From Thermincola carboxydiphila (GTDB lineage: Bacteria > Bacillota > Thermincolia > Thermincolales > UBA2595), in assembly GCA_016841325.1 (NCBI GenBank), contig JAENZJ010000011.1:47983-111982 (forward strand): a stretch of 64,000 nt of DNA, read 5' to 3'. Within the stretch, counting starts at the first letter, position 1; each line of letters opens with the position of its first letter. The notes beneath the pieces were generated by a model. It made no database searches and was not told the DNA's origin. It saw nothing but the letters and a program-made list of their open reading frames with translations. The translations under genes were made by a program, and so were the position numbers. This document shows, one piece after another, positions 1-64,000 of the stretch.

Positions 1-885
1 GCGGATGGCGAGAAAGCGCAGATTACCATCAGCGAGGGTGATAAGTCTGATCTGCCGGAGGATGTAAAAACTGCAATCGGCACAAGGCCGCTGGTGCAGA
101 TCACGTTATCCATCGACGGCAATCAGATCGACTGGAGCAATCCCGCTGCTCCGGTGACGGTATCTATCCCCTACACGCCGACGGAGGCAGAGCTAAATAA
201 TCCCGAAAGCATCGTTGTCTGGTACATCGATGGTGCCGGCAATGTTGTCACTATACTCAACGGGCGCTACGACCCGGCGAACAGAACAGTCACCTTCTCC
301 ACTACCCACTTCAGCGACTACGCAGTGGCATATAACCCGGTGAGCTTCAACGACGTAGCAGCGGGCGCGTGGTATAACAAGGCTGTAAGCTTCATCGCAG
401 CGAGAGAGATCACCACCGGCACGGGTAATGGCAATTACAGCCCCGAAGCGAAGCTGACGCGCGGCGAATTCATTGTTCTGATGATGAGAGCCTACGGCAT
501 CGCTCCCGACGTGAACCCGACGGAGAACTTCTCCGACGCGGGCGATACCTACTACACCGGCTACCTTGCAGCGGCGAAGCGTCTGGGCATTTCAAACGGC
601 ATAGGCAACAACATGTACGCGCCAAGCAAGGAGATCACCCGTCAGGAAATGTTCACGCTGCTGTATAACGCACTAAAGGTCATCGGTCAGCTCCCATTGG
701 GCGATTCCGGTAAGACGCTCTCCGACTTTACCGACATTGCAGATATAGCATCATGGGCTACAGAGGCTATGACGCTTCTGGTTGAAACCGGCACAGTTAG
801 CGGCAGCGGCGGGAAACTCATACCGACTGGCTCGACCAGCCGCGCTGAAATGGCGCAGGTACTGTATAACCTGCTGGATAATTAA
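1..885 (+). CDS. S-layer homology (SLH) domain surface protein, C-terminal part (5' end outside window)
   Basis: Frame is open from base 1; SLH-like repeats such as FNDVAAGAWYNKAVSFIAAREITTGTGNGNYSPEAKLTRGEFIVLMMRAYGI. Confidence 0.85.
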   Translation, partial: ADGEKAQITISEGDKSDLPEDVKTAIGTRPLVQITLSIDGNQIDWSNPAAPVTVSIPYTPTEAELNNPESIVVWYIDGAGNVVTILNGRYDPANRTVTFSTTHFSDYAVAYNPVSFNDVAAGAWYNKAVSFIAAREITTGTGNGNYSPEAKLTRGEFIVLMMRAYGIAPDVNPTENFSDAGDTYYTGYLAAAKRLGISNGIGNNMYAPSKEITRQEMFTLLYNALKVIGQLPLGDSGKTLSDFTDIADIASWATEAMTLLVETGTVSGSGGKLIPTGSTSRAEMAQVLYNLLDN

Positions 886-935
886 AGTTTATAATTATGC
901 TTACGAGCATGCACACATTGTTAAGGCCGTAGTTT

Positions 936-970
936 AATAGTAACCAAATGACCACAAATAGTAACCAAAT
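936..970. repeat. Two direct copies of AATAGTAACCAAAT, 21 bp apart
   Basis: 936-949 and 957-970 are identical 14-mers upstream of the Crp/CooA-like gene. Confidence 0.7.
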
Positions 971-1047
971 CAGTTGCCCAATGCCGCAAAATGAATTAGA
1001 ATATGATTATAATAAATCGCAACACCAATAATAAAAAGGAAGAGGCT

Positions 1048-1689
1048 ATGCTTGACAAATTTAAGCTTTTTAAAGGGCTAACCGAAGCGGAAGCAGAGCA
1101 GATTTTGCGGTGTTTTTCGAGTGCCGGTTTTGCTAAAAAAGAGCAAATCAGGTTTGACGACTCTTCAAAAGACTACATTTATCTGGTGAAGTCAGGGCGG
1201 GTCAAAATATCCTATTTGTCTCCGGAAGGAAAAGAAATAATTGTAACCATTCTACACTCCGGAGATATCTACAGCCTGCATTCAGAGGCCAATGCTACAG
1301 TCCTGGAGCCTGCAGAAATCTTCTACATCGGAACTGAGGGCTTCAAAAAGATATTGCTGCAGAACCCGGGATTGGCTGCCGGCCTGGTGAAGATTCTGGG
1401 TGTCATCCTGAAAAACACCAATGATGCCCTGCTAAACCTTGCTTTTAAAGAAGTCAACTCCAGGGTTGCTTCACTAATCCTGAAAACTGCCCGGGAAAAA
1501 GGGGTGCCTACCCCCGAAGGCCTTGAATTTGAAATCGGCCTTACCCATGAAGAGATTGCCGGTCTTATCAGCAGTTCACGGCAGACGGTGACTACTATTC
1601 TTAACCGGTTCGAGTCTGCCGGGATTATTACTGCTAACCGGAAAAAATATGTTGTCAGGGACATGGAGATGCTGATTGCCCTGAGTTAG
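1048..1689 (+). CDS. cooA: Crp/Fnr-family regulator, CooA-like CO sensor
   Basis: cNMP-like sensor plus HTH with SSRQT recognition helix; SGDIYSLHS aligns with CooA SGDMFCMHS (His77 kept); adjacent to cooF-cooS; start at 1048 preferred because of AAGGAAGAGG. Confidence 0.75.
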   Translation: MLDKFKLFKGLTEAEAEQILRCFSSAGFAKKEQIRFDDSSKDYIYLVKSGRVKISYLSPEGKEIIVTILHSGDIYSLHSEANATVLEPAEIFYIGTEGFKKILLQNPGLAAGLVKILGVILKNTNDALLNLAFKEVNSRVASLILKTAREKGVPTPEGLEFEIGLTHEEIAGLISSSRQTVTTILNRFESAGIITANRKKYVVRDMEMLIALS

Positions 1690-1729
1690 TATAAAGAGGA
1701 TTTTAAATTTTTAAATAAGATTCCTGAAA

Positions 1730-1745
1730 TGTCGGCGGGATGACA
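1730..1745. promoter_or_regulatory. Putative CooA-binding site TGTCG-GCGGGA-TGACA
   Basis: Exact reverse complement form of the TGTCA-N6-CGACA consensus; TACAAT (-10-like) at 1767-1772 would put the box near -42. Confidence 0.65.
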
Positions 1746-1764
1746 GAAAATCCCGCCTTTTTTA
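1734..1764 (+). terminator. Intrinsic terminator of cooA-like gene
   Basis: GGCGGGA (1734-1740) / TCCCGCC (1751-1757) stem followed by T-run. Confidence 0.75.
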
Positions 1765-1816
1765 TTTACAATGACAGTCAGAAGGTTACGCCAACAAAAA
1801 AGAGAGGGGGAATTCA

Positions 1817-2323
1817 ATGAGACAGATACTGGTAAAAACAGAACGCTGTCTTGGCTGTAAATCCTGTGAACTTGCCTGCAGTGCCATTCATTCCGGCAGT
1901 AAGGATTTTCTGGCCGCTGTCTTAGGAGGTGAACGGTCGGTAAGGAGAGTTACTGTCGAAACAAACCGAGAGAACACAGTTAATATCCCTGTCCAGTGCC
2001 GGCAGTGCCGCGAGCCAAAGTGTGTCAGTGCCTGCATGACAGGTGCCATGTACCTGGATGAAGCGACTGGCCTCGTGTTGAACCGCGAGGAAAAGTGTGT
2101 CGGCTGCTGGATGTGTGTGATGGTATGTCCGTATGGGGTCATTGTACCCAATGAGGAGGAGAAAAAGGCCGTCAAGTGTGACCAGTGTCTCTCGGGAGGG
2201 CATGACCCTGCATGTGTCAAAGCCTGTCCTACCGGAGCCATCGAGTTTATTGAAATCAGTCAGTTTGATAAAAAAAGGAAACAGGAATTCCTGACAAAAT
2301 TTATTGCCGGGGAGGAGGCGTAG
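1817..2323 (+). CDS. cooF: CooF-type 4Fe-4S ferredoxin-like electron transfer protein
   Basis: Several CxxCxxCxxxC motifs, RBS GAGAGGGGG, immediately upstream of cooS. Confidence 0.9.
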   Translation: MRQILVKTERCLGCKSCELACSAIHSGSKDFLAAVLGGERSVRRVTVETNRENTVNIPVQCRQCREPKCVSACMTGAMYLDEATGLVLNREEKCVGCWMCVMVCPYGVIVPNEEEKKAVKCDQCLSGGHDPACVKACPTGAIEFIEISQFDKKRKQEFLTKFIAGEEA

Positions 2324-2325
2324 CT

Positions 2326-4233
2326 ATGGAGAATTTAAAGAAAACTATTGATACTGCTGCGGGGAAGATGATTGCAAAGGCTGCCACAGAGGGGATTGAG
2401 ACAGTGTGGGACCGTTTTGAGGCCCAACAGCCCCAGTGTGGTTTTGGGCTGACCGGACTCTGCTGCCGGCACTGCAACCAGGGGCCGTGCCGTATTGACC
2501 CTTTTGGTGACGGCCCGCAGTATGGGGTTTGCGGTGCGGATGCCGACCTTATTGTGGCCCGTAATTTGCTCAGGCAGGTCGCTGCCGGGGCAGCGGCCCA
2601 TGTTGACCATGCTTATGAGGCTGTGGAGACTCTGGCTGCTGCTGCCGGGGGAAGTGCGGCATACTCTGTCAGGGACCGCGACAAGCTGCTGGCAGTTGCC
2701 GGGAAGTTGGGAATCGAGACGGAGAACAAGTCGGAGACTGATATTGCCAAGGAGATTGTCGGTATCGCCAGGTCTGATTTCGGCAATCATTCCGGTTCGC
2801 CTATAAAATGGCTGGTGGCTACAGCCCCGGAAGAACGGGTGGCAACATGGAGTAAGCTGGGGGTATTGCCACGGAACCCGGACAGGGAAATCAGGGAAGC
2901 CCTGCACCAGACTACCATGGGAATGGACGCCGACCCTGTTAACCTGATCCTGGCAACTGTAAAGCAGGGGCTTGTTGACGGTTATGCCGGCTTACAGCTG
3001 GGCACCGATATCCAGGACATTTTATTTGGCATACCTTCCCCGGTGGTAGCTGAGGCTAACCTGGGGGTGCTCCGGGAAGACCATGTAAACATTGTGGTCC
3101 ATGGCCATGAACCCATGTTATCGGAGAAAATCGTTGAGTGGGCCCACAAGCTGTCCGGTGAGGCCCAGGCTGTGGGGGCACAGGGAATTCAACTGGCCGG
3201 GGTCTGCTGTACCGGCAATGAAATTCTGATGCGCCAGGGTGTGGATATGGCTTCCAACTTCCTGGCTCAGGAACTGGCGATTATCACGGGAGCGGTTGAT
3301 GCCATGGTAGTGGATGTCCAGTGCATTATGCCTTCACTGGCCAGGGTGGCTGCCTGTTACCATACCAAGATATTTACCACATCACCGATAGTGAAAATGC
3401 CGGGTGCTGAACATATTGACTTCACTTTGGATGAAGCCGACCGGAAGGCCGAAGAAATTGTGCGCAAAGCCATTGAAAATTACAGGCGGCGTGACCGGAG
3501 CCGGGTTGATATCCCTGATGTAAAGACCAAAATGATGGCAGGGTTCAGTGTGGAGGCAATAGTTGCTGCGCTGGCAAAACTGGATGCCGGAAATCCGCTG
3601 AAACCACTGGTAGACAACATTGCTAACGGAAGTATTCTTGGCGCAGTGGGTACTGTGGGGTGCAATAACGTTAAAGTGGCCCAGGATTCCTTCCATGTCA
3701 ACATGGTCAAAGAGCTGGTTAAGAATAATATCCTGGTGGTTACTACCGGATGTTCTGCCCAGGCCTTGGCCAAGGCCGGCCTGATGACTCCTGAAGCAAC
3801 GGAAAAATATGCCGGGGATACTCTTAAGGCGGTACTTACCGCTGTTGGCAATGCAGCCGGAATCGGTGCCCCCCTGCCTCCTGTTCTCCATATGGGCAGT
3901 TGTGTGGATAATTCCCGGATTGGGGATTTATTAACTGCCCTGGCCGGTTATCTCAAAGTATCCATAAAAGACTTGCCGGTAGCTGCTTCCGCGCCTGAAC
4001 ACCAGCATGAAAAAGCCCTTAGTATCGGGACTTGGGCCGTTTCCCTGGGACTCTTAACCCACCTGGGGATAGTCCCACAGTTAGTCGGAGGCAAAAAGGT
4101 TACAGAAATCCTTACAGGAGACACCGCAGAGAGTCTCCTGGGCGGCAGGTTCTATGTGGAGACAGATCCCATCAAAGCAGCCCACGGGCTTATTGAGCAT
4201 ATCAAATCCAAACGTAAAGCCCTTGGCATATAG
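2326..4233 (+). CDS. cooS: Anaerobic Ni-CO dehydrogenase catalytic subunit
   Basis: 635 aa; CCRHCNQGPCRI, GVCCTGNEILMRQG, TTGCSAQALAKAGL, HMGSCVDNSR motifs. Confidence 0.95.
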   Translation: MENLKKTIDTAAGKMIAKAATEGIETVWDRFEAQQPQCGFGLTGLCCRHCNQGPCRIDPFGDGPQYGVCGADADLIVARNLLRQVAAGAAAHVDHAYEAVETLAAAAGGSAAYSVRDRDKLLAVAGKLGIETENKSETDIAKEIVGIARSDFGNHSGSPIKWLVATAPEERVATWSKLGVLPRNPDREIREALHQTTMGMDADPVNLILATVKQGLVDGYAGLQLGTDIQDILFGIPSPVVAEANLGVLREDHVNIVVHGHEPMLSEKIVEWAHKLSGEAQAVGAQGIQLAGVCCTGNEILMRQGVDMASNFLAQELAIITGAVDAMVVDVQCIMPSLARVAACYHTKIFTTSPIVKMPGAEHIDFTLDEADRKAEEIVRKAIENYRRRDRSRVDIPDVKTKMMAGFSVEAIVAALAKLDAGNPLKPLVDNIANGSILGAVGTVGCNNVKVAQDSFHVNMVKELVKNNILVVTTGCSAQALAKAGLMTPEATEKYAGDTLKAVLTAVGNAAGIGAPLPPVLHMGSCVDNSRIGDLLTALAGYLKVSIKDLPVAASAPEHQHEKALSIGTWAVSLGLLTHLGIVPQLVGGKKVTEILTGDTAESLLGGRFYVETDPIKAAHGLIEHIKSKRKALGI

Positions 4234-4252
4234 TGGGACGGGGGTGGCATAA

Positions 4253-5488
4253 GTGCGCTATGTAATAATAGGGAACAGCGCCGCCGGTGTCTTTGCCGCA
4301 GAAACCATCCGCGGCCTTGATAAATCAGGGCAGATAGAAGTTGTCAGTAATGAGAGATATCCTGCATATGCCAGATGTCTGACCTCATATTACCTCACGG
4401 GTCAGATGTCTGATGAGCAGATGATGATAAGGGATGCGGATTTCTATGACCGCAGCAATATTATCCTGAACTCCGGGCAAAAGGTAACCGGGCTTGATAC
4501 TGCAGCCTCAAAGGTTTTCACAGATACGGGACACGTCTATCATTACAATAAGCTTCTGATAGCATCCGGGGCTTCCCCTGTGATGCCTGATATTCCGGGT
4601 GTGGGCATGAAGGGTGTCTTTGGCCTGCGGACCCTGGACGACGCCAAGGAAATAGCCGCCTCAGCCCGCCAGGGCAGGCATGCTGTTGTCATGGGCGGCG
4701 GTCTGGTGTCCCTGAAGGCGGCCTACGCCTTAATGAAGGCCGGGTTATCGGTAACCTGTATAGTGTCCTCAGGTCAAATTCTGTCACAGATGCTGGATCG
4801 CGAGGCAGCCCGGATCTTGGGTGACCTGCTCACCGGTCACGGGCTGGACATCAGATTTTATACTGACGCAGCTGAAATAATCGGCGAAGAGATTGCCGGG
4901 GAAACGGTAGCCCGCGGGGTAAGGCTGACTTCAGGGGAAACTGTTCCGGCAGATATTATCATCATCGGCAAAGGGGTTACCCCTAACACCGGCTTTGTGG
5001 CAGGAAGCGGTATTGAGACAGACCGGGGAATTTTGGTCAATGATTACCTGGAAACAACCGTCCCTGATATCTATGCAGCAGGAGATGTGGCCCAGTCTGT
5101 TGATATCCTGACCGGTCAAAGGACTATTAATGCTATTTGGCCCAATGCCGCAGAACAGGGAACCGTGGCAGGCCGGAATATGGCCGGGAGTCCTGCGGTT
5201 TATCAGGGTTCCATGAGCATGAATTCGGCAGATTTCTTCGGTCTGTCAACAATTGCCGCCGGTAACCCCAGGGCAGAGGGAGACGAATATGAAGTTGTCA
5301 GGCTGTTTCCCGGTCCCGGTCTGTACCGCAGGCTGGTATTCCGAGGAGACCGGCTGGTAGGGTATATCATGGTCGGCAACACCGGCCGGGCGGGAATACT
5401 GACTTCCCTCATCAGGGAAAGAGTGCCCCTTGGCACAGCCAGGGATGAACTTAAACAAGGCCGGATAGGACAGAGGATCTTGTGGTAG
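4253..5488 (+). CDS. FAD-dependent NAD(P)/disulfide oxidoreductase linked to CODH
   Basis: GTG start; GNSAAG dinucleotide motif, VVMGGGLVSLKAA, YAAGDVAQ. Confidence 0.85.
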   Translation: MRYVIIGNSAAGVFAAETIRGLDKSGQIEVVSNERYPAYARCLTSYYLTGQMSDEQMMIRDADFYDRSNIILNSGQKVTGLDTAASKVFTDTGHVYHYNKLLIASGASPVMPDIPGVGMKGVFGLRTLDDAKEIAASARQGRHAVVMGGGLVSLKAAYALMKAGLSVTCIVSSGQILSQMLDREAARILGDLLTGHGLDIRFYTDAAEIIGEEIAGETVARGVRLTSGETVPADIIIIGKGVTPNTGFVAGSGIETDRGILVNDYLETTVPDIYAAGDVAQSVDILTGQRTINAIWPNAAEQGTVAGRNMAGSPAVYQGSMSMNSADFFGLSTIAAGNPRAEGDEYEVVRLFPGPGLYRRLVFRGDRLVGYIMVGNTGRAGILTSLIRERVPLGTARDELKQGRIGQRILW

Positions 5489-5533
5489 AACCGGAAAATG
5501 GTTCCGGACGCCTTTGGGGCTGTGTAGACAAAT

Positions 5534-5570
5534 GCCGCTTTATGTAGGACTGCATATAAGCGGCGTTTTT
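5534..5570 (+). terminator. Intrinsic terminator after CODH operon
   Basis: GCCGCTT...AAGCGGC stem followed by GTTTTT. Confidence 0.8.
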
Positions 5571-5582
5571 ATTATGCCGTAG

Positions 5583-5857
5583 AACGTATACGTACCGGAG
5601 GTTTATAAAGAATATACAACACAAAAACTGCTAGTGCTGGAATATGTAGAAGGTTACAAGATTAATGACTTTAAGGCATTGGAACGGCCGGACTGGACAG
5701 GAAAGAGGTTGCCGGTAATTTAATATCGTGTTACCTGCGTCAGGTGCTGGTGGAAGGTTTTTTCCACGCTGACCCCCATCCAGGCAACCTGATGCTATCA
5801 CTGATTCATAAACATATCCATGCGTTTCACAGGCATAACCGGACAAACTTGAAGTAA
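5583..5857 (+). pseudogene. Fragment of ABC1/UbiB/AarF-family kinase, frameshifted
   Basis: Two frames give NVYVPEVYKEYTTQKLLVLEYVEGYKINDFKALERPDWTGK and then KEVAGNLISCYLRQVLVEGFFHADPHPGNLML; no N-terminal region upstream. Confidence 0.8.
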
Positions 5858-5891
5858 ACAGTCAAATTAATATTAGCCGGAAAGCGCCAGA

Positions 5892-6995
5892 TTAAAAATA
5901 CTTGTTCATAATATACCCTATTGTTTTATACCTGGTCCACCAGGTATTGGCCCGGGCCAGGCTGATCTGTTTTGCCTGGCGCTGGGCCGCATCAAAAGAA
6001 GTCTCTTTTAACAGCCGGTTTACCTTGCAGTGAAAATCTTCACTATCTGCAGCAATTTCTATTACCCTTTTGGCAAAGTTTACTGCCGGGAGATTTGTGC
6101 TTACTACCGGTTTGCCGGAAGCCATGTACTCAAATAATTTTATGGGGCAGGAATTTTTAGAGATGGTGGAATTTTGGTCAAATGGTATGCTGCAGACATC
6201 AAACTGTCTGATGTAGTTGGGCAGTATATGGTAGCGTTTCAGGCCCAGGTAATGAGTATTGGGGAGATGTGGAGGCTTAATATTTCTGCGGACAGGCCCC
6301 ACCATAACGATTGACCAGTCCGGCTCTTTTTCAGCCAATTCAGTTATCAGCCGGAAATCAATCCATTCACAGACGGCTCCTACAAAACCCACCCTTGGTT
6401 TCCTGATGTTCAGGATATCTGTCGGGATACCTAATATCTTTGTGGCGCTGTTAAAGTGCTGGAGGTCACACCCATTGGGGACCAGGAAACTCAGTGGGTT
6501 TATTTTTTTTTTGGTCTTTTGCATTGGTCCTGACACCGTTATAACAATATCAGCTTTTTCTGTGAGCCGTTGATCATATTCCCGGGTAGTATCCGGTGTC
6601 CAGCTGAAAGATGCATAGTCATCCTGGCAATCGTAAATAACCAGTTTTTCGTCCAGCTGCCCACAAAGGTATTCAAACTGGGGCAGACAGATCCAGAGGA
6701 TAATATCCTTAAAACCAAACTCCAGAGAAAAATTTTTTAACAGTTCCACATAATACCGGGAAGCGGCACTGTGATTAAGAATCTTCGGGATCCGGGGCTT
6801 CAGGACAATAAGATTGGGGTTTATGATATCGGTATATTTCCTGATAACCTCTTCATATGATAAAGCAGGTTTGGAGGTGACCGGCGGATTTATATATCCA
6901 ATTTTAAAGTCTTCGGAGAATAAGGTCATTAATTGCTGCGGGCGCTGAAACATAAAACCCCAGGGACTTGTGGAAATGCATATTACAGCGGGCAT
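5892..6995 (-). CDS. Glycosyltransferase (GT-B fold, GT4-like)
   Basis: PAVICISTSPWGFMFQRPQQLM, KLFEYMASGKPVVSTNLP. Confidence 0.75.
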   Translation of the reverse strand: MPAVICISTSPWGFMFQRPQQLMTLFSEDFKIGYINPPVTSKPALSYEEVIRKYTDIINPNLIVLKPRIPKILNHSAASRYYVELLKNFSLEFGFKDIILWICLPQFEYLCGQLDEKLVIYDCQDDYASFSWTPDTTREYDQRLTEKADIVITVSGPMQKTKKKINPLSFLVPNGCDLQHFNSATKILGIPTDILNIRKPRVGFVGAVCEWIDFRLITELAEKEPDWSIVMVGPVRRNIKPPHLPNTHYLGLKRYHILPNYIRQFDVCSIPFDQNSTISKNSCPIKLFEYMASGKPVVSTNLPAVNFAKRVIEIAADSEDFHCKVNRLLKETSFDAAQRQAKQISLARANTWWTRYKTIGYIMNKYF

Positions 6996-7162
6996 GGCGT
7001 TATCAACTCCAGGGGCAATAGAATAGGTATCAGGTTATCTTATGTTGGAGAAAGGAAAATAGTCAATTGTCAGGCCGTAGGTCAGGATTGGGATAATGGT
7101 AACAAAAGCCGGGTGGTTTAAATAGTTTAGTAGTGACTATGAGAGAAACCGGAGGTGTTTTT

Positions 7163-7855
7163 TTGAATAATAAAGAAGAAATAAAACCGTGGTGGACCCT
7201 TATTTGTGAGGTTCAGGATGAAGTCAGCCAGCTTGACGGCCACCCATATTATCTTGCTGAGTACAGGGATGCGGAAGGTAAACGGTGGGAGCATATCCCC
7301 AAATGGATATATGAAGACATGGAGGCAATAAAGCCTGAAAGATGTCTTGATATCGGGTGTGCCTATGGGACTCTGGCCGTCTACCTTAAAAAGCTCATAG
7401 GGTGTGAGGTTTATTGTACAGATTATCTGAAATACATCAGTGATGCCTTGATTCAGGACCGGGAACTGATATTTACCATCAATAATATAGAACTTGACCC
7501 TTTTCCCTGGCCTGAGCTGAAGTTTGACATGATTACCTTTACAGAGGTTATGGAACACCTTAATTTTCATCCTGTTCCCACACTTATTAAGATGCGGGAT
7601 CTGTTAAGTGATAACGGCAGGTTATACCTGAGCACCCCTGATTCATCTGTTGTCGGGCGGGTCACCAAATATTACGGTAATTATAATGACATCCCATATC
7701 CCCAGAAGGGGCTCCCGGTAATTGATGCCCATATTTATGTCTATGATAAAGATGAGCTCCGGGATATTTTGCAAAAGGCAGGGTTAAAGGTGGTACGGTT
7801 GGACTACGCATCACCATATAAAGAACACTTTAACCTGACCCTGGAAAAACTGTAA
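7163..7855 (+). CDS. SAM-dependent methyltransferase (class I)
   Basis: CLDIGCAYGTLAVYL, ITFTEVMEHL; GGAGGT precedes a TTG start at 7163 (ORF track starts at 7133). Confidence 0.8.
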   Translation: MNNKEEIKPWWTLICEVQDEVSQLDGHPYYLAEYRDAEGKRWEHIPKWIYEDMEAIKPERCLDIGCAYGTLAVYLKKLIGCEVYCTDYLKYISDALIQDRELIFTINNIELDPFPWPELKFDMITFTEVMEHLNFHPVPTLIKMRDLLSDNGRLYLSTPDSSVVGRVTKYYGNYNDIPYPQKGLPVIDAHIYVYDKDELRDILQKAGLKVVRLDYASPYKEHFNLTLEKL

Positions 7856-7865
7856 AGGATTTTTC

Positions 7866-7909
7866 AAAGCCCTCCCGGCAGGAGAGATCTTGCCAAAGAG
7901 GGCTTTTAT
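7866..7909. terminator. Convergent intrinsic terminator
   Basis: AAAGCCCTC...GAGGGCTTT stem between converging genes. Confidence 0.75.
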
Positions 7910-7922
7910 CAATATTATTTAA

Positions 7923-9992
7923 TCAAGAATAGTCGGTCCAGGTCATCCTGGATACCTCTGCCATAATTGCCTCTACCCTGTCATCCCAGGTATTGCAGTT
8001 TGCAAATTCAAGGCGTTTAACGACATTCCCGGTCCGGTCAGTCCGGTCATCTGCCAAAGCCTGCTCAATTGCTTCCAGGCATTCCTCTTTATTGTTATAA
8101 GAATAAATGAGCGGGGGGCGTAAATTCCTGACAAAGGGCAGGCTGCTGCTAACTACCGGAAGGCCTGATGCCATATATTCATACAGTTTTATCGGGTCCG
8201 AATATTGGGAAATCTGGTTATTCAAAAAGGGTATTAACCCCACATCAAAGGCATGCAGGTATTTGGCCAGCTTTTCGACCGGCTGTCTCTCAATGTGGAT
8301 CAGATTAGGGGGCGCCTCAGTGAAATCCCATGTGTAGGTATGACCAATAACTACCACTTTCCATTGCGGCCGTGACCGCGCAATATGATAAATCAGGTCG
8401 ATATCCACCCATTCATGGTACATTGCACCTGCGAAACCGACTACAGCCTCGCTGTCCCCACCGGGTAAATCCGGAACGGACCCGCTGTCAGTTTTAGGCC
8501 TGAACGTATTAATATCGGCCCCATTGGGGATAAAGAGCATTCGGGAATGTTTGTCAAAGTGCTTTATCATTAACCGGCCGGAAGAGCAAATCACCAAATC
8601 AGCCAGTTTGAACATCTGGTCTTCTGTCAGTGAGAATTCGGGGAAGTCGTCGACACAGTCATAGATAATAAATTTTTTTTCTGATGGTTCGATCTGTGAT
8701 GCCCAAACCGGGAGATAAACGAAATACAGGGCGTTTTCGAGGTCCTGTTTTGGAATCTGATTAAAGTCCCTGCAGACCCAGAGGTTTGGCAGGACGTTTT
8801 TCAGTTTTGTGCCCGGAAGTTGACCGGATTCCCTGAAATAAACTGGGTGTCCCCGGGAAGCCAGGCGCATCATTAACTGATGAGGGCGCTGGAAAAGAAA
8901 GTCCCAGTCGATAGCGGCAAAACAAATCACCGGCCTCCTGCGCACATTGGATGAGAAGGCTGCACCAGGAGATAATTTGTTTTTGGTCACTTCATGGTAC
9001 AACTCAAGATTTTCTTTATAAAAGGTTTCTGCAGAAAAGTTTTGTATGGCATAGTTTCTGCCCCACGTACATAAGCGGGCCCTTAACCTGTTATTATCAA
9101 ATAATTCCCTGATATCTTTTAAAAGACATTCCGGGGTCAGTTTCTGACCTGACCGTCCCATGAAATTATGATATTCAAAATCTGCCACCGTTTCAGGTGA
9201 TACTATCCCGTCATACCCGCCATTATCAAGAGAAATAGCAGGTTTTCCGCAGGAGAGCGCTTCCCGGATGCCCCTTCCTGTGGCAATAATCAAATTAACT
9301 CTGTTGATAATCCGGGGCATATCTTTTACATAGCCCAGGAACGTGACCCAAGGGGGAGCCTGGGCTTTCAGTTTGTTCAGGTATGGTCCGGAGCCTGCTA
9401 CCAGGAGCCGGACATTGGGAATGGAACTCAGAGCCCGGATAATAATTCTCAGGGAAACATACTTTTCCAGGTCAAGTCTTCCGATAAAAAGTATTTTCCA
9501 GCCCTTTTTGGGTTTGCGCCAGGTGGGGGCAAAGACCTCAGTTTCCACACCGTTTTTTATGAGAACCAGTTTAGAGGCCGATGAGGGGTCTGCTGCCGCT
9601 AGGCGGTCATATACTTCATCACTGACACAGATAATTTTGTCTACTGATGGGTGGGATGGCAGGTTCCAACCGTAAAAACCGTGATAAGTTACCACTACCG
9701 GCAGGCCAAGCTCTTTGCCGAGGGCTGCCCCCAGCCTTATGGTTCGTTCCGGATGGCAGTGGAGAAGCTGGATTTTATTTTGAGTAATATAGTTTTTCAA
9801 ATCCTGGCCGGGTTTGGAATTAACAATGCATTCAACTCCGGTTGCTTCAGCCTGTTCCCTAAACTCACTGCTCATATTCATGGCGAAAATGCTGGGTTTA
9901 TGCCCGTCCTGAAGCAGTTTTCTGCAGAGGCATAAAATGTGTGTTTCTAACCCGCCGTTGATGAGGTGTTCCGAAAGGTGCAGGATACGCAT
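7923..9992 (-). CDS. Double glycosyltransferase: N-terminal GT4 plus C-terminal GT paralogous to the 5892-6995 product
   Basis: N-term MRILHLSEHLINGGLETHI, ILFIGRLDLEKY; C-term RPVICFAAIDWDFLFQRPHQLM, KLYEYMASGLPVVSSSLP. Confidence 0.8.
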   Translation of the reverse strand: MRILHLSEHLINGGLETHILCLCRKLLQDGHKPSIFAMNMSSEFREQAEATGVECIVNSKPGQDLKNYITQNKIQLLHCHPERTIRLGAALGKELGLPVVVTYHGFYGWNLPSHPSVDKIICVSDEVYDRLAAADPSSASKLVLIKNGVETEVFAPTWRKPKKGWKILFIGRLDLEKYVSLRIIIRALSSIPNVRLLVAGSGPYLNKLKAQAPPWVTFLGYVKDMPRIINRVNLIIATGRGIREALSCGKPAISLDNGGYDGIVSPETVADFEYHNFMGRSGQKLTPECLLKDIRELFDNNRLRARLCTWGRNYAIQNFSAETFYKENLELYHEVTKNKLSPGAAFSSNVRRRPVICFAAIDWDFLFQRPHQLMMRLASRGHPVYFRESGQLPGTKLKNVLPNLWVCRDFNQIPKQDLENALYFVYLPVWASQIEPSEKKFIIYDCVDDFPEFSLTEDQMFKLADLVICSSGRLMIKHFDKHSRMLFIPNGADINTFRPKTDSGSVPDLPGGDSEAVVGFAGAMYHEWVDIDLIYHIARSRPQWKVVVIGHTYTWDFTEAPPNLIHIERQPVEKLAKYLHAFDVGLIPFLNNQISQYSDPIKLYEYMASGLPVVSSSLPFVRNLRPPLIYSYNNKEECLEAIEQALADDRTDRTGNVVKRLEFANCNTWDDRVEAIMAEVSRMTWTDYS

Positions 9993-10150
9993 TCTGTTCC
10001 TCCATGTGATTCATAGTTAATTATATAAACCATTTTATGAACAGATAATCTCATTCGGAACTAGAGGAATTGCAGAGGTTGATGAAAGACCTCACTGAAT
10101 ATTATCACCCTTCAGGTGAAACTCTAACTGAAAATGAAAGGAGTGGTAAT

Positions 10151-10384
10151 ATGATCACAGAAAAAGAAGCTCTGGAATTATATGATAGGGCCATGGGGCA
10201 TGCTGCATTGATTGAAAAGTACAGCCTGTACGTTCAGCAAACCAATGAGCCAGAAATCAGGGACATTCTGATAAGGCATCAGCAAGCGCTAAAACAGCAT
10301 CATAACACTCTTGTCAGCTTCCTTCGCGCGCAGCAGATAAGGAGGACAGAACCTATTTTCCCTGTTAACCTGCCACAGTTTTAG
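10151..10384 (+). CDS. Small helical protein, possible spore coat-associated
   Basis: MITEKEALELYDRAMGHAALIEKYSLYVQ; in tandem with coat-F-like gene. Confidence 0.5.
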   Translation: MITEKEALELYDRAMGHAALIEKYSLYVQQTNEPEIRDILIRHQQALKQHHNTLVSFLRAQQIRRTEPIFPVNLPQF

Positions 10385-10398
10385 GAAGGAGGATTAAA

Positions 10399-10680
10399 AT
10401 GTATAATGTACAGCAGCTTAGCCCGGTAATTGTTTCTCTGGATTGTCTGAATAGTACCAGGTATTTGGTGCTGCGGGATTCGTATGGAGCAATGGAAAGT
10501 ACAACACCTTTACTAAGGCAGGCTTATGAAAACATGTTAAGAGAGCACCTTCAAATGGCGGATGAGTGGTACAGGTTTTTGCATAATCGCGGGTGGTACA
10601 TGGTACCTGAGCCACAGTCTAACGTCATTTCTTATCTAAATGAGCAGCTTGGCAGGTTAAACTCAATGCCAACCATATGA
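10399..10680 (+). CDS. Spore coat protein, CotF-like
   Basis: EHLQMADEWYRFLHNRGWYMVPEP; RBS GGAAGGAGG. Confidence 0.65.
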   Translation: MYNVQQLSPVIVSLDCLNSTRYLVLRDSYGAMESTTPLLRQAYENMLREHLQMADEWYRFLHNRGWYMVPEPQSNVISYLNEQLGRLNSMPTI

Positions 10681-10711
10681 TGTCATGCACTGCCGTCAAT
10701 CACCTGCCCGG

Positions 10712-10736
10712 AACACCCTAATTTAGGGTGTTTTTT
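10712..10736 (+). terminator. Intrinsic terminator
   Basis: AACACCCTAA TTTAGGGTGTT then TTTT. Confidence 0.8.
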
Positions 10737-10828
10737 ATTCACCTTATTGACGATTTTTGGGGACACAATATATAATGCAATTACTACAAGGCGTAAAACG
10801 GAAAACGGTTTCGGAAGGGAGTTTTGGT

Positions 10829-11155
10829 ATGATACAGGCGGTAACTCTGTTTATCCTTGCCGGTCTGGCGGAAATAGGCGGGGGTTACATGGTGTGGCTG
10901 TGGCTTCGTGAAGCAAGGCCGGCATGGTATGGACTCATAGGTGGAATCATCCTGGTGTTTTACGGAATCATTCCTACTCTGCAGAAATTCCCCAGTTTTG
11001 GCAGGGTCTATGCGGCTTACGGGGGTGTATTTATCATCCTCTCTTTGTTATGGGGCTGGGGGATTGACAAAAAGCCTCCCGACCTTTATGACTGGATTGG
11101 AGCTTTAATCTGTCTGGTGGGTGTGACTGTCATCCTGTGGGCTCCCAGGCATTAA
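10829..11155 (+). CDS. YnfA/UPF0060 family small membrane protein
   Basis: [46 protein letters not shown] before ATG at 10829. Confidence 0.85.
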
Positions 11156-11160
11156 CCTGA

Positions 11161-11200
11161 TATATGTGAAAACCCGGGTTATCCCGGGTTTTCACATATA
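11161..11200. terminator. Perfect 18-bp inverted repeat hairpin
   Basis: TATATGTGAAAACCCGGG-TTAT-CCCGGGTTTTCACATATA. Confidence 0.75.
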
Positions 11201-11356
11201 CTGCTATTATAAGGCTTGTTTTACAACTATTTTGTATTGCACTTCATTCCCGCGTCAGTTATAATTCAACATGTTATTATAGGCATGTACTATGTTACTT
11301 TTTGAAGTCACTCTAATTTTGAAGTCTTTCAGTTAAGCGCCTTTTGGGGAAGGAAG

Positions 11357-12058
11357 GTGATTCCGGTGCAAAAATTGCGAGTGCTCATTGTCGATGATGA
11401 AAAGCATATCTGTGAATTAATAAAAACGTATTTTTACGAGGAATTTGAGGTCACAGCCGTCAATGACGGTGAACATGCCCTGGCCACATACCGGAAAGGC
11501 CGTTTTGACTTACTTGTTCTGGATATTATGCTTCCCGGAACCAGCGGCTGGGATATCTGTCGTCAGGTGCGGCAGACAGGTGATACCCCTATTATTATGC
11601 TGACAGCCAAGGATGATGATGTGGACAAAATACTGGGCCTTGAGCTGGGGGCAGATGACTATGTAACGAAACCCTTTAACCCAAGGGAATTGCTGGCAAG
11701 GGCCAAAGCTGTCCTGAGAAGGTCTAATGCAAACAGAGAAGGGGTGTCACAGTTCATCGAATATCCGGGCATTGTTATTGATAAGAGCAGCCGCCGGGCG
11801 GCGGTCAGGAACCGGGAACTGGAACTGACACCAAAGGAATTTGACCTGTTATGGCTGTTTGCCAGCAACCCTGATATGGTTCTCAGCAGGGAACAGCTGG
11901 TACAGAAGGTCTGGGGCTTTGATTTTATGGGAGACACCAGGACTATAGACAATACTGTGAAAAGATTAAGAAGGAAACTGGAATCAGTCCCTGATGCCCC
12001 TTTGTTTGTTTATACTGTCTGGGGTGTCGGCTATAGATTTGAGGTGCCTGCAGAATGA
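11357..12058 (+). CDS. OmpR-family response regulator
   Basis: Receiver LIVDDEKHI / LLVLDIMLPG / KPFNPREL plus winged helix; ends overlapping sensor kinase gene. Confidence 0.92.
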   Translation: MIPVQKLRVLIVDDEKHICELIKTYFYEEFEVTAVNDGEHALATYRKGRFDLLVLDIMLPGTSGWDICRQVRQTGDTPIIMLTAKDDDVDKILGLELGADDYVTKPFNPRELLARAKAVLRRSNANREGVSQFIEYPGIVIDKSSRRAAVRNRELELTPKEFDLLWLFASNPDMVLSREQLVQKVWGFDFMGDTRTIDNTVKRLRRKLESVPDAPLFVYTVWGVGYRFEVPAE

Positions 12059-13458
12059 AGATAGGCATATTTTTTAAGCTTCTGGTCACCTATATCATAG
12101 TTATTATGATGGCGATAACAGTGCTGGGTGCTTTGCAGATGATTTTTATACAGAATTATCTTACTGAGGCCAAACAGCAGGAACTTGTGATCAAAAGCCA
12201 GGACCTGGCAGAGGTTGTCAAACCGCTGCTTATCAGGGGAGAAGACCTTCACCCTGTGATTATCTCCCTGAACCGGGCTGACCGTAGCCTCGGTACGGAA
12301 GCCTGGGTTATTGATAAAACCGGAAAACTGATTGCAACCTCAGAGGACCACGTCCATTGCGAAGGGGATATTGAACGCACCGACCTTGAGCAGCTTCGGG
12401 GCGGAGTAGTCAGTGTGCGTAAAGGGCAATCCCGCTATTTTGATGAATCAGTTATCAGGGTAGCTGCGCCCATGCTGCAGGGAGATGAATTCATCGGGGC
12501 AGTGATCCTGTATACCCCGGTTACCGGGATAAAGGCTACTTTTGCCAGGATGGTGGATATGTATGGTTTGGCAGCCCTGCTTAGTATCCTTTTATCCGGT
12601 GTTGTCGGGTTTATTCTGTCACGGTATATTACGCGCCCTCTGAGGGAAGTTAGTAATGTTGCTCACAGTGTTGCCGAAGGAAGGTTTGAAAACAGGGTTG
12701 ATGTTAAATCCAATGATGAACTGGGGCAGCTGGGTGATGCCATTAATCATATGATAAAACGCCTTTCCCAATATGAGGCGATGCGTAGGGATTTTGTGGC
12801 TAACGTATCCCATGAGTTGAGAAGCCCCCTCACCTCAATTCGGGGTTTTGTGGATGCAGTTGCCGAGGGTAAGAGCAGAGATGCAGAGGAACAGGCCAGG
12901 TATCTGGCTATTGTCCAGAAGGAAACCCACCGTTTGACAAAGCTGGTCAATGAATTGCTGGAGATTTCCCGGTTTGATGCCAGGGAGTCAAAGTTTAATA
13001 TGGATTTTTTCCCTGTTGAGGTAGTTGTGAATAGGGCCGTTGCCAGCCTAAAACCCCAGATTGAGGCCAAATCTGTCAGTATCAGAAAGGTCCTGGAGAA
13101 AGACATTCCCCTGTGTTACGGAGATGAAGACCGCATAGAACAAGTTATCCACAACATCCTTGAAAATGCTGTCCGCTATTCAGAGGAAGGTGGCAGTATT
13201 ATTATTTCAGTTAACCGGCAAAACGGAGAAGTAGTTATAGAGGCTGTAGATAATGGGCCTGGCATCCCCAGGGAGGACCTGCCGAGAATATGGGAGCGTT
13301 TCTACCGGGTTGATAAAGCCAGGAGCCGTGATCAGGGTGGTACCGGGTTAGGATTGGCTATTGTAGAGGAGATAATAAAGAAACACGGGGGCAGAGTTTT
13401 TGCCGAAAGCGAACCCGGGAAGGGAGCAATGATAGGGTTTGCCCTGCCCGTAATATAG
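12055..13458 (+). CDS. Membrane sensor histidine kinase (HAMP, HisKA, HATPase)
   Basis: VSHELRSPLTSIRGF, NILENAVRYS, DNGPGIPRED, GTGLGLAIV. Confidence 0.93.
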   Translation: MKIGIFFKLLVTYIIVIMMAITVLGALQMIFIQNYLTEAKQQELVIKSQDLAEVVKPLLIRGEDLHPVIISLNRADRSLGTEAWVIDKTGKLIATSEDHVHCEGDIERTDLEQLRGGVVSVRKGQSRYFDESVIRVAAPMLQGDEFIGAVILYTPVTGIKATFARMVDMYGLAALLSILLSGVVGFILSRYITRPLREVSNVAHSVAEGRFENRVDVKSNDELGQLGDAINHMIKRLSQYEAMRRDFVANVSHELRSPLTSIRGFVDAVAEGKSRDAEEQARYLAIVQKETHRLTKLVNELLEISRFDARESKFNMDFFPVEVVVNRAVASLKPQIEAKSVSIRKVLEKDIPLCYGDEDRIEQVIHNILENAVRYSEEGGSIIISVNRQNGEVVIEAVDNGPGIPREDLPRIWERFYRVDKARSRDQGGTGLGLAIVEEIIKKHGGRVFAESEPGKGAMIGFALPVI

Positions 13459-13464
13459 TAAAAG

Positions 13465-13490
13465 GAGAACCTCTTGAGGTTCTCTTTTTT
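13465..13490 (+). terminator. Intrinsic terminator after kinase gene
   Basis: GAGAACCT-CTTG-AGGTTCTC followed by T-run. Confidence 0.8.
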
Positions 13491-13544
13491 GTTACAAATA
13501 TACTTAGTTTTTGTTACAGTTCTGTTACAATTGTGTCTTATAAT
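13490..13544 (+). promoter_or_regulatory. Promoter with 11-bp-phased TGTTACA repeats and TATAAT
   Basis: TGTTACA at 13490, 13512 and 13523 (22 and 11 bp steps), TATAAT at 13539-13544. Confidence 0.65.
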
Positions 13545-13576
13545 GTACAGGTACTACTAAACAGGAGGTTGAAACA

Positions 13577-14515
13577 ATGCCGAAATCTGTAAAAGTCCTG
13601 TTCCTGATATTGGTATTAATTATTTCCGGAGCCTTTCCCGTCAATGCTGCGGAAAACCCGCTTACGGTTACCACTGCGGAGATTAATGTAATGCCCGAAT
13701 ATGATACTGCTGATGTGCTGGTATTATATGCTCTCAGTTATGTTAATAATTCTGGCGAGGCCTACACCGGCGAAATACGTTTCCCGGTACCCAAGGGTAC
13801 CACAAACAATATTGTCAAAGAGGATATTCCCAATACTGACAGCCACTTGAGTGTCAGGGTCGAGAATAAGGGAGATTATGCGGAACTGGTGTGGACACCT
13901 GCTGCTGCCATTGAACCAGGGGCAGAGTACCCGATTCACCTGGAATACTATTATAACCCCCTGCCCGGTACCGGGGAAAAGACCTTTGAGTACCGGTTTA
14001 CTGCCCCGACTGCGGTAGAAAAGGCTAATATAAGTGTCCTGCAGCCTCTGAAGGCCACCGGTTTTAAAATGGATCCCCCCGGTGCAATGATGGGACAGAC
14101 TACTGACGGATTTAATCTATACGGCCTGGAGCGGTCCGGGATAAAACCGGGAGAAGAGATTAAGTTCACAGTTTCATATCAAAAAGATGACCCCAATCCT
14201 TCTGTCAAGCCGCCCTGGGAAACCCAGGGGGCTCAGGGTCAGCCCGGTGCAGACGAATCCAGTCAGCTGGGTACGGCAGCGGTTATCATTCCCCTAGCTC
14301 TGCTGGCAGTTTTTATAGTAATTATTATAGTCAAAAACATGAACAGGAAGAGTCCGGGAGAAGAACCTGTCACCAAACAGAGAAAAGGTGGAAATAATCC
14401 GGGAGACAGCAAGATATCCCGGGAAAAGCGCAGGCTTCGGGAAATGCTTCTCAATGGGGAAATTTCAGAAGACATTTATTTAGAGCTCCTAAGGGATATC
14501 GAAGGAGAACGATAG
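13577..14515 (+). CDS. Exported, C-terminally membrane-anchored protein with SHOCT-like tail
   Basis: N-terminal signal sequence, TM AAVIIPLALLAVFIVIIIV, tail KRRLREMLLNGEISEDIYLELLRDIEG; upstream of ccmF. Confidence 0.55.
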   Translation: MPKSVKVLFLILVLIISGAFPVNAAENPLTVTTAEINVMPEYDTADVLVLYALSYVNNSGEAYTGEIRFPVPKGTTNNIVKEDIPNTDSHLSVRVENKGDYAELVWTPAAAIEPGAEYPIHLEYYYNPLPGTGEKTFEYRFTAPTAVEKANISVLQPLKATGFKMDPPGAMMGQTTDGFNLYGLERSGIKPGEEIKFTVSYQKDDPNPSVKPPWETQGAQGQPGADESSQLGTAAVIIPLALLAVFIVIIIVKNMNRKSPGEEPVTKQRKGGNNPGDSKISREKRRLREMLLNGEISEDIYLELLRDIEGER

Positions 14516-14560
14516 TGAAAAGTAGTCTAAAGCACGTTCAGGAGACAGGAGGAAAATAAA

Positions 14561-16522
14561 GTGGCTGATATAGGATATTTTGCATTAGTACTGGCACTGG
14601 TCATGAGTCTGTATGCTTTGGTGTGTTATGCTGCCGGGCTTAAAACGAAACGCAGTGACCTGCTGGCCAGCGCCACAGGCGGAGTTATCGGGACAGCTGT
14701 ATTCACCGCTGTGGCCGGGGGTACCCTGGTTTATATGCTGGTGACCAGTGATTTTTCCGTCGAGTATGTGGCAATGTACACCAGTACAGACCTGCCGACA
14801 ATATACAAATTGACTGCACTCTGGGCCGGAAATGACGGTTCCCTGCTGCTTTGGGCATGGGTCCTGACAGCAGTAGCAGCTGCAGTTGTACTGGGCAAAA
14901 AGAACCGGGACCTGATGCCATATGTTGGCTCGGTCATGATGGTGGTAAGTGCTTTCTTTTTATACCTGTTATGCTTTGAAGCCAATCCCTTTACCAAGGT
15001 TTGGGGCATGGTCCAGGAGGGCAACGGACTGAACCCGATGCTGCAGAACCCCGGTATGATCATTCACCCGATTACACTTTATTTTGGGTATATCGGCTTT
15101 ACAGTACCCTTTGCCTTTGCTATAGCTGCACTTATTACCAGGCAGACAGATGACAGGTGGATCAAAATCACCCGGAAGTGGACTGTGTTATCATGGCTGT
15201 TTCTCAGCCTGGGAAATCTCTATGGCGCACAATGGGCTTATGTAGAACTCGGCTGGGGCGGCTATTGGGCATGGGACCCTGTGGAAAACGCCTCTCTTAT
15301 TCCATGGCTGACAGGTTCGGCCTTCCTGCACTCTGTTATGGTCCAGGAACGCAAGAATATGCTCAAAATTTGGAATATGTTCCTGATTATCATTACCTTT
15401 GGCTTGACCCTGTTCGGCACATTCCTGGTGCGCAGCGGCATAGTTGCCTCTGTCCATTCCTTTGGAAATTCCAGCCTGGGGGCGATGTTCCTGATTTTTA
15501 TAATCCTGGTAATGTCAGGCTCCTTCTACCTGCTGGCAGACCGGCTTAAGCTCCTCAGGCAGAGCAATGAATTTGAAGGGCTGATATCAAAGGAGAGCAG
15601 CTTTCTTCTGAATAACCTGCTTTTGGTGGCATCTGCCTTCAGCATATTATGGGGGACTATGTTCCCTGTTATTTCTGAAGCGGTTACGGGGAGCAAAGTC
15701 ACAGTGGGACCGCCCTTCTTTAATGCTATTAATGCCCCTATAGGGTTAGCTTTTGTGCTTTTGATGGGAATTTGTCCGCTGATCGCATGGCGGCGTACCA
15801 ACCTGAAAAACCTGATATCCAACTTTTTAGTCCCCATGGGAGCGGCATTGGCTGTTACAGTGGCACTTGTATTTTTGGGGCTGACAAAGACTTATGCACT
15901 GGTGACCGGAGCCATAACCTCCTTTGTAATAGCGGCAATTTTCCAGGAAGTTGTTAAAGGGGTAGGAGTAAGGAGAAAGATGACGGGAGAGAGCCTGCCT
16001 GTCAGTACGGTAAGGCTGTTGACCCGGAACCGCCGCAGGTATGGCGGGTATATTATTCACCTGGGGATAGTGATGATGATTATCGGGATTGCCGGCTCCA
16101 ACATCTATAATCAGGAATTTACCAAAACCGTCCGGCCAGGCGAGACCTTTCATACATCAGGGTATTCTGTAACCTACAATGGACTGCAGCAGACCCCAAA
16201 AGCGAATACCATGGTCGTGTATGCCGATGTTGAGGTCAGCAAAGATGGCGGAAAGCCCTTTGCTATAAAGCCTGAGAAGGTATTTTACCCGACCAGCGAA
16301 CAGCCATCCACCGAACCGGCAATAGAAAGCACCTGGCTGGAAGACTTCTATATAATCCTGGCAGGCTGGGAACAGGACCAGTCGGTATCCTTTAAAGTAA
16401 ATATCAACCCTCTGGTGAAATGGCTCTGGGCAGGCGGGTATATACTGGTATTCGGCTCCATCTTCGCTTTGTGGCCCGGCAGAGGCAGCGGAGTGGGTGC
16501 TAAGTATCTGGCAAGGAGTTGA
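14561..16522 (+). CDS. ccmF: Cytochrome c maturation heme lyase subunit CcmF
   Basis: WWD-type motif WGGYWAWDPVENASLIPWLTGSAFLHS; multi-TM. Confidence 0.92.
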   Translation: MADIGYFALVLALVMSLYALVCYAAGLKTKRSDLLASATGGVIGTAVFTAVAGGTLVYMLVTSDFSVEYVAMYTSTDLPTIYKLTALWAGNDGSLLLWAWVLTAVAAAVVLGKKNRDLMPYVGSVMMVVSAFFLYLLCFEANPFTKVWGMVQEGNGLNPMLQNPGMIIHPITLYFGYIGFTVPFAFAIAALITRQTDDRWIKITRKWTVLSWLFLSLGNLYGAQWAYVELGWGGYWAWDPVENASLIPWLTGSAFLHSVMVQERKNMLKIWNMFLIIITFGLTLFGTFLVRSGIVASVHSFGNSSLGAMFLIFIILVMSGSFYLLADRLKLLRQSNEFEGLISKESSFLLNNLLLVASAFSILWGTMFPVISEAVTGSKVTVGPPFFNAINAPIGLAFVLLMGICPLIAWRRTNLKNLISNFLVPMGAALAVTVALVFLGLTKTYALVTGAITSFVIAAIFQEVVKGVGVRRKMTGESLPVSTVRLLTRNRRRYGGYIIHLGIVMMIIGIAGSNIYNQEFTKTVRPGETFHTSGYSVTYNGLQQTPKANTMVVYADVEVSKDGGKPFAIKPEKVFYPTSEQPSTEPAIESTWLEDFYIILAGWEQDQSVSFKVNINPLVKWLWAGGYILVFGSIFALWPGRGSGVGAKYLARS

Positions 16523-16992
16523 TGACTGTGAAAAAAACTATAATTATCCTGTCAATGGTAATTCTATTTGTATCACCCGGTCAGGCCCGGGCAAATGATG
16601 ATTATGATGAACTCATTACCAGCCTGATGTGTCCCGCATGTCTGTCACATAATGAAATCCTTGCCAACGGTCAGGATGCAGGAGCTGAACAGGCCAAGGA
16701 GGATATCAAACGCAGGCTGGCTGCCGGACAGACTAAAGAAGAAATAATCAATGCCTATGTGGCTCTGTATGGTGAACAAATCCTTGCTGTACCGGACAAA
16801 AGCGGCTTTAATCTGATGGCCTGGCTTTTACCGCCGGTTGCTTTAGCCGGGGGAGCGGCTTTTGTTTACCTGGCTGTCCGGGGCTGGGTGAAAAACCATT
16901 CGGGCCGCAGAAATATAACGCGGGATGCCGGACCTGCCATTGACCCGGTGGATGAAGACAGGCTGGATGAGGAAATGAAAAAGTACCTTTAA
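16519..16992 (+). CDS. ccmH: CcmH/CycL-type thiol protein
   Basis: Signal sequence, LMCPACLSHNEILANGQDAGAEQAKEDIKRRLAAGQTKEEIINAYVALYGEQIL. Confidence 0.88.
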   Translation: MMTVKKTIIILSMVILFVSPGQARANDDYDELITSLMCPACLSHNEILANGQDAGAEQAKEDIKRRLAAGQTKEEIINAYVALYGEQILAVPDKSGFNLMAWLLPPVALAGGAAFVYLAVRGWVKNHSGRRNITRDAGPAIDPVDEDRLDEEMKKYL

Positions 16993-17028
16993 CAGATAAA
17001 TGAAGCAATAGCTTAAGGAGGGACGACT

Positions 17029-17376
17029 ATGGTCTTAGCGGCAAACCTGCTGATGGTTGTGCTGGCGGCAGCCCTGATTGGTTATCCGTTTCTGGTAAAA
17101 CAGAGGAAAAATGACGTCCTGACTGAAAACAGTGAATCAGGACTTGACCGGAAGGAAATTCTGTTTTCTGCCCTGGGGGAAATTGAATTTGATTACAAAA
17201 TGAACAAAATCAATGACGAAGATTATCGGGAGTTAAAAGCCGGCTACCAGCGGGAAGCTCTAAAGGTCCTCGACAGGGAAGAAGAAGCGCTTGAAATGGA
17301 AATCGACAGCCTGATGAAGAAACAGAGCCCCGGAAATACTGAAAAAGCCCTGGGAGATGATGAAGCCCATGAATAA
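17029..17376 (+). CDS. Small membrane-anchored coiled-coil protein in ccm operon (CcmI-like position)
   Basis: One N-terminal TM then charged helix FDYKMNKINDEDYRELKAGYQREALK. Confidence 0.55.
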   Translation: MVLAANLLMVVLAAALIGYPFLVKQRKNDVLTENSESGLDRKEILFSALGEIEFDYKMNKINDEDYRELKAGYQREALKVLDREEEALEMEIDSLMKKQSPGNTEKALGDDEAHE

Positions 17377-17791
17377 GAGAATCAAAATGTATATTGCTGT
17401 AGGGGCTGTACTGGTGGTGCTGGGGATGCTCTTTGCCCAGGGGTTCAAGGCCACCGGCGGGGTCGGGGTTTACCTTACAATGGAGGAAGCCCTGACTGCA
17501 CACAATCAGAATGGAGACAGGTTCATTCAGATGGAGGCAAATGTTGACAGTGAGAGTGTGCGTTATGACAGCAAAAAGCCCCTTCTGGAATTTAAGCTTG
17601 TTGATGAAAAGAATAATTCTGTTAATGTAACCTATCATGATGTAATGCCAGACAACTTTGAATCAGGCTACCCTGTTATAGTGGAAGGACGATTCACCGG
17701 GGAAAAAGAGTTTCTGGCAGAAAAGCTGCTGGTAAAATGCCCATCCAAATATGAAGAACAGGCCGAAACGGAGCAGCCAGAGGATAAATAA
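17357..17791 (+). CDS. ccmE: Heme chaperone CcmE, CxxxY variant
   Basis: TM anchor, VEGRFTGEKEFLAEKLLVKCPSKYEEQ (Cys where most CcmE have His). Confidence 0.85.
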   Translation: MMKPMNKRIKMYIAVGAVLVVLGMLFAQGFKATGGVGVYLTMEEALTAHNQNGDRFIQMEANVDSESVRYDSKKPLLEFKLVDEKNNSVNVTYHDVMPDNFESGYPVIVEGRFTGEKEFLAEKLLVKCPSKYEEQAETEQPEDK

Positions 17792-17810
17792 GGTTGGGGG
17801 TTCGAAATAA

Positions 17811-18203
17811 ATGACAGCTGAAATAGGTTTAACAGTGTTTGGCCTGGTAGAGTCGGGGCACTGCCATTGGTGGGGGGAGACCCCTTTGCGGGACCAGGAC
17901 CCCCACCTCTGGGCTGGGTTTTTTGTGGTGATCGTTTTGGCAGCAGCACTGGGCGGGGGCAGACTGTTACTGAAAAGAGGTACAGGGACTAACGGAGCTG
18001 ATACCGGGGAAAGAGACAGAATATCCGGGATGCTGGAAGCGAAGGAGAAACGGCTAACAGCCAAACTTCAGGAACTGGACCAAAGGATGGACAGTCAGGG
18101 CATTACCGGAGACGAATATGACAGGCTGCAAAAACAGTACCAGGAGCAGCTTCTGGATACCAGGGCAAAGCTTGAGCAGGTGAAAGCGCTGACTGATAAA
18201 TAA
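17811..18203 (+). CDS. Small membrane protein with coiled coil, ccm operon
   Basis: TM LWAGFFVVIVLAAALGGG, then KLQELDQRMDSQGITGDEYDRLQKQYQEQLLD. Confidence 0.5.
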   Translation: MTAEIGLTVFGLVESGHCHWWGETPLRDQDPHLWAGFFVVIVLAAALGGGRLLLKRGTGTNGADTGERDRISGMLEAKEKRLTAKLQELDQRMDSQGITGDEYDRLQKQYQEQLLDTRAKLEQVKALTDK

Positions 18204-18227
18204 TAGTAATAGATGAGGAATGCCGTT

Positions 18228-18935
18228 ATGCTGAAAGCAGAAAACATTACAAAAAAGATAGGTAATACAACAATACTGCACGGCATTGACCTTAATATAG
18301 CCGGGGGTGAGTTTATCACCGTTTTCGGCCCCAACGGGGCCGGTAAGAGCACCTTACTGAAGATATTGTCAATGCTTATGAAACCATCATCGGGAAACCT
18401 GACCATAAACGGAGTCAATGCCCTGAAAGACACCGCCAGGGTACGCGGCAGTGTGGGGGTTATCTCACACCGGACCTTTCTCTATGATAACCTGACCGCT
18501 GAAGAAAACCTGGAGTTTTACGGGAGGATGTATGGTATTGATAATCTCCGGGACAGGGTTACCGAAGTACTAAGCGAGGTAGGCCTGGAACTGGCTTTTA
18601 ATGACCCGGTACGGATTTTTTCCAGAGGAATGCAGCAGCGCCTGGCTATTGCCAGGGCCATCCTTCACCGGCCGGAGATACTTTTTTTGGATGAGCCATA
18701 TACCGGTTTGGATCAGCAGGCAGTGGAAATCTTAAACAGTGTCCTGGCCCGGCTAAGTATAAAAGACCGGACTGTATTTATGATAACCCATAATTTTGAG
18801 CAGGGCCTGGATTTAAGTGACCGGATATTGATTATTAATAAAGGGCGGTTAGCCTTTACGGAAAAAGCCAAAGGCTTCACTCCTGACAAATTGAAAAAGG
18901 TTTACATGGAGGTTTTGGGGGGTGCTGTTTCATGA
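18228..18935 (+). CDS. ccmA: ABC transporter ATPase CcmA
   Basis: Walker A GPNGAGKST, Walker B ILFLDEPYTGLD; followed by ccmB. Confidence 0.88.
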   Translation: MLKAENITKKIGNTTILHGIDLNIAGGEFITVFGPNGAGKSTLLKILSMLMKPSSGNLTINGVNALKDTARVRGSVGVISHRTFLYDNLTAEENLEFYGRMYGIDNLRDRVTEVLSEVGLELAFNDPVRIFSRGMQQRLAIARAILHRPEILFLDEPYTGLDQQAVEILNSVLARLSIKDRTVFMITHNFEQGLDLSDRILIINKGRLAFTEKAKGFTPDKLKKVYMEVLGGAVS

Positions 18936-19609
18936 GGTATTTTGCCCAGGTCAGGGCCCTTCTCTGGAAAGACCTGGTTTCAGAGCTCAGGACCAAGGAA
19001 ATGGTAAGCAGTATGCTGATTTTCTCATTTTTGGTCACCGTTGTTTTCAGTTTTGCCTTTGAACCGGACTCGGATACGATTAAGCAGGTTTTTCCGGGAA
19101 TTATCTGGGCTGCTTTTATTTTTACCGGAATCCTGGGCCTGAACAGGTCCTTTATTAATGAAAAGGGTAATGACTGCATCATGGGCCTGATGTCTGCAGC
19201 AGTAGACAAGGGTGTAATTTTTCTGGGCAAAATGACGGGCAACTTTATTTTTATGACTGTAATGGAGGCAATCACCCTTCCGGTCCTGTTTGTACTTTTT
19301 GACTACCGTATGAAAGGTTCTCCTATACTCCTTATTATAGTGGTGGTTTTGGGAACTTTGGGCTTTGCGGCAATCGGTACTTTCCTGTCTGCCCTGTCGG
19401 TAAACACCAGTAACAGTGAGGTCCTGCTGCCAATCATTTTATTCCCGCTGATCACGCCCCTGCTGATAGCTGCGGTCAAAGCCACTGCTGTTATTTTAGC
19501 AGGCGGAGAGTTTGCGGAATGGAGTAACTGGTTAACCATTCTATTGGCTTATGACATTATTTTTACCGTGATACCGTGGTTTCTGGTTGATTATGTTCTG
19601 GAGGTGTAG
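18932..19609 (+). CDS. ccmB: Heme exporter membrane protein CcmB
   Basis: RALLWKDLVSELRTKEMVSSMLIFSFLVTVVFSFAFEP; multi-TM. Confidence 0.88.
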   Translation: MRYFAQVRALLWKDLVSELRTKEMVSSMLIFSFLVTVVFSFAFEPDSDTIKQVFPGIIWAAFIFTGILGLNRSFINEKGNDCIMGLMSAAVDKGVIFLGKMTGNFIFMTVMEAITLPVLFVLFDYRMKGSPILLIIVVVLGTLGFAAIGTFLSALSVNTSNSEVLLPIILFPLITPLLIAAVKATAVILAGGEFAEWSNWLTILLAYDIIFTVIPWFLVDYVLEV

Positions 19610-20280
19610 TGATGGTCAGGAAGGTTTTGGGCTGGATTACCTTTGTTATGGTATTGACGGCCACCTACCTTGTGTTTTTATGGGTTCCCAATGAAAAGGT
19701 AATGGGGCCGGTGCAGAAAATCTTCTATTTTCATGTTGCTTCTGCCTGGATCGGGTTCTTGGCCTTTTTTGTGGTATTTATTGCGGGAATTGCCTACCTG
19801 GTTACCCGAAATTCATTTTGGGACAGTGTTGGAGCTGCATCAGCTGAAATAGGAGTAATGTTTACTACCATTGTATTGATTACCGGACCCATTTGGGCCA
19901 GGTCCGCATGGAATGCCTGGTGGACCTGGGACCCCAGGTTAACCACAACCCTGGTGCTCTGGTTTATATATGTTGCCTATTTATTAATACGCTCATCTGT
20001 TCATGAACAGGAAAAAAAGTCACGGTTTTCCGCCGTGTTTGGCATTGTGGGCTTTATAGATGTGCCTATTGTATGGTTTTCCATTCGCTGGTGGAGGACT
20101 ATTCATCCGGTGGTTGTGGATTCTTCCGGGCTTGCCATGTCTTCCAAAATGTCGTTTACCCTGATATTCAGCGTGGCAGCCTTTACGTTCCTGTATTTTT
20201 ACCTGCTGAGCAATTCAGTTTTTGTTGAGAGGATGCGGTCAGAGCTTTCAGAGCTCAAGGAGGCTTTGTTAAACAGATAG
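19609..20280 (+). CDS. ccmC: Heme exporter protein CcmC
   Basis: WARSAWNAWWTWDPRLTTTLVLWFIYVAYLLIRS. Confidence 0.92.
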   Translation: MMVRKVLGWITFVMVLTATYLVFLWVPNEKVMGPVQKIFYFHVASAWIGFLAFFVVFIAGIAYLVTRNSFWDSVGAASAEIGVMFTTIVLITGPIWARSAWNAWWTWDPRLTTTLVLWFIYVAYLLIRSSVHEQEKKSRFSAVFGIVGFIDVPIVWFSIRWWRTIHPVVVDSSGLAMSSKMSFTLIFSVAAFTFLYFYLLSNSVFVERMRSELSELKEALLNR

Positions 20281-20313
20281 CATACAGGATAACAAAGACA
20301 GGGGGAATTAATA

Positions 20314-20439
20314 ATGGAATACCTGTTTACAGCTTATGCGGTAATCTGGATTATAATATTCGGATACATATTAATGGTCGGCAGGCGGCAAAGCAATATT
20401 GAAAAAGAAGTAATGCATTTAAAACGGCTTCTGAAATAA
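20314..20439 (+). CDS. ccmD: CcmD-like 41-aa membrane protein (missed by ORF track)
   Basis: MEYLFTAYAVIWIIIFGYILMVGRRQSNIEKEVMHLKRLLK, RBS AGGGGG, directly after ccmC. Confidence 0.8.
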   Translation: MEYLFTAYAVIWIIIFGYILMVGRRQSNIEKEVMHLKRLLK

Positions 20440-20636
20440 ATATATCCGAATAGTGGTTAGGAAGAGGAAATTGTATTGATGAGGTCAGGCTTTTTTCTTA
20501 TTATGATTTTCTGATTCTTTAACCCACAACTGTGACATATTATAATTATGAATAATACTCCCGCCAGTTATTCCGGGAGGGTGAAGCATGTTGAAGTGCC
20601 TTTTTGGCCTGGCGCATTCTACATTTGAAAATATCA

Positions 20637-20897
20637 TCAGAAACGCCGTTCATTTTGCTCACCTTCTTTAAAGAGGCTTCTTGCTTCAAAAATGGGGGCA
20701 CTCTTCGGAACCTTGAATTCTGCCGGGTTATCCACAAGGTCACAGTCACATATTTGTGACTGGTAGGGCATCATTTCTATAACCGAACCATCACCATAAG
20801 CACTACCGACCCCGTTGTTTGTCTTCGAATGGCTTGGCTGCTTTCCAAAATAGGCGGTTCCTACAACTAATGTACCTGTTCCTGAAACATGCATCAC
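20637..20897 (-). CDS. GerPA/GerPF-like spore germination protein
   Basis: FKVMHVSGTGTLVVGTAYFGKQPSHSKTNNGVGSAYGDGS...DCDLVDNP; reading frame similarity extends upstream to about 20939 without an ATG, so the start is uncertain. Confidence 0.55.
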   Translation of the reverse strand: MMHVSGTGTLVVGTAYFGKQPSHSKTNNGVGSAYGDGSVIEMMPYQSQICDCDLVDNPAEFKVPKSAPIFEARSLFKEGEQNERRF

Positions 20898-21034
20898 CTT
20901 AAAGTTGACGATACTTATCTGGACTTCCGGTATGACAATCCCCTCCCTCCCACCGGACTCTTCTAAAAAATAATATATTCAAACAGTTAATTAACTGTGA
21001 TTAATATTTATTTACCGCTGATGCGATTTGGAGC

Positions 21035-21105
21035 ATAATTTTCTGGTATACATTAATGGTTGGTAGGCGGCAAGGCAATATTGAAAAAGAAGCTATGATG
21101 CAATC
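21035..21105 (+). pseudogene. Relic duplicate of ccmD 3' half
   Basis: YTLMVGRRQGNIEKEAM versus ccmD YILMVGRRQSNIEKEVM; no start region. Confidence 0.75.
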
Positions 21106-21169
21106 ATTTTTTTTGTATGGGAGGGTAAGCTACCAGCAGGGTTTAGATTATTGACTTAAGGAGCAGATA

Positions 21170-21665
21170 ATGATGGTTTCAGTTAAAAGGGAATTGCAGC
21201 TAAATAATTTGGATTGCGCATCATGTGCGGCAAAAATAGAGGAAAGTATCAGAAATATAACCGGAGTTACAGATGCTCAGGTTAATTTTATGGCAAAGAA
21301 AATGGTAATGCCCTGGAGAAAAGCTGGTCTTTATTGGAGACGGAGTTAATGATGCACCGGTACTGGCCCGGGCTGATGTTGGAGTAGCTATGGGCGGGTT
21401 GGGTTCTGATGCGGCAATTGAAGCAGCGGATGTGGTATTAATGACTGATGAACCTTCGAAACTGGCTGCGGCCATGAATATTGCAAAGCGAACCAAGGGT
21501 ATTGTATGGCAGAATATTGCTTTGGCTTTGGGGGTCAAGGGGGTATTTCTGGTCTTGGGCGCCGGCGGGGTCGCTTCGATGTGGGAGGCGGTCTTTGCTG
21601 ATGTTGGGGTAGCCTTGTTGGCAATCTTTAATGCAATGCGTGCCATGAAATATAAACCGGCATAA
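21170..21665 (+). pseudogene. Heavy-metal P1B-type ATPase with large internal deletion and frameshift
   Basis: N-terminal HMA MMVSVKRELQLNNLDCASCAAKIEESIRNITGVTDAQVNFMAKKM joined near 21300-21312 to C-terminal [50 protein letters not shown] in another frame. Confidence 0.88.
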
Positions 21666-21719
21666 AAGGGTCTGAGAATGTGCTCAAACCCTTTTTCTGC
21701 CTAAGTATGAGGCCTTCCC

Positions 21720-22310
21720 TTACTTCCTCCGTATGAACCGGGTTCTGTACCTGAATGCCAGGTAGGCAAGTATTAAGACCAGTGTAATGATGACGGTCCC
21801 GGTTTCCAGGTACTTGTCCAGTAATTGGGCAGCCTGTTCACCAATCATAAATATAAGGAGTCCTTCAATAAAAAATCTGGCACCACGACTGACCACCGAT
21901 GCAATTATGAATGTGGTCATTTTTATGTTTACAATCCCGGAGGCAATGGTAAAGAATTTATACGGAATGGGGGTGAAGCCGGCAATTGCAACACCCCATC
22001 CCCCATAATGAGTCAGCACGGCATCTATCCTGGCAATCCTCTTTTGCGAAAGACTCTTTTCCAGCAATGGCCGCCCGGCCCTCTGCCCTATCAGGTAGCC
22101 GGCAATCCCTCCGGTTACAGATGCTATGGTTGCTGCCAGAGCATACCATAAAGCCATTTTAGGATTTAAGAGGGACAGGGGGATTAAGACAACATCTGTC
22201 GGGATGGGAAAAAAGACCGATTCAATGAATGACATTGAGATTAAGCCCCAAATTCCATATTCTAAAAAGAATTCGGCTGAGTTTTCCAAAATTGCGGCAG
22301 TTTCACTCAT
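21720..22310 (-). CDS. DedA/YqaA-family (SNARE-associated) membrane protein
   Basis: ESVFFPIPTDVVLIPLSL, GFTPIPYKFFTIASGI. Confidence 0.8.
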   Translation of the reverse strand: MSETAAILENSAEFFLEYGIWGLISMSFIESVFFPIPTDVVLIPLSLLNPKMALWYALAATIASVTGGIAGYLIGQRAGRPLLEKSLSQKRIARIDAVLTHYGGWGVAIAGFTPIPYKFFTIASGIVNIKMTTFIIASVVSRGARFFIEGLLIFMIGEQAAQLLDKYLETGTVIITLVLILAYLAFRYRTRFIRRK

Positions 22311-23145
22311 ACGACCTCTCTTTCCTCCTGCTGAACAGTACAGATGCCACAATACTACCGGTAAGGATGGCGGCAATTATCCCCAGGGCAAAGGGGACCG
22401 GCACTTTAATATGCCAGAAAGTAAGCAGCATCTTGACTCCGGTGACTGCCAGGAGGAGGGCCACACCGTATTTGACATAGGCAAAAGCCCTCTGGACCCG
22501 TTCCAGAAAGAAATACAGAGACCGCAGTCCCAGGATTGCGAGTACGTTTGAACTATAAACAATAAACGGGTCCCTGGTAATGGCAAAAATAGCCGGGATG
22601 GAATCAATAGCAAACAGGAGGTCGGTGCTCTCGATCAATACCAGGACCACAAAAAGGGGTGTGGCATGTAAAATGCCGTTTAGTTTCACAAAGAACTTTT
22701 CTCCGTGTATTTCAGGGGTGACAGGCATAACCTTTCTTAAGAGTTTTATGGACCAGTTGTTTTCCAGGTTTGGCTCTTTTTCTTTGCCAAAAGCCATTTT
22801 GTATCCTGTTATAATCAGGATTACGCCAAAGATATAAAGTACCCAGTGGAATTTTTCCACTAAGGCAATTCCCAGGACTATAAAAATCAACCTCATGATA
22901 ACAGCTCCGATAATGCCCCAGTTCAGGACCCTGCGCTGGTAAAGGGGTTCGATCTGGTAGAGGGTGAATAACATCAGGAATAGAAACAAGTTGTCAATAC
23001 TTAAAGACAATTCGATCAGGTAACCTGCTAAAAATTCCATTGCCTTGTCCTGACCCTGGAAATAATATACTCCCCCCGCAAAGCTCATTGCTGTAAGGAA
23101 CCAGAAAAGTGTCCAAAGTGCTGCTTTCTTAAATGGCATCAGCAT
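22303..23145 (-). CDS. TerC/Alx-family membrane protein
   Basis: ELSLSIDNLFLFLMLF, ESTDLLFAIDSIPAIFAIT; start at 23145 with AGGAGG rather than 23391. Confidence 0.9.
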   Translation of the reverse strand: MLMPFKKAALWTLFWFLTAMSFAGGVYYFQGQDKAMEFLAGYLIELSLSIDNLFLFLMLFTLYQIEPLYQRRVLNWGIIGAVIMRLIFIVLGIALVEKFHWVLYIFGVILIITGYKMAFGKEKEPNLENNWSIKLLRKVMPVTPEIHGEKFFVKLNGILHATPLFVVLVLIESTDLLFAIDSIPAIFAITRDPFIVYSSNVLAILGLRSLYFFLERVQRAFAYVKYGVALLLAVTGVKMLLTFWHIKVPVPFALGIIAAILTGSIVASVLFSRRKERSYE

Positions 23146-23179
23146 TCCTCCTGTTTTTTTGTTGGCGGTTATCCAAAAT

Positions 23180-23320
23180 AAAAAGACTTGTAACACGCAT
23201 AACAGACAAGTTACACATGTTAAAAGTCTCACCACCCGGATAAACCAAGTATGGAGCCAGGCATTTATGCCAGGATGTTGACTCCATATAACGGAACTAG
23301 TCCGCCGGTTACTCCCTTTT
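23180..23320 (-). ncRNA. yybP-ykoY-type (Mn2+) riboswitch with terminator-like hairpin
   Basis: Minus strand AAAAGGGAGTAACCGGCGG...GTCAACATCCTGGC...ATCCGGGTGGTGAGACTTTT then ACTTGT...ACAAGTCTTTTT, upstream of terC-like gene. Confidence 0.75.
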
Positions 23321-23410
23321 AACTGTAATAATATTACTATATCTGCATGCACTGAGTCAAGTTTTTTAATTCCCAATGCCTGAGGCAACAAATTGTCAGA
23401 CCAGAATTTC

Positions 23411-23902
23411 TCAACCGGAATAATTCATGGTCTCTGCAAAATTTCCGATTTTTTCTTCTGACAATGCAGAAGCGGACTCTGTCACACCTGCCACCTTACG
23501 CAGTATCATTTTATGAATAAAGCTGACTTTTTCCAGGCGGTATTCGTGGCCGAACACTTCTTTGACCACTGCATGTTCATATAATTCCACCGGAAAGTTG
23601 TCTTCCAGCTCTTTGGTGCAGACCGGCTCCGGCTGGGCAGCACATATGAACAGCCCAACTTTCTTGCTCAGTAAGGTTCGCAGGTTGGCATCAATATATT
23701 TGGTAAGAGCCTTCTGGATTTTACCTACATATATTGAGCCGCCGAGGATGATATTATCAAAAGGTTCAGGTCCGGGGGCCTTTTCTCTGGTTATGTTTGC
23801 CACTGAAACATCACCCTCAATTTTTGACTTTAATATATTTACGGCCTTTTCAACACAGCCATATTTGGTTGTGTAAATAATCAGGGTTTTCAATACCTTC
23901 AC
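23411..23902 (-). CDS. Flavodoxin-domain protein
   Basis: LIIYTTKYGCVEKAV, IILGGSIYVGKIQKAL. Confidence 0.75.
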   Translation of the reverse strand: MKVLKTLIIYTTKYGCVEKAVNILKSKIEGDVSVANITREKAPGPEPFDNIILGGSIYVGKIQKALTKYIDANLRTLLSKKVGLFICAAQPEPVCTKELEDNFPVELYEHAVVKEVFGHEYRLEKVSFIHKMILRKVAGVTESASALSEEKIGNFAETMNYSG

Positions 23903-23905
23903 CTC

Positions 23906-24754
23906 CTATAATGATTTGTTGTATTCAATTTCAGTTATCTCCAGTTTGTACCAGGTAAAATCACCTGTTTCCGGCCTCCAGATGACATCGGTCTTATTGG
24001 GAATCCTGATCCCGTTGAATTCACGGTATCCCCTGGTAATACCTCCCCATTCCTGGAGCACATAACGCCCGTTTACATCCCGGTACCTGTTGGCCGTAAA
24101 GCTGGCAACTTCTCCGTTTTCATTAAATTCAAATATCCCTGAGGCGGTTACGCCTCCATAGCTCATGGTTGCCCTGGCCCTGTTAGGTTCAATTTCTTCC
24201 CATTTGATGTAATCGTTTAAGGCAGCTGTCGGAAACCAGGGCATTTCAGCCATGTATCTTAAAAGCGTCCCCTGATCTATTTCTTCACCCGTGGCATCTG
24301 CGACAGGTATCAATGAAAGGAGTTTAATCAGCATGTGACCTTTTCCTTTATAATATTTATCCCTTCCTGCAAGGTAAATGGCTGGTGCTGGTTTGATTTT
24401 GGCTGTCCAGACAAAGCCGGGCTCATCTACCCTGAAATACTGCTCTGCTTCGGCAGGCATCCATTTTCCGTCATCGGTGGTCCTCATGAGCCCTTTTTGT
24501 TTCAGGTAAACTGTTTTAATCCTTTCTTTTCCCACCACTCCGGATTGTTCCAGCCAGTTTTGGACACTGGGCGGCAGCCCCTCCAGGTCCGCCTTGTGAA
24601 TGACTTCATCTTCAACGTTGAGGTCATTAAATAATGCCCTGACCTCTTTCTCCGCATTACGGGTGAACATGTAATCCGCAATAAATGACGCCATTACCAG
24701 CAGGACCGGTATAACTGCCACAAGAGTCAGGATTATGCGTACAGCTTTAGGCAT
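23906..24754 (-). CDS. DUF6544-like protein with N-terminal TM
   Basis: LPPSVQNWLEQSGVVGKERI...RYRDVNGRYVLQEWGGITRGYREFNGIRIPNKTDVIW. Confidence 0.6.
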   Translation of the reverse strand: MPKAVRIILTLVAVIPVLLVMASFIADYMFTRNAEKEVRALFNDLNVEDEVIHKADLEGLPPSVQNWLEQSGVVGKERIKTVYLKQKGLMRTTDDGKWMPAEAEQYFRVDEPGFVWTAKIKPAPAIYLAGRDKYYKGKGHMLIKLLSLIPVADATGEEIDQGTLLRYMAEMPWFPTAALNDYIKWEEIEPNRARATMSYGGVTASGIFEFNENGEVASFTANRYRDVNGRYVLQEWGGITRGYREFNGIRIPNKTDVIWRPETGDFTWYKLEITEIEYNKSL

Positions 24755-24790
24755 TTTTAGAGCCTCCTTTTAGGTTTATCAACAGGTTTA

Positions 24791-25618
24791 TTATTTCCTG
24801 TTAAACGGGTTTGGTTCACTTTTTACTGTCAGCATATACAGGACCAGCAGAGCCAAACTTATGACTGTCAATGTGCCTGAAATGGTTATCATACTGTAAT
24901 TTGCAGTATAGCCAAAATAAGTCAGGAATATTTCGGCAAATCCCCAAGACAGGCAGACTGTAAAAATTTTGAAGAGTACCACACCGGCCAGAATAATACC
25001 AAAGGCTTTGCGCTGCAGGAGCATGAAAGCAGTCAGACCGAAGGCCGGAAAGACTATGGCCAAATCAAGGATATAAACTGCATAAATACTGTCAGGAATA
25101 TGGTTTGCAATGGATGGTGATATTTTGAGCAGCCACCCGGGTACAAGTATTGAGAGAATCAGCAAAAGGAAAAATATGATGGCCCGACGCAGTGCCGGCG
25201 GCAGACGGTATGTTTTTACTGTTATGGATTCAAAACTCAGAAACCCGGTTATGATGGCATATATGGATAATGCAAAAACAGCCAGGTAGATAAGATAAAT
25301 TGAGGTATACTGGCCCTGAATGACATACAACCCGTAAGCATAGAAAAAGTATCCGGTCAGTCCCAGCAGAGCTATCAGCTTTTTGGGCCCGGGATCCTTA
25401 ACAGATAGCAATGATATTAAGGCCAGAGCAATACTAAGTGGAATTGATATAATGTCCTGTGCAATTGAACCGATCGCAAGGGATTCTGAGATGGTACCGG
25501 CTGAGACCACATCCTGATAGAGATTTTTATCGAGCAGCCCCTTCAGTGAGGCATATAGTGCCAGGCATGATACCAAAAGAGCTATTATTGCCATGATGCG
25601 GCTTCTTTTAACATTCAT
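24791..25618 (-). CDS. Multi-TM membrane protein of unknown function
   Basis: Long hydrophobic segments; in operon with TetR regulator. Confidence 0.6.
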   Translation of the reverse strand: MNVKRSRIMAIIALLVSCLALYASLKGLLDKNLYQDVVSAGTISESLAIGSIAQDIISIPLSIALALISLLSVKDPGPKKLIALLGLTGYFFYAYGLYVIQGQYTSIYLIYLAVFALSIYAIITGFLSFESITVKTYRLPPALRRAIIFFLLLILSILVPGWLLKISPSIANHIPDSIYAVYILDLAIVFPAFGLTAFMLLQRKAFGIILAGVVLFKIFTVCLSWGFAEIFLTYFGYTANYSMITISGTLTVISLALLVLYMLTVKSEPNPFNRK

Positions 25619-25638
25619 AACAAAGACTCCTCCTTCCT

Positions 25639-26280
25639 TCATTCCCGGTTATTTCCGAGAGTCTGTACCATTCCGTCAACGGCAGTATTTATGAAATGGT
25701 CTATAAGGTTATTTCTATGTTCTGCGGAAACAAGTCCCTGTTCGATAATCAGCCGCATAATCAGGCCAAAGGTACTTGCAGCGATGACCTGGGCTGTCAG
25801 TTCGATAACACTGTCATCAATATTGCCGTCCCTGTAGATTTCTCTGAGGCACTGGAAAAGAATTTTCAGGGCCGGTTTTTTTTCAGCAGCGCCTTTAAAC
25901 AGAGAGGCAGTCTGGGATACAACCCCGGGTGTACTGTTAAGTTGGACAGTCATGTATTCGTCGGGCATTTGCAGAGAAACCTCAATATATTTTCGCGTCA
26001 TCTTCCTCAGTTTTTCTTCAGGGTTATCTCTAGTTTCCAGCGCCGAAGACAAGCCGTCCAGTATCTTCTGATAACCCCTTTTCATCAGGTGGCCGATTAT
26101 TTCATCCTTATCCTTAAAGTAATGGTAGATAATTGCCGGTGAGTATTCTATCCGGTTGGCTATTTTCCTGATAGAAATATTGTCAATCCCGTCTTCTTTC
26201 ATGATCTCCGCTGCAGTGTTCAGAATAAGCTCCTGTTTTTCCCTGCGCTCCCGTTCTTTGCGTTCCTTTATTCCCATAAA
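25639..26280 (-). CDS. TetR/AcrR-family regulator
   Basis: ILNTAAEIMKEDGIDNISIRKIANRIEYSPAIIYHYFKDKDEII. Confidence 0.9.
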   Translation of the reverse strand, partial: FMGIKERKERERREKQELILNTAAEIMKEDGIDNISIRKIANRIEYSPAIIYHYFKDKDEIIGHLMKRGYQKILDGLSSALETRDNPEEKLRKMTRKYIEVSLQMPDEYMTVQLNSTPGVVSQTASLFKGAAEKKPALKILFQCLREIYRDGNIDDSVIELTAQVIAASTFGLIMRLIIEQGLVSAEHRNNLIDHFINTAVDGMVQTLGNNRE

Positions 26281-26301
26281 GCACCCCCCCCGCATAAAAT
26301 A

Positions 26302-26355
26302 ATGTTCAATAAATTAAACATTGTTCAATAATATAATAGTGTTTAATTTAACCGG
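26302..26355. promoter_or_regulatory. Repeated near-palindromes TGTTCAAT/ATTAAACA, candidate TetR operator
   Basis: TGTTCAATAAATTAAACA followed by TGTTCAATAATATAATAGTGTTTAATTT upstream of the tetR gene. Confidence 0.5.
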
Positions 26356-26505
26356 TGTCAATAGAAATCATTAAAAAAGTATGCAAAAAATAAACTTGAA
26401 ACATTGACCTGTAAAGAACAAAGGTTTATAATTATATTATAAGATTATAATATAGTATGATAAATCAATTTCATGCTAGGTATGAGCCTTAAAAAAAACT
26501 GGTAA

Positions 26506-26555
<50 letters not shown>

Positions 26556-26584
26556 GTTAGCAGTAGCAGTTAGGAGTGAGAGTG

Positions 26585-26920
26585 ATGGATGAAAGACTGT
26601 TTGGGATGGAAGCCGACTTCTTCAAGGCCCTTGCCCATCCCACCAGAGTCAGGATTCTGAAACACCTGATGGATGGAGAAAAATGTGTCTGTGAGTTTAC
26701 TGAAGATTTGGATGTGGAGCAGTCCAATATGTCTCAGCACCTGGCAATTTTGCGCAAGCAAAATATTGTTTCCAGCAGGAAAGAGGGTTTAAAGGTCATC
26801 TATTCTGTGAACTATCCCCAGGTTTTTGAAATACTGGACCTTGTGGAAGAAATACTTATATCCCAGGTTAATGAGACATTGGAGTTGTTAAGCAGGAAAG
26901 GAAAAAGTAAAAGGAGGTGA
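26585..26920 (+). CDS. ArsR-family transcriptional regulator
   Basis: ADFFKALAHPTRVRILKHLMDGEKCVCEFTEDLDVEQSNMSQHLAILRKQNIV. Confidence 0.9.
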   Translation: MDERLFGMEADFFKALAHPTRVRILKHLMDGEKCVCEFTEDLDVEQSNMSQHLAILRKQNIVSSRKEGLKVIYSVNYPQVFEILDLVEEILISQVNETLELLSRKGKSKRR

Positions 26921-27174
26921 GCAACTTGGATATCAAAGTATTGGGTTCAGGGTGTGCCAACTGCAACAAACTTGAGCAAATGGTTTTTAATGTGCTGGCA
27001 GAACTGGATCTGGATGCCAGTGTTACCCATGTGACAGATATGAAGGAGATCATGTCCTTTGGTGTCATGTCGACCCCTGCCCTGGTGATTGACGGTCAGG
27101 TGAAACTCTCCGGCAGCGTGCCTTCCAAAGCAAAGTTGACTGAAGTCATTACAGAGGCTGCCAAAAGAAGCTGA
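26917..27174 (+). CDS. Small thioredoxin-fold redox-active disulfide protein
   Basis: IKVLGSGCANCNKLEQMV...SFGVMSTPALVIDGQVKLSG. Confidence 0.88.
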   Translation: MSNLDIKVLGSGCANCNKLEQMVFNVLAELDLDASVTHVTDMKEIMSFGVMSTPALVIDGQVKLSGSVPSKAKLTEVITEAAKRS

Positions 27175-27202
27175 TTGAGAATGGGGTTAATCTACTGGAA
27201 GA

Positions 27203-28225
27203 GTGGTGATTTTTATGATAACTCAAATCTTCAGCTGGCTGAATGACCAGCTGCTGAGGATGACATGGCTCTCAGAATCAGTAAGTCTTCTGGTGGAAAA
27301 GGTGTTTGGTTTGTCTGTCCAGGAGAGGCTCGGAGGGAGTATTCAGTTTTTTATCTATGATACAATAAAAATCTTCATTTTGTTGTCAGTGCTGATTTTT
27401 GGCATATCGTACATTCAGAGTTACTTCCCGCCGGAAAGGACCAAAAAGATTCTGGGCAGGATGGGAGGTATCAAAGGTAATATTTTTGGAGCACTGTTGG
27501 GAACAATCACCCCATTCTGAAGCTGTTCCAGTATACCGATATTTATCGGTTTTACTTCGGCAGGTCTGCCGCTGGGAATAACCTTTTCATTCCTGATATC
27601 TTCGCCTCTGGTAGATTTGGCATCAATACTGATATTAATGTCATTTTTCGGAGCTAAAATTGCCATTGCCTATGTTGTTGTAGGTTTGATCCTGGCAGTT
27701 GTCGGCGGAACCCTCATTGACAAATTAGGCCTTGAAAAATATGTGGAAGGTTATGTCAGTGAAATAGAGAATGTCGATGCTGTGGTAGTGGAGAAAACAC
27801 GTGGAGAGAGAATAGCTTATGCCAGGGACCAGGTCAGGGATATCATCAAAAGAGTATGGCTGTATGTCCTGATTGGTGTCGGGATAGGTGCGGTAATTCA
27901 CAACTGGATTCCGCAGTCAGTCATAGAAAATGTGATCGGGGCCAATAACCCGTTTGCGGTGATACTTGCCACCATAGTGGGTATCCCCATGTATGCCGAT
28001 ATCTTCGGCACATTGCCCATAGCTGAAGCTTTATTGGCCAAAGGGGTAGGAGTGGGGACAGTAATGGCATTTATGATGGCAGTTACCGTTCTGTCACTTC
28101 CTTCCATGATTATGCTAAAAAAAGTAGTCAAACCCAAACTCCTGGGAGTCTTTTTTACCATAGTGGCAGTGGGGATAATAATTATTGGTTACCTGTTTAA
28201 TGCAACATCATATTTATTCGTATAA
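27203..28225 (+). CDS. DUF318/ArsP-like permease with in-frame TGA at 27518-27520 (candidate selenocysteine)
   Basis: ORFs 27203-27520 and 27617-28225 are in the same frame and open except for TGA: GTITPF(TGA)SCSSIPIFIGFTSAGLPLG; family normally has TPFCSCS. Confidence 0.75.
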
Positions 28226-28233
28226 TTAAACAA

Positions 28234-28264
28234 GACTCCAGGCCCCGAGTCCGGGCCTGGAGTC
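28234..28264. terminator. Hairpin between converging genes
   Basis: GACTCCAGGCC...GGCCTGGAGTC. Confidence 0.7.
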
Positions 28265-28315
28265 TCTAAATGTTTTAGGAAATTATACTTGCGGTTATTA
28301 GAGTGCGGTCAAGGG

Positions 28316-29182
28316 TTAATCTTCCAACAGCTGCAGTACATTCTGCGGAGTACGGTTTGCATGGGCCAGCATCGCCAGGGAGGCCTGTTCGATAATCTGA
28401 TTTTTTGTAAACTGTACCATAGCCGCAGCAATATCAGTATCTCTAATCCTTGACTCAGCAGCTGTAAGGTTTTCTTCAGCAATTCTGAGGCTGGAAATAA
28501 CAGATTCGAGCCTGTTTTGAGTAGAACCCAGATTGGACCGTTCATTGGAAACATCTTCTATGGCTTTATCGACAACCCCCAGGAACTGTTCTGCTTTGCC
28601 GCTGTCAGAAAGGTCTATGATCCTGTCACTTCCCGGTCCGCCAACAATCAGTCCGGAGGCCTCCCAGACAAAGTAGCCGAATGAGGGTACCAAAGACCTT
28701 TTAATATTCAGTTCCAGGGTTTGGTCCACATTTGCCCCCACCTGAAACACATAGGGGTCGGCGTCACCTCCCAGAAATATCTTTTGGGTATTAAATTCCG
28801 TTTGAATTGTAATCCTTTCAAGTTCATCAATCATCCGTGCCACTTCATGTTCCGTCTTTTCCCGGTCTCCTGCTGTGTAAGTATCATTAGCTGCCTGTAC
28901 TGTCAGTTCACGCATTCTCTGGAGGATAGAATGTTGTTCCTTTAAGGCTCCTTCTGCAGTCTGAATCAGGGAAATGGCGTCCTGGGCGTTTCTGGCGCCC
29001 ATCCTGATACCTCTTATCTGGGCCCGCATTTTTTCTGAAATACCCAGACCGGCTGCATCATCCCCGGCCCTGTTAATCCTTTTCCCTGAGGACAGCTTTT
29101 CCATGAATTTCTTATTTTTCATGTTGACCATTTTTAAGCTGTTGAAAGAAAACAATGCTATTGTGTTGTGATTAATTCTCAT
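28316..29182 (-). CDS. Flagellin
   Basis: N-term MRINHNTIALFSFNSLKMVN...KLSSGKRINRAGDDAAGLGISEKMRAQIRG; C-term RIRDTDIAAAMVQFTKNQIIEQASLAMLAHANRTPQNVLQLL. Confidence 0.93.
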   Translation of the reverse strand: MRINHNTIALFSFNSLKMVNMKNKKFMEKLSSGKRINRAGDDAAGLGISEKMRAQIRGIRMGARNAQDAISLIQTAEGALKEQHSILQRMRELTVQAANDTYTAGDREKTEHEVARMIDELERITIQTEFNTQKIFLGGDADPYVFQVGANVDQTLELNIKRSLVPSFGYFVWEASGLIVGGPGSDRIIDLSDSGKAEQFLGVVDKAIEDVSNERSNLGSTQNRLESVISSLRIAEENLTAAESRIRDTDIAAAMVQFTKNQIIEQASLAMLAHANRTPQNVLQLLED

Positions 29183-29580
29183 CAGCCGGGGACCTCCTTA
29201 TCAGACATGCTTTTCTGATTGTATCGGGGAATATAAATTACCTTACCGAGACAGTAAACTGAGTTGTAAGACCTCCGTAAGTTGCCGTAATCAGGGCTTT
29301 ACAACAAAACTACCAGGAAAATAATGTGCTTTGGTGTCTGGTTTTCATGTTATAATGGTCCTCCAAGGTATTCAAATTAAGATAACAATAATCATTGCTA
29401 ATTTATATTTTAGTTAATTCTTCCTGTATTTTTTAAAATCCTTTTGGGAATGGAAATTTTATTATCCGGGACACATTATTTTATGGGATTGATATATTGC
29501 TTTTTGGCATAAATTTAGATATCATAAACATATAAATAATATTAAATATATTTAAATATCAACATGGAAGGAAGTGTTAT

Positions 29581-29955
29581 ATGAAAAAGATTGCCGAATT
29601 TTATAAGGCCCTGGGAGATGAGGTCAGGTTAAAAATACTGAATATGCTGTCGGCACAGGAAATGTGTGTTTGTGAAATCTTCGATAAACTGGACATATCT
29701 CAGCCGGCGGTTTCCCACCACCTCAAAATCCTCAGGCAGGCAGGGCTGGTAAAGGACAGCAGGGATGGGAAATGGATATACTATTCCCTTAATGGCGATG
29801 TTTTTGAGGAAGTCTTTCAGGATGAGGATGCGGAAATAATTAAATGTTATTCCGAACCAATCCGCAGGAAGCTGGCAAATCTGCCGCCTTCCCTGGTCAG
29901 GACTGACCCGGCAGTTTGTGAAAAGCTGACAGCGAAAAACCGTCAGGCAGACTGA
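29581..29955 (+). CDS. arsR: ArsR-family arsenic-type repressor
   Basis: CVCEIFDKLDISQPAVSHHLKILRQAGLVKDSRDGKWIYYSL; upstream of Acr3 gene. Confidence 0.9.
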   Translation: MKKIAEFYKALGDEVRLKILNMLSAQEMCVCEIFDKLDISQPAVSHHLKILRQAGLVKDSRDGKWIYYSLNGDVFEEVFQDEDAEIIKCYSEPIRRKLANLPPSLVRTDPAVCEKLTAKNRQAD

Positions 29956-30022
29956 CGGACGAAAACTTAACAGTTAAACTTACGGGTAAAAAATAACCGA
30001 TAAAAAAGGAGGTAAAAATTCA

Positions 30023-31090
30023 ATGGCACAAAAAGAGGCAAAATTATCTTTGCTGGACAGGATGCTGACCCTGTGGATTTTCCTGGCGATGGCCGCAGGT
30101 GTTTTGGTGGGATATATTTTCCCCGGAGTGGCTGACCTGTTAGACAGGCTGTCTGTAGGGACGACCTCTGTACCCATTGCTGTAGGACTAATTATTATGA
30201 TGTACCCGCCCCTGGCCAAAGTGAATTACCGGGAACTGGGCAAGGTTTTTCGAAATACAAGGGTGCTGGGCTTATCTTTGGTACAGAACTGGATTATCGG
30301 ACCTGTTCTGATGTTTGTGCTGGCAATAGTATTTTTACAGGATTACCCGGAGTACATGGTCGGACTTATTTTAATCGGACTGGCCAGGTGTATCGCCATG
30401 GTTATTGTCTGGAACTCCCTGGCCAAAGGTGACACCGAATACGCCGCTGCCCTGGTGGCTTTTAACTCCATATTCCAGGTGATTTTCTATTCGGTATATA
30501 CCTATATTTTTATTACAGTACTGCCGGAATGGCTGGGACTTAAGGGGATGGAAGTTGATATTACCATGGGTGAGGTGGCCAGGAGTGTTGCCATTTACCT
30601 GGGGATTCCCTTTGCTGCCGGCCTGCTGACCAGACTGTTTCTGGAGCCCGCCAAAGGCAGGGAATGGTATGAAAAAACCTTTGTACCCAAAATCAGCCCC
30701 CTGGCCCTGATTGCACTGCTCTTTACCATTGTAGTGATGTTTTCCTATAAAGGTCAGTTGATAGTGCAGCTGCCCATGGATGTGGTGCGTATCGCCATCC
30801 CGCTGCTGATTTATTTCGTCCTGATGTTCACCGTATCTTTTTTCCTCAGCCATAAGATGGGTGTCAACTATGGCCAAACTACCAGCCTGTCCTTTACTGC
30901 GGCCAGCAACAACTTCGAGTTGGCAATTGCAGTAGCTGTAGCTGTGTTTGGCATCGAATCCGGTCAGGCCTTTGCTGCGGTAATCGGTCCCCTGATTGAG
31001 GTGCCGGTGATGATTGGCTTGGTCAATGTGGCCCTGGCCTGGGGCAGGAAGTACTTCACCGGAGAAGGTGCAGTAATCCGTTCCAGGTGA
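30023..31090 (+). CDS. acr3: Acr3-type arsenite efflux transporter
   Basis: [54 protein letters not shown]. Confidence 0.92.
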
Positions 31091-31099
31091 TAAGCTTAA

Positions 31100-31127
31100 C
31101 CCCGGGGTTAGGCTCCTAACCCCGGGG
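31100..31127. terminator. Convergent hairpin, perfect 12-bp stem
   Basis: CCCCGGGGTTAG-GCTC-CTAACCCCGGGG. Confidence 0.75.
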
Positions 31128-31136
31128 ACCTTCTAA

Positions 31137-32075
31137 TTATGGAACCTCAACCAAAGTCATTATTCCACCCGGGAAATTGTTTCCATTGACACAGCAGTTC
31201 AGATTGCGGTCATAAAGTACATATTTCCCCGGAGTAGGGGCAGTGAACAGAATATCATATGACTGTCCGGAGCCTATGGTAAGTGTATGTTTAAGATAAG
31301 ATTTGTCGAGAACGGGTGTTATCAGCGGCCGGCTGTCACCTGCAACCACCCTGGCATCAATATCCTGGAGCCGGATATTGTGGTTCATAAACCCGGCATT
31401 GATAATTCTTAACAGGACCCGCTGCCCCGGAGCTGCTGTGACCTTGGCGCCATAAGGCTGCGGCCCGCTGTCGTCAGGGTTTAAGGTATCCGGGAAGCTG
31501 CGCCCATTGATCAGGAAATAATCCGGTTTGTAGCCTGCCGGTTCGTCACCTGATGCGAGGGCTTGGTGCATGGCTGTATCCACTTCACTGAGGACCATAA
31601 TTTTTTCTATATCAAAATCAGTTCCGCTGCCGGAGCCGTAAGCCGTCCACGTAGCTGGGTTACCGGGGTCAAACCCCGGAGGGCGGACCACCATGGCGCC
31701 ATATAATCCCATTTGAATCTGTTTTTCCGGGGCGGTGCCGCTTTCGTAGAGAAATATACCGGGACGGCTTACAGTCAGAGAGTAAGTGAGGGTGCCCCCG
31801 GAAGCGGTTTCCGGATTGTAAGACACAAAAGTGCCGGCCGGGTTTTTTACCGGCTGGGGGACAAAGTCCTGTCCGGGGAAAACCAGAGAAATGCCGGAAG
31901 CAAGGTCATTTGTCAGGGATATTTCAACATTTTCACCCTGGGGTACTTCCAACAGGGGTCCCGGCAGCCGGGCAGGCCCTTCTGTTGCCGGAGCAAACCC
32001 CCAAAAGGGCACCGGACCGGCTCCCGGCAGGGATATACTGCCTGTCTTGGCCCACAGGTTATAATTTACCGTCAA
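31137..32075 (-). CDS. Two-domain cupredoxin/multicopper-oxidase-like protein, copper motifs degenerate (subunit A)
   Basis: TTG start after AAAGGAGGA: MTVNYNLWAKTGSISLPGAG; paralog of next two ORFs; no HxH motif found. Confidence 0.7.
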   Translation of the reverse strand: MTVNYNLWAKTGSISLPGAGPVPFWGFAPATEGPARLPGPLLEVPQGENVEISLTNDLASGISLVFPGQDFVPQPVKNPAGTFVSYNPETASGGTLTYSLTVSRPGIFLYESGTAPEKQIQMGLYGAMVVRPPGFDPGNPATWTAYGSGSGTDFDIEKIMVLSEVDTAMHQALASGDEPAGYKPDYFLINGRSFPDTLNPDDSGPQPYGAKVTAAPGQRVLLRIINAGFMNHNIRLQDIDARVVAGDSRPLITPVLDKSYLKHTLTIGSGQSYDILFTAPTPGKYVLYDRNLNCCVNGNNFPGGIMTLVEVP

Positions 32076-32132
32076 AATTCTTCCTCCTTTCAATTCCATA
32101 AAGGGGGAATATTTATATTATCAAAGGGGAAA

Positions 32133-33329
32133 TCATTCTATTGTGCCCACATTACCCAACGAACCGGCAGGGAAAATGGCCAGCATTGTCATCAGCCCTC
32201 CCGGGAACTCACCCCAGTTGGTAATCTGCATCTCTTCATGGGAGTGGAGCATAAAGTAATATTCCCCCATCTCATTAAAGGAAGTAACCCCTACCGGAAT
32301 ATCACCTTTTTCTCCTAAGTATGGGCTGCCGCTCCACAGGGTCCACCCGGCATCTCCCACACCCAGGTTGCGCAGGTTGGGCAAAGTTGTGGGAATGGGA
32401 TTAGCCTGACTGTAACCCAGTCCGGACCAGGAAAAGATCTGGTCATAAGTCTGGCCTGAACCTGTGAGTATCGTGAACCGTTTGTAGGACAAATCAGTAG
32501 TCCCGTTTTTTAGCAGGCGGCCGTCCTCGGCAACAACCCTGGTATGGTTTCCGTGGAGGTGCAGGGGGTGATTCTCAATACCGGCGCCTGCATAACGGAT
32601 CAGGATTTTTTCACCCGGTTCTGCCATAATCATAGCCCCATACGGCTGGTTGGACAGGCAGCCCATACCGTCGGCAAACATGGTGTCTGGGGCGCAGCGG
32701 CCGTTCATAGTCCAGTAACGGGGTTTGAATTCGCGTATGTTGTAGTCTGTGCCCTTTTCTACAGCGCTGTGCAGGACGGGGTCGATTTCAGAGACAACAA
32801 TTAGGTATTCCCGGTCAAATTCGGTCCCGGTATTTTCTCCATAGGCAGTTTTTCTGGAGGGGACAGCCGGGTCATAGTCGGCAGGCCTTACGATTATTGC
32901 CCCGTAAAGGCCCATGGGGACCTGTTTATGGGGATTGGTGCCGCTTTCATAGAGGTATGTTCCCGGGTTTCCGGCTGTAAAGATATACCTGATGCTGGTC
33001 GGGTTGGCGCCGGGGTTGCCGGGATAGTCAGCAAAATCCGTCAGTGAAACCAAATTTCCGGTGCCGTCAAACTGTGGTTCTGCAAGGTGCGGCCCAGTGC
33101 CATTATCAGCCAGTACGCCTGACTGGCCGGGAAACAACAGGGAGGTCGCTTCGGGAAGGAGATTGTGGACCGTGATGCTGACAACATCCCCCTGGGTGAC
33201 CACAATTCTGGGCCCGGGCAGTTGGGCTTTTTTTCCGGCTGTATCAGTGAAACCCCAAATATAAATACTGTTTCCGTCAGGTGTGCTCATATAACCATCG
33301 GTAGCCCACAGCTCAATGTTAACTGTCAT
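32133..33329 (-). CDS. Two-domain multicopper-oxidase-like protein (subunit B)
   Basis: MTVNIELWATDGYMSTPDG; NHPLHLHGNHTRVV and YYFMLHSHEEMQITNWGEFPGG. Confidence 0.8.
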   Translation of the reverse strand: MTVNIELWATDGYMSTPDGNSIYIWGFTDTAGKKAQLPGPRIVVTQGDVVSITVHNLLPEATSLLFPGQSGVLADNGTGPHLAEPQFDGTGNLVSLTDFADYPGNPGANPTSIRYIFTAGNPGTYLYESGTNPHKQVPMGLYGAIIVRPADYDPAVPSRKTAYGENTGTEFDREYLIVVSEIDPVLHSAVEKGTDYNIREFKPRYWTMNGRCAPDTMFADGMGCLSNQPYGAMIMAEPGEKILIRYAGAGIENHPLHLHGNHTRVVAEDGRLLKNGTTDLSYKRFTILTGSGQTYDQIFSWSGLGYSQANPIPTTLPNLRNLGVGDAGWTLWSGSPYLGEKGDIPVGVTSFNEMGEYYFMLHSHEEMQITNWGEFPGGLMTMLAIFPAGSLGNVGTIE

Positions 33330-33342
33330 TTTAACCCCACCT

Positions 33343-34380
33343 TTACTGCCCCGGACCGGCCTGGGGAGGCAGTGTTCCGGCGGCAAATACCTGTACTTCG
33401 GAAACCATGCCTCCAGGTGTCACTCCGGCATTGGTATTTTTATAGCAATCCCGGTTAAAAACGGGATACGTCCCCGGGGCGGGTGCGGTAAATATTGCGT
33501 CAAGGGTCTGCCCGGCGGCAAAGTAATTGCAGTCCTTCCAGTAAGCCAGGTCTTCCCCGTTCAGTCCCAGAGGCCTGGCGGCATCCTGACCCACTATCCG
33601 GACAGGGATACCCAGGATCTCTATGGAGTGCTGCTGGTAGCCGAGGTTAATATAGCGGAGCAGGACTTTTTCCCCGGAGTTTGCTTTAATTAAAGCTGGA
33701 AATGGCTGTTCAGGCAGGTCCCCGGCGGATTTGACAGTATCCGGGTAGGACCTGCCATTGATTAACCAGTAATCAGGAGAGAAATCCGTCCAGTCATATT
33801 CCTGGACACTGGCCACCTGGTGGTGGGCAGCACTGTCCAGTTCAGTCAGGAATACAAAGTATTCGCGGTCAAATTCGGTTCCGGTCCCATGGCCATAAGC
33901 AGTTTTATATAACGGGTTATTGGGGTCATAATCCGCAGGCCGTACCAGCAGGGGCCCGATCATGCCCATCTGGATATGTTCCACGGGTTCGAAATGACAG
34001 TGGTACATATAAGTGCCCGGGTCCAGGGGTTTATAGTAGTAAACAAAATCCCTGCCCACCGGTACCGATATGGATGCTTCCGGGACACCGTCATAAAGGG
34101 CTATCTGGTTAGGGAAACCGTGCCAGTGGACCGTATGGGAGTCATCAAGGTCGGGCCTGACCGGCATGCCCAGGTTAGTCAGAGTCAGGTATACTTCATC
34201 TCCGACTTTTACTTCCAAAAGGGGCCCCAGCAGCTGAGCTTTTCCCCTGTAGGAAAATATTTCGCTTTCCGGAATTCCGGTCAGGTCAACCCAGCCAAAA
34301 ATGTAGTGTTCAGAGCCGTCAGGCATTTTAATGTGGCCATCGGTGGCTCCAAAACGCTTATTGATTACTGCCATTTTCAT
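33343..34380 (-). CDS. Two-domain multicopper-oxidase-like protein (subunit C)
   Basis: DDSHTVHWHGFPN and GTYMYHCHFEPVEHIQMGMIGPLLVRP. Confidence 0.85.
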   Translation of the reverse strand: MKMAVINKRFGATDGHIKMPDGSEHYIFGWVDLTGIPESEIFSYRGKAQLLGPLLEVKVGDEVYLTLTNLGMPVRPDLDDSHTVHWHGFPNQIALYDGVPEASISVPVGRDFVYYYKPLDPGTYMYHCHFEPVEHIQMGMIGPLLVRPADYDPNNPLYKTAYGHGTGTEFDREYFVFLTELDSAAHHQVASVQEYDWTDFSPDYWLINGRSYPDTVKSAGDLPEQPFPALIKANSGEKVLLRYINLGYQQHSIEILGIPVRIVGQDAARPLGLNGEDLAYWKDCNYFAAGQTLDAIFTAPAPGTYPVFNRDCYKNTNAGVTPGGMVSEVQVFAAGTLPPQAGPGQ

Positions 34381-37300
34381 CGCCCCTTTCCGGCTCTTCC
34401 GCCGTTATTACATGCATCAGGGTAGGAGTGTGGCCGATGAAAGGTGACGGGAAATTAATCCCCTTTTTCTTTAGCATTTCAGATACCGTGTCAAAGATTT
34501 TCAGCACGGGATAGGGTAAGGGTACAGGCCAGAATTCATCTGCCCCGATGTCATATCTCTGCCACGGCCTGGGCAGGTCGTCAAAACTGAAATCCGGGGC
34601 CTGCCAGGTTGTGCCGCCGGCGGTAAAGTATTTGGTGCCGCTGTTCACAGCCGGGGAGTTTCGCCTTAGGTGGTAATCACCTTCTGCTTCCGGAGTTACA
34701 GTGACAATTTTGACTGATTTAAAGGTCGGTTCGGTGGTGAAGGCCACCACATTAAGTTTGGTATCAAAGGTTTTCTTAAATCTTGGGGAATTATGTCCGT
34801 TATATACTATATTATGCGCCCCGGAACCGTAAGGGACAGTCAGGTAACAGTAATCAGGCGACATATACAGGGGTGTGGCCCCACCGAAAACCTCCAGGTC
34901 AATCCGCAGGTAATCAGTGGAGAGCTTTCCGGTATTGATATCAAAATGATAAGCCCGGTTATCCCAGAACAGGTTATTAAACAGCACCGGGTCACTGAAA
35001 ACCGGAGAGCCGGGAGGCAGCACGGCCTGGAAGGCGGAACTGTTCATTTCACTCACCAGACCGGCGCCGTGGGGATTGCCGTCACTGTCCTCGGCTGTGG
35101 CTGTGGTAATATTTTTGGCTATGGTATTATTGTAAATAACCACATTGGCGGCATCGTCAAGGGCAACAGCGCCGCCCAGGTCTGTGGAGACATTGTTCAC
35201 AATCATATTGTTGTAGATTTTAATCAGGTAGGTACCCGGCTGCAGGAGCCTGATACCGCCGCCGTCATCATTGGCAACATTCCCCTGGATACAGTTATTG
35301 TATATCTCCACTTCACCGGAACCTGCCGAAAGCACAGCCGGGGGGACCGGTTGTTCGCCGCCGATGAAAATGCCTGCCCCTTCGTCAAAGGAGGCATTGA
35401 ATGATACACAGTTGTGGTGGATTTTGCCGAACCTGCTCAGGCCGAAGTGGGAAATGCCGCCGCCATACTCGGCGGAATAATTGCCGCATATTTCGTTATG
35501 GTCAATTTCGTAATAGTGGGCGCCGTTAAAGATGCCGACAGCCCCGGCCAGGCTGATGCCGCCATTGTTGAGTATCCTGTTGTAATAAATCCTGATACGT
35601 TCATTGTGATTATCTCCGATATAAGCACTGCCAACGGTAATCGCGCCTCCGAAACCGCCGCCGTTGCTCCGGAGTATGTTGTTGCTGATTTCCAGGTTGC
35701 GGCAGTAAGCATTGATATACAGCCCGCCGCCTTCTTCGCCCCTGGCGCCGGTAATATAGAAACCGTCAAGCTGGGTATGGAAGCTGCTGCCAAATACCCC
35801 GTCTTTGGCCACAAAGGTAATTACCTGTCCCCGGGGGATTTCCTGGTTACCGTCGAATTCAATGCTGTTAAGTTTTTGGACCCACTGCTCAAGATAGCTC
35901 AGGAAAAAGCGCCCGTCAATCCTGGTGACTTCTGCCCCATACCCCTGGATCTTAACATTTTTGTAGATGATGGGACTTTCATAATAAGTACCGGGTGCCA
36001 CAATAATCAGGCTTTTCTCAGCTGCATTATCTATAGCTGACTGGATCGAGCCGCCTGCCGGAACGTTTACAACCGGCGGATTATAGTTGGAGCCGGGGAT
36101 ATGAATGGTCAGTCCTGTTGGTGCTGCGATACCGTCCGAATTATACAGCAGCAGCTGCCAGGCGCCGCTGGGAAAGTTCCTGGGGACGGCACAGGTGACC
36201 CGGTTGTTTCGCCACCTGCTGACAGGCAGGAATCGATTGTTTAAGGTCACATAACCAATTCGGTTTCCGAAGTCAATACCATCAATGACCAGTGTCCTGG
36301 ACCCGGTACGGGTGAAATAAACTCTGTTGACCCTGGTGATCTGCGGGGTTCCCGGTTTTGCATCACACAGCGGCGGCTGGGCGAACTGGCTGCCTGGGGT
36401 TTCCACAAAGGCGGTGATGGGGAACAGGGCCACATCGGCATAAGTTGTTTTTCCCGGCCAAACTTCAAACACCATTTTCAGGGTGTGGTAATTGGGGTTG
36501 TAATTTTCATTTGGGGCATCAGGGTTTCCGGGGTCATTGCCGATTACCTGGTACATCCCCGGAGCAACTCCTGAGGGAGAGGGGATATTTGCGGTATACG
36601 TAGATGGCAGGATTACTTCAAAAATTCCGTTAAGGTCAGAGTGTACCGTTGTAATCAGGCGGCCGGTAAAATCCCTGATTCCCACCGGTGCCAGGGGAAT
36701 ACCCCGTTTCTCTCCATAGTAAATTCTGGCGGGGTCTGTTTCGATATTGACATCATCCAGCAGGAAGCCGACTATCCTGCCAGGGACCGGGACATCGGTA
36801 TAAATAAAGAAGTCGGCAGCGGCATTCTGTCCCCAAGTCACAGTTATAATTTTGGCGGTGCGGGAAGAACCCTCATAGGGCGGGGGGGCAATCTGGGCAG
36901 AAAAATTTTCGGCCGGTATAAAGGTATCGCCTTCCCCTGTGTTTATTGAAGATTCATCCAGTATTTTATAGCCATGGGGCACTTCAATTTCAACGATATA
37001 GACCCCTTCGGCCAGAGGTTCAAAGGCATACCCGCCGTCAAATACACCCCTGGCAATGTAGTTTCCGGTGCCGGGAACCTCAAGGACCGGGTCCCCGTCA
37101 TTATTCCGGGGGTGCTCCCAGGCATCAGAGGTTACGGAATCTATTTTGGGTCCCCGTTGTATTTCCCCTGTTACCGGGTCAACGGTAGTGGTATAAAGGT
37201 TAACCACAACATCGGGGACTCCCGGCTCATAACCCTCGGCCACGGCATAGCGCGGGTCCAGTTCGTTGCGCATGGTAGCATAATATATCATTCCCGATAT

Positions 37301-38869
37301 GCCGCCATTTGTAATGTCATCAGAAGTCTCCAGGATACCGTCTGCTCCGGGCAGGGGGTATTCTTTCTTGCCCCAGTCGATACGGTTCTTCTTGGCCGCC
37401 CAGGTCAGGGTAGCCAGGGTCAGGTCGCCATCATATACGGTGGTGGGCTTCTGGTCAGGGTTTTGGTAGTCCGGTGTGGCTGCAGCCGTAGTTCTCCCGA
37501 ACCGGGTAAAACCGGCTTCGGTAACATTAAAACGCTCCAGTTCAAAGACCTCATCCAGAGAGTAATTGCCCGCCATGTCGGTGACGGTACTGTACTGGAT
37601 ACTGCCGTCCTTAAACCGGGTCCCAACGGCAACATTGGGGATACCTTTTTCCCCCAGTTCGGGTTCAAAAACCCCGTTTCCATTGCTGTCACAGAATACT
37701 GTTCCCATAATCCATCCATACCAGCGCGGGATACCTATCTGCCCGGGATACCTGGCCGGGTCGTCGGCAATCGTCACATTCCAGCTGCCGGTTACCGGGT
37801 CAGGTACTTGCACGGTTCTGAAAGAAATAATGTAATCAAGGGGTTCATCCCAGACAGCTATCTGGTATACCCCAGCCGGGACATTTGTTATCAGGACATT
37901 GCCGCTGCTGTCGCCACGGCCGGTGTAAACCTGTCTGTCTGTACGCCCCACATCGGTCAAGGCGACCCAGGGACGGTTCACCGGGTCACCAAGGGTCAGG
38001 GGTTTGGTTGGGGGGACAAATTCAATTGTTGTTTTGACCTGGGTCGTGATTGTTCCCGTGGTTTCTCCCGGCCCCGGCAGGGGAAACTCCATGGGCTGCA
38101 CAAAACCTATCCAGACCAGAGGAGCTTTGAAGCCTTCACGGGGACTGTACCCGTCATTGCCCTCTTCAATCCAGGCATCAATTATATGAGTTCCTTCAAT
38201 AGTGGTGGTCTGAATCCAGTCAGTCCCGTCAGGTGGGATGGCCTGCACTTCATATTTGCCCGGGGCCAGATATTCAATAACGGCATCACCGTTGGCATCA
38301 GTCCGGATTATGCCACCGGTATCCGGAATGGGAACCGGTTTGCCCCCCGGGTCAAGAATGAGATGTCCCTGGGCATCTTTTTCATATTGGGTGCCCAGGA
38401 CGTTACCGAAGTAATCGGTGGTCACTTCTCCCACCACATCACCGATCACTATCCTGAAACCCTCCAGCCCATGTTCCAGCGGGACATCGTCTTCACCATT
38501 GACAGGGCCGTTGTCATGGAAAACATGAACCCTGATTGTGGAGAGGGGAAGGGGGTCAGGGTAGAGTTCTATGGTCACGGTTTGGTTAGAAGAAATACTG
38601 ATGTGGTGTCCGCCCAGCTTATAGCCGGGGGCAAGAACCGAGACAAGATAACTGCCTGCCGGCACAGCCACCACGGGAGAAGATGAATCCCCCGCGGCAA
38701 TTACCGGACTATGACTGGCTCCCGGTTTCAGGGAGGGCCAGTTGGCAGGGTCAGGGTCAAAGGGGTTGCCCACATTGTTTTCATTGACAATAAATTTGAA
38801 ATTGTTCAGCGGCTGGTTTGTCTTGACATCCTTCACCTGAACTGTAAGGAGGGGGTTACTGTTACTCAT
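34358..38869 (-). CDS. 1503-aa protein: SdrD_B-like domains, IPT/TIG-like domain, right-handed parallel beta-helix
   Basis: GTVFCDSNGNGVFEPELGEKGIPNVAVG; ITRVNRVYFTRTGSRTLVIDGIDFG; SIQSAIDNAAEKSLIIVAPGTYYESPI and NN-rich beta-helix coils; overlaps the subunit C start by 23 nt. Confidence 0.85.
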   Translation of the reverse strand: MSNSNPLLTVQVKDVKTNQPLNNFKFIVNENNVGNPFDPDPANWPSLKPGASHSPVIAAGDSSSPVVAVPAGSYLVSVLAPGYKLGGHHISISSNQTVTIELYPDPLPLSTIRVHVFHDNGPVNGEDDVPLEHGLEGFRIVIGDVVGEVTTDYFGNVLGTQYEKDAQGHLILDPGGKPVPIPDTGGIIRTDANGDAVIEYLAPGKYEVQAIPPDGTDWIQTTTIEGTHIIDAWIEEGNDGYSPREGFKAPLVWIGFVQPMEFPLPGPGETTGTITTQVKTTIEFVPPTKPLTLGDPVNRPWVALTDVGRTDRQVYTGRGDSSGNVLITNVPAGVYQIAVWDEPLDYIISFRTVQVPDPVTGSWNVTIADDPARYPGQIGIPRWYGWIMGTVFCDSNGNGVFEPELGEKGIPNVAVGTRFKDGSIQYSTVTDMAGNYSLDEVFELERFNVTEAGFTRFGRTTAAATPDYQNPDQKPTTVYDGDLTLATLTWAAKKNRIDWGKKEYPLPGADGILETSDDITNGGISGMIYYATMRNELDPRYAVAEGYEPGVPDVVVNLYTTTVDPVTGEIQRGPKIDSVTSDAWEHPRNNDGDPVLEVPGTGNYIARGVFDGGYAFEPLAEGVYIVEIEVPHGYKILDESSINTGEGDTFIPAENFSAQIAPPPYEGSSRTAKIITVTWGQNAAADFFIYTDVPVPGRIVGFLLDDVNIETDPARIYYGEKRGIPLAPVGIRDFTGRLITTVHSDLNGIFEVILPSTYTANIPSPSGVAPGMYQVIGNDPGNPDAPNENYNPNYHTLKMVFEVWPGKTTYADVALFPITAFVETPGSQFAQPPLCDAKPGTPQITRVNRVYFTRTGSRTLVIDGIDFGNRIGYVTLNNRFLPVSRWRNNRVTCAVPRNFPSGAWQLLLYNSDGIAAPTGLTIHIPGSNYNPPVVNVPAGGSIQSAIDNAAEKSLIIVAPGTYYESPIIYKNVKIQGYGAEVTRIDGRFFLSYLEQWVQKLNSIEFDGNQEIPRGQVITFVAKDGVFGSSFHTQLDGFYITGARGEEGGGLYINAYCRNLEISNNILRSNGGGFGGAITVGSAYIGDNHNERIRIYYNRILNNGGISLAGAVGIFNGAHYYEIDHNEICGNYSAEYGGGISHFGLSRFGKIHHNCVSFNASFDEGAGIFIGGEQPVPPAVLSAGSGEVEIYNNCIQGNVANDDGGGIRLLQPGTYLIKIYNNMIVNNVSTDLGGAVALDDAANVVIYNNTIAKNITTATAEDSDGNPHGAGLVSEMNSSAFQAVLPPGSPVFSDPVLFNNLFWDNRAYHFDINTGKLSTDYLRIDLEVFGGATPLYMSPDYCYLTVPYGSGAHNIVYNGHNSPRFKKTFDTKLNVVAFTTEPTFKSVKIVTVTPEAEGDYHLRRNSPAVNSGTKYFTAGGTTWQAPDFSFDDLPRPWQRYDIGADEFWPVPLPYPVLKIFDTVSEMLKKKGINFPSPFIGHTPTLMHVITAEEPERGDENGSNQ

Positions 38870-39357
38870 TGCAAAACCTCCTTATTAATATGACTGTACA
38901 TAGTATATTCCAGGTGAAGGGGGATGGTTACTTTTGGTGGGTTTATGTTAAGGATGGGACTGCGAGGCAAACCATGATGAGAATCATTAGAAATAAGGCT
39001 GCTTAATATTGTGCAAAACGGCTGTCAGGAGTTGTATATTCCTGAGCAGCTGTTTTTTGACCCAAAATTAATCCTATAATTGTTAATAAAATTATCATAA
39101 ATTGGTTATGGGCATTTGACTAAAACCTAAATTTGGTTTATTATAGGAAGTGGGCTTATGCCCGAAACAAATATGGGACAGTCAAAGTATAACTTTTAAG
39201 ATATTTCAGAAAAGTTCGAATAATATTATCCTTCTACTTATAAATCCGCTCTCTTACTTTGTTTCTAACCCTTTGCGCAAAACCGACAGCCCGCAAAACC
39301 AGGTATTCATCTACATAAAGGTCCGTCAAAAAAGACTGCAGGAGGTGGTGGTACTGA

Positions 39358-39377
39358 GGACATTTGGCTAAATGTCC
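39358..39377. promoter_or_regulatory. Perfect inverted repeat GGACATTT-GGCT-AAATGTCC upstream of acsA
   Basis: 8-bp arms with 4-nt loop in the leader of the CODH/ACS operon. Confidence 0.5.
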
Positions 39378-39477
39378 GGGGGAGAGAAGTGACATTACTT
39401 TTGGAAAATGGAGACCTGGTTGTGAAATCCAAGAGAAATGATCAGAGATTTATACTATTTTAAGGAGGGTTAAGTTA

Positions 39478-41490
39478 ATGCCAAGATTTAAAGACCCAAA
39501 CCACACCTGCAAACCGTCAGATTACCCGAGAGTTGTTGACCCCAAAAACGTTAAACGTTCCATTGACCCGGCTGCTTTGGAGATGATTGACAAGGCCCAG
39601 CAAGAAGGTATCCAGACAACTTTTGACCGGTTTTTGGCACAACAGCCCCAGTGCCAGTTTGGCTACAAAGGGATTTGCTGCAGGTTTTGCATGATGGGTC
39701 CCTGCCGGCTTACTGCCGATACCGGACCCAAGAGCAAAGGTATTTGCGGTGCCGATGCCTGGACCATTGCAGCCAGGAGCACCGGTACGATGCTGCTTAC
39801 AGGGTGTGCCGCCCACTGTGAACACGGCAGGCATATTGCCCATTCCCTGTTAGAACTCTCAGAAGGAAAGGCCCCTGATTATAAAATTACCAGCCCCGAA
39901 AAACTGAAGAGTGTTGCTGCCAAGGTGGGTATAGGAACCGAAGGCAAATCTGACCTGGAGCTGGCAAAAGAAGTGGCAGAACTTGCCTTAAGAGACTTTG
40001 AAATTCTGCCTGGTATGGGCGAATGTACCTGGACTATTTCCATGGTTACTGAAGGACGCAGGGAAAAGTACAGGGCCTGCAATATAATGCCTAACGGAAT
40101 CCAGTCAGCTATGGCAGACCTTCTGGCACAGGCACATGTTGGACAGGATAATGACCCTGTTAACATTACATTCAGTGCCCTCCGGGCCGCATTGGCAGAT
40201 GTCACAGGTATGAAGATTGCTACTGACCTGTCAGATGTAATCTTCGGTATTCCGGAGCCTGTTGTTTCCGAAGCCAACATGGGTGTAATGAAGGCTGACC
40301 ATGTTAATATAATTCTTCACGGACACAACCCAATTCTCAGTGAGATGATTGTTGCTGCTGCCAGGGAATTAGAAGGGGAAGCCAAAGAAGCAGGCGCTGC
40401 CGGCATCCAGTTATCCGGTATCTGCTGTACGGGAAATGAAGTCCTCATGAGACAGGGTGTGCCAATTTGTACATCATTCTCATCCCAGGAACTTGCCATT
40501 ACCACCGGAGCCGTTGATGCCATGGTTGTAGACGTACAATGTATTATGCCGGGGATCGTACAGGTGGCCAAGTGCTTCCACACCAAGATTATTTCCACCC
40601 AGGATATTGTTAAGCTTCCCGGTTCCATGCATGTTCCCTTTAATGTAGATACAGCCATGAATGATGCCAAGGAAATAGTCAGGGTTGCTATTGATTCTTA
40701 TAAAGAGCGGAAAGACAGACCTGTTAAAATACCGCAGTATAAAGAGAAAGTTGTTGCCGGTTTCAGTCTTGAAGCTATGTACGATATATTAGGTAAAGTG
40801 AATGCCGAAAAACCGGTCGGTGTCCTTGTTGATGCTATTGAATCCGGACAAATTAAGGGTGTTGCCCTGCTGTGCGGCTGTGAAAACCTGAAGACAATAC
40901 AAAATGAGGCCCATATTACCATCACCAGGGAACTCCTGAAAAATGACGTCTTTATTATAGCAACCGGATGTTCTGCTCAGGATATGGCCAAGTTTGGCAT
41001 TATGAATCCTGCTAATAGGAAGGAACTGTGTGGAGACGGCTTAAATGCTTTCCTGGATACCCTCGAAGAGAAATCCGGTCTTGAACTCCCGGCAACATTC
41101 CACATGGGTTCCTGTGTTGACAATACACGTTGCTCTGACCTCTTCATGGATATGGCCAACTATATGGGTGTAGATACTCCTAAAGTACCGTTTGTGGCAT
41201 CGGCCCCCGAAGCTATGAGCGGCAAGGCTGTCTCTATCGGTACCCATTATGTAACTTTAGGGGCGCCCGTCCATGTTGGCACAATGCCTCCTGTTGAAGG
41301 CAGTGATCTGTTCTATAGCATTACTACCCAGATTGCCAGTGATGTCTATGGCGGATACTTCATCTTTGAAATGGATCCCAAGCTTGCAGCCCAAAAGATT
41401 TTGAATGCTCTTGAATACAGGACCTGGAAATTAGGGGTTCACAAGAAGGCTGCCGAAAAATTCGAAACTAAATTGTGCCAGAACTATTAA
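39478..41490 (+). CDS. acsA: CO dehydrogenase subunit of CODH/ACS
   Basis: 670 aa CooS/AcsA family (CCRFCMMGPCRL, GICCTGNEVLMRQG, ATGCSAQDMAKFG, HMGSCVDNTR) followed by acsB. Confidence 0.93.
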   Translation: MPRFKDPNHTCKPSDYPRVVDPKNVKRSIDPAALEMIDKAQQEGIQTTFDRFLAQQPQCQFGYKGICCRFCMMGPCRLTADTGPKSKGICGADAWTIAARSTGTMLLTGCAAHCEHGRHIAHSLLELSEGKAPDYKITSPEKLKSVAAKVGIGTEGKSDLELAKEVAELALRDFEILPGMGECTWTISMVTEGRREKYRACNIMPNGIQSAMADLLAQAHVGQDNDPVNITFSALRAALADVTGMKIATDLSDVIFGIPEPVVSEANMGVMKADHVNIILHGHNPILSEMIVAAARELEGEAKEAGAAGIQLSGICCTGNEVLMRQGVPICTSFSSQELAITTGAVDAMVVDVQCIMPGIVQVAKCFHTKIISTQDIVKLPGSMHVPFNVDTAMNDAKEIVRVAIDSYKERKDRPVKIPQYKEKVVAGFSLEAMYDILGKVNAEKPVGVLVDAIESGQIKGVALLCGCENLKTIQNEAHITITRELLKNDVFIIATGCSAQDMAKFGIMNPANRKELCGDGLNAFLDTLEEKSGLELPATFHMGSCVDNTRCSDLFMDMANYMGVDTPKVPFVASAPEAMSGKAVSIGTHYVTLGAPVHVGTMPPVEGSDLFYSITTQIASDVYGGYFIFEMDPKLAAQKILNALEYRTWKLGVHKKAAEKFETKLCQNY

Positions 41491-41523
41491 TTCGGATTTC
41501 CAAATTCGAAAGGAGGAACAAGA

Positions 41524-43728
41524 ATGTCAGAGGAACTTAACTTTGACCAGATATATGCAGAAGCTGAAAAAGCTATGGAAGGCAAAGAGCCCGTTAAAAT
41601 GTTCAGAAGGGCATACAAAGGCGCCATTACTGCAGTTAGCTATGCAGAAATTCTTTTAACCAGGGCAATCCGCACTCATGGAAGGGATAAAAAGATAGGC
41701 TATCCTAACACCGCTTACTTCCTGCCGGTAATCCGCTGCTGGAGCGGTGAAAAAGTTACCACTCTCGGTGAACTGATACCTATCCTGAACAGGATGCGCA
41801 ATCAGATCTCAGAAGCGCTGACCTTTGAGCAATACCGGTTAAACGGTATGTCAACATGGTATGCTGCTGAAATCATTGAGGCCATTCAGTACATAGGCTA
41901 TGATGAAAACAATCCCAGGTTCCCTGAACCGTGGACCGGATTTATCGGCGACCCTGTCGTCCGTTCCTATGGTATCAAGATGGTTGACTGGACCATCCCC
42001 GGTGAGGCTGTTATCGTAGGCCGGGCCAGAGACAGCAAGCTGGCAGCCAAAATTGTGGCTGACCTGATGAGTAAAGGAATGATGATATTCCTTAGTGACG
42101 AAATAATTGAACAGCTGCTTGAAGAAAATGTTAAGCTGGGTCTGGATTATATTGCTTACCCCCTGGGCAATTTCACCCAGGTTGTCCATGCTGCCAACTA
42201 TGCACTCCGGGCCGGGATGATGTTCGGTGGTATCAAGGCCGGACTCAGGGATGCCCAGAGAGATTACCAGCGTCGTCGTGTACTTGCCTTTATTCTTTAC
42301 CTGGGTGAGCATGACTTTGTTAAGGATGCCGCCTGTGCCGGGGCAATTTATACCGGTTTCCCGGTTATTACTGACCAGCCTCTTGCTGAAGATGAGATGA
42401 TTCCCGACTGGTTTATCTCTGAACCTGATTATGACAAGATTATTCAGGTTGCCCTGGAAGTTAGGGGAGTTAAACTCACCAATATCGAAATCGATATCCC
42501 CATTAACCATGGTCCTGCTTTTGAAGGTGAGACTGTGCGTAAGGGAGATATGTACTGTGAGTTTGGCGGCGGGCGTACTCCCGGGTTCGAACTGGTTGAA
42601 ATGGTGGGAGATGACATCGAAGACGGTAAAATTACCCTGCTCGGTCCTGATATTGACACTCTGGGTGAAGATGGCGGCAAGCTGCCCCTGGGAATCCATG
42701 TTAAGATTTACGGGCGTAAAATGCAGAGTGACTTTGAACCTGTCCTGGAGCGCCGGGTGCATTACTTTACCAACTATGGCGAAGGTATTTGGCACGTTGC
42801 CCAGCGTGACCTGAACTGGCTGCGGTTTACCAAGGATGCATTTGCCAAAGGCTTCCGCCTGGAGCACCTGGGAACACTGCTTTATGCCAAGTTTAAGGCC
42901 GAGTTCCCGGCAATTGTTGACCGGGTTCAAATCGACCTGATTACAGATGAGGAAGAAGTACTCAAGCGCCGTGAGTTTGCCCGTGAGAAGTACAATGCGC
43001 GTGATGCCCGTCTCCGCGAGCTGACTGATGAAGGTGTTGAAGAATTCTATTCCTGCACTCTCTGCCAGTCATTTGCCCCAACCCATGTATGTGTTGTTGC
43101 CCCTGAGCGGGTAGGTCTGTGTGGTGCCGTATCCTGGCTTGATGCCAAGGCTGCATATGAGATCAACCCCCATGGCGCCAATGTCCCCATACTTAAGGGT
43201 GAGTGTATTGATGAGGTCAAGGGACAGTGGAAGTCCTTTAATGAGTTCATTTATCAGAACTCCCAGAGGACTGTTGAGGCAGTTAACTTCTACACCATCA
43301 TGGACAATCCGATGACCTCCTGCGGATGCTTTGAGGTTATCATGACAATGGTTCCGGAAGCCAATGGTTTCATGGTGGTTAACCGGGAACACTCCGGGAT
43401 GACCCCCTGTGGGATGAACTTCTCAACCCTGGCAGGTACCTGCGGCGGTGGCGCCCAGATGCCAGGATTTATGGGAATCGGTAAAGCATACTTCGGTTCC
43501 CGGAAGTTTATCAAGGCAGACGGTGGTTTGGGCCGCCTGGTTTGGATGCCCAAGGCTCTGAAGGAATCGCTTCGTGAGATTCTCGAAGAGAGAGCTGAAG
43601 AGGACGGACTCGGCCGTGATTTCGTAGACAAGATTGCTGATGAGACTGTCGGAGTCACCGGTGAAGAGATCCTTCCATTCCTGGAGGAAAAAGGACACCC
43701 TGCACTGACTATGGATCCACTTATGTAA
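41524..43728 (+). CDS. acsB: Acetyl-CoA synthase (CODH/ACS alpha subunit)
   Basis: 734 aa; A-cluster region EFYSCTLCQSFAPTHVCVV...RVGLCGAVSW and TSCGCFEVI. Confidence 0.95.
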   Translation: MSEELNFDQIYAEAEKAMEGKEPVKMFRRAYKGAITAVSYAEILLTRAIRTHGRDKKIGYPNTAYFLPVIRCWSGEKVTTLGELIPILNRMRNQISEALTFEQYRLNGMSTWYAAEIIEAIQYIGYDENNPRFPEPWTGFIGDPVVRSYGIKMVDWTIPGEAVIVGRARDSKLAAKIVADLMSKGMMIFLSDEIIEQLLEENVKLGLDYIAYPLGNFTQVVHAANYALRAGMMFGGIKAGLRDAQRDYQRRRVLAFILYLGEHDFVKDAACAGAIYTGFPVITDQPLAEDEMIPDWFISEPDYDKIIQVALEVRGVKLTNIEIDIPINHGPAFEGETVRKGDMYCEFGGGRTPGFELVEMVGDDIEDGKITLLGPDIDTLGEDGGKLPLGIHVKIYGRKMQSDFEPVLERRVHYFTNYGEGIWHVAQRDLNWLRFTKDAFAKGFRLEHLGTLLYAKFKAEFPAIVDRVQIDLITDEEEVLKRREFAREKYNARDARLRELTDEGVEEFYSCTLCQSFAPTHVCVVAPERVGLCGAVSWLDAKAAYEINPHGANVPILKGECIDEVKGQWKSFNEFIYQNSQRTVEAVNFYTIMDNPMTSCGCFEVIMTMVPEANGFMVVNREHSGMTPCGMNFSTLAGTCGGGAQMPGFMGIGKAYFGSRKFIKADGGLGRLVWMPKALKESLREILEERAEEDGLGRDFVDKIADETVGVTGEEILPFLEEKGHPALTMDPLM

Positions 43729-43846
43729 GCTAACGTTTAACTGGCCTCCACTTATGTAAGTTAACGCTTTTATGATTAAAATAATGATTTAAATCATCAT
43801 TTAAACGATGTTTAAATGTGATTTAAATTGTTTTTAACCTCCTTAA

Positions 43847-43880
43847 GGCTACCGGTTGGCATCCGGTAGCCCTTTTTTTT
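43847..43880 (+). terminator. Intrinsic terminator after acsB
   Basis: GGCTACCGG-TTGGCAT-CCGGTAGCC followed by T-run. Confidence 0.85.
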
Positions 43881-43902
43881 GAAGGTCTAAAAGGAGCATT
43901 AA

Positions 43903-44775
43903 TTAAAAAATAAAATGTGTGGTTTGGGAATGGCCGGCAGTCAGAGACCGGTTTTGCCGTACCCTTGCCAAGTGCATTAAAATTTCCTCTGCCACTAACT
44001 GCGGATTATCAATCATTGAGAAGTGGCTGCAATTGGGCAGTACTCGGAAAACGGAATTTGGAATAATCTCCTGCAGCCGCAGACCCCAGTAGGGAACCAG
44101 ATATCTGTCGTACTGCCCGTAAAGTATTGTCACAGGTATATTTAGCTGCATTAATGAGGGTACCAGCTCTTCGGTCTGGTGGTGCTCAAGCGCAAATGAA
44201 GCCTGCTGCAGCTCAGCGGGACCGTTCGGTGTGGCAAATGGCTCTACAAAGGCCCTGACCATTTCGAGAGTAAGAGATTGTTGATTAAGCACTCCGCCGC
44301 GAATCATCCTTTCAATAAACAGGGGAGACGGTTCAAATTCCGGACTGACCGGGTAACGCAGAGCCACTACTCCCGGAAGCGGCCAATTGGACAGACATAC
44401 TCCGTCGATAACCATAATGCTCTCAACTACTTGCGGGTAATTAACCGCAAGTATTTGTGCAATACCTCCGCCCAGATCATGGCCTATGAAGTGGGCTTTT
44501 TTGATGCCAATTGAATTTAACAGCTGTACTATATAACCTGCCTGCTTTGGCAGGGTGAGGTCCGAAGCCGGACCCCTGTCGGATTTTCCATAACCTATCA
44601 GGTCGGGTGCAATTATGGTTGCCTGGTTCATCAGGTGGGGCATTACAGTCATCCACAGGAATGAGTTTGTTGGTATACCGTGCATCATTACAATACAAGG
44701 CATGTTAGCATCTTTTTTTCGGTAGTACATTCTGTAACCACCATTTACCTGAATCAAATTTTCAGTTATGTTCAA
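43903..44775 (-). CDS. Alpha/beta hydrolase
   Basis: IVMMHGIPTNSFLW, HFIGHDLGGGIAQILA. Confidence 0.85.
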   Translation of the reverse strand: MNITENLIQVNGGYRMYYRKKDANMPCIVMMHGIPTNSFLWMTVMPHLMNQATIIAPDLIGYGKSDRGPASDLTLPKQAGYIVQLLNSIGIKKAHFIGHDLGGGIAQILAVNYPQVVESIMVIDGVCLSNWPLPGVVALRYPVSPEFEPSPLFIERMIRGGVLNQQSLTLEMVRAFVEPFATPNGPAELQQASFALEHHQTEELVPSLMQLNIPVTILYGQYDRYLVPYWGLRLQEIIPNSVFRVLPNCSHFSMIDNPQLVAEEILMHLARVRQNRSLTAGHSQTTHFIF

Positions 44776-44871
44776 ATCTTCAACCTCCCAATGAGACTGT
44801 TTGTTTTATACATTATTCCATTTTTATTTTTAAAAATTCGTAAGCCTACAGTTTTTCCCTAAAGATTACCT

Positions 44872-44899
44872 GTATACGCACGCCTTATGATTACATACT
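44872..44899 (+). promoter_or_regulatory. Possible forespore sigma (F/G-type) promoter
   Basis: GTATA-N17-CATACT upstream of the DUF1657/SpoVA operon. Confidence 0.4.
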
Positions 44900-44988
44900 C
44901 TGGAAAAGTTGCGGGTATTCTAGAATCGGGCTGGAAATTCAATAAGCCCTATGACAACGCCGGAATATCCGGTTAATGGGGGATAATC

Positions 44989-45195
44989 ATGACTGTTGGT
45001 GCCAAGGTGAAACAGACTATAGCGACTTTAAAGGGAATCAAAGGTACTCTGGAGATTTATGCCTATCAGTGTCAGGACCAGGAATCTGCCTCTGTTTATC
45101 AGGAAGGGCTTCAGGCCGTCAGTGAGATTACCGGTGATCTGGAAAAGAGATTAAAGAATCTGGAATTTGAAGAACCGCAGTACAAAGGGTTGTGA
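44989..45195 (+). CDS. DUF1657 protein
   Basis: MTVGAKVKQTIATLKGIKGTLEIYAYQCQDQESASVYQEGLQAVSEITGDLEKRL. Confidence 0.8.
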   Translation: MTVGAKVKQTIATLKGIKGTLEIYAYQCQDQESASVYQEGLQAVSEITGDLEKRLKNLEFEEPQYKGL

Positions 45196-45208
45196 GAGGG
45201 TGGTGCCA

Positions 45209-46069
45209 ATGAGGGAGTGGACTGAAATATTACTCAGGTCAGGAGGTTTGTTTTTTATAGCTCTGCTGCTGACAAGGGTAATGGGGAAAAGACAGCCATC
45301 GCGAATGAATTCTTTCAATTTTGTCAATTACATGGTTATAGCTATCATTGCAGCCCTGATTTCCATTAATGTTATCCGGGACCTTGCCTTAGGGCTAATT
45401 GCTTTGGGTGTCTGGGTTGTCCTTGCCGTTATCCTGGATTACCTGGCTCTGAAAAGCAAATGGTTTCATGACCTGATTCACGGTAAGGCAACGATACTGA
45501 TGAAAGACGGTAAAGTGATGGAAGAAAATTTGCTTCAGGTGAGGTACACAGGGGAAGAACTCCTGCGGGAGCTGCGCTCCAAAAATGTATTTAACCTGGC
45601 AGATGTCGAATTTGCCGTAATGGAAACAACGGGTGATATCAATGTATTCCTGAAGTCAGAGAAAAAGCCGGTAACTCCCCATGACCTGGGTAAAAAGGTG
45701 TCTCCTCAGCCAGAACCCCAGACCGTCATCCTGGATGGTAACATCCTCGATGAACCGCTTTCCAACCTGGGCCTTAACCGGGACTGGCTCAAGGTACAGC
45801 TGGACAGCCTGGGTGTGTCCCGGGATAATGTCTTTATCGGCCAGGTGGATGGTTCCGGAGAACTCTATGTGGACCTTTTTGATGATGCTGTACAGGTCCC
45901 GCAGCCAAAAGTGAAGGAACTCCTTTATGCAAATCTTGAGAAGAGTCAGGCTGACCTATTAAGTTTTGCCCTGGATACTAAAGACAAACAGGTGAAAGAT
46001 ATGTACCTGAAAAATGCCGAACGACTGGAACAGGTAAGAGAGAAATTGGAACCATACCTTTTAAGATGA
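45209..46069 (+). CDS. DUF421/YetF-like membrane protein
   Basis: TRVMGKRQPSRMNSFNFVNYMVIAIIAAL, ATILMKDGKVMEENLLQVRYT. Confidence 0.88.
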   Translation: MREWTEILLRSGGLFFIALLLTRVMGKRQPSRMNSFNFVNYMVIAIIAALISINVIRDLALGLIALGVWVVLAVILDYLALKSKWFHDLIHGKATILMKDGKVMEENLLQVRYTGEELLRELRSKNVFNLADVEFAVMETTGDINVFLKSEKKPVTPHDLGKKVSPQPEPQTVILDGNILDEPLSNLGLNRDWLKVQLDSLGVSRDNVFIGQVDGSGELYVDLFDDAVQVPQPKVKELLYANLEKSQADLLSFALDTKDKQVKDMYLKNAERLEQVREKLEPYLLR

Positions 46070-46082
46070 GGTGATCAGGAAA

Positions 46083-46562
46083 ATGTCCAACGTAAAAAGC
46101 AAAAAACTGAGCCTGACACAGCAGGAATATAAAGAGTTTGCCAAGGTCAGGGTACCAAACCGCCCGGTACTGACAAATTGTATCAGGGCCTTTATCGCCG
46201 GGGGGATCATCTGTACTATTGGCCAGGGGGTGCAATGGATGTTTATGACCTATTTCGGGTTTACAGAGGTTACGGCCGGTAATCCCACTGTTGCGGTACT
46301 GATAATGCTTTCGGTCTTGTTAACCGGGCTGGGGGTTTATGACCATATTGCCCAGTGGGCCGGTGCCGGAAGTGCAGTTCCGGTAACCGGGTTTGCCAAT
46401 ACTGTAGCCTCTGCAGCCATTGAGCACCGTACTGAGGGCTATGTCCTGGGTGTTGGCGGCAATATGTTCAAACTGGCCGGCCCTGTAATTGCCTATGGAG
46501 TTTTTTCGGCTTTTATTGTGGCCCTGGTAAAAATAACAGTCCAGGCTCTGGGGGGAATATGA
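46083..46562 (+). CDS. spoVAC: Stage V sporulation protein AC
   Basis: NCIRAFIAGGIICTIGQGVQWMF, VPVTGFANTVASAAIEHRTEGYVLGVGGNMFKLAGPVI. Confidence 0.92.
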   Translation: MSNVKSKKLSLTQQEYKEFAKVRVPNRPVLTNCIRAFIAGGIICTIGQGVQWMFMTYFGFTEVTAGNPTVAVLIMLSVLLTGLGVYDHIAQWAGAGSAVPVTGFANTVASAAIEHRTEGYVLGVGGNMFKLAGPVIAYGVFSAFIVALVKITVQALGGI

Positions 46563-47578
46563 TGCTAAAGGGTCATCAAACCTGGGTATTTGATTCCAAG
46601 CCGGTGATTCGTGCAGCGGCGGCAGTTGGCGGTCCTTTTGAGGCCAAAGGGGCTTTGGCCGATGACTTTGATATTCTCCATGAGGATGTATGGCTGGGCC
46701 AGGACAGCTTTGAAAAGGCTGAGAAAAAACTGCTGGAACAGGCCTGTGAAAAAGCAATTGATAAGGCAGGCATGAAAAAAGAAGATATTCAGTTCCTCCT
46801 CAGCGGGGACCTGATGGACCAGATTATCTCCAGCAGCTTTGCGGCACGAACGCTGGGGATGCCATATGTAGGAATATTCGGCGCCTGCTCTACTTCCATG
46901 CTGGGGCTTGCCCTGGCTGCCTTACTTGTTAATTCCGGGGCGGCTGAAAATGCCCTGGCAGCGGCATCAAGCCACAATGTAGCTGCAGAAAAGCAATTCA
47001 GGTACCCTACCGAATACGGGGGGCAAAAGCCCCCCACGGCACAGTGGACTGTTACCGGAGCAGGGGCAGCCCTGGTTTCCAGGGACGGAGAGGGGCAGCG
47101 GGTAACTGCGGCCACTATTGGCAGAGTGATAGATATGGGTATTTCCGACCCATTTAACATGGGTGCTGCTATGGCCCCGGCAGCGGTTGACACTATTCAG
47201 GCCCATTTACGGGATCTGAAAAGGGAACCTGAGTATTATGACCTGATTGCAACCGGAGATTTAGGCCGTGTGGGGCATAGAATAGCGGGGGACCTGTTGA
47301 AAAAGCATGATATCATAATTCCGCCGGAAATATTAACTGATTGCGGAATCCTGATATATAAAGAAGAACAGCCTGTATTGGCCGGGGGCAGCGGCTGTGC
47401 CTGTTCGGCCATGGTTACTTACGGGCATTTTCTGAAACGGATGCAGAAAGGTGAATTGAGCAGAATTCTGGTTGTTGCTACCGGCGCCTTATTATCACCG
47501 CTGTCATATCAGCAAAAAGAGAGTATACCATGTATTGCCCATGCTGTGTCGATAGAAAGAGAGCAGGGCAGCATATAG
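46559..47578 (+). CDS. spoVAD: Stage V sporulation protein AD
   Basis: LLSGDLMDQIISSSFAARTLGMPYVGIFGACSTSMLGLALAA. Confidence 0.92.
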   Translation: MMLKGHQTWVFDSKPVIRAAAAVGGPFEAKGALADDFDILHEDVWLGQDSFEKAEKKLLEQACEKAIDKAGMKKEDIQFLLSGDLMDQIISSSFAARTLGMPYVGIFGACSTSMLGLALAALLVNSGAAENALAAASSHNVAAEKQFRYPTEYGGQKPPTAQWTVTGAGAALVSRDGEGQRVTAATIGRVIDMGISDPFNMGAAMAPAAVDTIQAHLRDLKREPEYYDLIATGDLGRVGHRIAGDLLKKHDIIIPPEILTDCGILIYKEEQPVLAGGSGCACSAMVTYGHFLKRMQKGELSRILVVATGALLSPLSYQQKESIPCIAHAVSIEREQGSI

Positions 47579-47607
47579 TCTGTCAGGCGGAAGGAGTGAG
47601 TTAAAAA

Positions 47608-47961
47608 GTGGAAAAGTTTATTTGGGCCTTTATCATTGGCGGAGGTATATGTGTTATCGGCCAATTGATGTTTGATGTCCTCAAATTGACCCCGGCACAT
47701 ACCATGAGCACTCTGGTCGTAGCCGGAGCGATACTGGGCGGGCTGGGACTCTATGAGCCGTTAATAAAATTTGCCGGTGCAGGGGTTACTGTCCCTATCA
47801 GCAGCTTTGGGAATTCGTTGGTGAAGGGAGCCTTGATGGAAGCAAAAAACACAGGTTTCATCGGGGTACTTACCGGAATATTTGAGGTTACCAGTGCGGG
47901 TGTATCGGCAGCTATTATTTTTGGTTTTTTAGGTTCATTACTATTTAAGCCTAAAGGGTGA
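47608..47961 (+). CDS. spoVAE: Stage V sporulation protein AE(b)
   Basis: IWAFIIGGGICVIGQLMFDVLKLTPAHTMSTLVVAGAILGGLGLYEPLIKFAGAGVTVPISSFG. Confidence 0.9.
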   Translation: MEKFIWAFIIGGGICVIGQLMFDVLKLTPAHTMSTLVVAGAILGGLGLYEPLIKFAGAGVTVPISSFGNSLVKGALMEAKNTGFIGVLTGIFEVTSAGVSAAIIFGFLGSLLFKPKG

Positions 47962-48101
47962 TCGCCACAGTAACCATTCCATCCTGATAGTGAAGGTGAC
48001 CACAAACACTTTCCCCCCTTTCAGAAAAGCAAGAAGATTGGCACGGAAATTGCATATTAAAATAATATAATAATATTATAACAGTTTTTGGGGGGAGCGG
48101 T

Positions 48102-48653
48102 ATGTTAAAGATTCACGAACTTCACAACAGGGAGTCCTTTATTACACTGGCGGAATACTGCAAGGATATTTTTCACTACTCCAGCAAGGATGTGGAGTCC
48201 CTGGTAGGCAGGCTGCTTGCCGGTGAGGAGCAAAAACTGGAGTCCCATGTCATTTATGCGGAATGCCTTGGAGAAATGGCCGGGTTCGTCATTTTTTGCT
48301 ATTACCCCCATAACAAGGTAGGGTTTCTGGAGGCACTAGTGGTTATGGAAGAGTTCCGCAACCAGGGCATAGGGACTGAGCTCTATTGGAATATGATTGA
48401 CATGCTCAGGGAAAAACACCCGGAATGTATCGGCCATGTCCTGGAAATGTGCCAGGATGAAGACAACTATGTAGCAAGAAAGAAGTTCTTTCTCAGGCAG
48501 GGATGCATTCCTGTAGACCTTGGGTTTTTTATGCAGGCCCCTGAGGTTACTCAAATCAGAATGCTCTATCATCCTTACAGGATAGACCAGCCATACTCCC
48601 TGGGCCTGATGGAAAACATATTAAGAGAAATCAATTCAGATATTGTTCATTAA
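48102..48653 (+). CDS. GNAT-family N-acetyltransferase
   Basis: LEALVVMEEFRNQGIGTELYWNMIDML. Confidence 0.8.
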   Translation: MLKIHELHNRESFITLAEYCKDIFHYSSKDVESLVGRLLAGEEQKLESHVIYAECLGEMAGFVIFCYYPHNKVGFLEALVVMEEFRNQGIGTELYWNMIDMLREKHPECIGHVLEMCQDEDNYVARKKFFLRQGCIPVDLGFFMQAPEVTQIRMLYHPYRIDQPYSLGLMENILREINSDIVH

Positions 48654-48776
48654 GATTGTGAAAGTGAAAATAATTACATGCAAAAAATTGCTGAGTATGT
48701 GAAAGTTTGCACAGTAATTGGCTAATATTTTCCAGTCAAAAGGGAGAGCCCCTTACTTTCATAGCCTAAAATAAAA

Positions 48777-48806
48777 TGGAGTGCCCCACAATAATGAGGC
48801 ACTCCA
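48777..48806. terminator. Bidirectional hairpin terminator
   Basis: TGGAGTGCC...GGCACTCCA flanked by A-rich and T-rich tracts. Confidence 0.75.
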
Positions 48807-48820
48807 TGGTTTTTGGTAAA

Positions 48821-49117
48821 TTAGTATCCTCTGTTTTTGCTGAAACAGTCACTGCAATAAACCGGGCGGTCTCCACTGGGACGGAACGGTACCTGAGTGG
48901 TTACGCCACAGGCAGAGCATGTGGTTTCATGCATTTCCCTGCGGGGGCGGGAACCCCGTCCAAACCCGCCGCGGTTCTGCTTGCGGGATGCTCTGCATGA
49001 AGGGCAGCGTCCCGGTTCGTTTTCGAATCCTTTTTCAGCGTAAAATTCCTGTTCTGATCCTGAAAAGACGAATTCAGTTCCACAGTCCTTACAGGTCAGT
49101 GTCTTGTCTTCAAACAT
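48821..49117 (-). CDS. Zinc-ribbon protein (several CxxC)
   Basis: LTCKDCGTEFVFSGSEQEFYAEKGFENEPGRCPSCRASRK...TTCSACGVTTQVPFRPSGDRPVYCSDCF. Confidence 0.85.
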   Translation of the reverse strand: MFEDKTLTCKDCGTEFVFSGSEQEFYAEKGFENEPGRCPSCRASRKQNRGGFGRGSRPRREMHETTCSACGVTTQVPFRPSGDRPVYCSDCFSKNRGY

Positions 49118-49292
49118 AATAAATCCTCCTCTTAATTTTGGCCCAGAATGGAATAGGGATACACTCTCTTTCTCCTACAACCATACAAGGCAGCTGAGAA
49201 GGGATGGATCTCACTAAACCTGTTAACTTGAGCTTTGAATTAATTCTAGCACCTGACAAACCAAATGTAAAGGATTATTGTGGACCATTCAC

Positions 49293-49961
49293 CTACTGAT
49301 AGGTGTTTATGAATGTATAGGTTGTATTTGGCAGCATAGTCGGCACCTGATACATGCCCTTTTCATTCATGTAGGCAAAGCACTCCCAGGCCTCGTTCAT
49401 ACAGGAGTTTGCCGAATTCTGCATTAGTTGTCTTAAGGCCGGATCGGCACATTCAAGAGCTGCCAATGTTGATATAATAGCACTGCATTTATGATAGGCC
49501 AGCATTCCCATAGCCACATCCCTGTCGTTTAAGGCCTGTGGGCTGCGGTTGGGATGCATTGGTGCCGGGTTACTTAATCCGTAACTGACAGAGGGTTTTC
49601 TTGTGCCATGATAAGGCATGGTGGTAATTGTGCCCCTGTTTTGAAGATAAGAAATAATGTTGTCATAAGTTTGATTCATAAACTGAAGGTGTCTGTCCAT
49701 GATAGAACTTAACTGGGAGTCCTGAATGAAAGGCCGGTACAGATTAAATCTGTTGATTCCTTCGATCATTCCGGACAGGACTTCATGGACCTGCATCGTT
49801 TCATGGGCTCCAAACTGAGCAGCCTGTCCCTGGCCGGGCTGCTGCAGGCCCTGCTGCTGGAATTGCATTCCCGGGTTAACGTTGCCCGCAGGTTGCTGTC
49901 CTGTCAATTGCCCTGGCAAATACTGGCTGCCTGGATTTAGTTGTGGGTTAAAGTGGTACAT
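49293..49961 (-). CDS. CotF-like spore coat protein
   Basis: Gln-rich N-terminus then Coat F-like SPQALNDRDVAMGMLAYHKCSAIISTLAALECADPALRQLMQNSANSCMNEAWECFAYMNEKGMYQVP. Confidence 0.75.
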   Translation of the reverse strand: MYHFNPQLNPGSQYLPGQLTGQQPAGNVNPGMQFQQQGLQQPGQGQAAQFGAHETMQVHEVLSGMIEGINRFNLYRPFIQDSQLSSIMDRHLQFMNQTYDNIISYLQNRGTITTMPYHGTRKPSVSYGLSNPAPMHPNRSPQALNDRDVAMGMLAYHKCSAIISTLAALECADPALRQLMQNSANSCMNEAWECFAYMNEKGMYQVPTMLPNTTYTFINTYQ

Positions 49962-50185
49962 TTGGGTTTCCTCCTTAAATAAATTAAATTTCGGGAATAT
50001 GTTTCCCGTTTTTTTAGCATATATGTAAACTGATGCAGGTACTTTTTTTTACTAATTTGTTAATTGAGGGCACGATAAGTGGAGGAAAATCAGGTCCCCT
50101 GCAGAATACCAGTTTTGATAAGATTTTATCCAAATTATTTGTCAGCATAATGGGAAAAAGTTTACCGTGGCAGGTGGGTCATAAA

Positions 50186-51040
50186 ATGGATTTGACTGCT
50201 GGTACAGGGCTTGTCCTTGAGGGAGGCGGAATGAAGGGTGTTTTCACCGCAGGGGTCCTTGATTATTTTATGGAGAAAAGTTTATATTTTCCATATATCG
50301 TTGGTGTTTCTGCCGGGGCCTGTCAGGCCGTTTCCTACCTTTCAAGGCAGAAGGGCAGGAACAGGACCGTTAATATCGGGTATATTCGTGACCCGAGATA
50401 TCTGAGTTACAGGAACCTCCTCATCCACAGGAGCATTTTCGGAATGGATTTCATGTTTGATGAAATTCCCAACCGGCTCGTTTCCTTTGATTATGACACC
50501 TTTAATATGGCCCGGGAGAGGCTGATAATCGGGACAACCGAATGTTTTAGCGGAGCGCCTGTTTATTTTGAAAAAGGTAAGTGTGACATCCTGCGAGTAC
50601 TCCGGGCTTCCAGCAGTCTCCCTTTTGTCTCCAGGGTAGTTGAAATTGATGGTCAAAAATTATTGGATGGCGGGGTTTCGGACCCGATACCGATACGGAA
50701 GTCTATAGCAGACGGAAACGAAAAAAATGTCATCATACTGACCAAACATGAGGGGTACCGGAGAGGACCATTTAGGGCAAGGTGGCTTGCCAGGCTCGTG
50801 TATCCGGGGTATAAAGGTCTCATTCGTACAATGGTGCAAAGGCCTGAATTCTATAATGAAACAATAGACCTGATAAATGTGCTCCAAAAGGAAGGCAAGG
50901 CCTTTGTTATCCGTCCTTGCCGGGAGGTTCACGTTAAAAGGCTGGAACGTAATCCGGAAAAGCTGGAGGAACTTTACCGAAAAGGTTATCAGGAAGCAGA
51001 AAGGATATACGGCAACCTGGTAGACTGGCTGGCCCGGTAG
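50186..51040 (+). CDS. Patatin-like phospholipase
   Basis: GLVLEGGGMKGVFTAGVLDYF, VGVSAGA, LLDGGVSDPIPI. Confidence 0.88.
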   Translation: MDLTAGTGLVLEGGGMKGVFTAGVLDYFMEKSLYFPYIVGVSAGACQAVSYLSRQKGRNRTVNIGYIRDPRYLSYRNLLIHRSIFGMDFMFDEIPNRLVSFDYDTFNMARERLIIGTTECFSGAPVYFEKGKCDILRVLRASSSLPFVSRVVEIDGQKLLDGGVSDPIPIRKSIADGNEKNVIILTKHEGYRRGPFRARWLARLVYPGYKGLIRTMVQRPEFYNETIDLINVLQKEGKAFVIRPCREVHVKRLERNPEKLEELYRKGYQEAERIYGNLVDWLAR

Positions 51041-51087
51041 GTTTCGTATGTCCCTTTAATACAGCTCCTGAGGCTTCCTGCGGCATT

Positions 51088-51795
51088 TTACACTGCCGCA
51101 GAATGGTCAGCATCTTCCTGGAGTCTGCGGGCACGGTAAAGCAGGTCGGCCTGCTGCCCGTGGTAATTGACCCACTCACAGAAGGTGAGTTCCGAATCCC
51201 TGGCAAACTTTCGCGCGTACTCTTTAGCCAGGCGCCTGTCTTCTTCAAATCCGATCATTGTTATCCCTTCAGGGATGTTCCCTGTTATCACAGGGATTTT
51301 AAACCCGCGTTTCCCGAAGTCAAACAGTTCTTCCTGCTCCCAGATGGTTACATCAATAACAGAGTCATTGTAGCTCAGCCAGGCATGAAGGCCCGCCCGG
51401 TATTTGGGTTCAGGGACCTTGTCTTCGCGCATCCTGTAGCTGAAATAACCCTGGCATAACTGCAGCCTTTTTTCATTCAGGACCCCGAAATAAACGAGGA
51501 GCCAGTAAAGGACAACAGAAAAATAGATACTGGTCCCGTGATTTTCACGGTATCTGGCGGCCTCATCCTTATCGGTATAATTCCTTGAAAGCAGATAACA
51601 GTAATCAACATATTTTGTAAAGGCAGAAAGGCTTCCCTTAGGGATTTCCAGCGTTTTGGCCACAAATTTTGTAGGAGAACGCTTCGAATAATTAAATGTA
51701 GACTTCCACCCACATTCCTTTAAATGATGATAGACGAAATTAATCAGGTCATAGCTTGTTGCACTCACCAATTTTTTAACTTCCGGGTCTTTCAC
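51088..51795 (-). CDS. Hypothetical protein
   Basis: Long ORF with typical codon usage, no recognised motif. Confidence 0.55.
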   Translation of the reverse strand: MKDPEVKKLVSATSYDLINFVYHHLKECGWKSTFNYSKRSPTKFVAKTLEIPKGSLSAFTKYVDYCYLLSRNYTDKDEAARYRENHGTSIYFSVVLYWLLVYFGVLNEKRLQLCQGYFSYRMREDKVPEPKYRAGLHAWLSYNDSVIDVTIWEQEELFDFGKRGFKIPVITGNIPEGITMIGFEEDRRLAKEYARKFARDSELTFCEWVNYHGQQADLLYRARRLQEDADHSAAV

Positions 51796-51955
51796 CTTTA
51801 TTCCCCTCCGAACATTAGCTTTTTTCTTTAATTTTACACTACAGATAATTAAAAACTGCAGTGAAAAATGGCAGTAAAAAGATACAAATATTTTGGAAAG
51901 GAATCGAACCCGGAATCACAGGAGATAATCCTGCCGAAGAGTGGAAATATAGGGC

Positions 51956-53164
51956 TTATTCCGCAACCGTTATCAGGTAATGGGCCAGCATTGCGGTTGT
52001 CATCCGGTTCTTTTCCCAGATATCAGGGAAATAACTGATGTCAAGGGGGCAGGTACTCTCGGGAGGTCCGATTTCAACAGTGAACCCGGGTTTTTTAAAG
52101 TCCTGAACAAACCAGTCTTTATAACCCCCGGATGAATTCCTGCTCTTCCAGGGTGATACCAGGCTGTAACCTGTCAGCCCTGCTAGCTTTTCTGCTGCCA
52201 GCTTGTCCCTCCTATAATGGGTACGGTCCTGAAAAAAATACCAGAAAATAACACTGCCTTTGGCGTGATAACTTACTGTAAGGTCAAAGTCATGTTTGCG
52301 CGTAAAATCTGCAATGGCCCGTGACTCGGGTTCCGACTCGGGTTTAGGGCCCTTATAGTTCATGGGGCCTGCTGTTTGAACCCCTCCGGTATCCTGCCAC
52401 CTGGCATTAAAGTTAAGATTGAGGTCAACCCCATTAATGTTGGCTTTCCACTCAGAGAAATCCTGTTTCCCCCCGTTCATGGACACAACTTTTGATTTGA
52501 GTGCACTATCGGTAATCCACCCCGTTCCCTGCTGGGAAAGGCTTACCCCGTCAGGGTTCACCATCGGGATATAATAAACTGCCACTGTCTCAAAAACATC
52601 GCTGAATACTATGCCCTCATATGAGCCTTTCCCGTAATTGCGGAGATAATATTCAATTTGCTTCATGATCAGTTGTGTGGTCATATATTCACGGGCATGC
52701 ATGCTGCCATGGACAAGAATATTTTTGGAGGCTTCAGGATTGCCGAGAATGAGTACGGGAATATCCCGGCCGGTTACCGACTTTCCTATGGAAGAGACCT
52801 TTAGTTTATCAGGAAAATTGATTTCCAGATCACCGATATCGGATATCATTTCATCATATGTATAAATTGATTCAGAGGTATTGATTATATTCCTGATTTC
52901 AGCGCTACTGCCTGTATCGCCGGAAACCTCAGGCCTTGCACTGGAAGGATTGGGCCGGTTGCTGCCTGGGATGCCCGATGCCGGGCTGCCGGCAGTGCCA
53001 TTTCGCGCCTGGCTGCCAGCAGTGATGTCAGGCTTTGGCAGGTTACCTGTATCTGTTTGTGATGATACTTCGATTGCCGGTGAAATGGACTGGAGACCTA
53101 TGTACCCAAGGCAGGAAGCAATTATTAGCAACAGCAACAGGATAACGGGTTTTTTTCTGGTCAT
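51956..53164 (-). CDS. M14-family zinc carboxypeptidase
   Basis: ILVHGSMHAREYMTTQL, VYYIPMVNPDGVSLSQ, FTVEIGPP; N-terminal signal anchor. Confidence 0.9.
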   Translation of the reverse strand: MTRKKPVILLLLLIIASCLGYIGLQSISPAIEVSSQTDTGNLPKPDITAGSQARNGTAGSPASGIPGSNRPNPSSARPEVSGDTGSSAEIRNIINTSESIYTYDEMISDIGDLEINFPDKLKVSSIGKSVTGRDIPVLILGNPEASKNILVHGSMHAREYMTTQLIMKQIEYYLRNYGKGSYEGIVFSDVFETVAVYYIPMVNPDGVSLSQQGTGWITDSALKSKVVSMNGGKQDFSEWKANINGVDLNLNFNARWQDTGGVQTAGPMNYKGPKPESEPESRAIADFTRKHDFDLTVSYHAKGSVIFWYFFQDRTHYRRDKLAAEKLAGLTGYSLVSPWKSRNSSGGYKDWFVQDFKKPGFTVEIGPPESTCPLDISYFPDIWEKNRMTTAMLAHYLITVAE

Positions 53165-53306
53165 TTACATGAACTCCTCACATTTATTCAGGCCGGTTTG
53201 TTCGACAAATAAGTTCTTCTACATAGATATTTTTTGTCCTGCTGCATAGGTTTTCTTAAATTTGCCAAAACCGGGTCCAGACTGTTCAGGGTAACAGCTA
53301 AACAAA

Positions 53307-53336
53307 TAGCCGGGTGAAGAAATCTTCATCCGGCTA
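53307..53336 (-). terminator. Hairpin downstream of M23 peptidase gene
   Basis: TAGCCGGGTGAAG-AAAT-CTTCATCCGGCTA. Confidence 0.65.
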
Positions 53337-53375
53337 TGCTATCGTATAGACATATCTGCAATTAATCTGACAGAC

Positions 53376-54725
53376 CTAAATGTAATTAAAAGGATTTTTC
53401 AGGGAACCGTTTTGCAGGACCTCAAAATGCAGGTGAGGGCCTGTGCTGTTTCCTGTAGAACCAACCGCACCTATTTTTTCTCCTGCAGAAACCCTTTGGC
53501 CTACCCGTACCGAGGTTGCGGAAAGGTGGGCATAACGGGTCTGTAGACCGTTACCGTGGTCAATAAAGATGACTTTACCATAGCCCCCGTTCCAGCCGGC
53601 AAAAGACACCCTTCCTGCTGAATAGGCATAGACCCCGGTCCCGTGGTTTGCAGCAATATCAACTCCGTCGTGAAAAGACTTTTTCCCTGAAATGGGATGG
53701 GTTCGCCAGCCAAAATTACTGGAGATCCTCTTGCCTGACACTACACCGTAATTACGGGAACCGCCGCGGGATACTGTGGTTTTGGTGCCTATCCTGACTA
53801 CCCGGTTCACGGGTGCTTTGATTATTTCGGTTTTCGCTACCTTCATGGAAACCTGCAAACCGTTTTCCAGGACGATATCATAGGTTACTTTCTTTTCCCC
53901 CGGGACTCCGGGTTTAACTACCTTCTTCTGGCTGCGGTACATCTGGCTATCATTGATATTTTGAGTCTTAAAGGGTATGGATTCGGTAACTGAGTTCTCC
54001 AGATTGATGATAACATCAAGCCGGGATTTAAACGGACTGACAACTATCCTGTCTCCGGGAAATAATTTTTCCAAGTCCAACGGGGGGTTCATTTTTTCCA
54101 GGTCTTCAACTGAGATATTGTGGCGGCGCGCTATTATCCAGGCATTTTCCCCATCTTTTACCTCAATTACCGCTGCTTCCTGCTCTTTTTTATTAAGCAG
54201 TTCTGCGGCCCTGCTGCTGTCAACGAGGTCTGTTATCTCAACAAGGCCTTGTATTATTTCAGTTTTTTGCTTAAAATCAATGCTTTTGATCCTGGCCTTT
54301 TCGTCAATTCCTTTGGTAAAACCATTTTTGTATTCTTCCAGGAGCTTTTCCAGCTCTGATTTATCATAGACGGCAAAAAATTGTTTGCCGTCAATTAAAA
54401 ACCTGTAACCGTTAACGGCAAGTTTCATATTACCGGCCAGTTTGGTGAAATCTGTTTCCAGCAGTTCAGTATTAAGGCGGTTTTTTTGCAGTTTAACACT
54501 ACTCAGGTTTTTTACGGAATGGCCCAGCTCTTTTCCGATACTTTCCTCATATGCCGCCACGGCGTCCATAAATTCGTCGCCATCCTTTACCTGGGCCACT
54601 ACCTTGCCGTCAATTACCACATCGTAAGCCTCAACGGCCTTTAGGTACCAAAAGAACGAAATCACGAAGGCGAGTATTATCCCTGCAAAAACAGCCCTCT
54701 TGTTATGTATTATTTTGTCAACCAA
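53376..54725 (-). CDS. M23 peptidase with LysM and G5-like regions
   Basis: NAWIIARRHNISVEDLEKMNP (LysM), FHDGVDIAANHGTGVYAYSAGRVSFAGWNGGYGKVIFIDHGNGLQTRYAHLS, GNSTGPHLHFEV. Confidence 0.9.
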   Translation of the reverse strand: MVDKIIHNKRAVFAGIILAFVISFFWYLKAVEAYDVVIDGKVVAQVKDGDEFMDAVAAYEESIGKELGHSVKNLSSVKLQKNRLNTELLETDFTKLAGNMKLAVNGYRFLIDGKQFFAVYDKSELEKLLEEYKNGFTKGIDEKARIKSIDFKQKTEIIQGLVEITDLVDSSRAAELLNKKEQEAAVIEVKDGENAWIIARRHNISVEDLEKMNPPLDLEKLFPGDRIVVSPFKSRLDVIINLENSVTESIPFKTQNINDSQMYRSQKKVVKPGVPGEKKVTYDIVLENGLQVSMKVAKTEIIKAPVNRVVRIGTKTTVSRGGSRNYGVVSGKRISSNFGWRTHPISGKKSFHDGVDIAANHGTGVYAYSAGRVSFAGWNGGYGKVIFIDHGNGLQTRYAHLSATSVRVGQRVSAGEKIGAVGSTGNSTGPHLHFEVLQNGSLKNPFNYI

Positions 54726-54855
54726 TTCAGTCCTAACTCCTTTCGACTAATTTCGACAAACTATTACTTCAACGGTAAATATCTCTATTCCTGCCAATTT
54801 TTCATGGTTATTTATACCAAATTTAAAACCAGGGGTTACCTGAAGTATTAACTGT

Positions 54856-56280
54856 TCAGAAGGACCGGCCCTTGCGGTACTCGTTCAGCGGCACCTCTCT
54901 CCGCCCGGTACGGGCTGCTTCAGCTGCAAAGGCCATATAGTGGGCTTCCAGCGCATTATCAATATCAGCTCCCGCTTCATGAGGGCTCTTTTGACCTCTC
55001 ATTACCTTCACAAATGACTCCATCAGACCAAAATCACCGCCGCCGTGGCCTCCCATTGAAAGGCCGGCCCTATAAACAACGCGGGATTTGGCAAAACGGA
55101 AATCGGTCACTGTTATCTGTTCACCGTTGTACCGAAAATAGCCACGGATGACACCTTTGGTGCCAAAAATGCGGATTTCCCTTCCCTCCAGCTCCGAAAC
55201 CCCATGCAGCGTAAGGGTGCCTGTGGTGCCGTCGGGGAATTTGTAGGTGGTTATCTGGTGGTCCAGAACGTCATTCCCGCTTTTATAGATACACCTGCCA
55301 TAGGGCCCTTCCCTGAGGGCCTTCATTCTTCCCTCACGGGACAGGTCTGTAGTGATTACGGTAGCCGGAAAGCGGTTCCAGTTGAGAATAGCCCGGAGAC
55401 TGCTGCTAAAACGGCTGAGGATACCCAGCGTTTTCCGGTGGTTAAGGCTCAGGTATGCCAGCAAACGAGTCAGCGGCGAACGGGCATGCAGGCCGATGCG
55501 CAGTAGGGGTTCACCAGCCAGGTACATTCGGGGTGCATACCAGGGGCATTTTTCCGCTTCGGGGCATCCATTGGTACATCTGTCGGGCGCTCCCAAAGGG
55601 GCATTTTCCGGGCGGTAATGGCTTAGGTCCCCCATGGACTGGACAGAAAGGGGTTTATCGCCAATGATCCAGTACATCAGGTCCAGGTCGTGACATGACT
55701 TGGCAAGAATAAAGGGGGAGGAGGAGGCCTCCGTCCCATAACTGCCCCTCACATAAGAATGGCCGAAATGCCAGTAGGAAACGTTTTCAGAGTGGTCATA
55801 ATGAATAACCCGGCCAATCCAGTCTGAGTCCACCAGTTCCTTGATTTTGCGCCAGAAGCCGGTGAAGCGCAGTACATGGCAGACCTGAATGTTGCGGCGG
55901 TGTTTTTCTGCCGTTGCAGCTATGTCACGACATTCATCCAGGCTGGGAGAGATTGGCTTCTCCAGTACCAGATGATAACCGCTTTCCAATGCAGCCAAGG
56001 CAGGCCGGTAATGCAGGTTATCCCGGGTACAGATGAAGGCGGCATCGGCAAGCCTGTCGTTTTCAGGAGCAAACAGCGTTTCCCAGGATGCAAAGGCCAG
56101 GTTGTCAGGGATGTTATGGGCCTGTTGAAATGCCCGGCGTCTTTCGGTGTCAGGTTCGGCCACTGCGATAAACTTTAGTTTATCCGGGTGCTTCAGGGCA
56201 TATTCTCCATATACTTCACGGCCGCGCAGTCCGGCGCCTGTCATTACAGCTGTTACCGGGGGTTCTTTCAGTTCGCTCAT
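54856..56280 (-). CDS. Gfo/Idh/MocA-family oxidoreductase
   Basis: AFICTRDNLHYRPALAALESGYHLVLEKPISPSLDEC. Confidence 0.88.
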   Translation of the reverse strand: MSELKEPPVTAVMTGAGLRGREVYGEYALKHPDKLKFIAVAEPDTERRRAFQQAHNIPDNLAFASWETLFAPENDRLADAAFICTRDNLHYRPALAALESGYHLVLEKPISPSLDECRDIAATAEKHRRNIQVCHVLRFTGFWRKIKELVDSDWIGRVIHYDHSENVSYWHFGHSYVRGSYGTEASSSPFILAKSCHDLDLMYWIIGDKPLSVQSMGDLSHYRPENAPLGAPDRCTNGCPEAEKCPWYAPRMYLAGEPLLRIGLHARSPLTRLLAYLSLNHRKTLGILSRFSSSLRAILNWNRFPATVITTDLSREGRMKALREGPYGRCIYKSGNDVLDHQITTYKFPDGTTGTLTLHGVSELEGREIRIFGTKGVIRGYFRYNGEQITVTDFRFAKSRVVYRAGLSMGGHGGGDFGLMESFVKVMRGQKSPHEAGADIDNALEAHYMAFAAEAARTGRREVPLNEYRKGRSF

Positions 56281-56374
56281 CTCACCAGACCTCCCAAATA
56301 ATTTGTCATTATTTTTTACTGATTTTTACGTATCTAACCATTGGGTACCTCATCAGATTATCCGCAAAAACCTA

Positions 56375-56436
56375 TTGACAAATATACCCTACCGGGGTAT
56401 AATTCAGTTTATTATACTAATACCCATGAGGGGTAT
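56375..56436 (+). promoter_or_regulatory. SigA-type promoter with two ATACCC-N5-GGGTAT operators
   Basis: TTGACA-N17-TATAAT (56375-56403); operators 56384-56400 and 56420-56436. Confidence 0.8.
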
Positions 56437-56454
56437 AGAAAGGAGCAGATCATA

Positions 56455-56976
56455 ATGAGTGTAAAAAATGCAAAAAGCGACCGGCACTGGTACATTGGAG
56501 GGGCGCTGTTGGGATTGGTTGTAATTTTTTCTTTTTTTACCGGCCACCCTGTCGGTACAGCAACTACTTATGAACGTATCACCGGGCACATTCTCAGGTT
56601 CTTTTCTCCGGAATATGTTTCCGGCACGATTCACTATTACAAGGAAGCCGCACCTGTTGCCGAATGGCAGACACTGTTTGTTATCGGGATGTTGCTTTCA
56701 GGGGTCATTGGCCGTTTCCTGGTAGTCAAACACAAGGGTGAGGATGTACCGGAAATGTGGGTCCAAGCTTTTGGCAGCAGTAATGCCAGGCGATTTGCAG
56801 TTTCGTTTATCGGCGGATTCCTGCTGTTATTCGGATCACGCCTTGCCGGCGGCTGTACCAGCGGCCTGTTTATCAGCGGGGGCAGTCAGTTGGCCATAGC
56901 AGCACTGATTTTTGCAGCGGCAATGTTTGCCTCCGGAATTATAACTGCTAAACTTCTTTACAGAGGGAGGGATTAA
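56455..56976 (+). CDS. YeeE/YedE-family sulfur transport protein, first part
   Basis: GGFLLLFGSRLAGGCTSGLFISGGSQLA. Confidence 0.85.
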   Translation: MSVKNAKSDRHWYIGGALLGLVVIFSFFTGHPVGTATTYERITGHILRFFSPEYVSGTIHYYKEAAPVAEWQTLFVIGMLLSGVIGRFLVVKHKGEDVPEMWVQAFGSSNARRFAVSFIGGFLLLFGSRLAGGCTSGLFISGGSQLAIAALIFAAAMFASGIITAKLLYRGRD

Positions 56977-57516
56977 ATGATGGAATTAGTGGGTAGTCCT
57001 TTTAGTGTATTGTTTCTCGGACTTATTACAGGTATTGCTTTTGGTTTTGTTATTTTTAAGTATGGGGCATCCCGTTATGATAATATCCTGAATATGCTCC
57101 TTCTGAGGGATTTTGGCCTGCTCAAGTTTATGATGACTGCCGTAATGGTTGCTTCAGTGGGGATTTTTCTGATGGACCGGGTCATTTATATTGCACCGGC
57201 CCAGGTACTCAGACTGGTAGCCGGAGGGCTTATTTTCGGAGTGGGGTTTGCATTACTGGGGGCCTGTCCGGGGACTGTACTGGTATCTTTCGGTGAGGGC
57301 AAAAAGGATTCCTGGTATGGAATACTGGGAGGATTACTGGGGACAGCAGTTTATGCACACCTGTATCCGGTAATGGATGAGATGTTTATTGGCCCGGTTA
57401 ATCTTGGCAAAATGACGGTACACAGCCTGCTGGGAGTCAGTTACGGTGTCGGTGTGATTGTGCTGGTGGCCGTGTTTGGTGGTTCTATCCTTTTAATAAA
57501 TAAACTTACCAGGTAA
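56977..57516 (+). CDS. YeeE/YedE-family sulfur transport protein, second part
   Basis: GGLIFGVGFALLGACPGTVLVSFGEG; directly adjacent to first part. Confidence 0.85.
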   Translation: MMELVGSPFSVLFLGLITGIAFGFVIFKYGASRYDNILNMLLLRDFGLLKFMMTAVMVASVGIFLMDRVIYIAPAQVLRLVAGGLIFGVGFALLGACPGTVLVSFGEGKKDSWYGILGGLLGTAVYAHLYPVMDEMFIGPVNLGKMTVHSLLGVSYGVGVIVLVAVFGGSILLINKLTR

Positions 57517-57569
57517 GTATGGAATAATATGTAAATGGTCCATCTGCATAGTTTTAGACCATTATTTAG

Positions 57570-57599
57570 GGAAGTGGCCGGTATGTTCCGGCCACTTCC
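57570..57599. terminator. Convergent hairpin, perfect 12-bp stem
   Basis: GGAAGTGGCCGG-TATGTT-CCGGCCACTTCC. Confidence 0.8.
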
Positions 57600-57601
57600 T
57601 G

Positions 57602-58744
57602 TCATCTTGCCAGTCCTGACTTGCTAAAAGTACATTTTACGTTAATCTCTACCGGGATATCAGGGTATACCTTTTTCCAGTCCATGTTTTTGTATGCCTC
57701 CGGATAACGATTGTTAAAGGCCTGGCCCAGACCCAGGTAATCAATGCCAAATTCCTTCTGTGACTTGGAGATTGCCATAGCAGCGCTTTTCCTGACAACA
57801 CCTGAAATAGTATTTGTAATTTTATCCATGTTTTCAGGGTTTGAAAGATCGATTTGGCGCCCCTGTTCTTCCAGGATGTTGCCTTCAACTTTTATCTTAA
57901 TCTTAAAAAAAGGTTTACCTTCTCTGATTTCCGGTATAATATCTGTTTTTACCCTGTCTGCCCGGAAGGTGAAAAACAGACCGTCTAAGTGGCCCTGAAG
58001 CACAGCCGGGGTTTCCCGGGTTATCCAATTGGCATCCTCTGTTTCTGTGCAGTCAAGCCACCCGGCCAGTTTCCGGTTGTTAAATACGGCGCTTCCACTG
58101 CGAATCAGTATTTTTCTGTTCTCATGGACCAAAACTCTGCTCCCCAGGGCCCGGCCACCGGTGGTCCTCAGGTCCTGCATGAAGGAATTAAAAGGGTTTG
58201 TCTGTGCCAATGAGGTATTCCTCTCAATCTGTGTCAGGGCAACCAGTTCATCTGACAAAGACTTTCCCTGCTTTGGTTTGATATTGAGGACATCACGGGC
58301 CTCATGGCCCTGAACAAACATCAGCCGCATGCGGAGCGCCACTTCAGCGTTTTTTTCGAAATAGTCTGCCGGGTCTGTAAAATCTTTTTGCCGGGCCAGT
58401 TTATCTCCAACCAGCAGTACCCGCAGGTGTGACAGGGTAATCTGTCTGGATATCCTGGACTGAAGTATCTCAACAGCCTTCCCGATACTGGGCGCTTCTA
58501 CCGTCTCTATTATTGTTGCCGGCCCACCGGAATTATCGGCTAATTTGGCCGGGTTGATGATTTCAAAGGTTAACTTGTATTCAGCAGCATCCATAAAGCC
58601 GGGCAGGTCCGGGTCACTGACGGCGTCCAGCCCGATACAGGTCACAAAGGCCTGGTTGCTGATATCCTTTACATCCCAGCAGCCTGCAGACATTGGCAAA
58701 AGCAGTAAAATAAGGCCGAATAGTACACTTGTTATTTTACCCAT
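57602..58744 (-). CDS. Ger(x)C-family germinant receptor lipoprotein
   Basis: LLPMSAGCWDVKDISNQAFVTCIGLD, SHLRVLLVGDKLA. Confidence 0.9.
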   Translation of the reverse strand: MGKITSVLFGLILLLLPMSAGCWDVKDISNQAFVTCIGLDAVSDPDLPGFMDAAEYKLTFEIINPAKLADNSGGPATIIETVEAPSIGKAVEILQSRISRQITLSHLRVLLVGDKLARQKDFTDPADYFEKNAEVALRMRLMFVQGHEARDVLNIKPKQGKSLSDELVALTQIERNTSLAQTNPFNSFMQDLRTTGGRALGSRVLVHENRKILIRSGSAVFNNRKLAGWLDCTETEDANWITRETPAVLQGHLDGLFFTFRADRVKTDIIPEIREGKPFFKIKIKVEGNILEEQGRQIDLSNPENMDKITNTISGVVRKSAAMAISKSQKEFGIDYLGLGQAFNNRYPEAYKNMDWKKVYPDIPVEINVKCTFSKSGLAR

Positions 58745-59849
58745 TCATGCCACCTCTTTTTTTCCTTAAAACTGCTATTGTTAATGTGGTAATGGGCAGG
58801 ACATACAGAAAAAAGATACTTGCCCAGCTAAAATATCTCCTGACCTGAATTGCTGTAGGATAATTGGGAAATATGTATACTCCCAGCACAATGACGGCGG
58901 CGGCAAAGTATGATACTGCCCCTCTTTTTTTTATGCCCAGAATTCCCATAATCCCGGATACAAGAAAATAGGTATACAGGCATATTGTGGTAAAAACAGC
59001 GATAAGCCAGGGTAGGGTCAGGAACAGCTCAAACCGTTCCACCGGAAAGCCCGGGAGTTCAATCAGAGATATGGCAACAATTTCAGGCCATATAGATGCC
59101 TGCACATTTTCCTTCCCCATAATTCCGACTGCTGTTAATATCTGCATCAGAGTCAGGCCGGTGATTACATAAACCCCTGCAAGTGCGGGTTTGACGGCAG
59201 CCTCTGCACTCCTCAGGAGGGGAACCAGGAACAGGATAATTTCCAAACCCTGCAAGGTTCCCATAAAATACACTGTTCCTCTAATCACAGGCATTAACCC
59301 ATTACTCAGGACCGGCTGGAAATTATGCAGGTCCATATTCCTGACAGCCATGACAAAAACAAGGAGCATTGGCAGTAATAAAAAGGCCAGGTTCAACTGA
59401 AAGAACCTGATTAATGATGTCAGGCCATAAGAGGCCAGCCATGCTGCGGCAATGGCCAGGATTAATATCGGAATGACAGGGGGGGTGCTTTTGAGAAAAA
59501 AGACCCGGTTGGCCATGCTGGCCTCCTGGGATATCAGGGCCAGGAACCCACTCCAGTATACGAGGTACATTAGGCCCCAAAAAAATGCCATTGGCCTGCC
59601 CCAGATTTTTTCTCCGTACTGGAACGGGGTCTCCCCGGGAAATCTTGCCCCCAGCCTGATAAGCAGGTAGGCTGACGCGCTGATTATCACACTCCCCAGG
59701 ATTACACTGATCCAGGCATCCTGCCTGGCAATCGGGGTAATTCCCTTGGCTATGGTAAAGAGTTCGAATTCTACTATTCCCAGTATCAGACCCACCGTGA
59801 CTACCCTGGGGTCAAGATTGTCTCCTGACTTATTCCCGGATACACTCAT
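58737..59849 (-). CDS. GerAB-type germinant receptor permease
   Basis: MSVSGNKSGDNLDPRVVTVGLILGIVEFELFTIAKGITPIARQDAWISVILG; multi-TM. Confidence 0.9.
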   Translation of the reverse strand: MSVSGNKSGDNLDPRVVTVGLILGIVEFELFTIAKGITPIARQDAWISVILGSVIISASAYLLIRLGARFPGETPFQYGEKIWGRPMAFFWGLMYLVYWSGFLALISQEASMANRVFFLKSTPPVIPILILAIAAAWLASYGLTSLIRFFQLNLAFLLLPMLLVFVMAVRNMDLHNFQPVLSNGLMPVIRGTVYFMGTLQGLEIILFLVPLLRSAEAAVKPALAGVYVITGLTLMQILTAVGIMGKENVQASIWPEIVAISLIELPGFPVERFELFLTLPWLIAVFTTICLYTYFLVSGIMGILGIKKRGAVSYFAAAVIVLGVYIFPNYPTAIQVRRYFSWASIFFLYVLPITTLTIAVLRKKRGGMNG

Positions 59850-59861
59850 CTAGATCACCCT

Positions 59862-61079
59862 TCACTGTTTTTGTGGTTTATAGGTTTTATCTTTGCTCAT
59901 AACAGGCGTATTCTCCCTGAATACGGTGTGCCCCATGCTGCCCGTATCTGTCGGGGCCAGTGGTGTCATATACGGAACTCCGAAAGACTTTAAGGTCACC
60001 AGGTGGATTGCAATATAGAAAAAGGCAGCCGCAAACCCGAAAATCCCGAAGAATGATGCCATAATCATGGTGAAAAACTGCAGGACCCTCACTGCAAGCC
60101 GCAGGTCATAACTGGGAATCCCAAATGATGAAATCATAGTAAGGGTTACAATAATTACAACCGGTGCCCCCATAATTCCTGACCACAGACCTGCAATAAC
60201 CAAAGTGACACCTGACATCAATGCAATTGTGGTACCAACCTGTGACGGCATCCTGACCATCATCATGCGTACTGCTTCCACAATCCCCATCAGGAAAAAG
60301 GCTTCAAAATAGACCGGGAATGGCGCATTTTCCCGTGAAGCCAGAATCAGGTAAAGGAGCCTGGTGGGGATCAATTCCGGGTTATAAGATGTCAGGGCAA
60401 CATAAAAAGCCGGCAGGGAGACAGCAAAAATAAACATTATATAACGGGCCAGGCGAAAGAAGTTTGCGGCCACAAACCACCTCATATATGTATCATCACG
60501 GGTGTCCATAAGGTCAAAAAAGGTTACCGGTGCCAGCAGGACCTGGGGACTGCCGTCGGTAATAATCACAACCCTGCCCTGCAGCAGCGCTGATTCGGCA
60601 ATATCGGGTTTTTCGGCTGTCTCCACCTGGGGAAACGGACTCCATGACGAGTTTTCGATGTTTCTTTCTATATAACTGGAGTCCAGGACTGTTTCCGCCC
60701 TGATAGCTGTCAGGCGTTTTCTGATTTCAGCTGTTATCCCCGGGTGGGCCCGGTCCTTCAGATAGACTGCCGCTACTTTTTTCGGCGCCAGAGAACCGAT
60801 GGTGAAGTTTTCACAGATCAGCCGGGGATTGGGGATCCTCTCTGCCAGCAGGGACAGGTTATATTCCAGTTTTTCGTGAAAGCGTTTTTTGCTGCCCTTC
60901 AATATCTGGTGGCTGTCCCGGGGCGCTGTATCCACCATAGACACTGCGGGAAAGTCTCCGGAGATACAGGAAGTCTGTTGCCCGGAGGGAGTATCCGGGT
61001 TTGTTTTTGGCTCTTTTTCAGTTTTTTTGACGAACCGGGTTTTCTTCAGGAACTTAATCACCATCAGTCCCGCTTTCAT
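59862..61079 (-). CDS. GerAA-type germinant receptor subunit
   Basis: GRVVIITDGSPQVLLAPVTFFDLMDTRDDTYMRWFVAANFFRLARYIMFIFAVSLPAFYVALTSYNPELIPT. Confidence 0.9.
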   Translation of the reverse strand: MKAGLMVIKFLKKTRFVKKTEKEPKTNPDTPSGQQTSCISGDFPAVSMVDTAPRDSHQILKGSKKRFHEKLEYNLSLLAERIPNPRLICENFTIGSLAPKKVAAVYLKDRAHPGITAEIRKRLTAIRAETVLDSSYIERNIENSSWSPFPQVETAEKPDIAESALLQGRVVIITDGSPQVLLAPVTFFDLMDTRDDTYMRWFVAANFFRLARYIMFIFAVSLPAFYVALTSYNPELIPTRLLYLILASRENAPFPVYFEAFFLMGIVEAVRMMMVRMPSQVGTTIALMSGVTLVIAGLWSGIMGAPVVIIVTLTMISSFGIPSYDLRLAVRVLQFFTMIMASFFGIFGFAAAFFYIAIHLVTLKSFGVPYMTPLAPTDTGSMGHTVFRENTPVMSKDKTYKPQKQ

Positions 61080-61253
61080 GTTGAAATAGATTATTGAGAC
61101 TACAGTTTATGATGTTCACCGGGACACCGGATTATGTACCCGGTTTGCAGGAAGGTGGGATGGATTTGCCGAATTTCCATTGGGCAAAACTGTTTTTTTG
61201 GGGTAAAATAAAGGTACTGGCTGAGAACAAGGAATTATTGGGAGGAAACTGAA

Positions 61254-61982
61254 TTGGCTGATCTACCTTCAAAGGAGAACAAGGAAAGGTTTGTCCGGGA
61301 AATGTTTAACTCAATCGCCCGGCGCTATGACCTGATGAACACCCTGATGACATTGGGAATGGACAGGTCGTGGAGAAGATATACCGTTAAGCGCTCGGGC
61401 CTGAAACCAGGCGGATGCGGTCTGGACGTCTGCTGCGGTACTGGGATGATTACAATGGAACAGGCCAGGACTGCCGGGCCTGCCGGCAGGGTTGTGGGCC
61501 TTGATTTTTCGGAAAACATGCTGGCCATTGCCAGGGAGAATATAAAGGATTTCGAAATGGGTGAAAATATTCAGTTTATCCAGGGCAATGCCATGGAACT
61601 CCCTTTTGATGATAACAGCTTTGACTGTGCCACTGTGGGATGGGGGCTGAGAAATGTACCTGATATACTGACTGTGGTTAAAGAAATGACCCGGGTTGTC
61701 AAACCGGGGGGGAAAGTTGTTTCACTTGACATGGCCCAGCCTATGGCTCCTGTTTTCAAGCAGTGTTACTGGCTCTGCTTTGAAAAGATTATCCCGGCCA
61801 TGGGCCGGCTGTGGGCGGGAAATAAGGGAGCTTATGGCTATCTTCATGATTCGGCAAAGGTTTTTCCACCCCAGTGGGAACTGGCCGGGATATTTGCCCG
61901 GGCAGGACTTGTTGAGACCGGGTACCGGAACCTGGCCGGAGGTATAGTGGCTGTGGTCGAGGGGCGAAAACCGCTTAATTAA
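61254..61982 (+). CDS. menG: Demethylmenaquinone methyltransferase (UbiE/MenG)
   Basis: VREMFNSIARRYDLMNTLMTLGMDRSWRRYTV, LDVCCGTGMITMEQ; TTG start. Confidence 0.9.
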   Translation: MADLPSKENKERFVREMFNSIARRYDLMNTLMTLGMDRSWRRYTVKRSGLKPGGCGLDVCCGTGMITMEQARTAGPAGRVVGLDFSENMLAIARENIKDFEMGENIQFIQGNAMELPFDDNSFDCATVGWGLRNVPDILTVVKEMTRVVKPGGKVVSLDMAQPMAPVFKQCYWLCFEKIIPAMGRLWAGNKGAYGYLHDSAKVFPPQWELAGIFARAGLVETGYRNLAGGIVAVVEGRKPLN

Positions 61983-62063
61983 AGATAATATCTTTGCTGT
62001 CAGGTTGTCAGGACCCTTACGGGTCCCGGATGAACAGGCGGGGGGCAGCTCAGAACGACAAAA

Positions 62064-62130
62064 GGAGCGGCTCCGTCAATGTAACTGGGTACACTTTAAG
62101 CTCCAGTTCACCGGGGCTGCTCCATTTTTA
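62064..62130. terminator. Long imperfect convergent hairpin
   Basis: GGAGCGGCTCCG...CGGGGCTGCTCC plus inner GTAACTGG/CCAGTT pairing. Confidence 0.55.
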
Positions 62131-62148
62131 TCTTGCTTAAGCCCTCTG

Positions 62149-62658
62149 TCAATACTGTTTCTCAAGAAAATCTGTCATTGCCAGCATAACTTTTTCTTCC
62201 ACATTGGTGGGCTTGTCCTTAAACAGGATTACAGAGCCGATTATCTCTCCATCGTGAGTTAACGGGGTGCAGATGAAATTGGATTTGCTTTCCCATCCTT
62301 CCATAAGCTCTTCACCCTGGCGCCCGAAATAAGATTCCCCGTTTTTGATTTTGTCATGGATATCCTCTGAAAGGTTCTTTTTAAGCAGGGACTTGTTTCC
62401 CGGGGCGGCAATTACCGTGTCTTCTCTTGTTACTATTGCTTCGCCTCCAAGGGTTTCTGAAAGGACTTTGGCAATATTATCCGCCTGATTGCCCAGTGGG
62501 TCAGGAGTAGGATCATACTTGCGGAATACGATAGCGTTTTTGTCAATGAAGATTTCCAGGGGGTCACCGTTTTTAAATCTGAGGTTTCTCCTGATCTCCT
62601 TGGGAATTACCATTCTGCCGAGGTCATCCATTCTTCTGACGATACCAATATCACTCAT
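62149..62658 (-). CDS. spoVT: Stage V sporulation protein T (AbrB + GAF-like)
   Basis: GIVRRMDDLGRMVIPKEIRRNLRFKNGDPLEIF. Confidence 0.9.
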   Translation of the reverse strand: MSDIGIVRRMDDLGRMVIPKEIRRNLRFKNGDPLEIFIDKNAIVFRKYDPTPDPLGNQADNIAKVLSETLGGEAIVTREDTVIAAPGNKSLLKKNLSEDIHDKIKNGESYFGRQGEELMEGWESKSNFICTPLTHDGEIIGSVILFKDKPTNVEEKVMLAMTDFLEKQY

Positions 62659-62803
62659 GTTGTTAAAACCTCCTCTTGATATATGTTGTATTAAAAATAG
62701 TAATTATATGTATCTTTTTTTCTTGGCAAAATTATCAAACAGATTAAAAGAACAGCAGGCTCCCGGGCAATCCAGGGGCCTGCTGTGGGTTAACAAAACT
62801 TTA

Positions 62804-63493
62804 TTAGTGCTGTGACGGGTGCTGTGGGTTCTGAAACTGCGGCGGGCTGGGGTTATGCAACTGGGAGCCCACGTAATTGCCCGGTGTCGAGAGGTTAAAG
62901 TAAAGCCGTGCATCCTTGTCCACACCCCAGTCGCGGTTTGAGCCGGTATGCTGGACTCTCTGGAGGCATTCCCGGAACATGGTGTTGTGAGCCTCCTCCC
63001 GGTTCAGTAGGAAATCAATCATCTGCCTGACATGCTGGTCATTTATCTGCCTGTGCAGATATTCATAAACAACCTTAGCCCTCTGTTCAGCGGCAATGTT
63101 TGAGAGAATGTCTGCAGGCAGGTCACCGGTCACGTTGACATAGGCCGCTGTCCACAATTGCCCGGAAGCATTTGTCAACATAGGATTTAATCCTGTCAGT
63201 ACATGTGCCTCAATATTACCCACAGTTGCCTGATTAGCCATCGGGTCATGGCCGTTAAGCAGGTTAATTGCGGTGGCTACCATTTCCATGTGGCTCAATT
63301 CCTCGGCGGCGATATCCAAAAACACATCCCTGATTGCCGGGTCCTTGATCCGGAAACTCTGGGAAATGTACTGCATGGCAGCTTTCAATTCACCCTGGGG
63401 ACCACCAAGCTGTTCCTGAAGCATTGCGGCGTAATTTGGATTGGGACGCTCTACACGTACCATCTGAAGTAGCTGTTTCTCGTGTCTGAACAT
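62804..63493 (-). CDS. Manganese catalase / CotJC-like
   Basis: GPQGELKAAMQYISQSF, DIAAEELSHMEMVATAINLL, FLLNREEAHNTMF. Confidence 0.88.
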   Translation of the reverse strand: MFRHEKQLLQMVRVERPNPNYAAMLQEQLGGPQGELKAAMQYISQSFRIKDPAIRDVFLDIAAEELSHMEMVATAINLLNGHDPMANQATVGNIEAHVLTGLNPMLTNASGQLWTAAYVNVTGDLPADILSNIAAEQRAKVVYEYLHRQINDQHVRQMIDFLLNREEAHNTMFRECLQRVQHTGSNRDWGVDKDARLYFNLSTPGNYVGSQLHNPSPPQFQNPQHPSQH

Positions 63494-63670
63494 AGTTTTC
63501 TCCTCCGTTTTTTTGAAATCTGGAATTATAATTTTTAGTATTTGCTTTTTTGCTTAAAAAATGCCTGATTATTTATTTACATAAGACAGGTAAATACTAC
63601 AACACAAAAAAAGTACGCATCCCGATATAAGTCAGGTGCGCATCTTAAGTAAAGTCATGTCATAGCCGGG

Positions 63671-64000
63671 TTATTGGTGCCGGTTCCGCCGGGGCGCTCT
63701 CCGGGCCTTATATGTGGCCTGATTATTGGCGGGTTTGATACCAAACAGGCCGCCAAGGAGGTCCCCCAAAAAGCGGCCGAAGCCGGGGCCAAACAACCCG
63801 CTACCGAAGCCTTTCCCAAAACCGGGACCGAACAGCCCGCCGCCGGAACCGCCGCCCAATATCGGACCCAGAAGCCCGCCCCAAAGGCCGGGATCGAAGA
63901 ATCCTCCACCGAAACCCTTGCCAAAGCCGCCTCCAAAGCCGGGTCCAAACAGGCCGCCGCCGAAACCCTTACCGAAGCCGGGTCCAAACAGGCCGCCGCC
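63671..64000 (-). CDS. Gly/Phe-rich repeat protein with basic tail (5' end outside window)
   Basis: Minus-strand frame open to window edge: GGGLFGPGFGKGFGGGLFGPGFGGGFGKGFGGGFFDPG...LFGPGFGRFLGDLLGGLFGIKPANNQATYKARRAPRRNRHQ*. Confidence 0.75.
   Translation of the reverse strand, partial: GGGLFGPGFGKGFGGGLFGPGFGGGFGKGFGGGFFDPGLWGGLLGPILGGGSGGGLFGPGFGKGFGSGLFGPGFGRFLGDLLGGLFGIKPANNQATYKARRAPRRNRHQ

Follow-up and report, generated by a model that had tools for sequence, protein, structure and literature searches.

A four-gene operon of spore-forming anaerobes probably encodes a heteromeric multicopper oxidase with its trinuclear copper site divided between two subunits

Descriptions of multicopper oxidases (MCOs) distinguish homotrimers of two-domain chains from single chains with three or six domains. 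The homotrimers 3g5w and 2zwn, which we take to be type C two-domain multicopper oxidases, are the closest described architecture for the proteins reported here. In two-domain oxidases (2dMCOs) each trinuclear site is coordinated by residues of two protomers (PMC13151041). For the larger enzymes a six-domain ancestor has been hypothesised that had three trinuclear sites, of which modern proteins retain at most one (PMC3600357). MnxG has been linked to spores of marine Bacillus (PMC5622069). In the literature searched, mostly without subscription journals, neither a heteromeric MCO of the kind considered below nor a mention of the operon was found.

The operon lies in a 64-kb stretch of DNA that was analysed as a whole (the window). 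On its minus strand the genes D, C, B and A follow each other in tight succession, and all four ORFs were confirmed:

34358..38869, minus strand: gene D, 1503 aa; beta-helix region, TIG-like domain and repeats of SdrD_B/prealbumin-like type; without signal peptide
33343..34380, minus strand: gene C, two-cupredoxin subunit; domain 1 predicted to bind copper, domain 2 without copper ligands; alternative ATG at 34374
32133..33329, minus strand: gene B, read from ATG 33329, two-cupredoxin subunit; no copper ligands in domain 1, domain 2 predicted to bind copper
31137..32099, minus strand: gene A, two-cupredoxin subunit, no copper ligands; TTG 32075 the more probable start

Pfam matches were Cu-oxidase families for A, B and C, and SdrD_B/prealbumin-like domains for D. 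ORFs and domains thus agree with the initial annotation, which had described three paralogous two-domain MCO-like genes and a 1503-aa beta-helix gene and had D translationally overlapped with C; the overlap measures 23 bases. Two cupredoxin domains per chain are indicated by the Pfam families of A, B and C and by a match to 2zwn (TM 0.73 over 326 columns). Some relatives of A carry C-terminal fn3 domains. Two of the gene starts given previously did not hold: for B, ATG 33329 is more likely than TTG 33386, and for A, TTG 32075, preceded by AAAGGAGG, is more likely than ATG 32099. With the ATG as start of B, B and C do not overlap. B is 91% identical to its counterpart in a Thermincola ferriacetica MAG, the nearest named relative, which places the window in Thermincola or very close to it. 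An Rfam search of the 64-kb window yielded zero matches.

Elsewhere in the window, at 27203-28225 on the plus strand, the gene of an ArsP-family permease contains a TGA in frame (codon 106, motif TPF-U-SCSSIP). ArsP_1 is matched when the TGA is read through, a hairpin is located 3' of it (z -2.9), SelB is encoded in the genome (above cut-off) and a relative (L027) shows the same arrangement of two ORFs. The permease is a candidate selenoprotein.

The copper ligands of the operon are distributed over two polypeptides. A, B and C together contain exactly four HxH motifs, and no single chain has all of them: two are in C (positions 85 and 127), two in domain 2 of B, and none was found in A or D. 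The motifs are:

34117..34137, minus strand: C residues 82-88, HTVHWHG; H82 type 1 ligand, H85 and H87 trinuclear; aligns with HTIHWHG of 3g5w
33961..34002, minus strand: C residues 127-140, HCHFEPVEHIQMGM; H127 and H129 trinuclear, C128, H135 and M140 type 1; aligns with HCHVNVNEHVTM of 3g5w
32544..32570, minus strand: B motif HPLHLHGNH, the third HxH; H254, H257, H259 and H262 counted from ATG 33329; aligns with HAIHTHGH of 3g5w
32238..32246, minus strand: B motif HSH, the fourth HxH; H362 and H364 counted from ATG 33329; aligns with HDH of 3g5w

C aligned to the two-domain oxidases 3g5w and 2zwn across both domain 1 motifs, and both domain 2 motifs of 3g5w were matched by B. Type 1 ligands (His, Cys, His, Met) were found in domain 1 of C only; H82, C128, H135 and M140 make up the complete set. 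C domain 2, B domain 1 and the whole of A are devoid of copper ligand sets. In domain 1 of B and A the residues H87/C128/H129/H135/M140 are mostly replaced by Pro/Ser/Gly/Gln/Leu, and in domain 2 of C and A the last histidine is replaced by Arg. The count of four HxH motifs, the type 1 site of C domain 1 and the loss of ligands from the other domains had all been read from the single sequence before, and motif counts and consistent substitutions in the alignments bear them out. Over A, B and C the ligands fit a single trinuclear site. Both HxH motifs were kept in 20/20 C proteins that have partners, and H82, H85, H87, H127, C128, H129, H135 and M140 were invariant in the 19 of these that were aligned. 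The four domain 2 trinuclear histidines of B were likewise invariant (n = 20 B sequences). Because it is unchanged across the partner-bearing C and B sequences examined, the ligand pattern is not due to chance.

When 399 genomes of the phylum were searched at the protein level, B was found in 17, and each of these 17 has C, B and A next to a D protein in unchanged gene order. A separate contig search added three loci (L028, L031, L032). The neighbourhood search suggested in the initial annotation thus showed the expected co-occurrence of the four genes. Minor irregularities were an operon spread over two contigs (G072), a D interrupted by a stop (G066) and a C start in another frame (G209). 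Three separate cupredoxin genes are present at all loci, one six-domain polypeptide at none. In a neighbourhood comparison of the loci no flanking genes shared across families were found, therefore D-C-B-A is a self-contained cassette. All bacteria in which it was found are spore-forming anaerobes. The maximum-likelihood tree resolved each of A, B and C as monophyletic (support 100/99), i.e. each paralogue has one origin, and A and B formed the closest pair (midpoint root). Since A and B have a dead domain 1 in common, the simplest order of loss, with the root at midpoint, would be that C kept domain 1, the A/B ancestor kept domain 2 and A then lost domain 2 as well.

We propose that C, B and A assemble into a heteromeric two-domain multicopper oxidase. 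Electrons from the substrate would enter at the single type 1 copper in domain 1 of C, from where the His-Cys-His link of this domain would carry them to a single trinuclear copper cluster. Domain 1 of C and domain 2 of B would each supply four His to this cluster, and O2 would be reduced to water at this site shared by C and B. Homotrimers of C or of B could not form the site because neither protein has both halves; the two together could. Such a division of the site is favoured by three independent results, the strictly kept partition, the four-gene linkage and the pattern of loss in one genome (G051, see below), which also support the B-C enzyme suggested initially. The translation of D is coupled to that of C, and D is likely to act as surface scaffold. 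Synthesis of the complex would take place in the mother cell at a late stage of sporulation, followed by deposition on the spore surface; the spore is the stage at which these strict anaerobes encounter O2. Taken as a whole, this account is in our judgement probable.

Its cellular setting was approached from the sporulation genes, the promoter regions and the N-termini. SpoIVA is encoded by 17/17 operon genomes of the sample and by the genomes of the three additional loci. As 339 of the 399 sampled genomes (85%) encode SpoIVA, this co-occurrence is weakly informative. Four promoter patterns were tried. A sigma-K-like pattern, AC-N15-18-CATANNNT, written after the B. subtilis consensus, was present upstream of D in 6/20 operons (related loci) compared with 0.97 expected by shuffling. 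Control genes of the same loci had 3/102 matches (Fisher p 0.0006). Upstream of D in the window itself the pattern had no match, and sigma-E and sigma-A patterns were not enriched upstream. Two of the three control matches belong to a Mn-catalase-family gene directly upstream of D (two genomes); such a gene occupies this position in four related genomes (L036, L088, L090, L093). In Moorella, Mn catalases are coat proteins (PMC8745062). A strongly hydrophobic N-terminus was not found on A-D in any ortholog examined; the absence of signal peptides, already stated for the four proteins of the window, is thus general among the orthologs. The sigma-K-like enrichment, the SpoIVA-encoding hosts and the N-termini are circumstantial support for the spore surface, which had been suggested initially; SpoIVA adds little and the window has no such promoter. 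We somewhat favour this location.

A vegetative surface or cytoplasmic oxidase, engaged in O2 scavenging or metal oxidation, is conceivable and we regard it as a tentative alternative. It would accommodate the commonness of SpoIVA in the phylum as well as the distant single-chain relatives in Methanothrix, which does not sporulate. It does not account for the promoter pattern upstream of D, and signal peptides are missing although D-type repeats are usually extracytoplasmic.

Because the site would need C plus B, A is the natural third member of a ring. The ligandless A most likely completes a three-subunit, six-cupredoxin ring. Alternatively, C and B might share the site in an assembly of other stoichiometry, with A outside as an accessory or anchor. 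The complete lack of ligands in A and the extra fn3 domains of some A proteins would agree with such a role; yet A resembles its paralogues in size and in having two cupredoxin domains, is present in every intact operon and was kept together with C in G051, and the known 2dMCOs are trimers. We consider an A outside the ring unlikely. The specific form of the ring would be an A1B1C1 heterotrimer on the spores of strict anaerobes, in which gene triplication and complementary ligand loss have broken the symmetry of an ancestral homotrimer and left a single O2-reducing site in each ring. In separate genes, it would correspond to the ancestor that has been proposed for ceruloplasmin and other six-domain enzymes. 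For this fully specified version we see the chances as evenly balanced.

Partial-loss genomes and structure models bear on the question whether a trinuclear site exists at all. In G051, C and A are present, B and D are gone. The C protein of this genome is placed within the C clade on a long branch. It carries H85Y, H87E and H129Y, i.e. three of four trinuclear His are lost; H127 and the whole type 1 site are kept. Loss of the B-dependent ligands with retention of type 1 is what a shared site predicts. This co-loss of B and of the C trinuclear ligands is one single event; no relatives of G051 were found in its order. The remnant is adjoined on the opposite strand by a gene for an SBBP beta-propeller and DUF11 protein (L043, 2222-4486). 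AlphaFold2 was run on proxies, i.e. read-through chains of same-frame neighbouring ORFs with the stops read as Gly, for C-B (L030) and C-B-A (L029). Input rows were script-chosen subsets that aligned correctly; a joint alignment of all the single chains with the fused one was rejected because the paralogues collapsed onto one another. Both models had a pTM of 0.50, with trinuclear loops at pLDDT <50 and domain placement without confidence. Foldseek matched them domain by domain, with a global rmsd of about 25 A versus six-domain MCOs, and found no ring in these read-through models.

It could then be argued that the two proteins act apart, C as a type 1 cupredoxin in electron transfer and B as a protein that binds copper on its own or is redox-silent. 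The models, which did not confirm the predicted interface, and the type 1 site retained alone in the G051 C protein would allow this. Against this stand the eight trinuclear His, invariant in 20 genomes on complementary domains of two linked genes, and the loss of the C half in the genome without B, which would not be expected of a protein with type 1 function alone. We judge this reading improbable. An ordinary MCO gene split by sequencing error, an objection anticipated in the initial annotation, or by pseudogenisation can be dismissed: degraded copies do exist (G173 lacks B and has disrupted C and D genes, G371 has lost both C and B and retains A with a shortened D adjoining a transposase-like gene, and G095 has half of A), yet the ORFs recur, separate and full-length, in about 20 genomes with one clade per paralogue. 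The shared C-B site with A as third member remains the preferred reading.

If true, the conserved hetero-oligomer would represent the symmetry-breaking step that has been proposed for the origin of ceruloplasmin-like enzymes, seen as separate genes in living bacteria. It raises the question why strict anaerobes retain an O2-reducing enzyme; air-exposed spores are a testable answer.

The closest relatives found are single-chain homologues of 510-570 aa from the same phylum (L046-L050, L095, L096, L098, L099). They share about 43-50% identity with C domain 1 over about 110-140 residues and have the type 1 position alike. Those with a domain 1 type 1 site carry four HxH motifs on one polypeptide. 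In the loci examined no D, B or A gene was found beside them. One further single-chain homologue (G234; L097, 4816-6237) keeps the type 1 ligands and has lost several trinuclear His. A longer single-chain relative from Methanothrix (L034, 6150-9870) is part of an MCO pair, 634 aa with four HxH and a degenerate 555-aa paralogue upstream, possibly another active/inactive pairing.

Copper nitrite reductase (NirK) is a two-domain trimer with an intersubunit copper site, as proposed here. It is without the extra type 3 His, whereas C carries H85 and H129 needed for a trinuclear site. As both are invariant in partner-bearing C and the match reached 42 bits versus the NCBIfam cut-off of 296, an identity as NirK was rejected; no NCBIfam family was above cut-off for any of the operon proteins. 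Ceruloplasmin and MnxG have six cupredoxins and one expected trinuclear site, like the proposed ring, but are single chains and not the products of three genes. In the Mnx complex, MnxE and MnxF are not MCO paralogues, unlike the A/B/C set. The operon looks like the loss of sites proposed for the six-domain ancestor, played out in separate chains.

The type C homotrimers are a closer architecture than ceruloplasmin or MnxG, to which the operon had been likened initially. They are the best PDB sequence matches for C and among the best for B, and they share with the operon proteins two cupredoxins per chain, the type 1 copper in domain 1 and the HxH positions. Their trinuclear site lies where domain 1 of one protomer faces domain 2 of a different protomer, as is proposed here. 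In the operon, however, the domain 1 and domain 2 ligands are on different paralogues and a third paralogue has none, so one active site would be expected per trimer, compared with three in a type C homotrimer. Most likely the operon proteins are a variant of the two-domain MCOs, which in spite of ligands dispersed over two chains would work in a similar manner.
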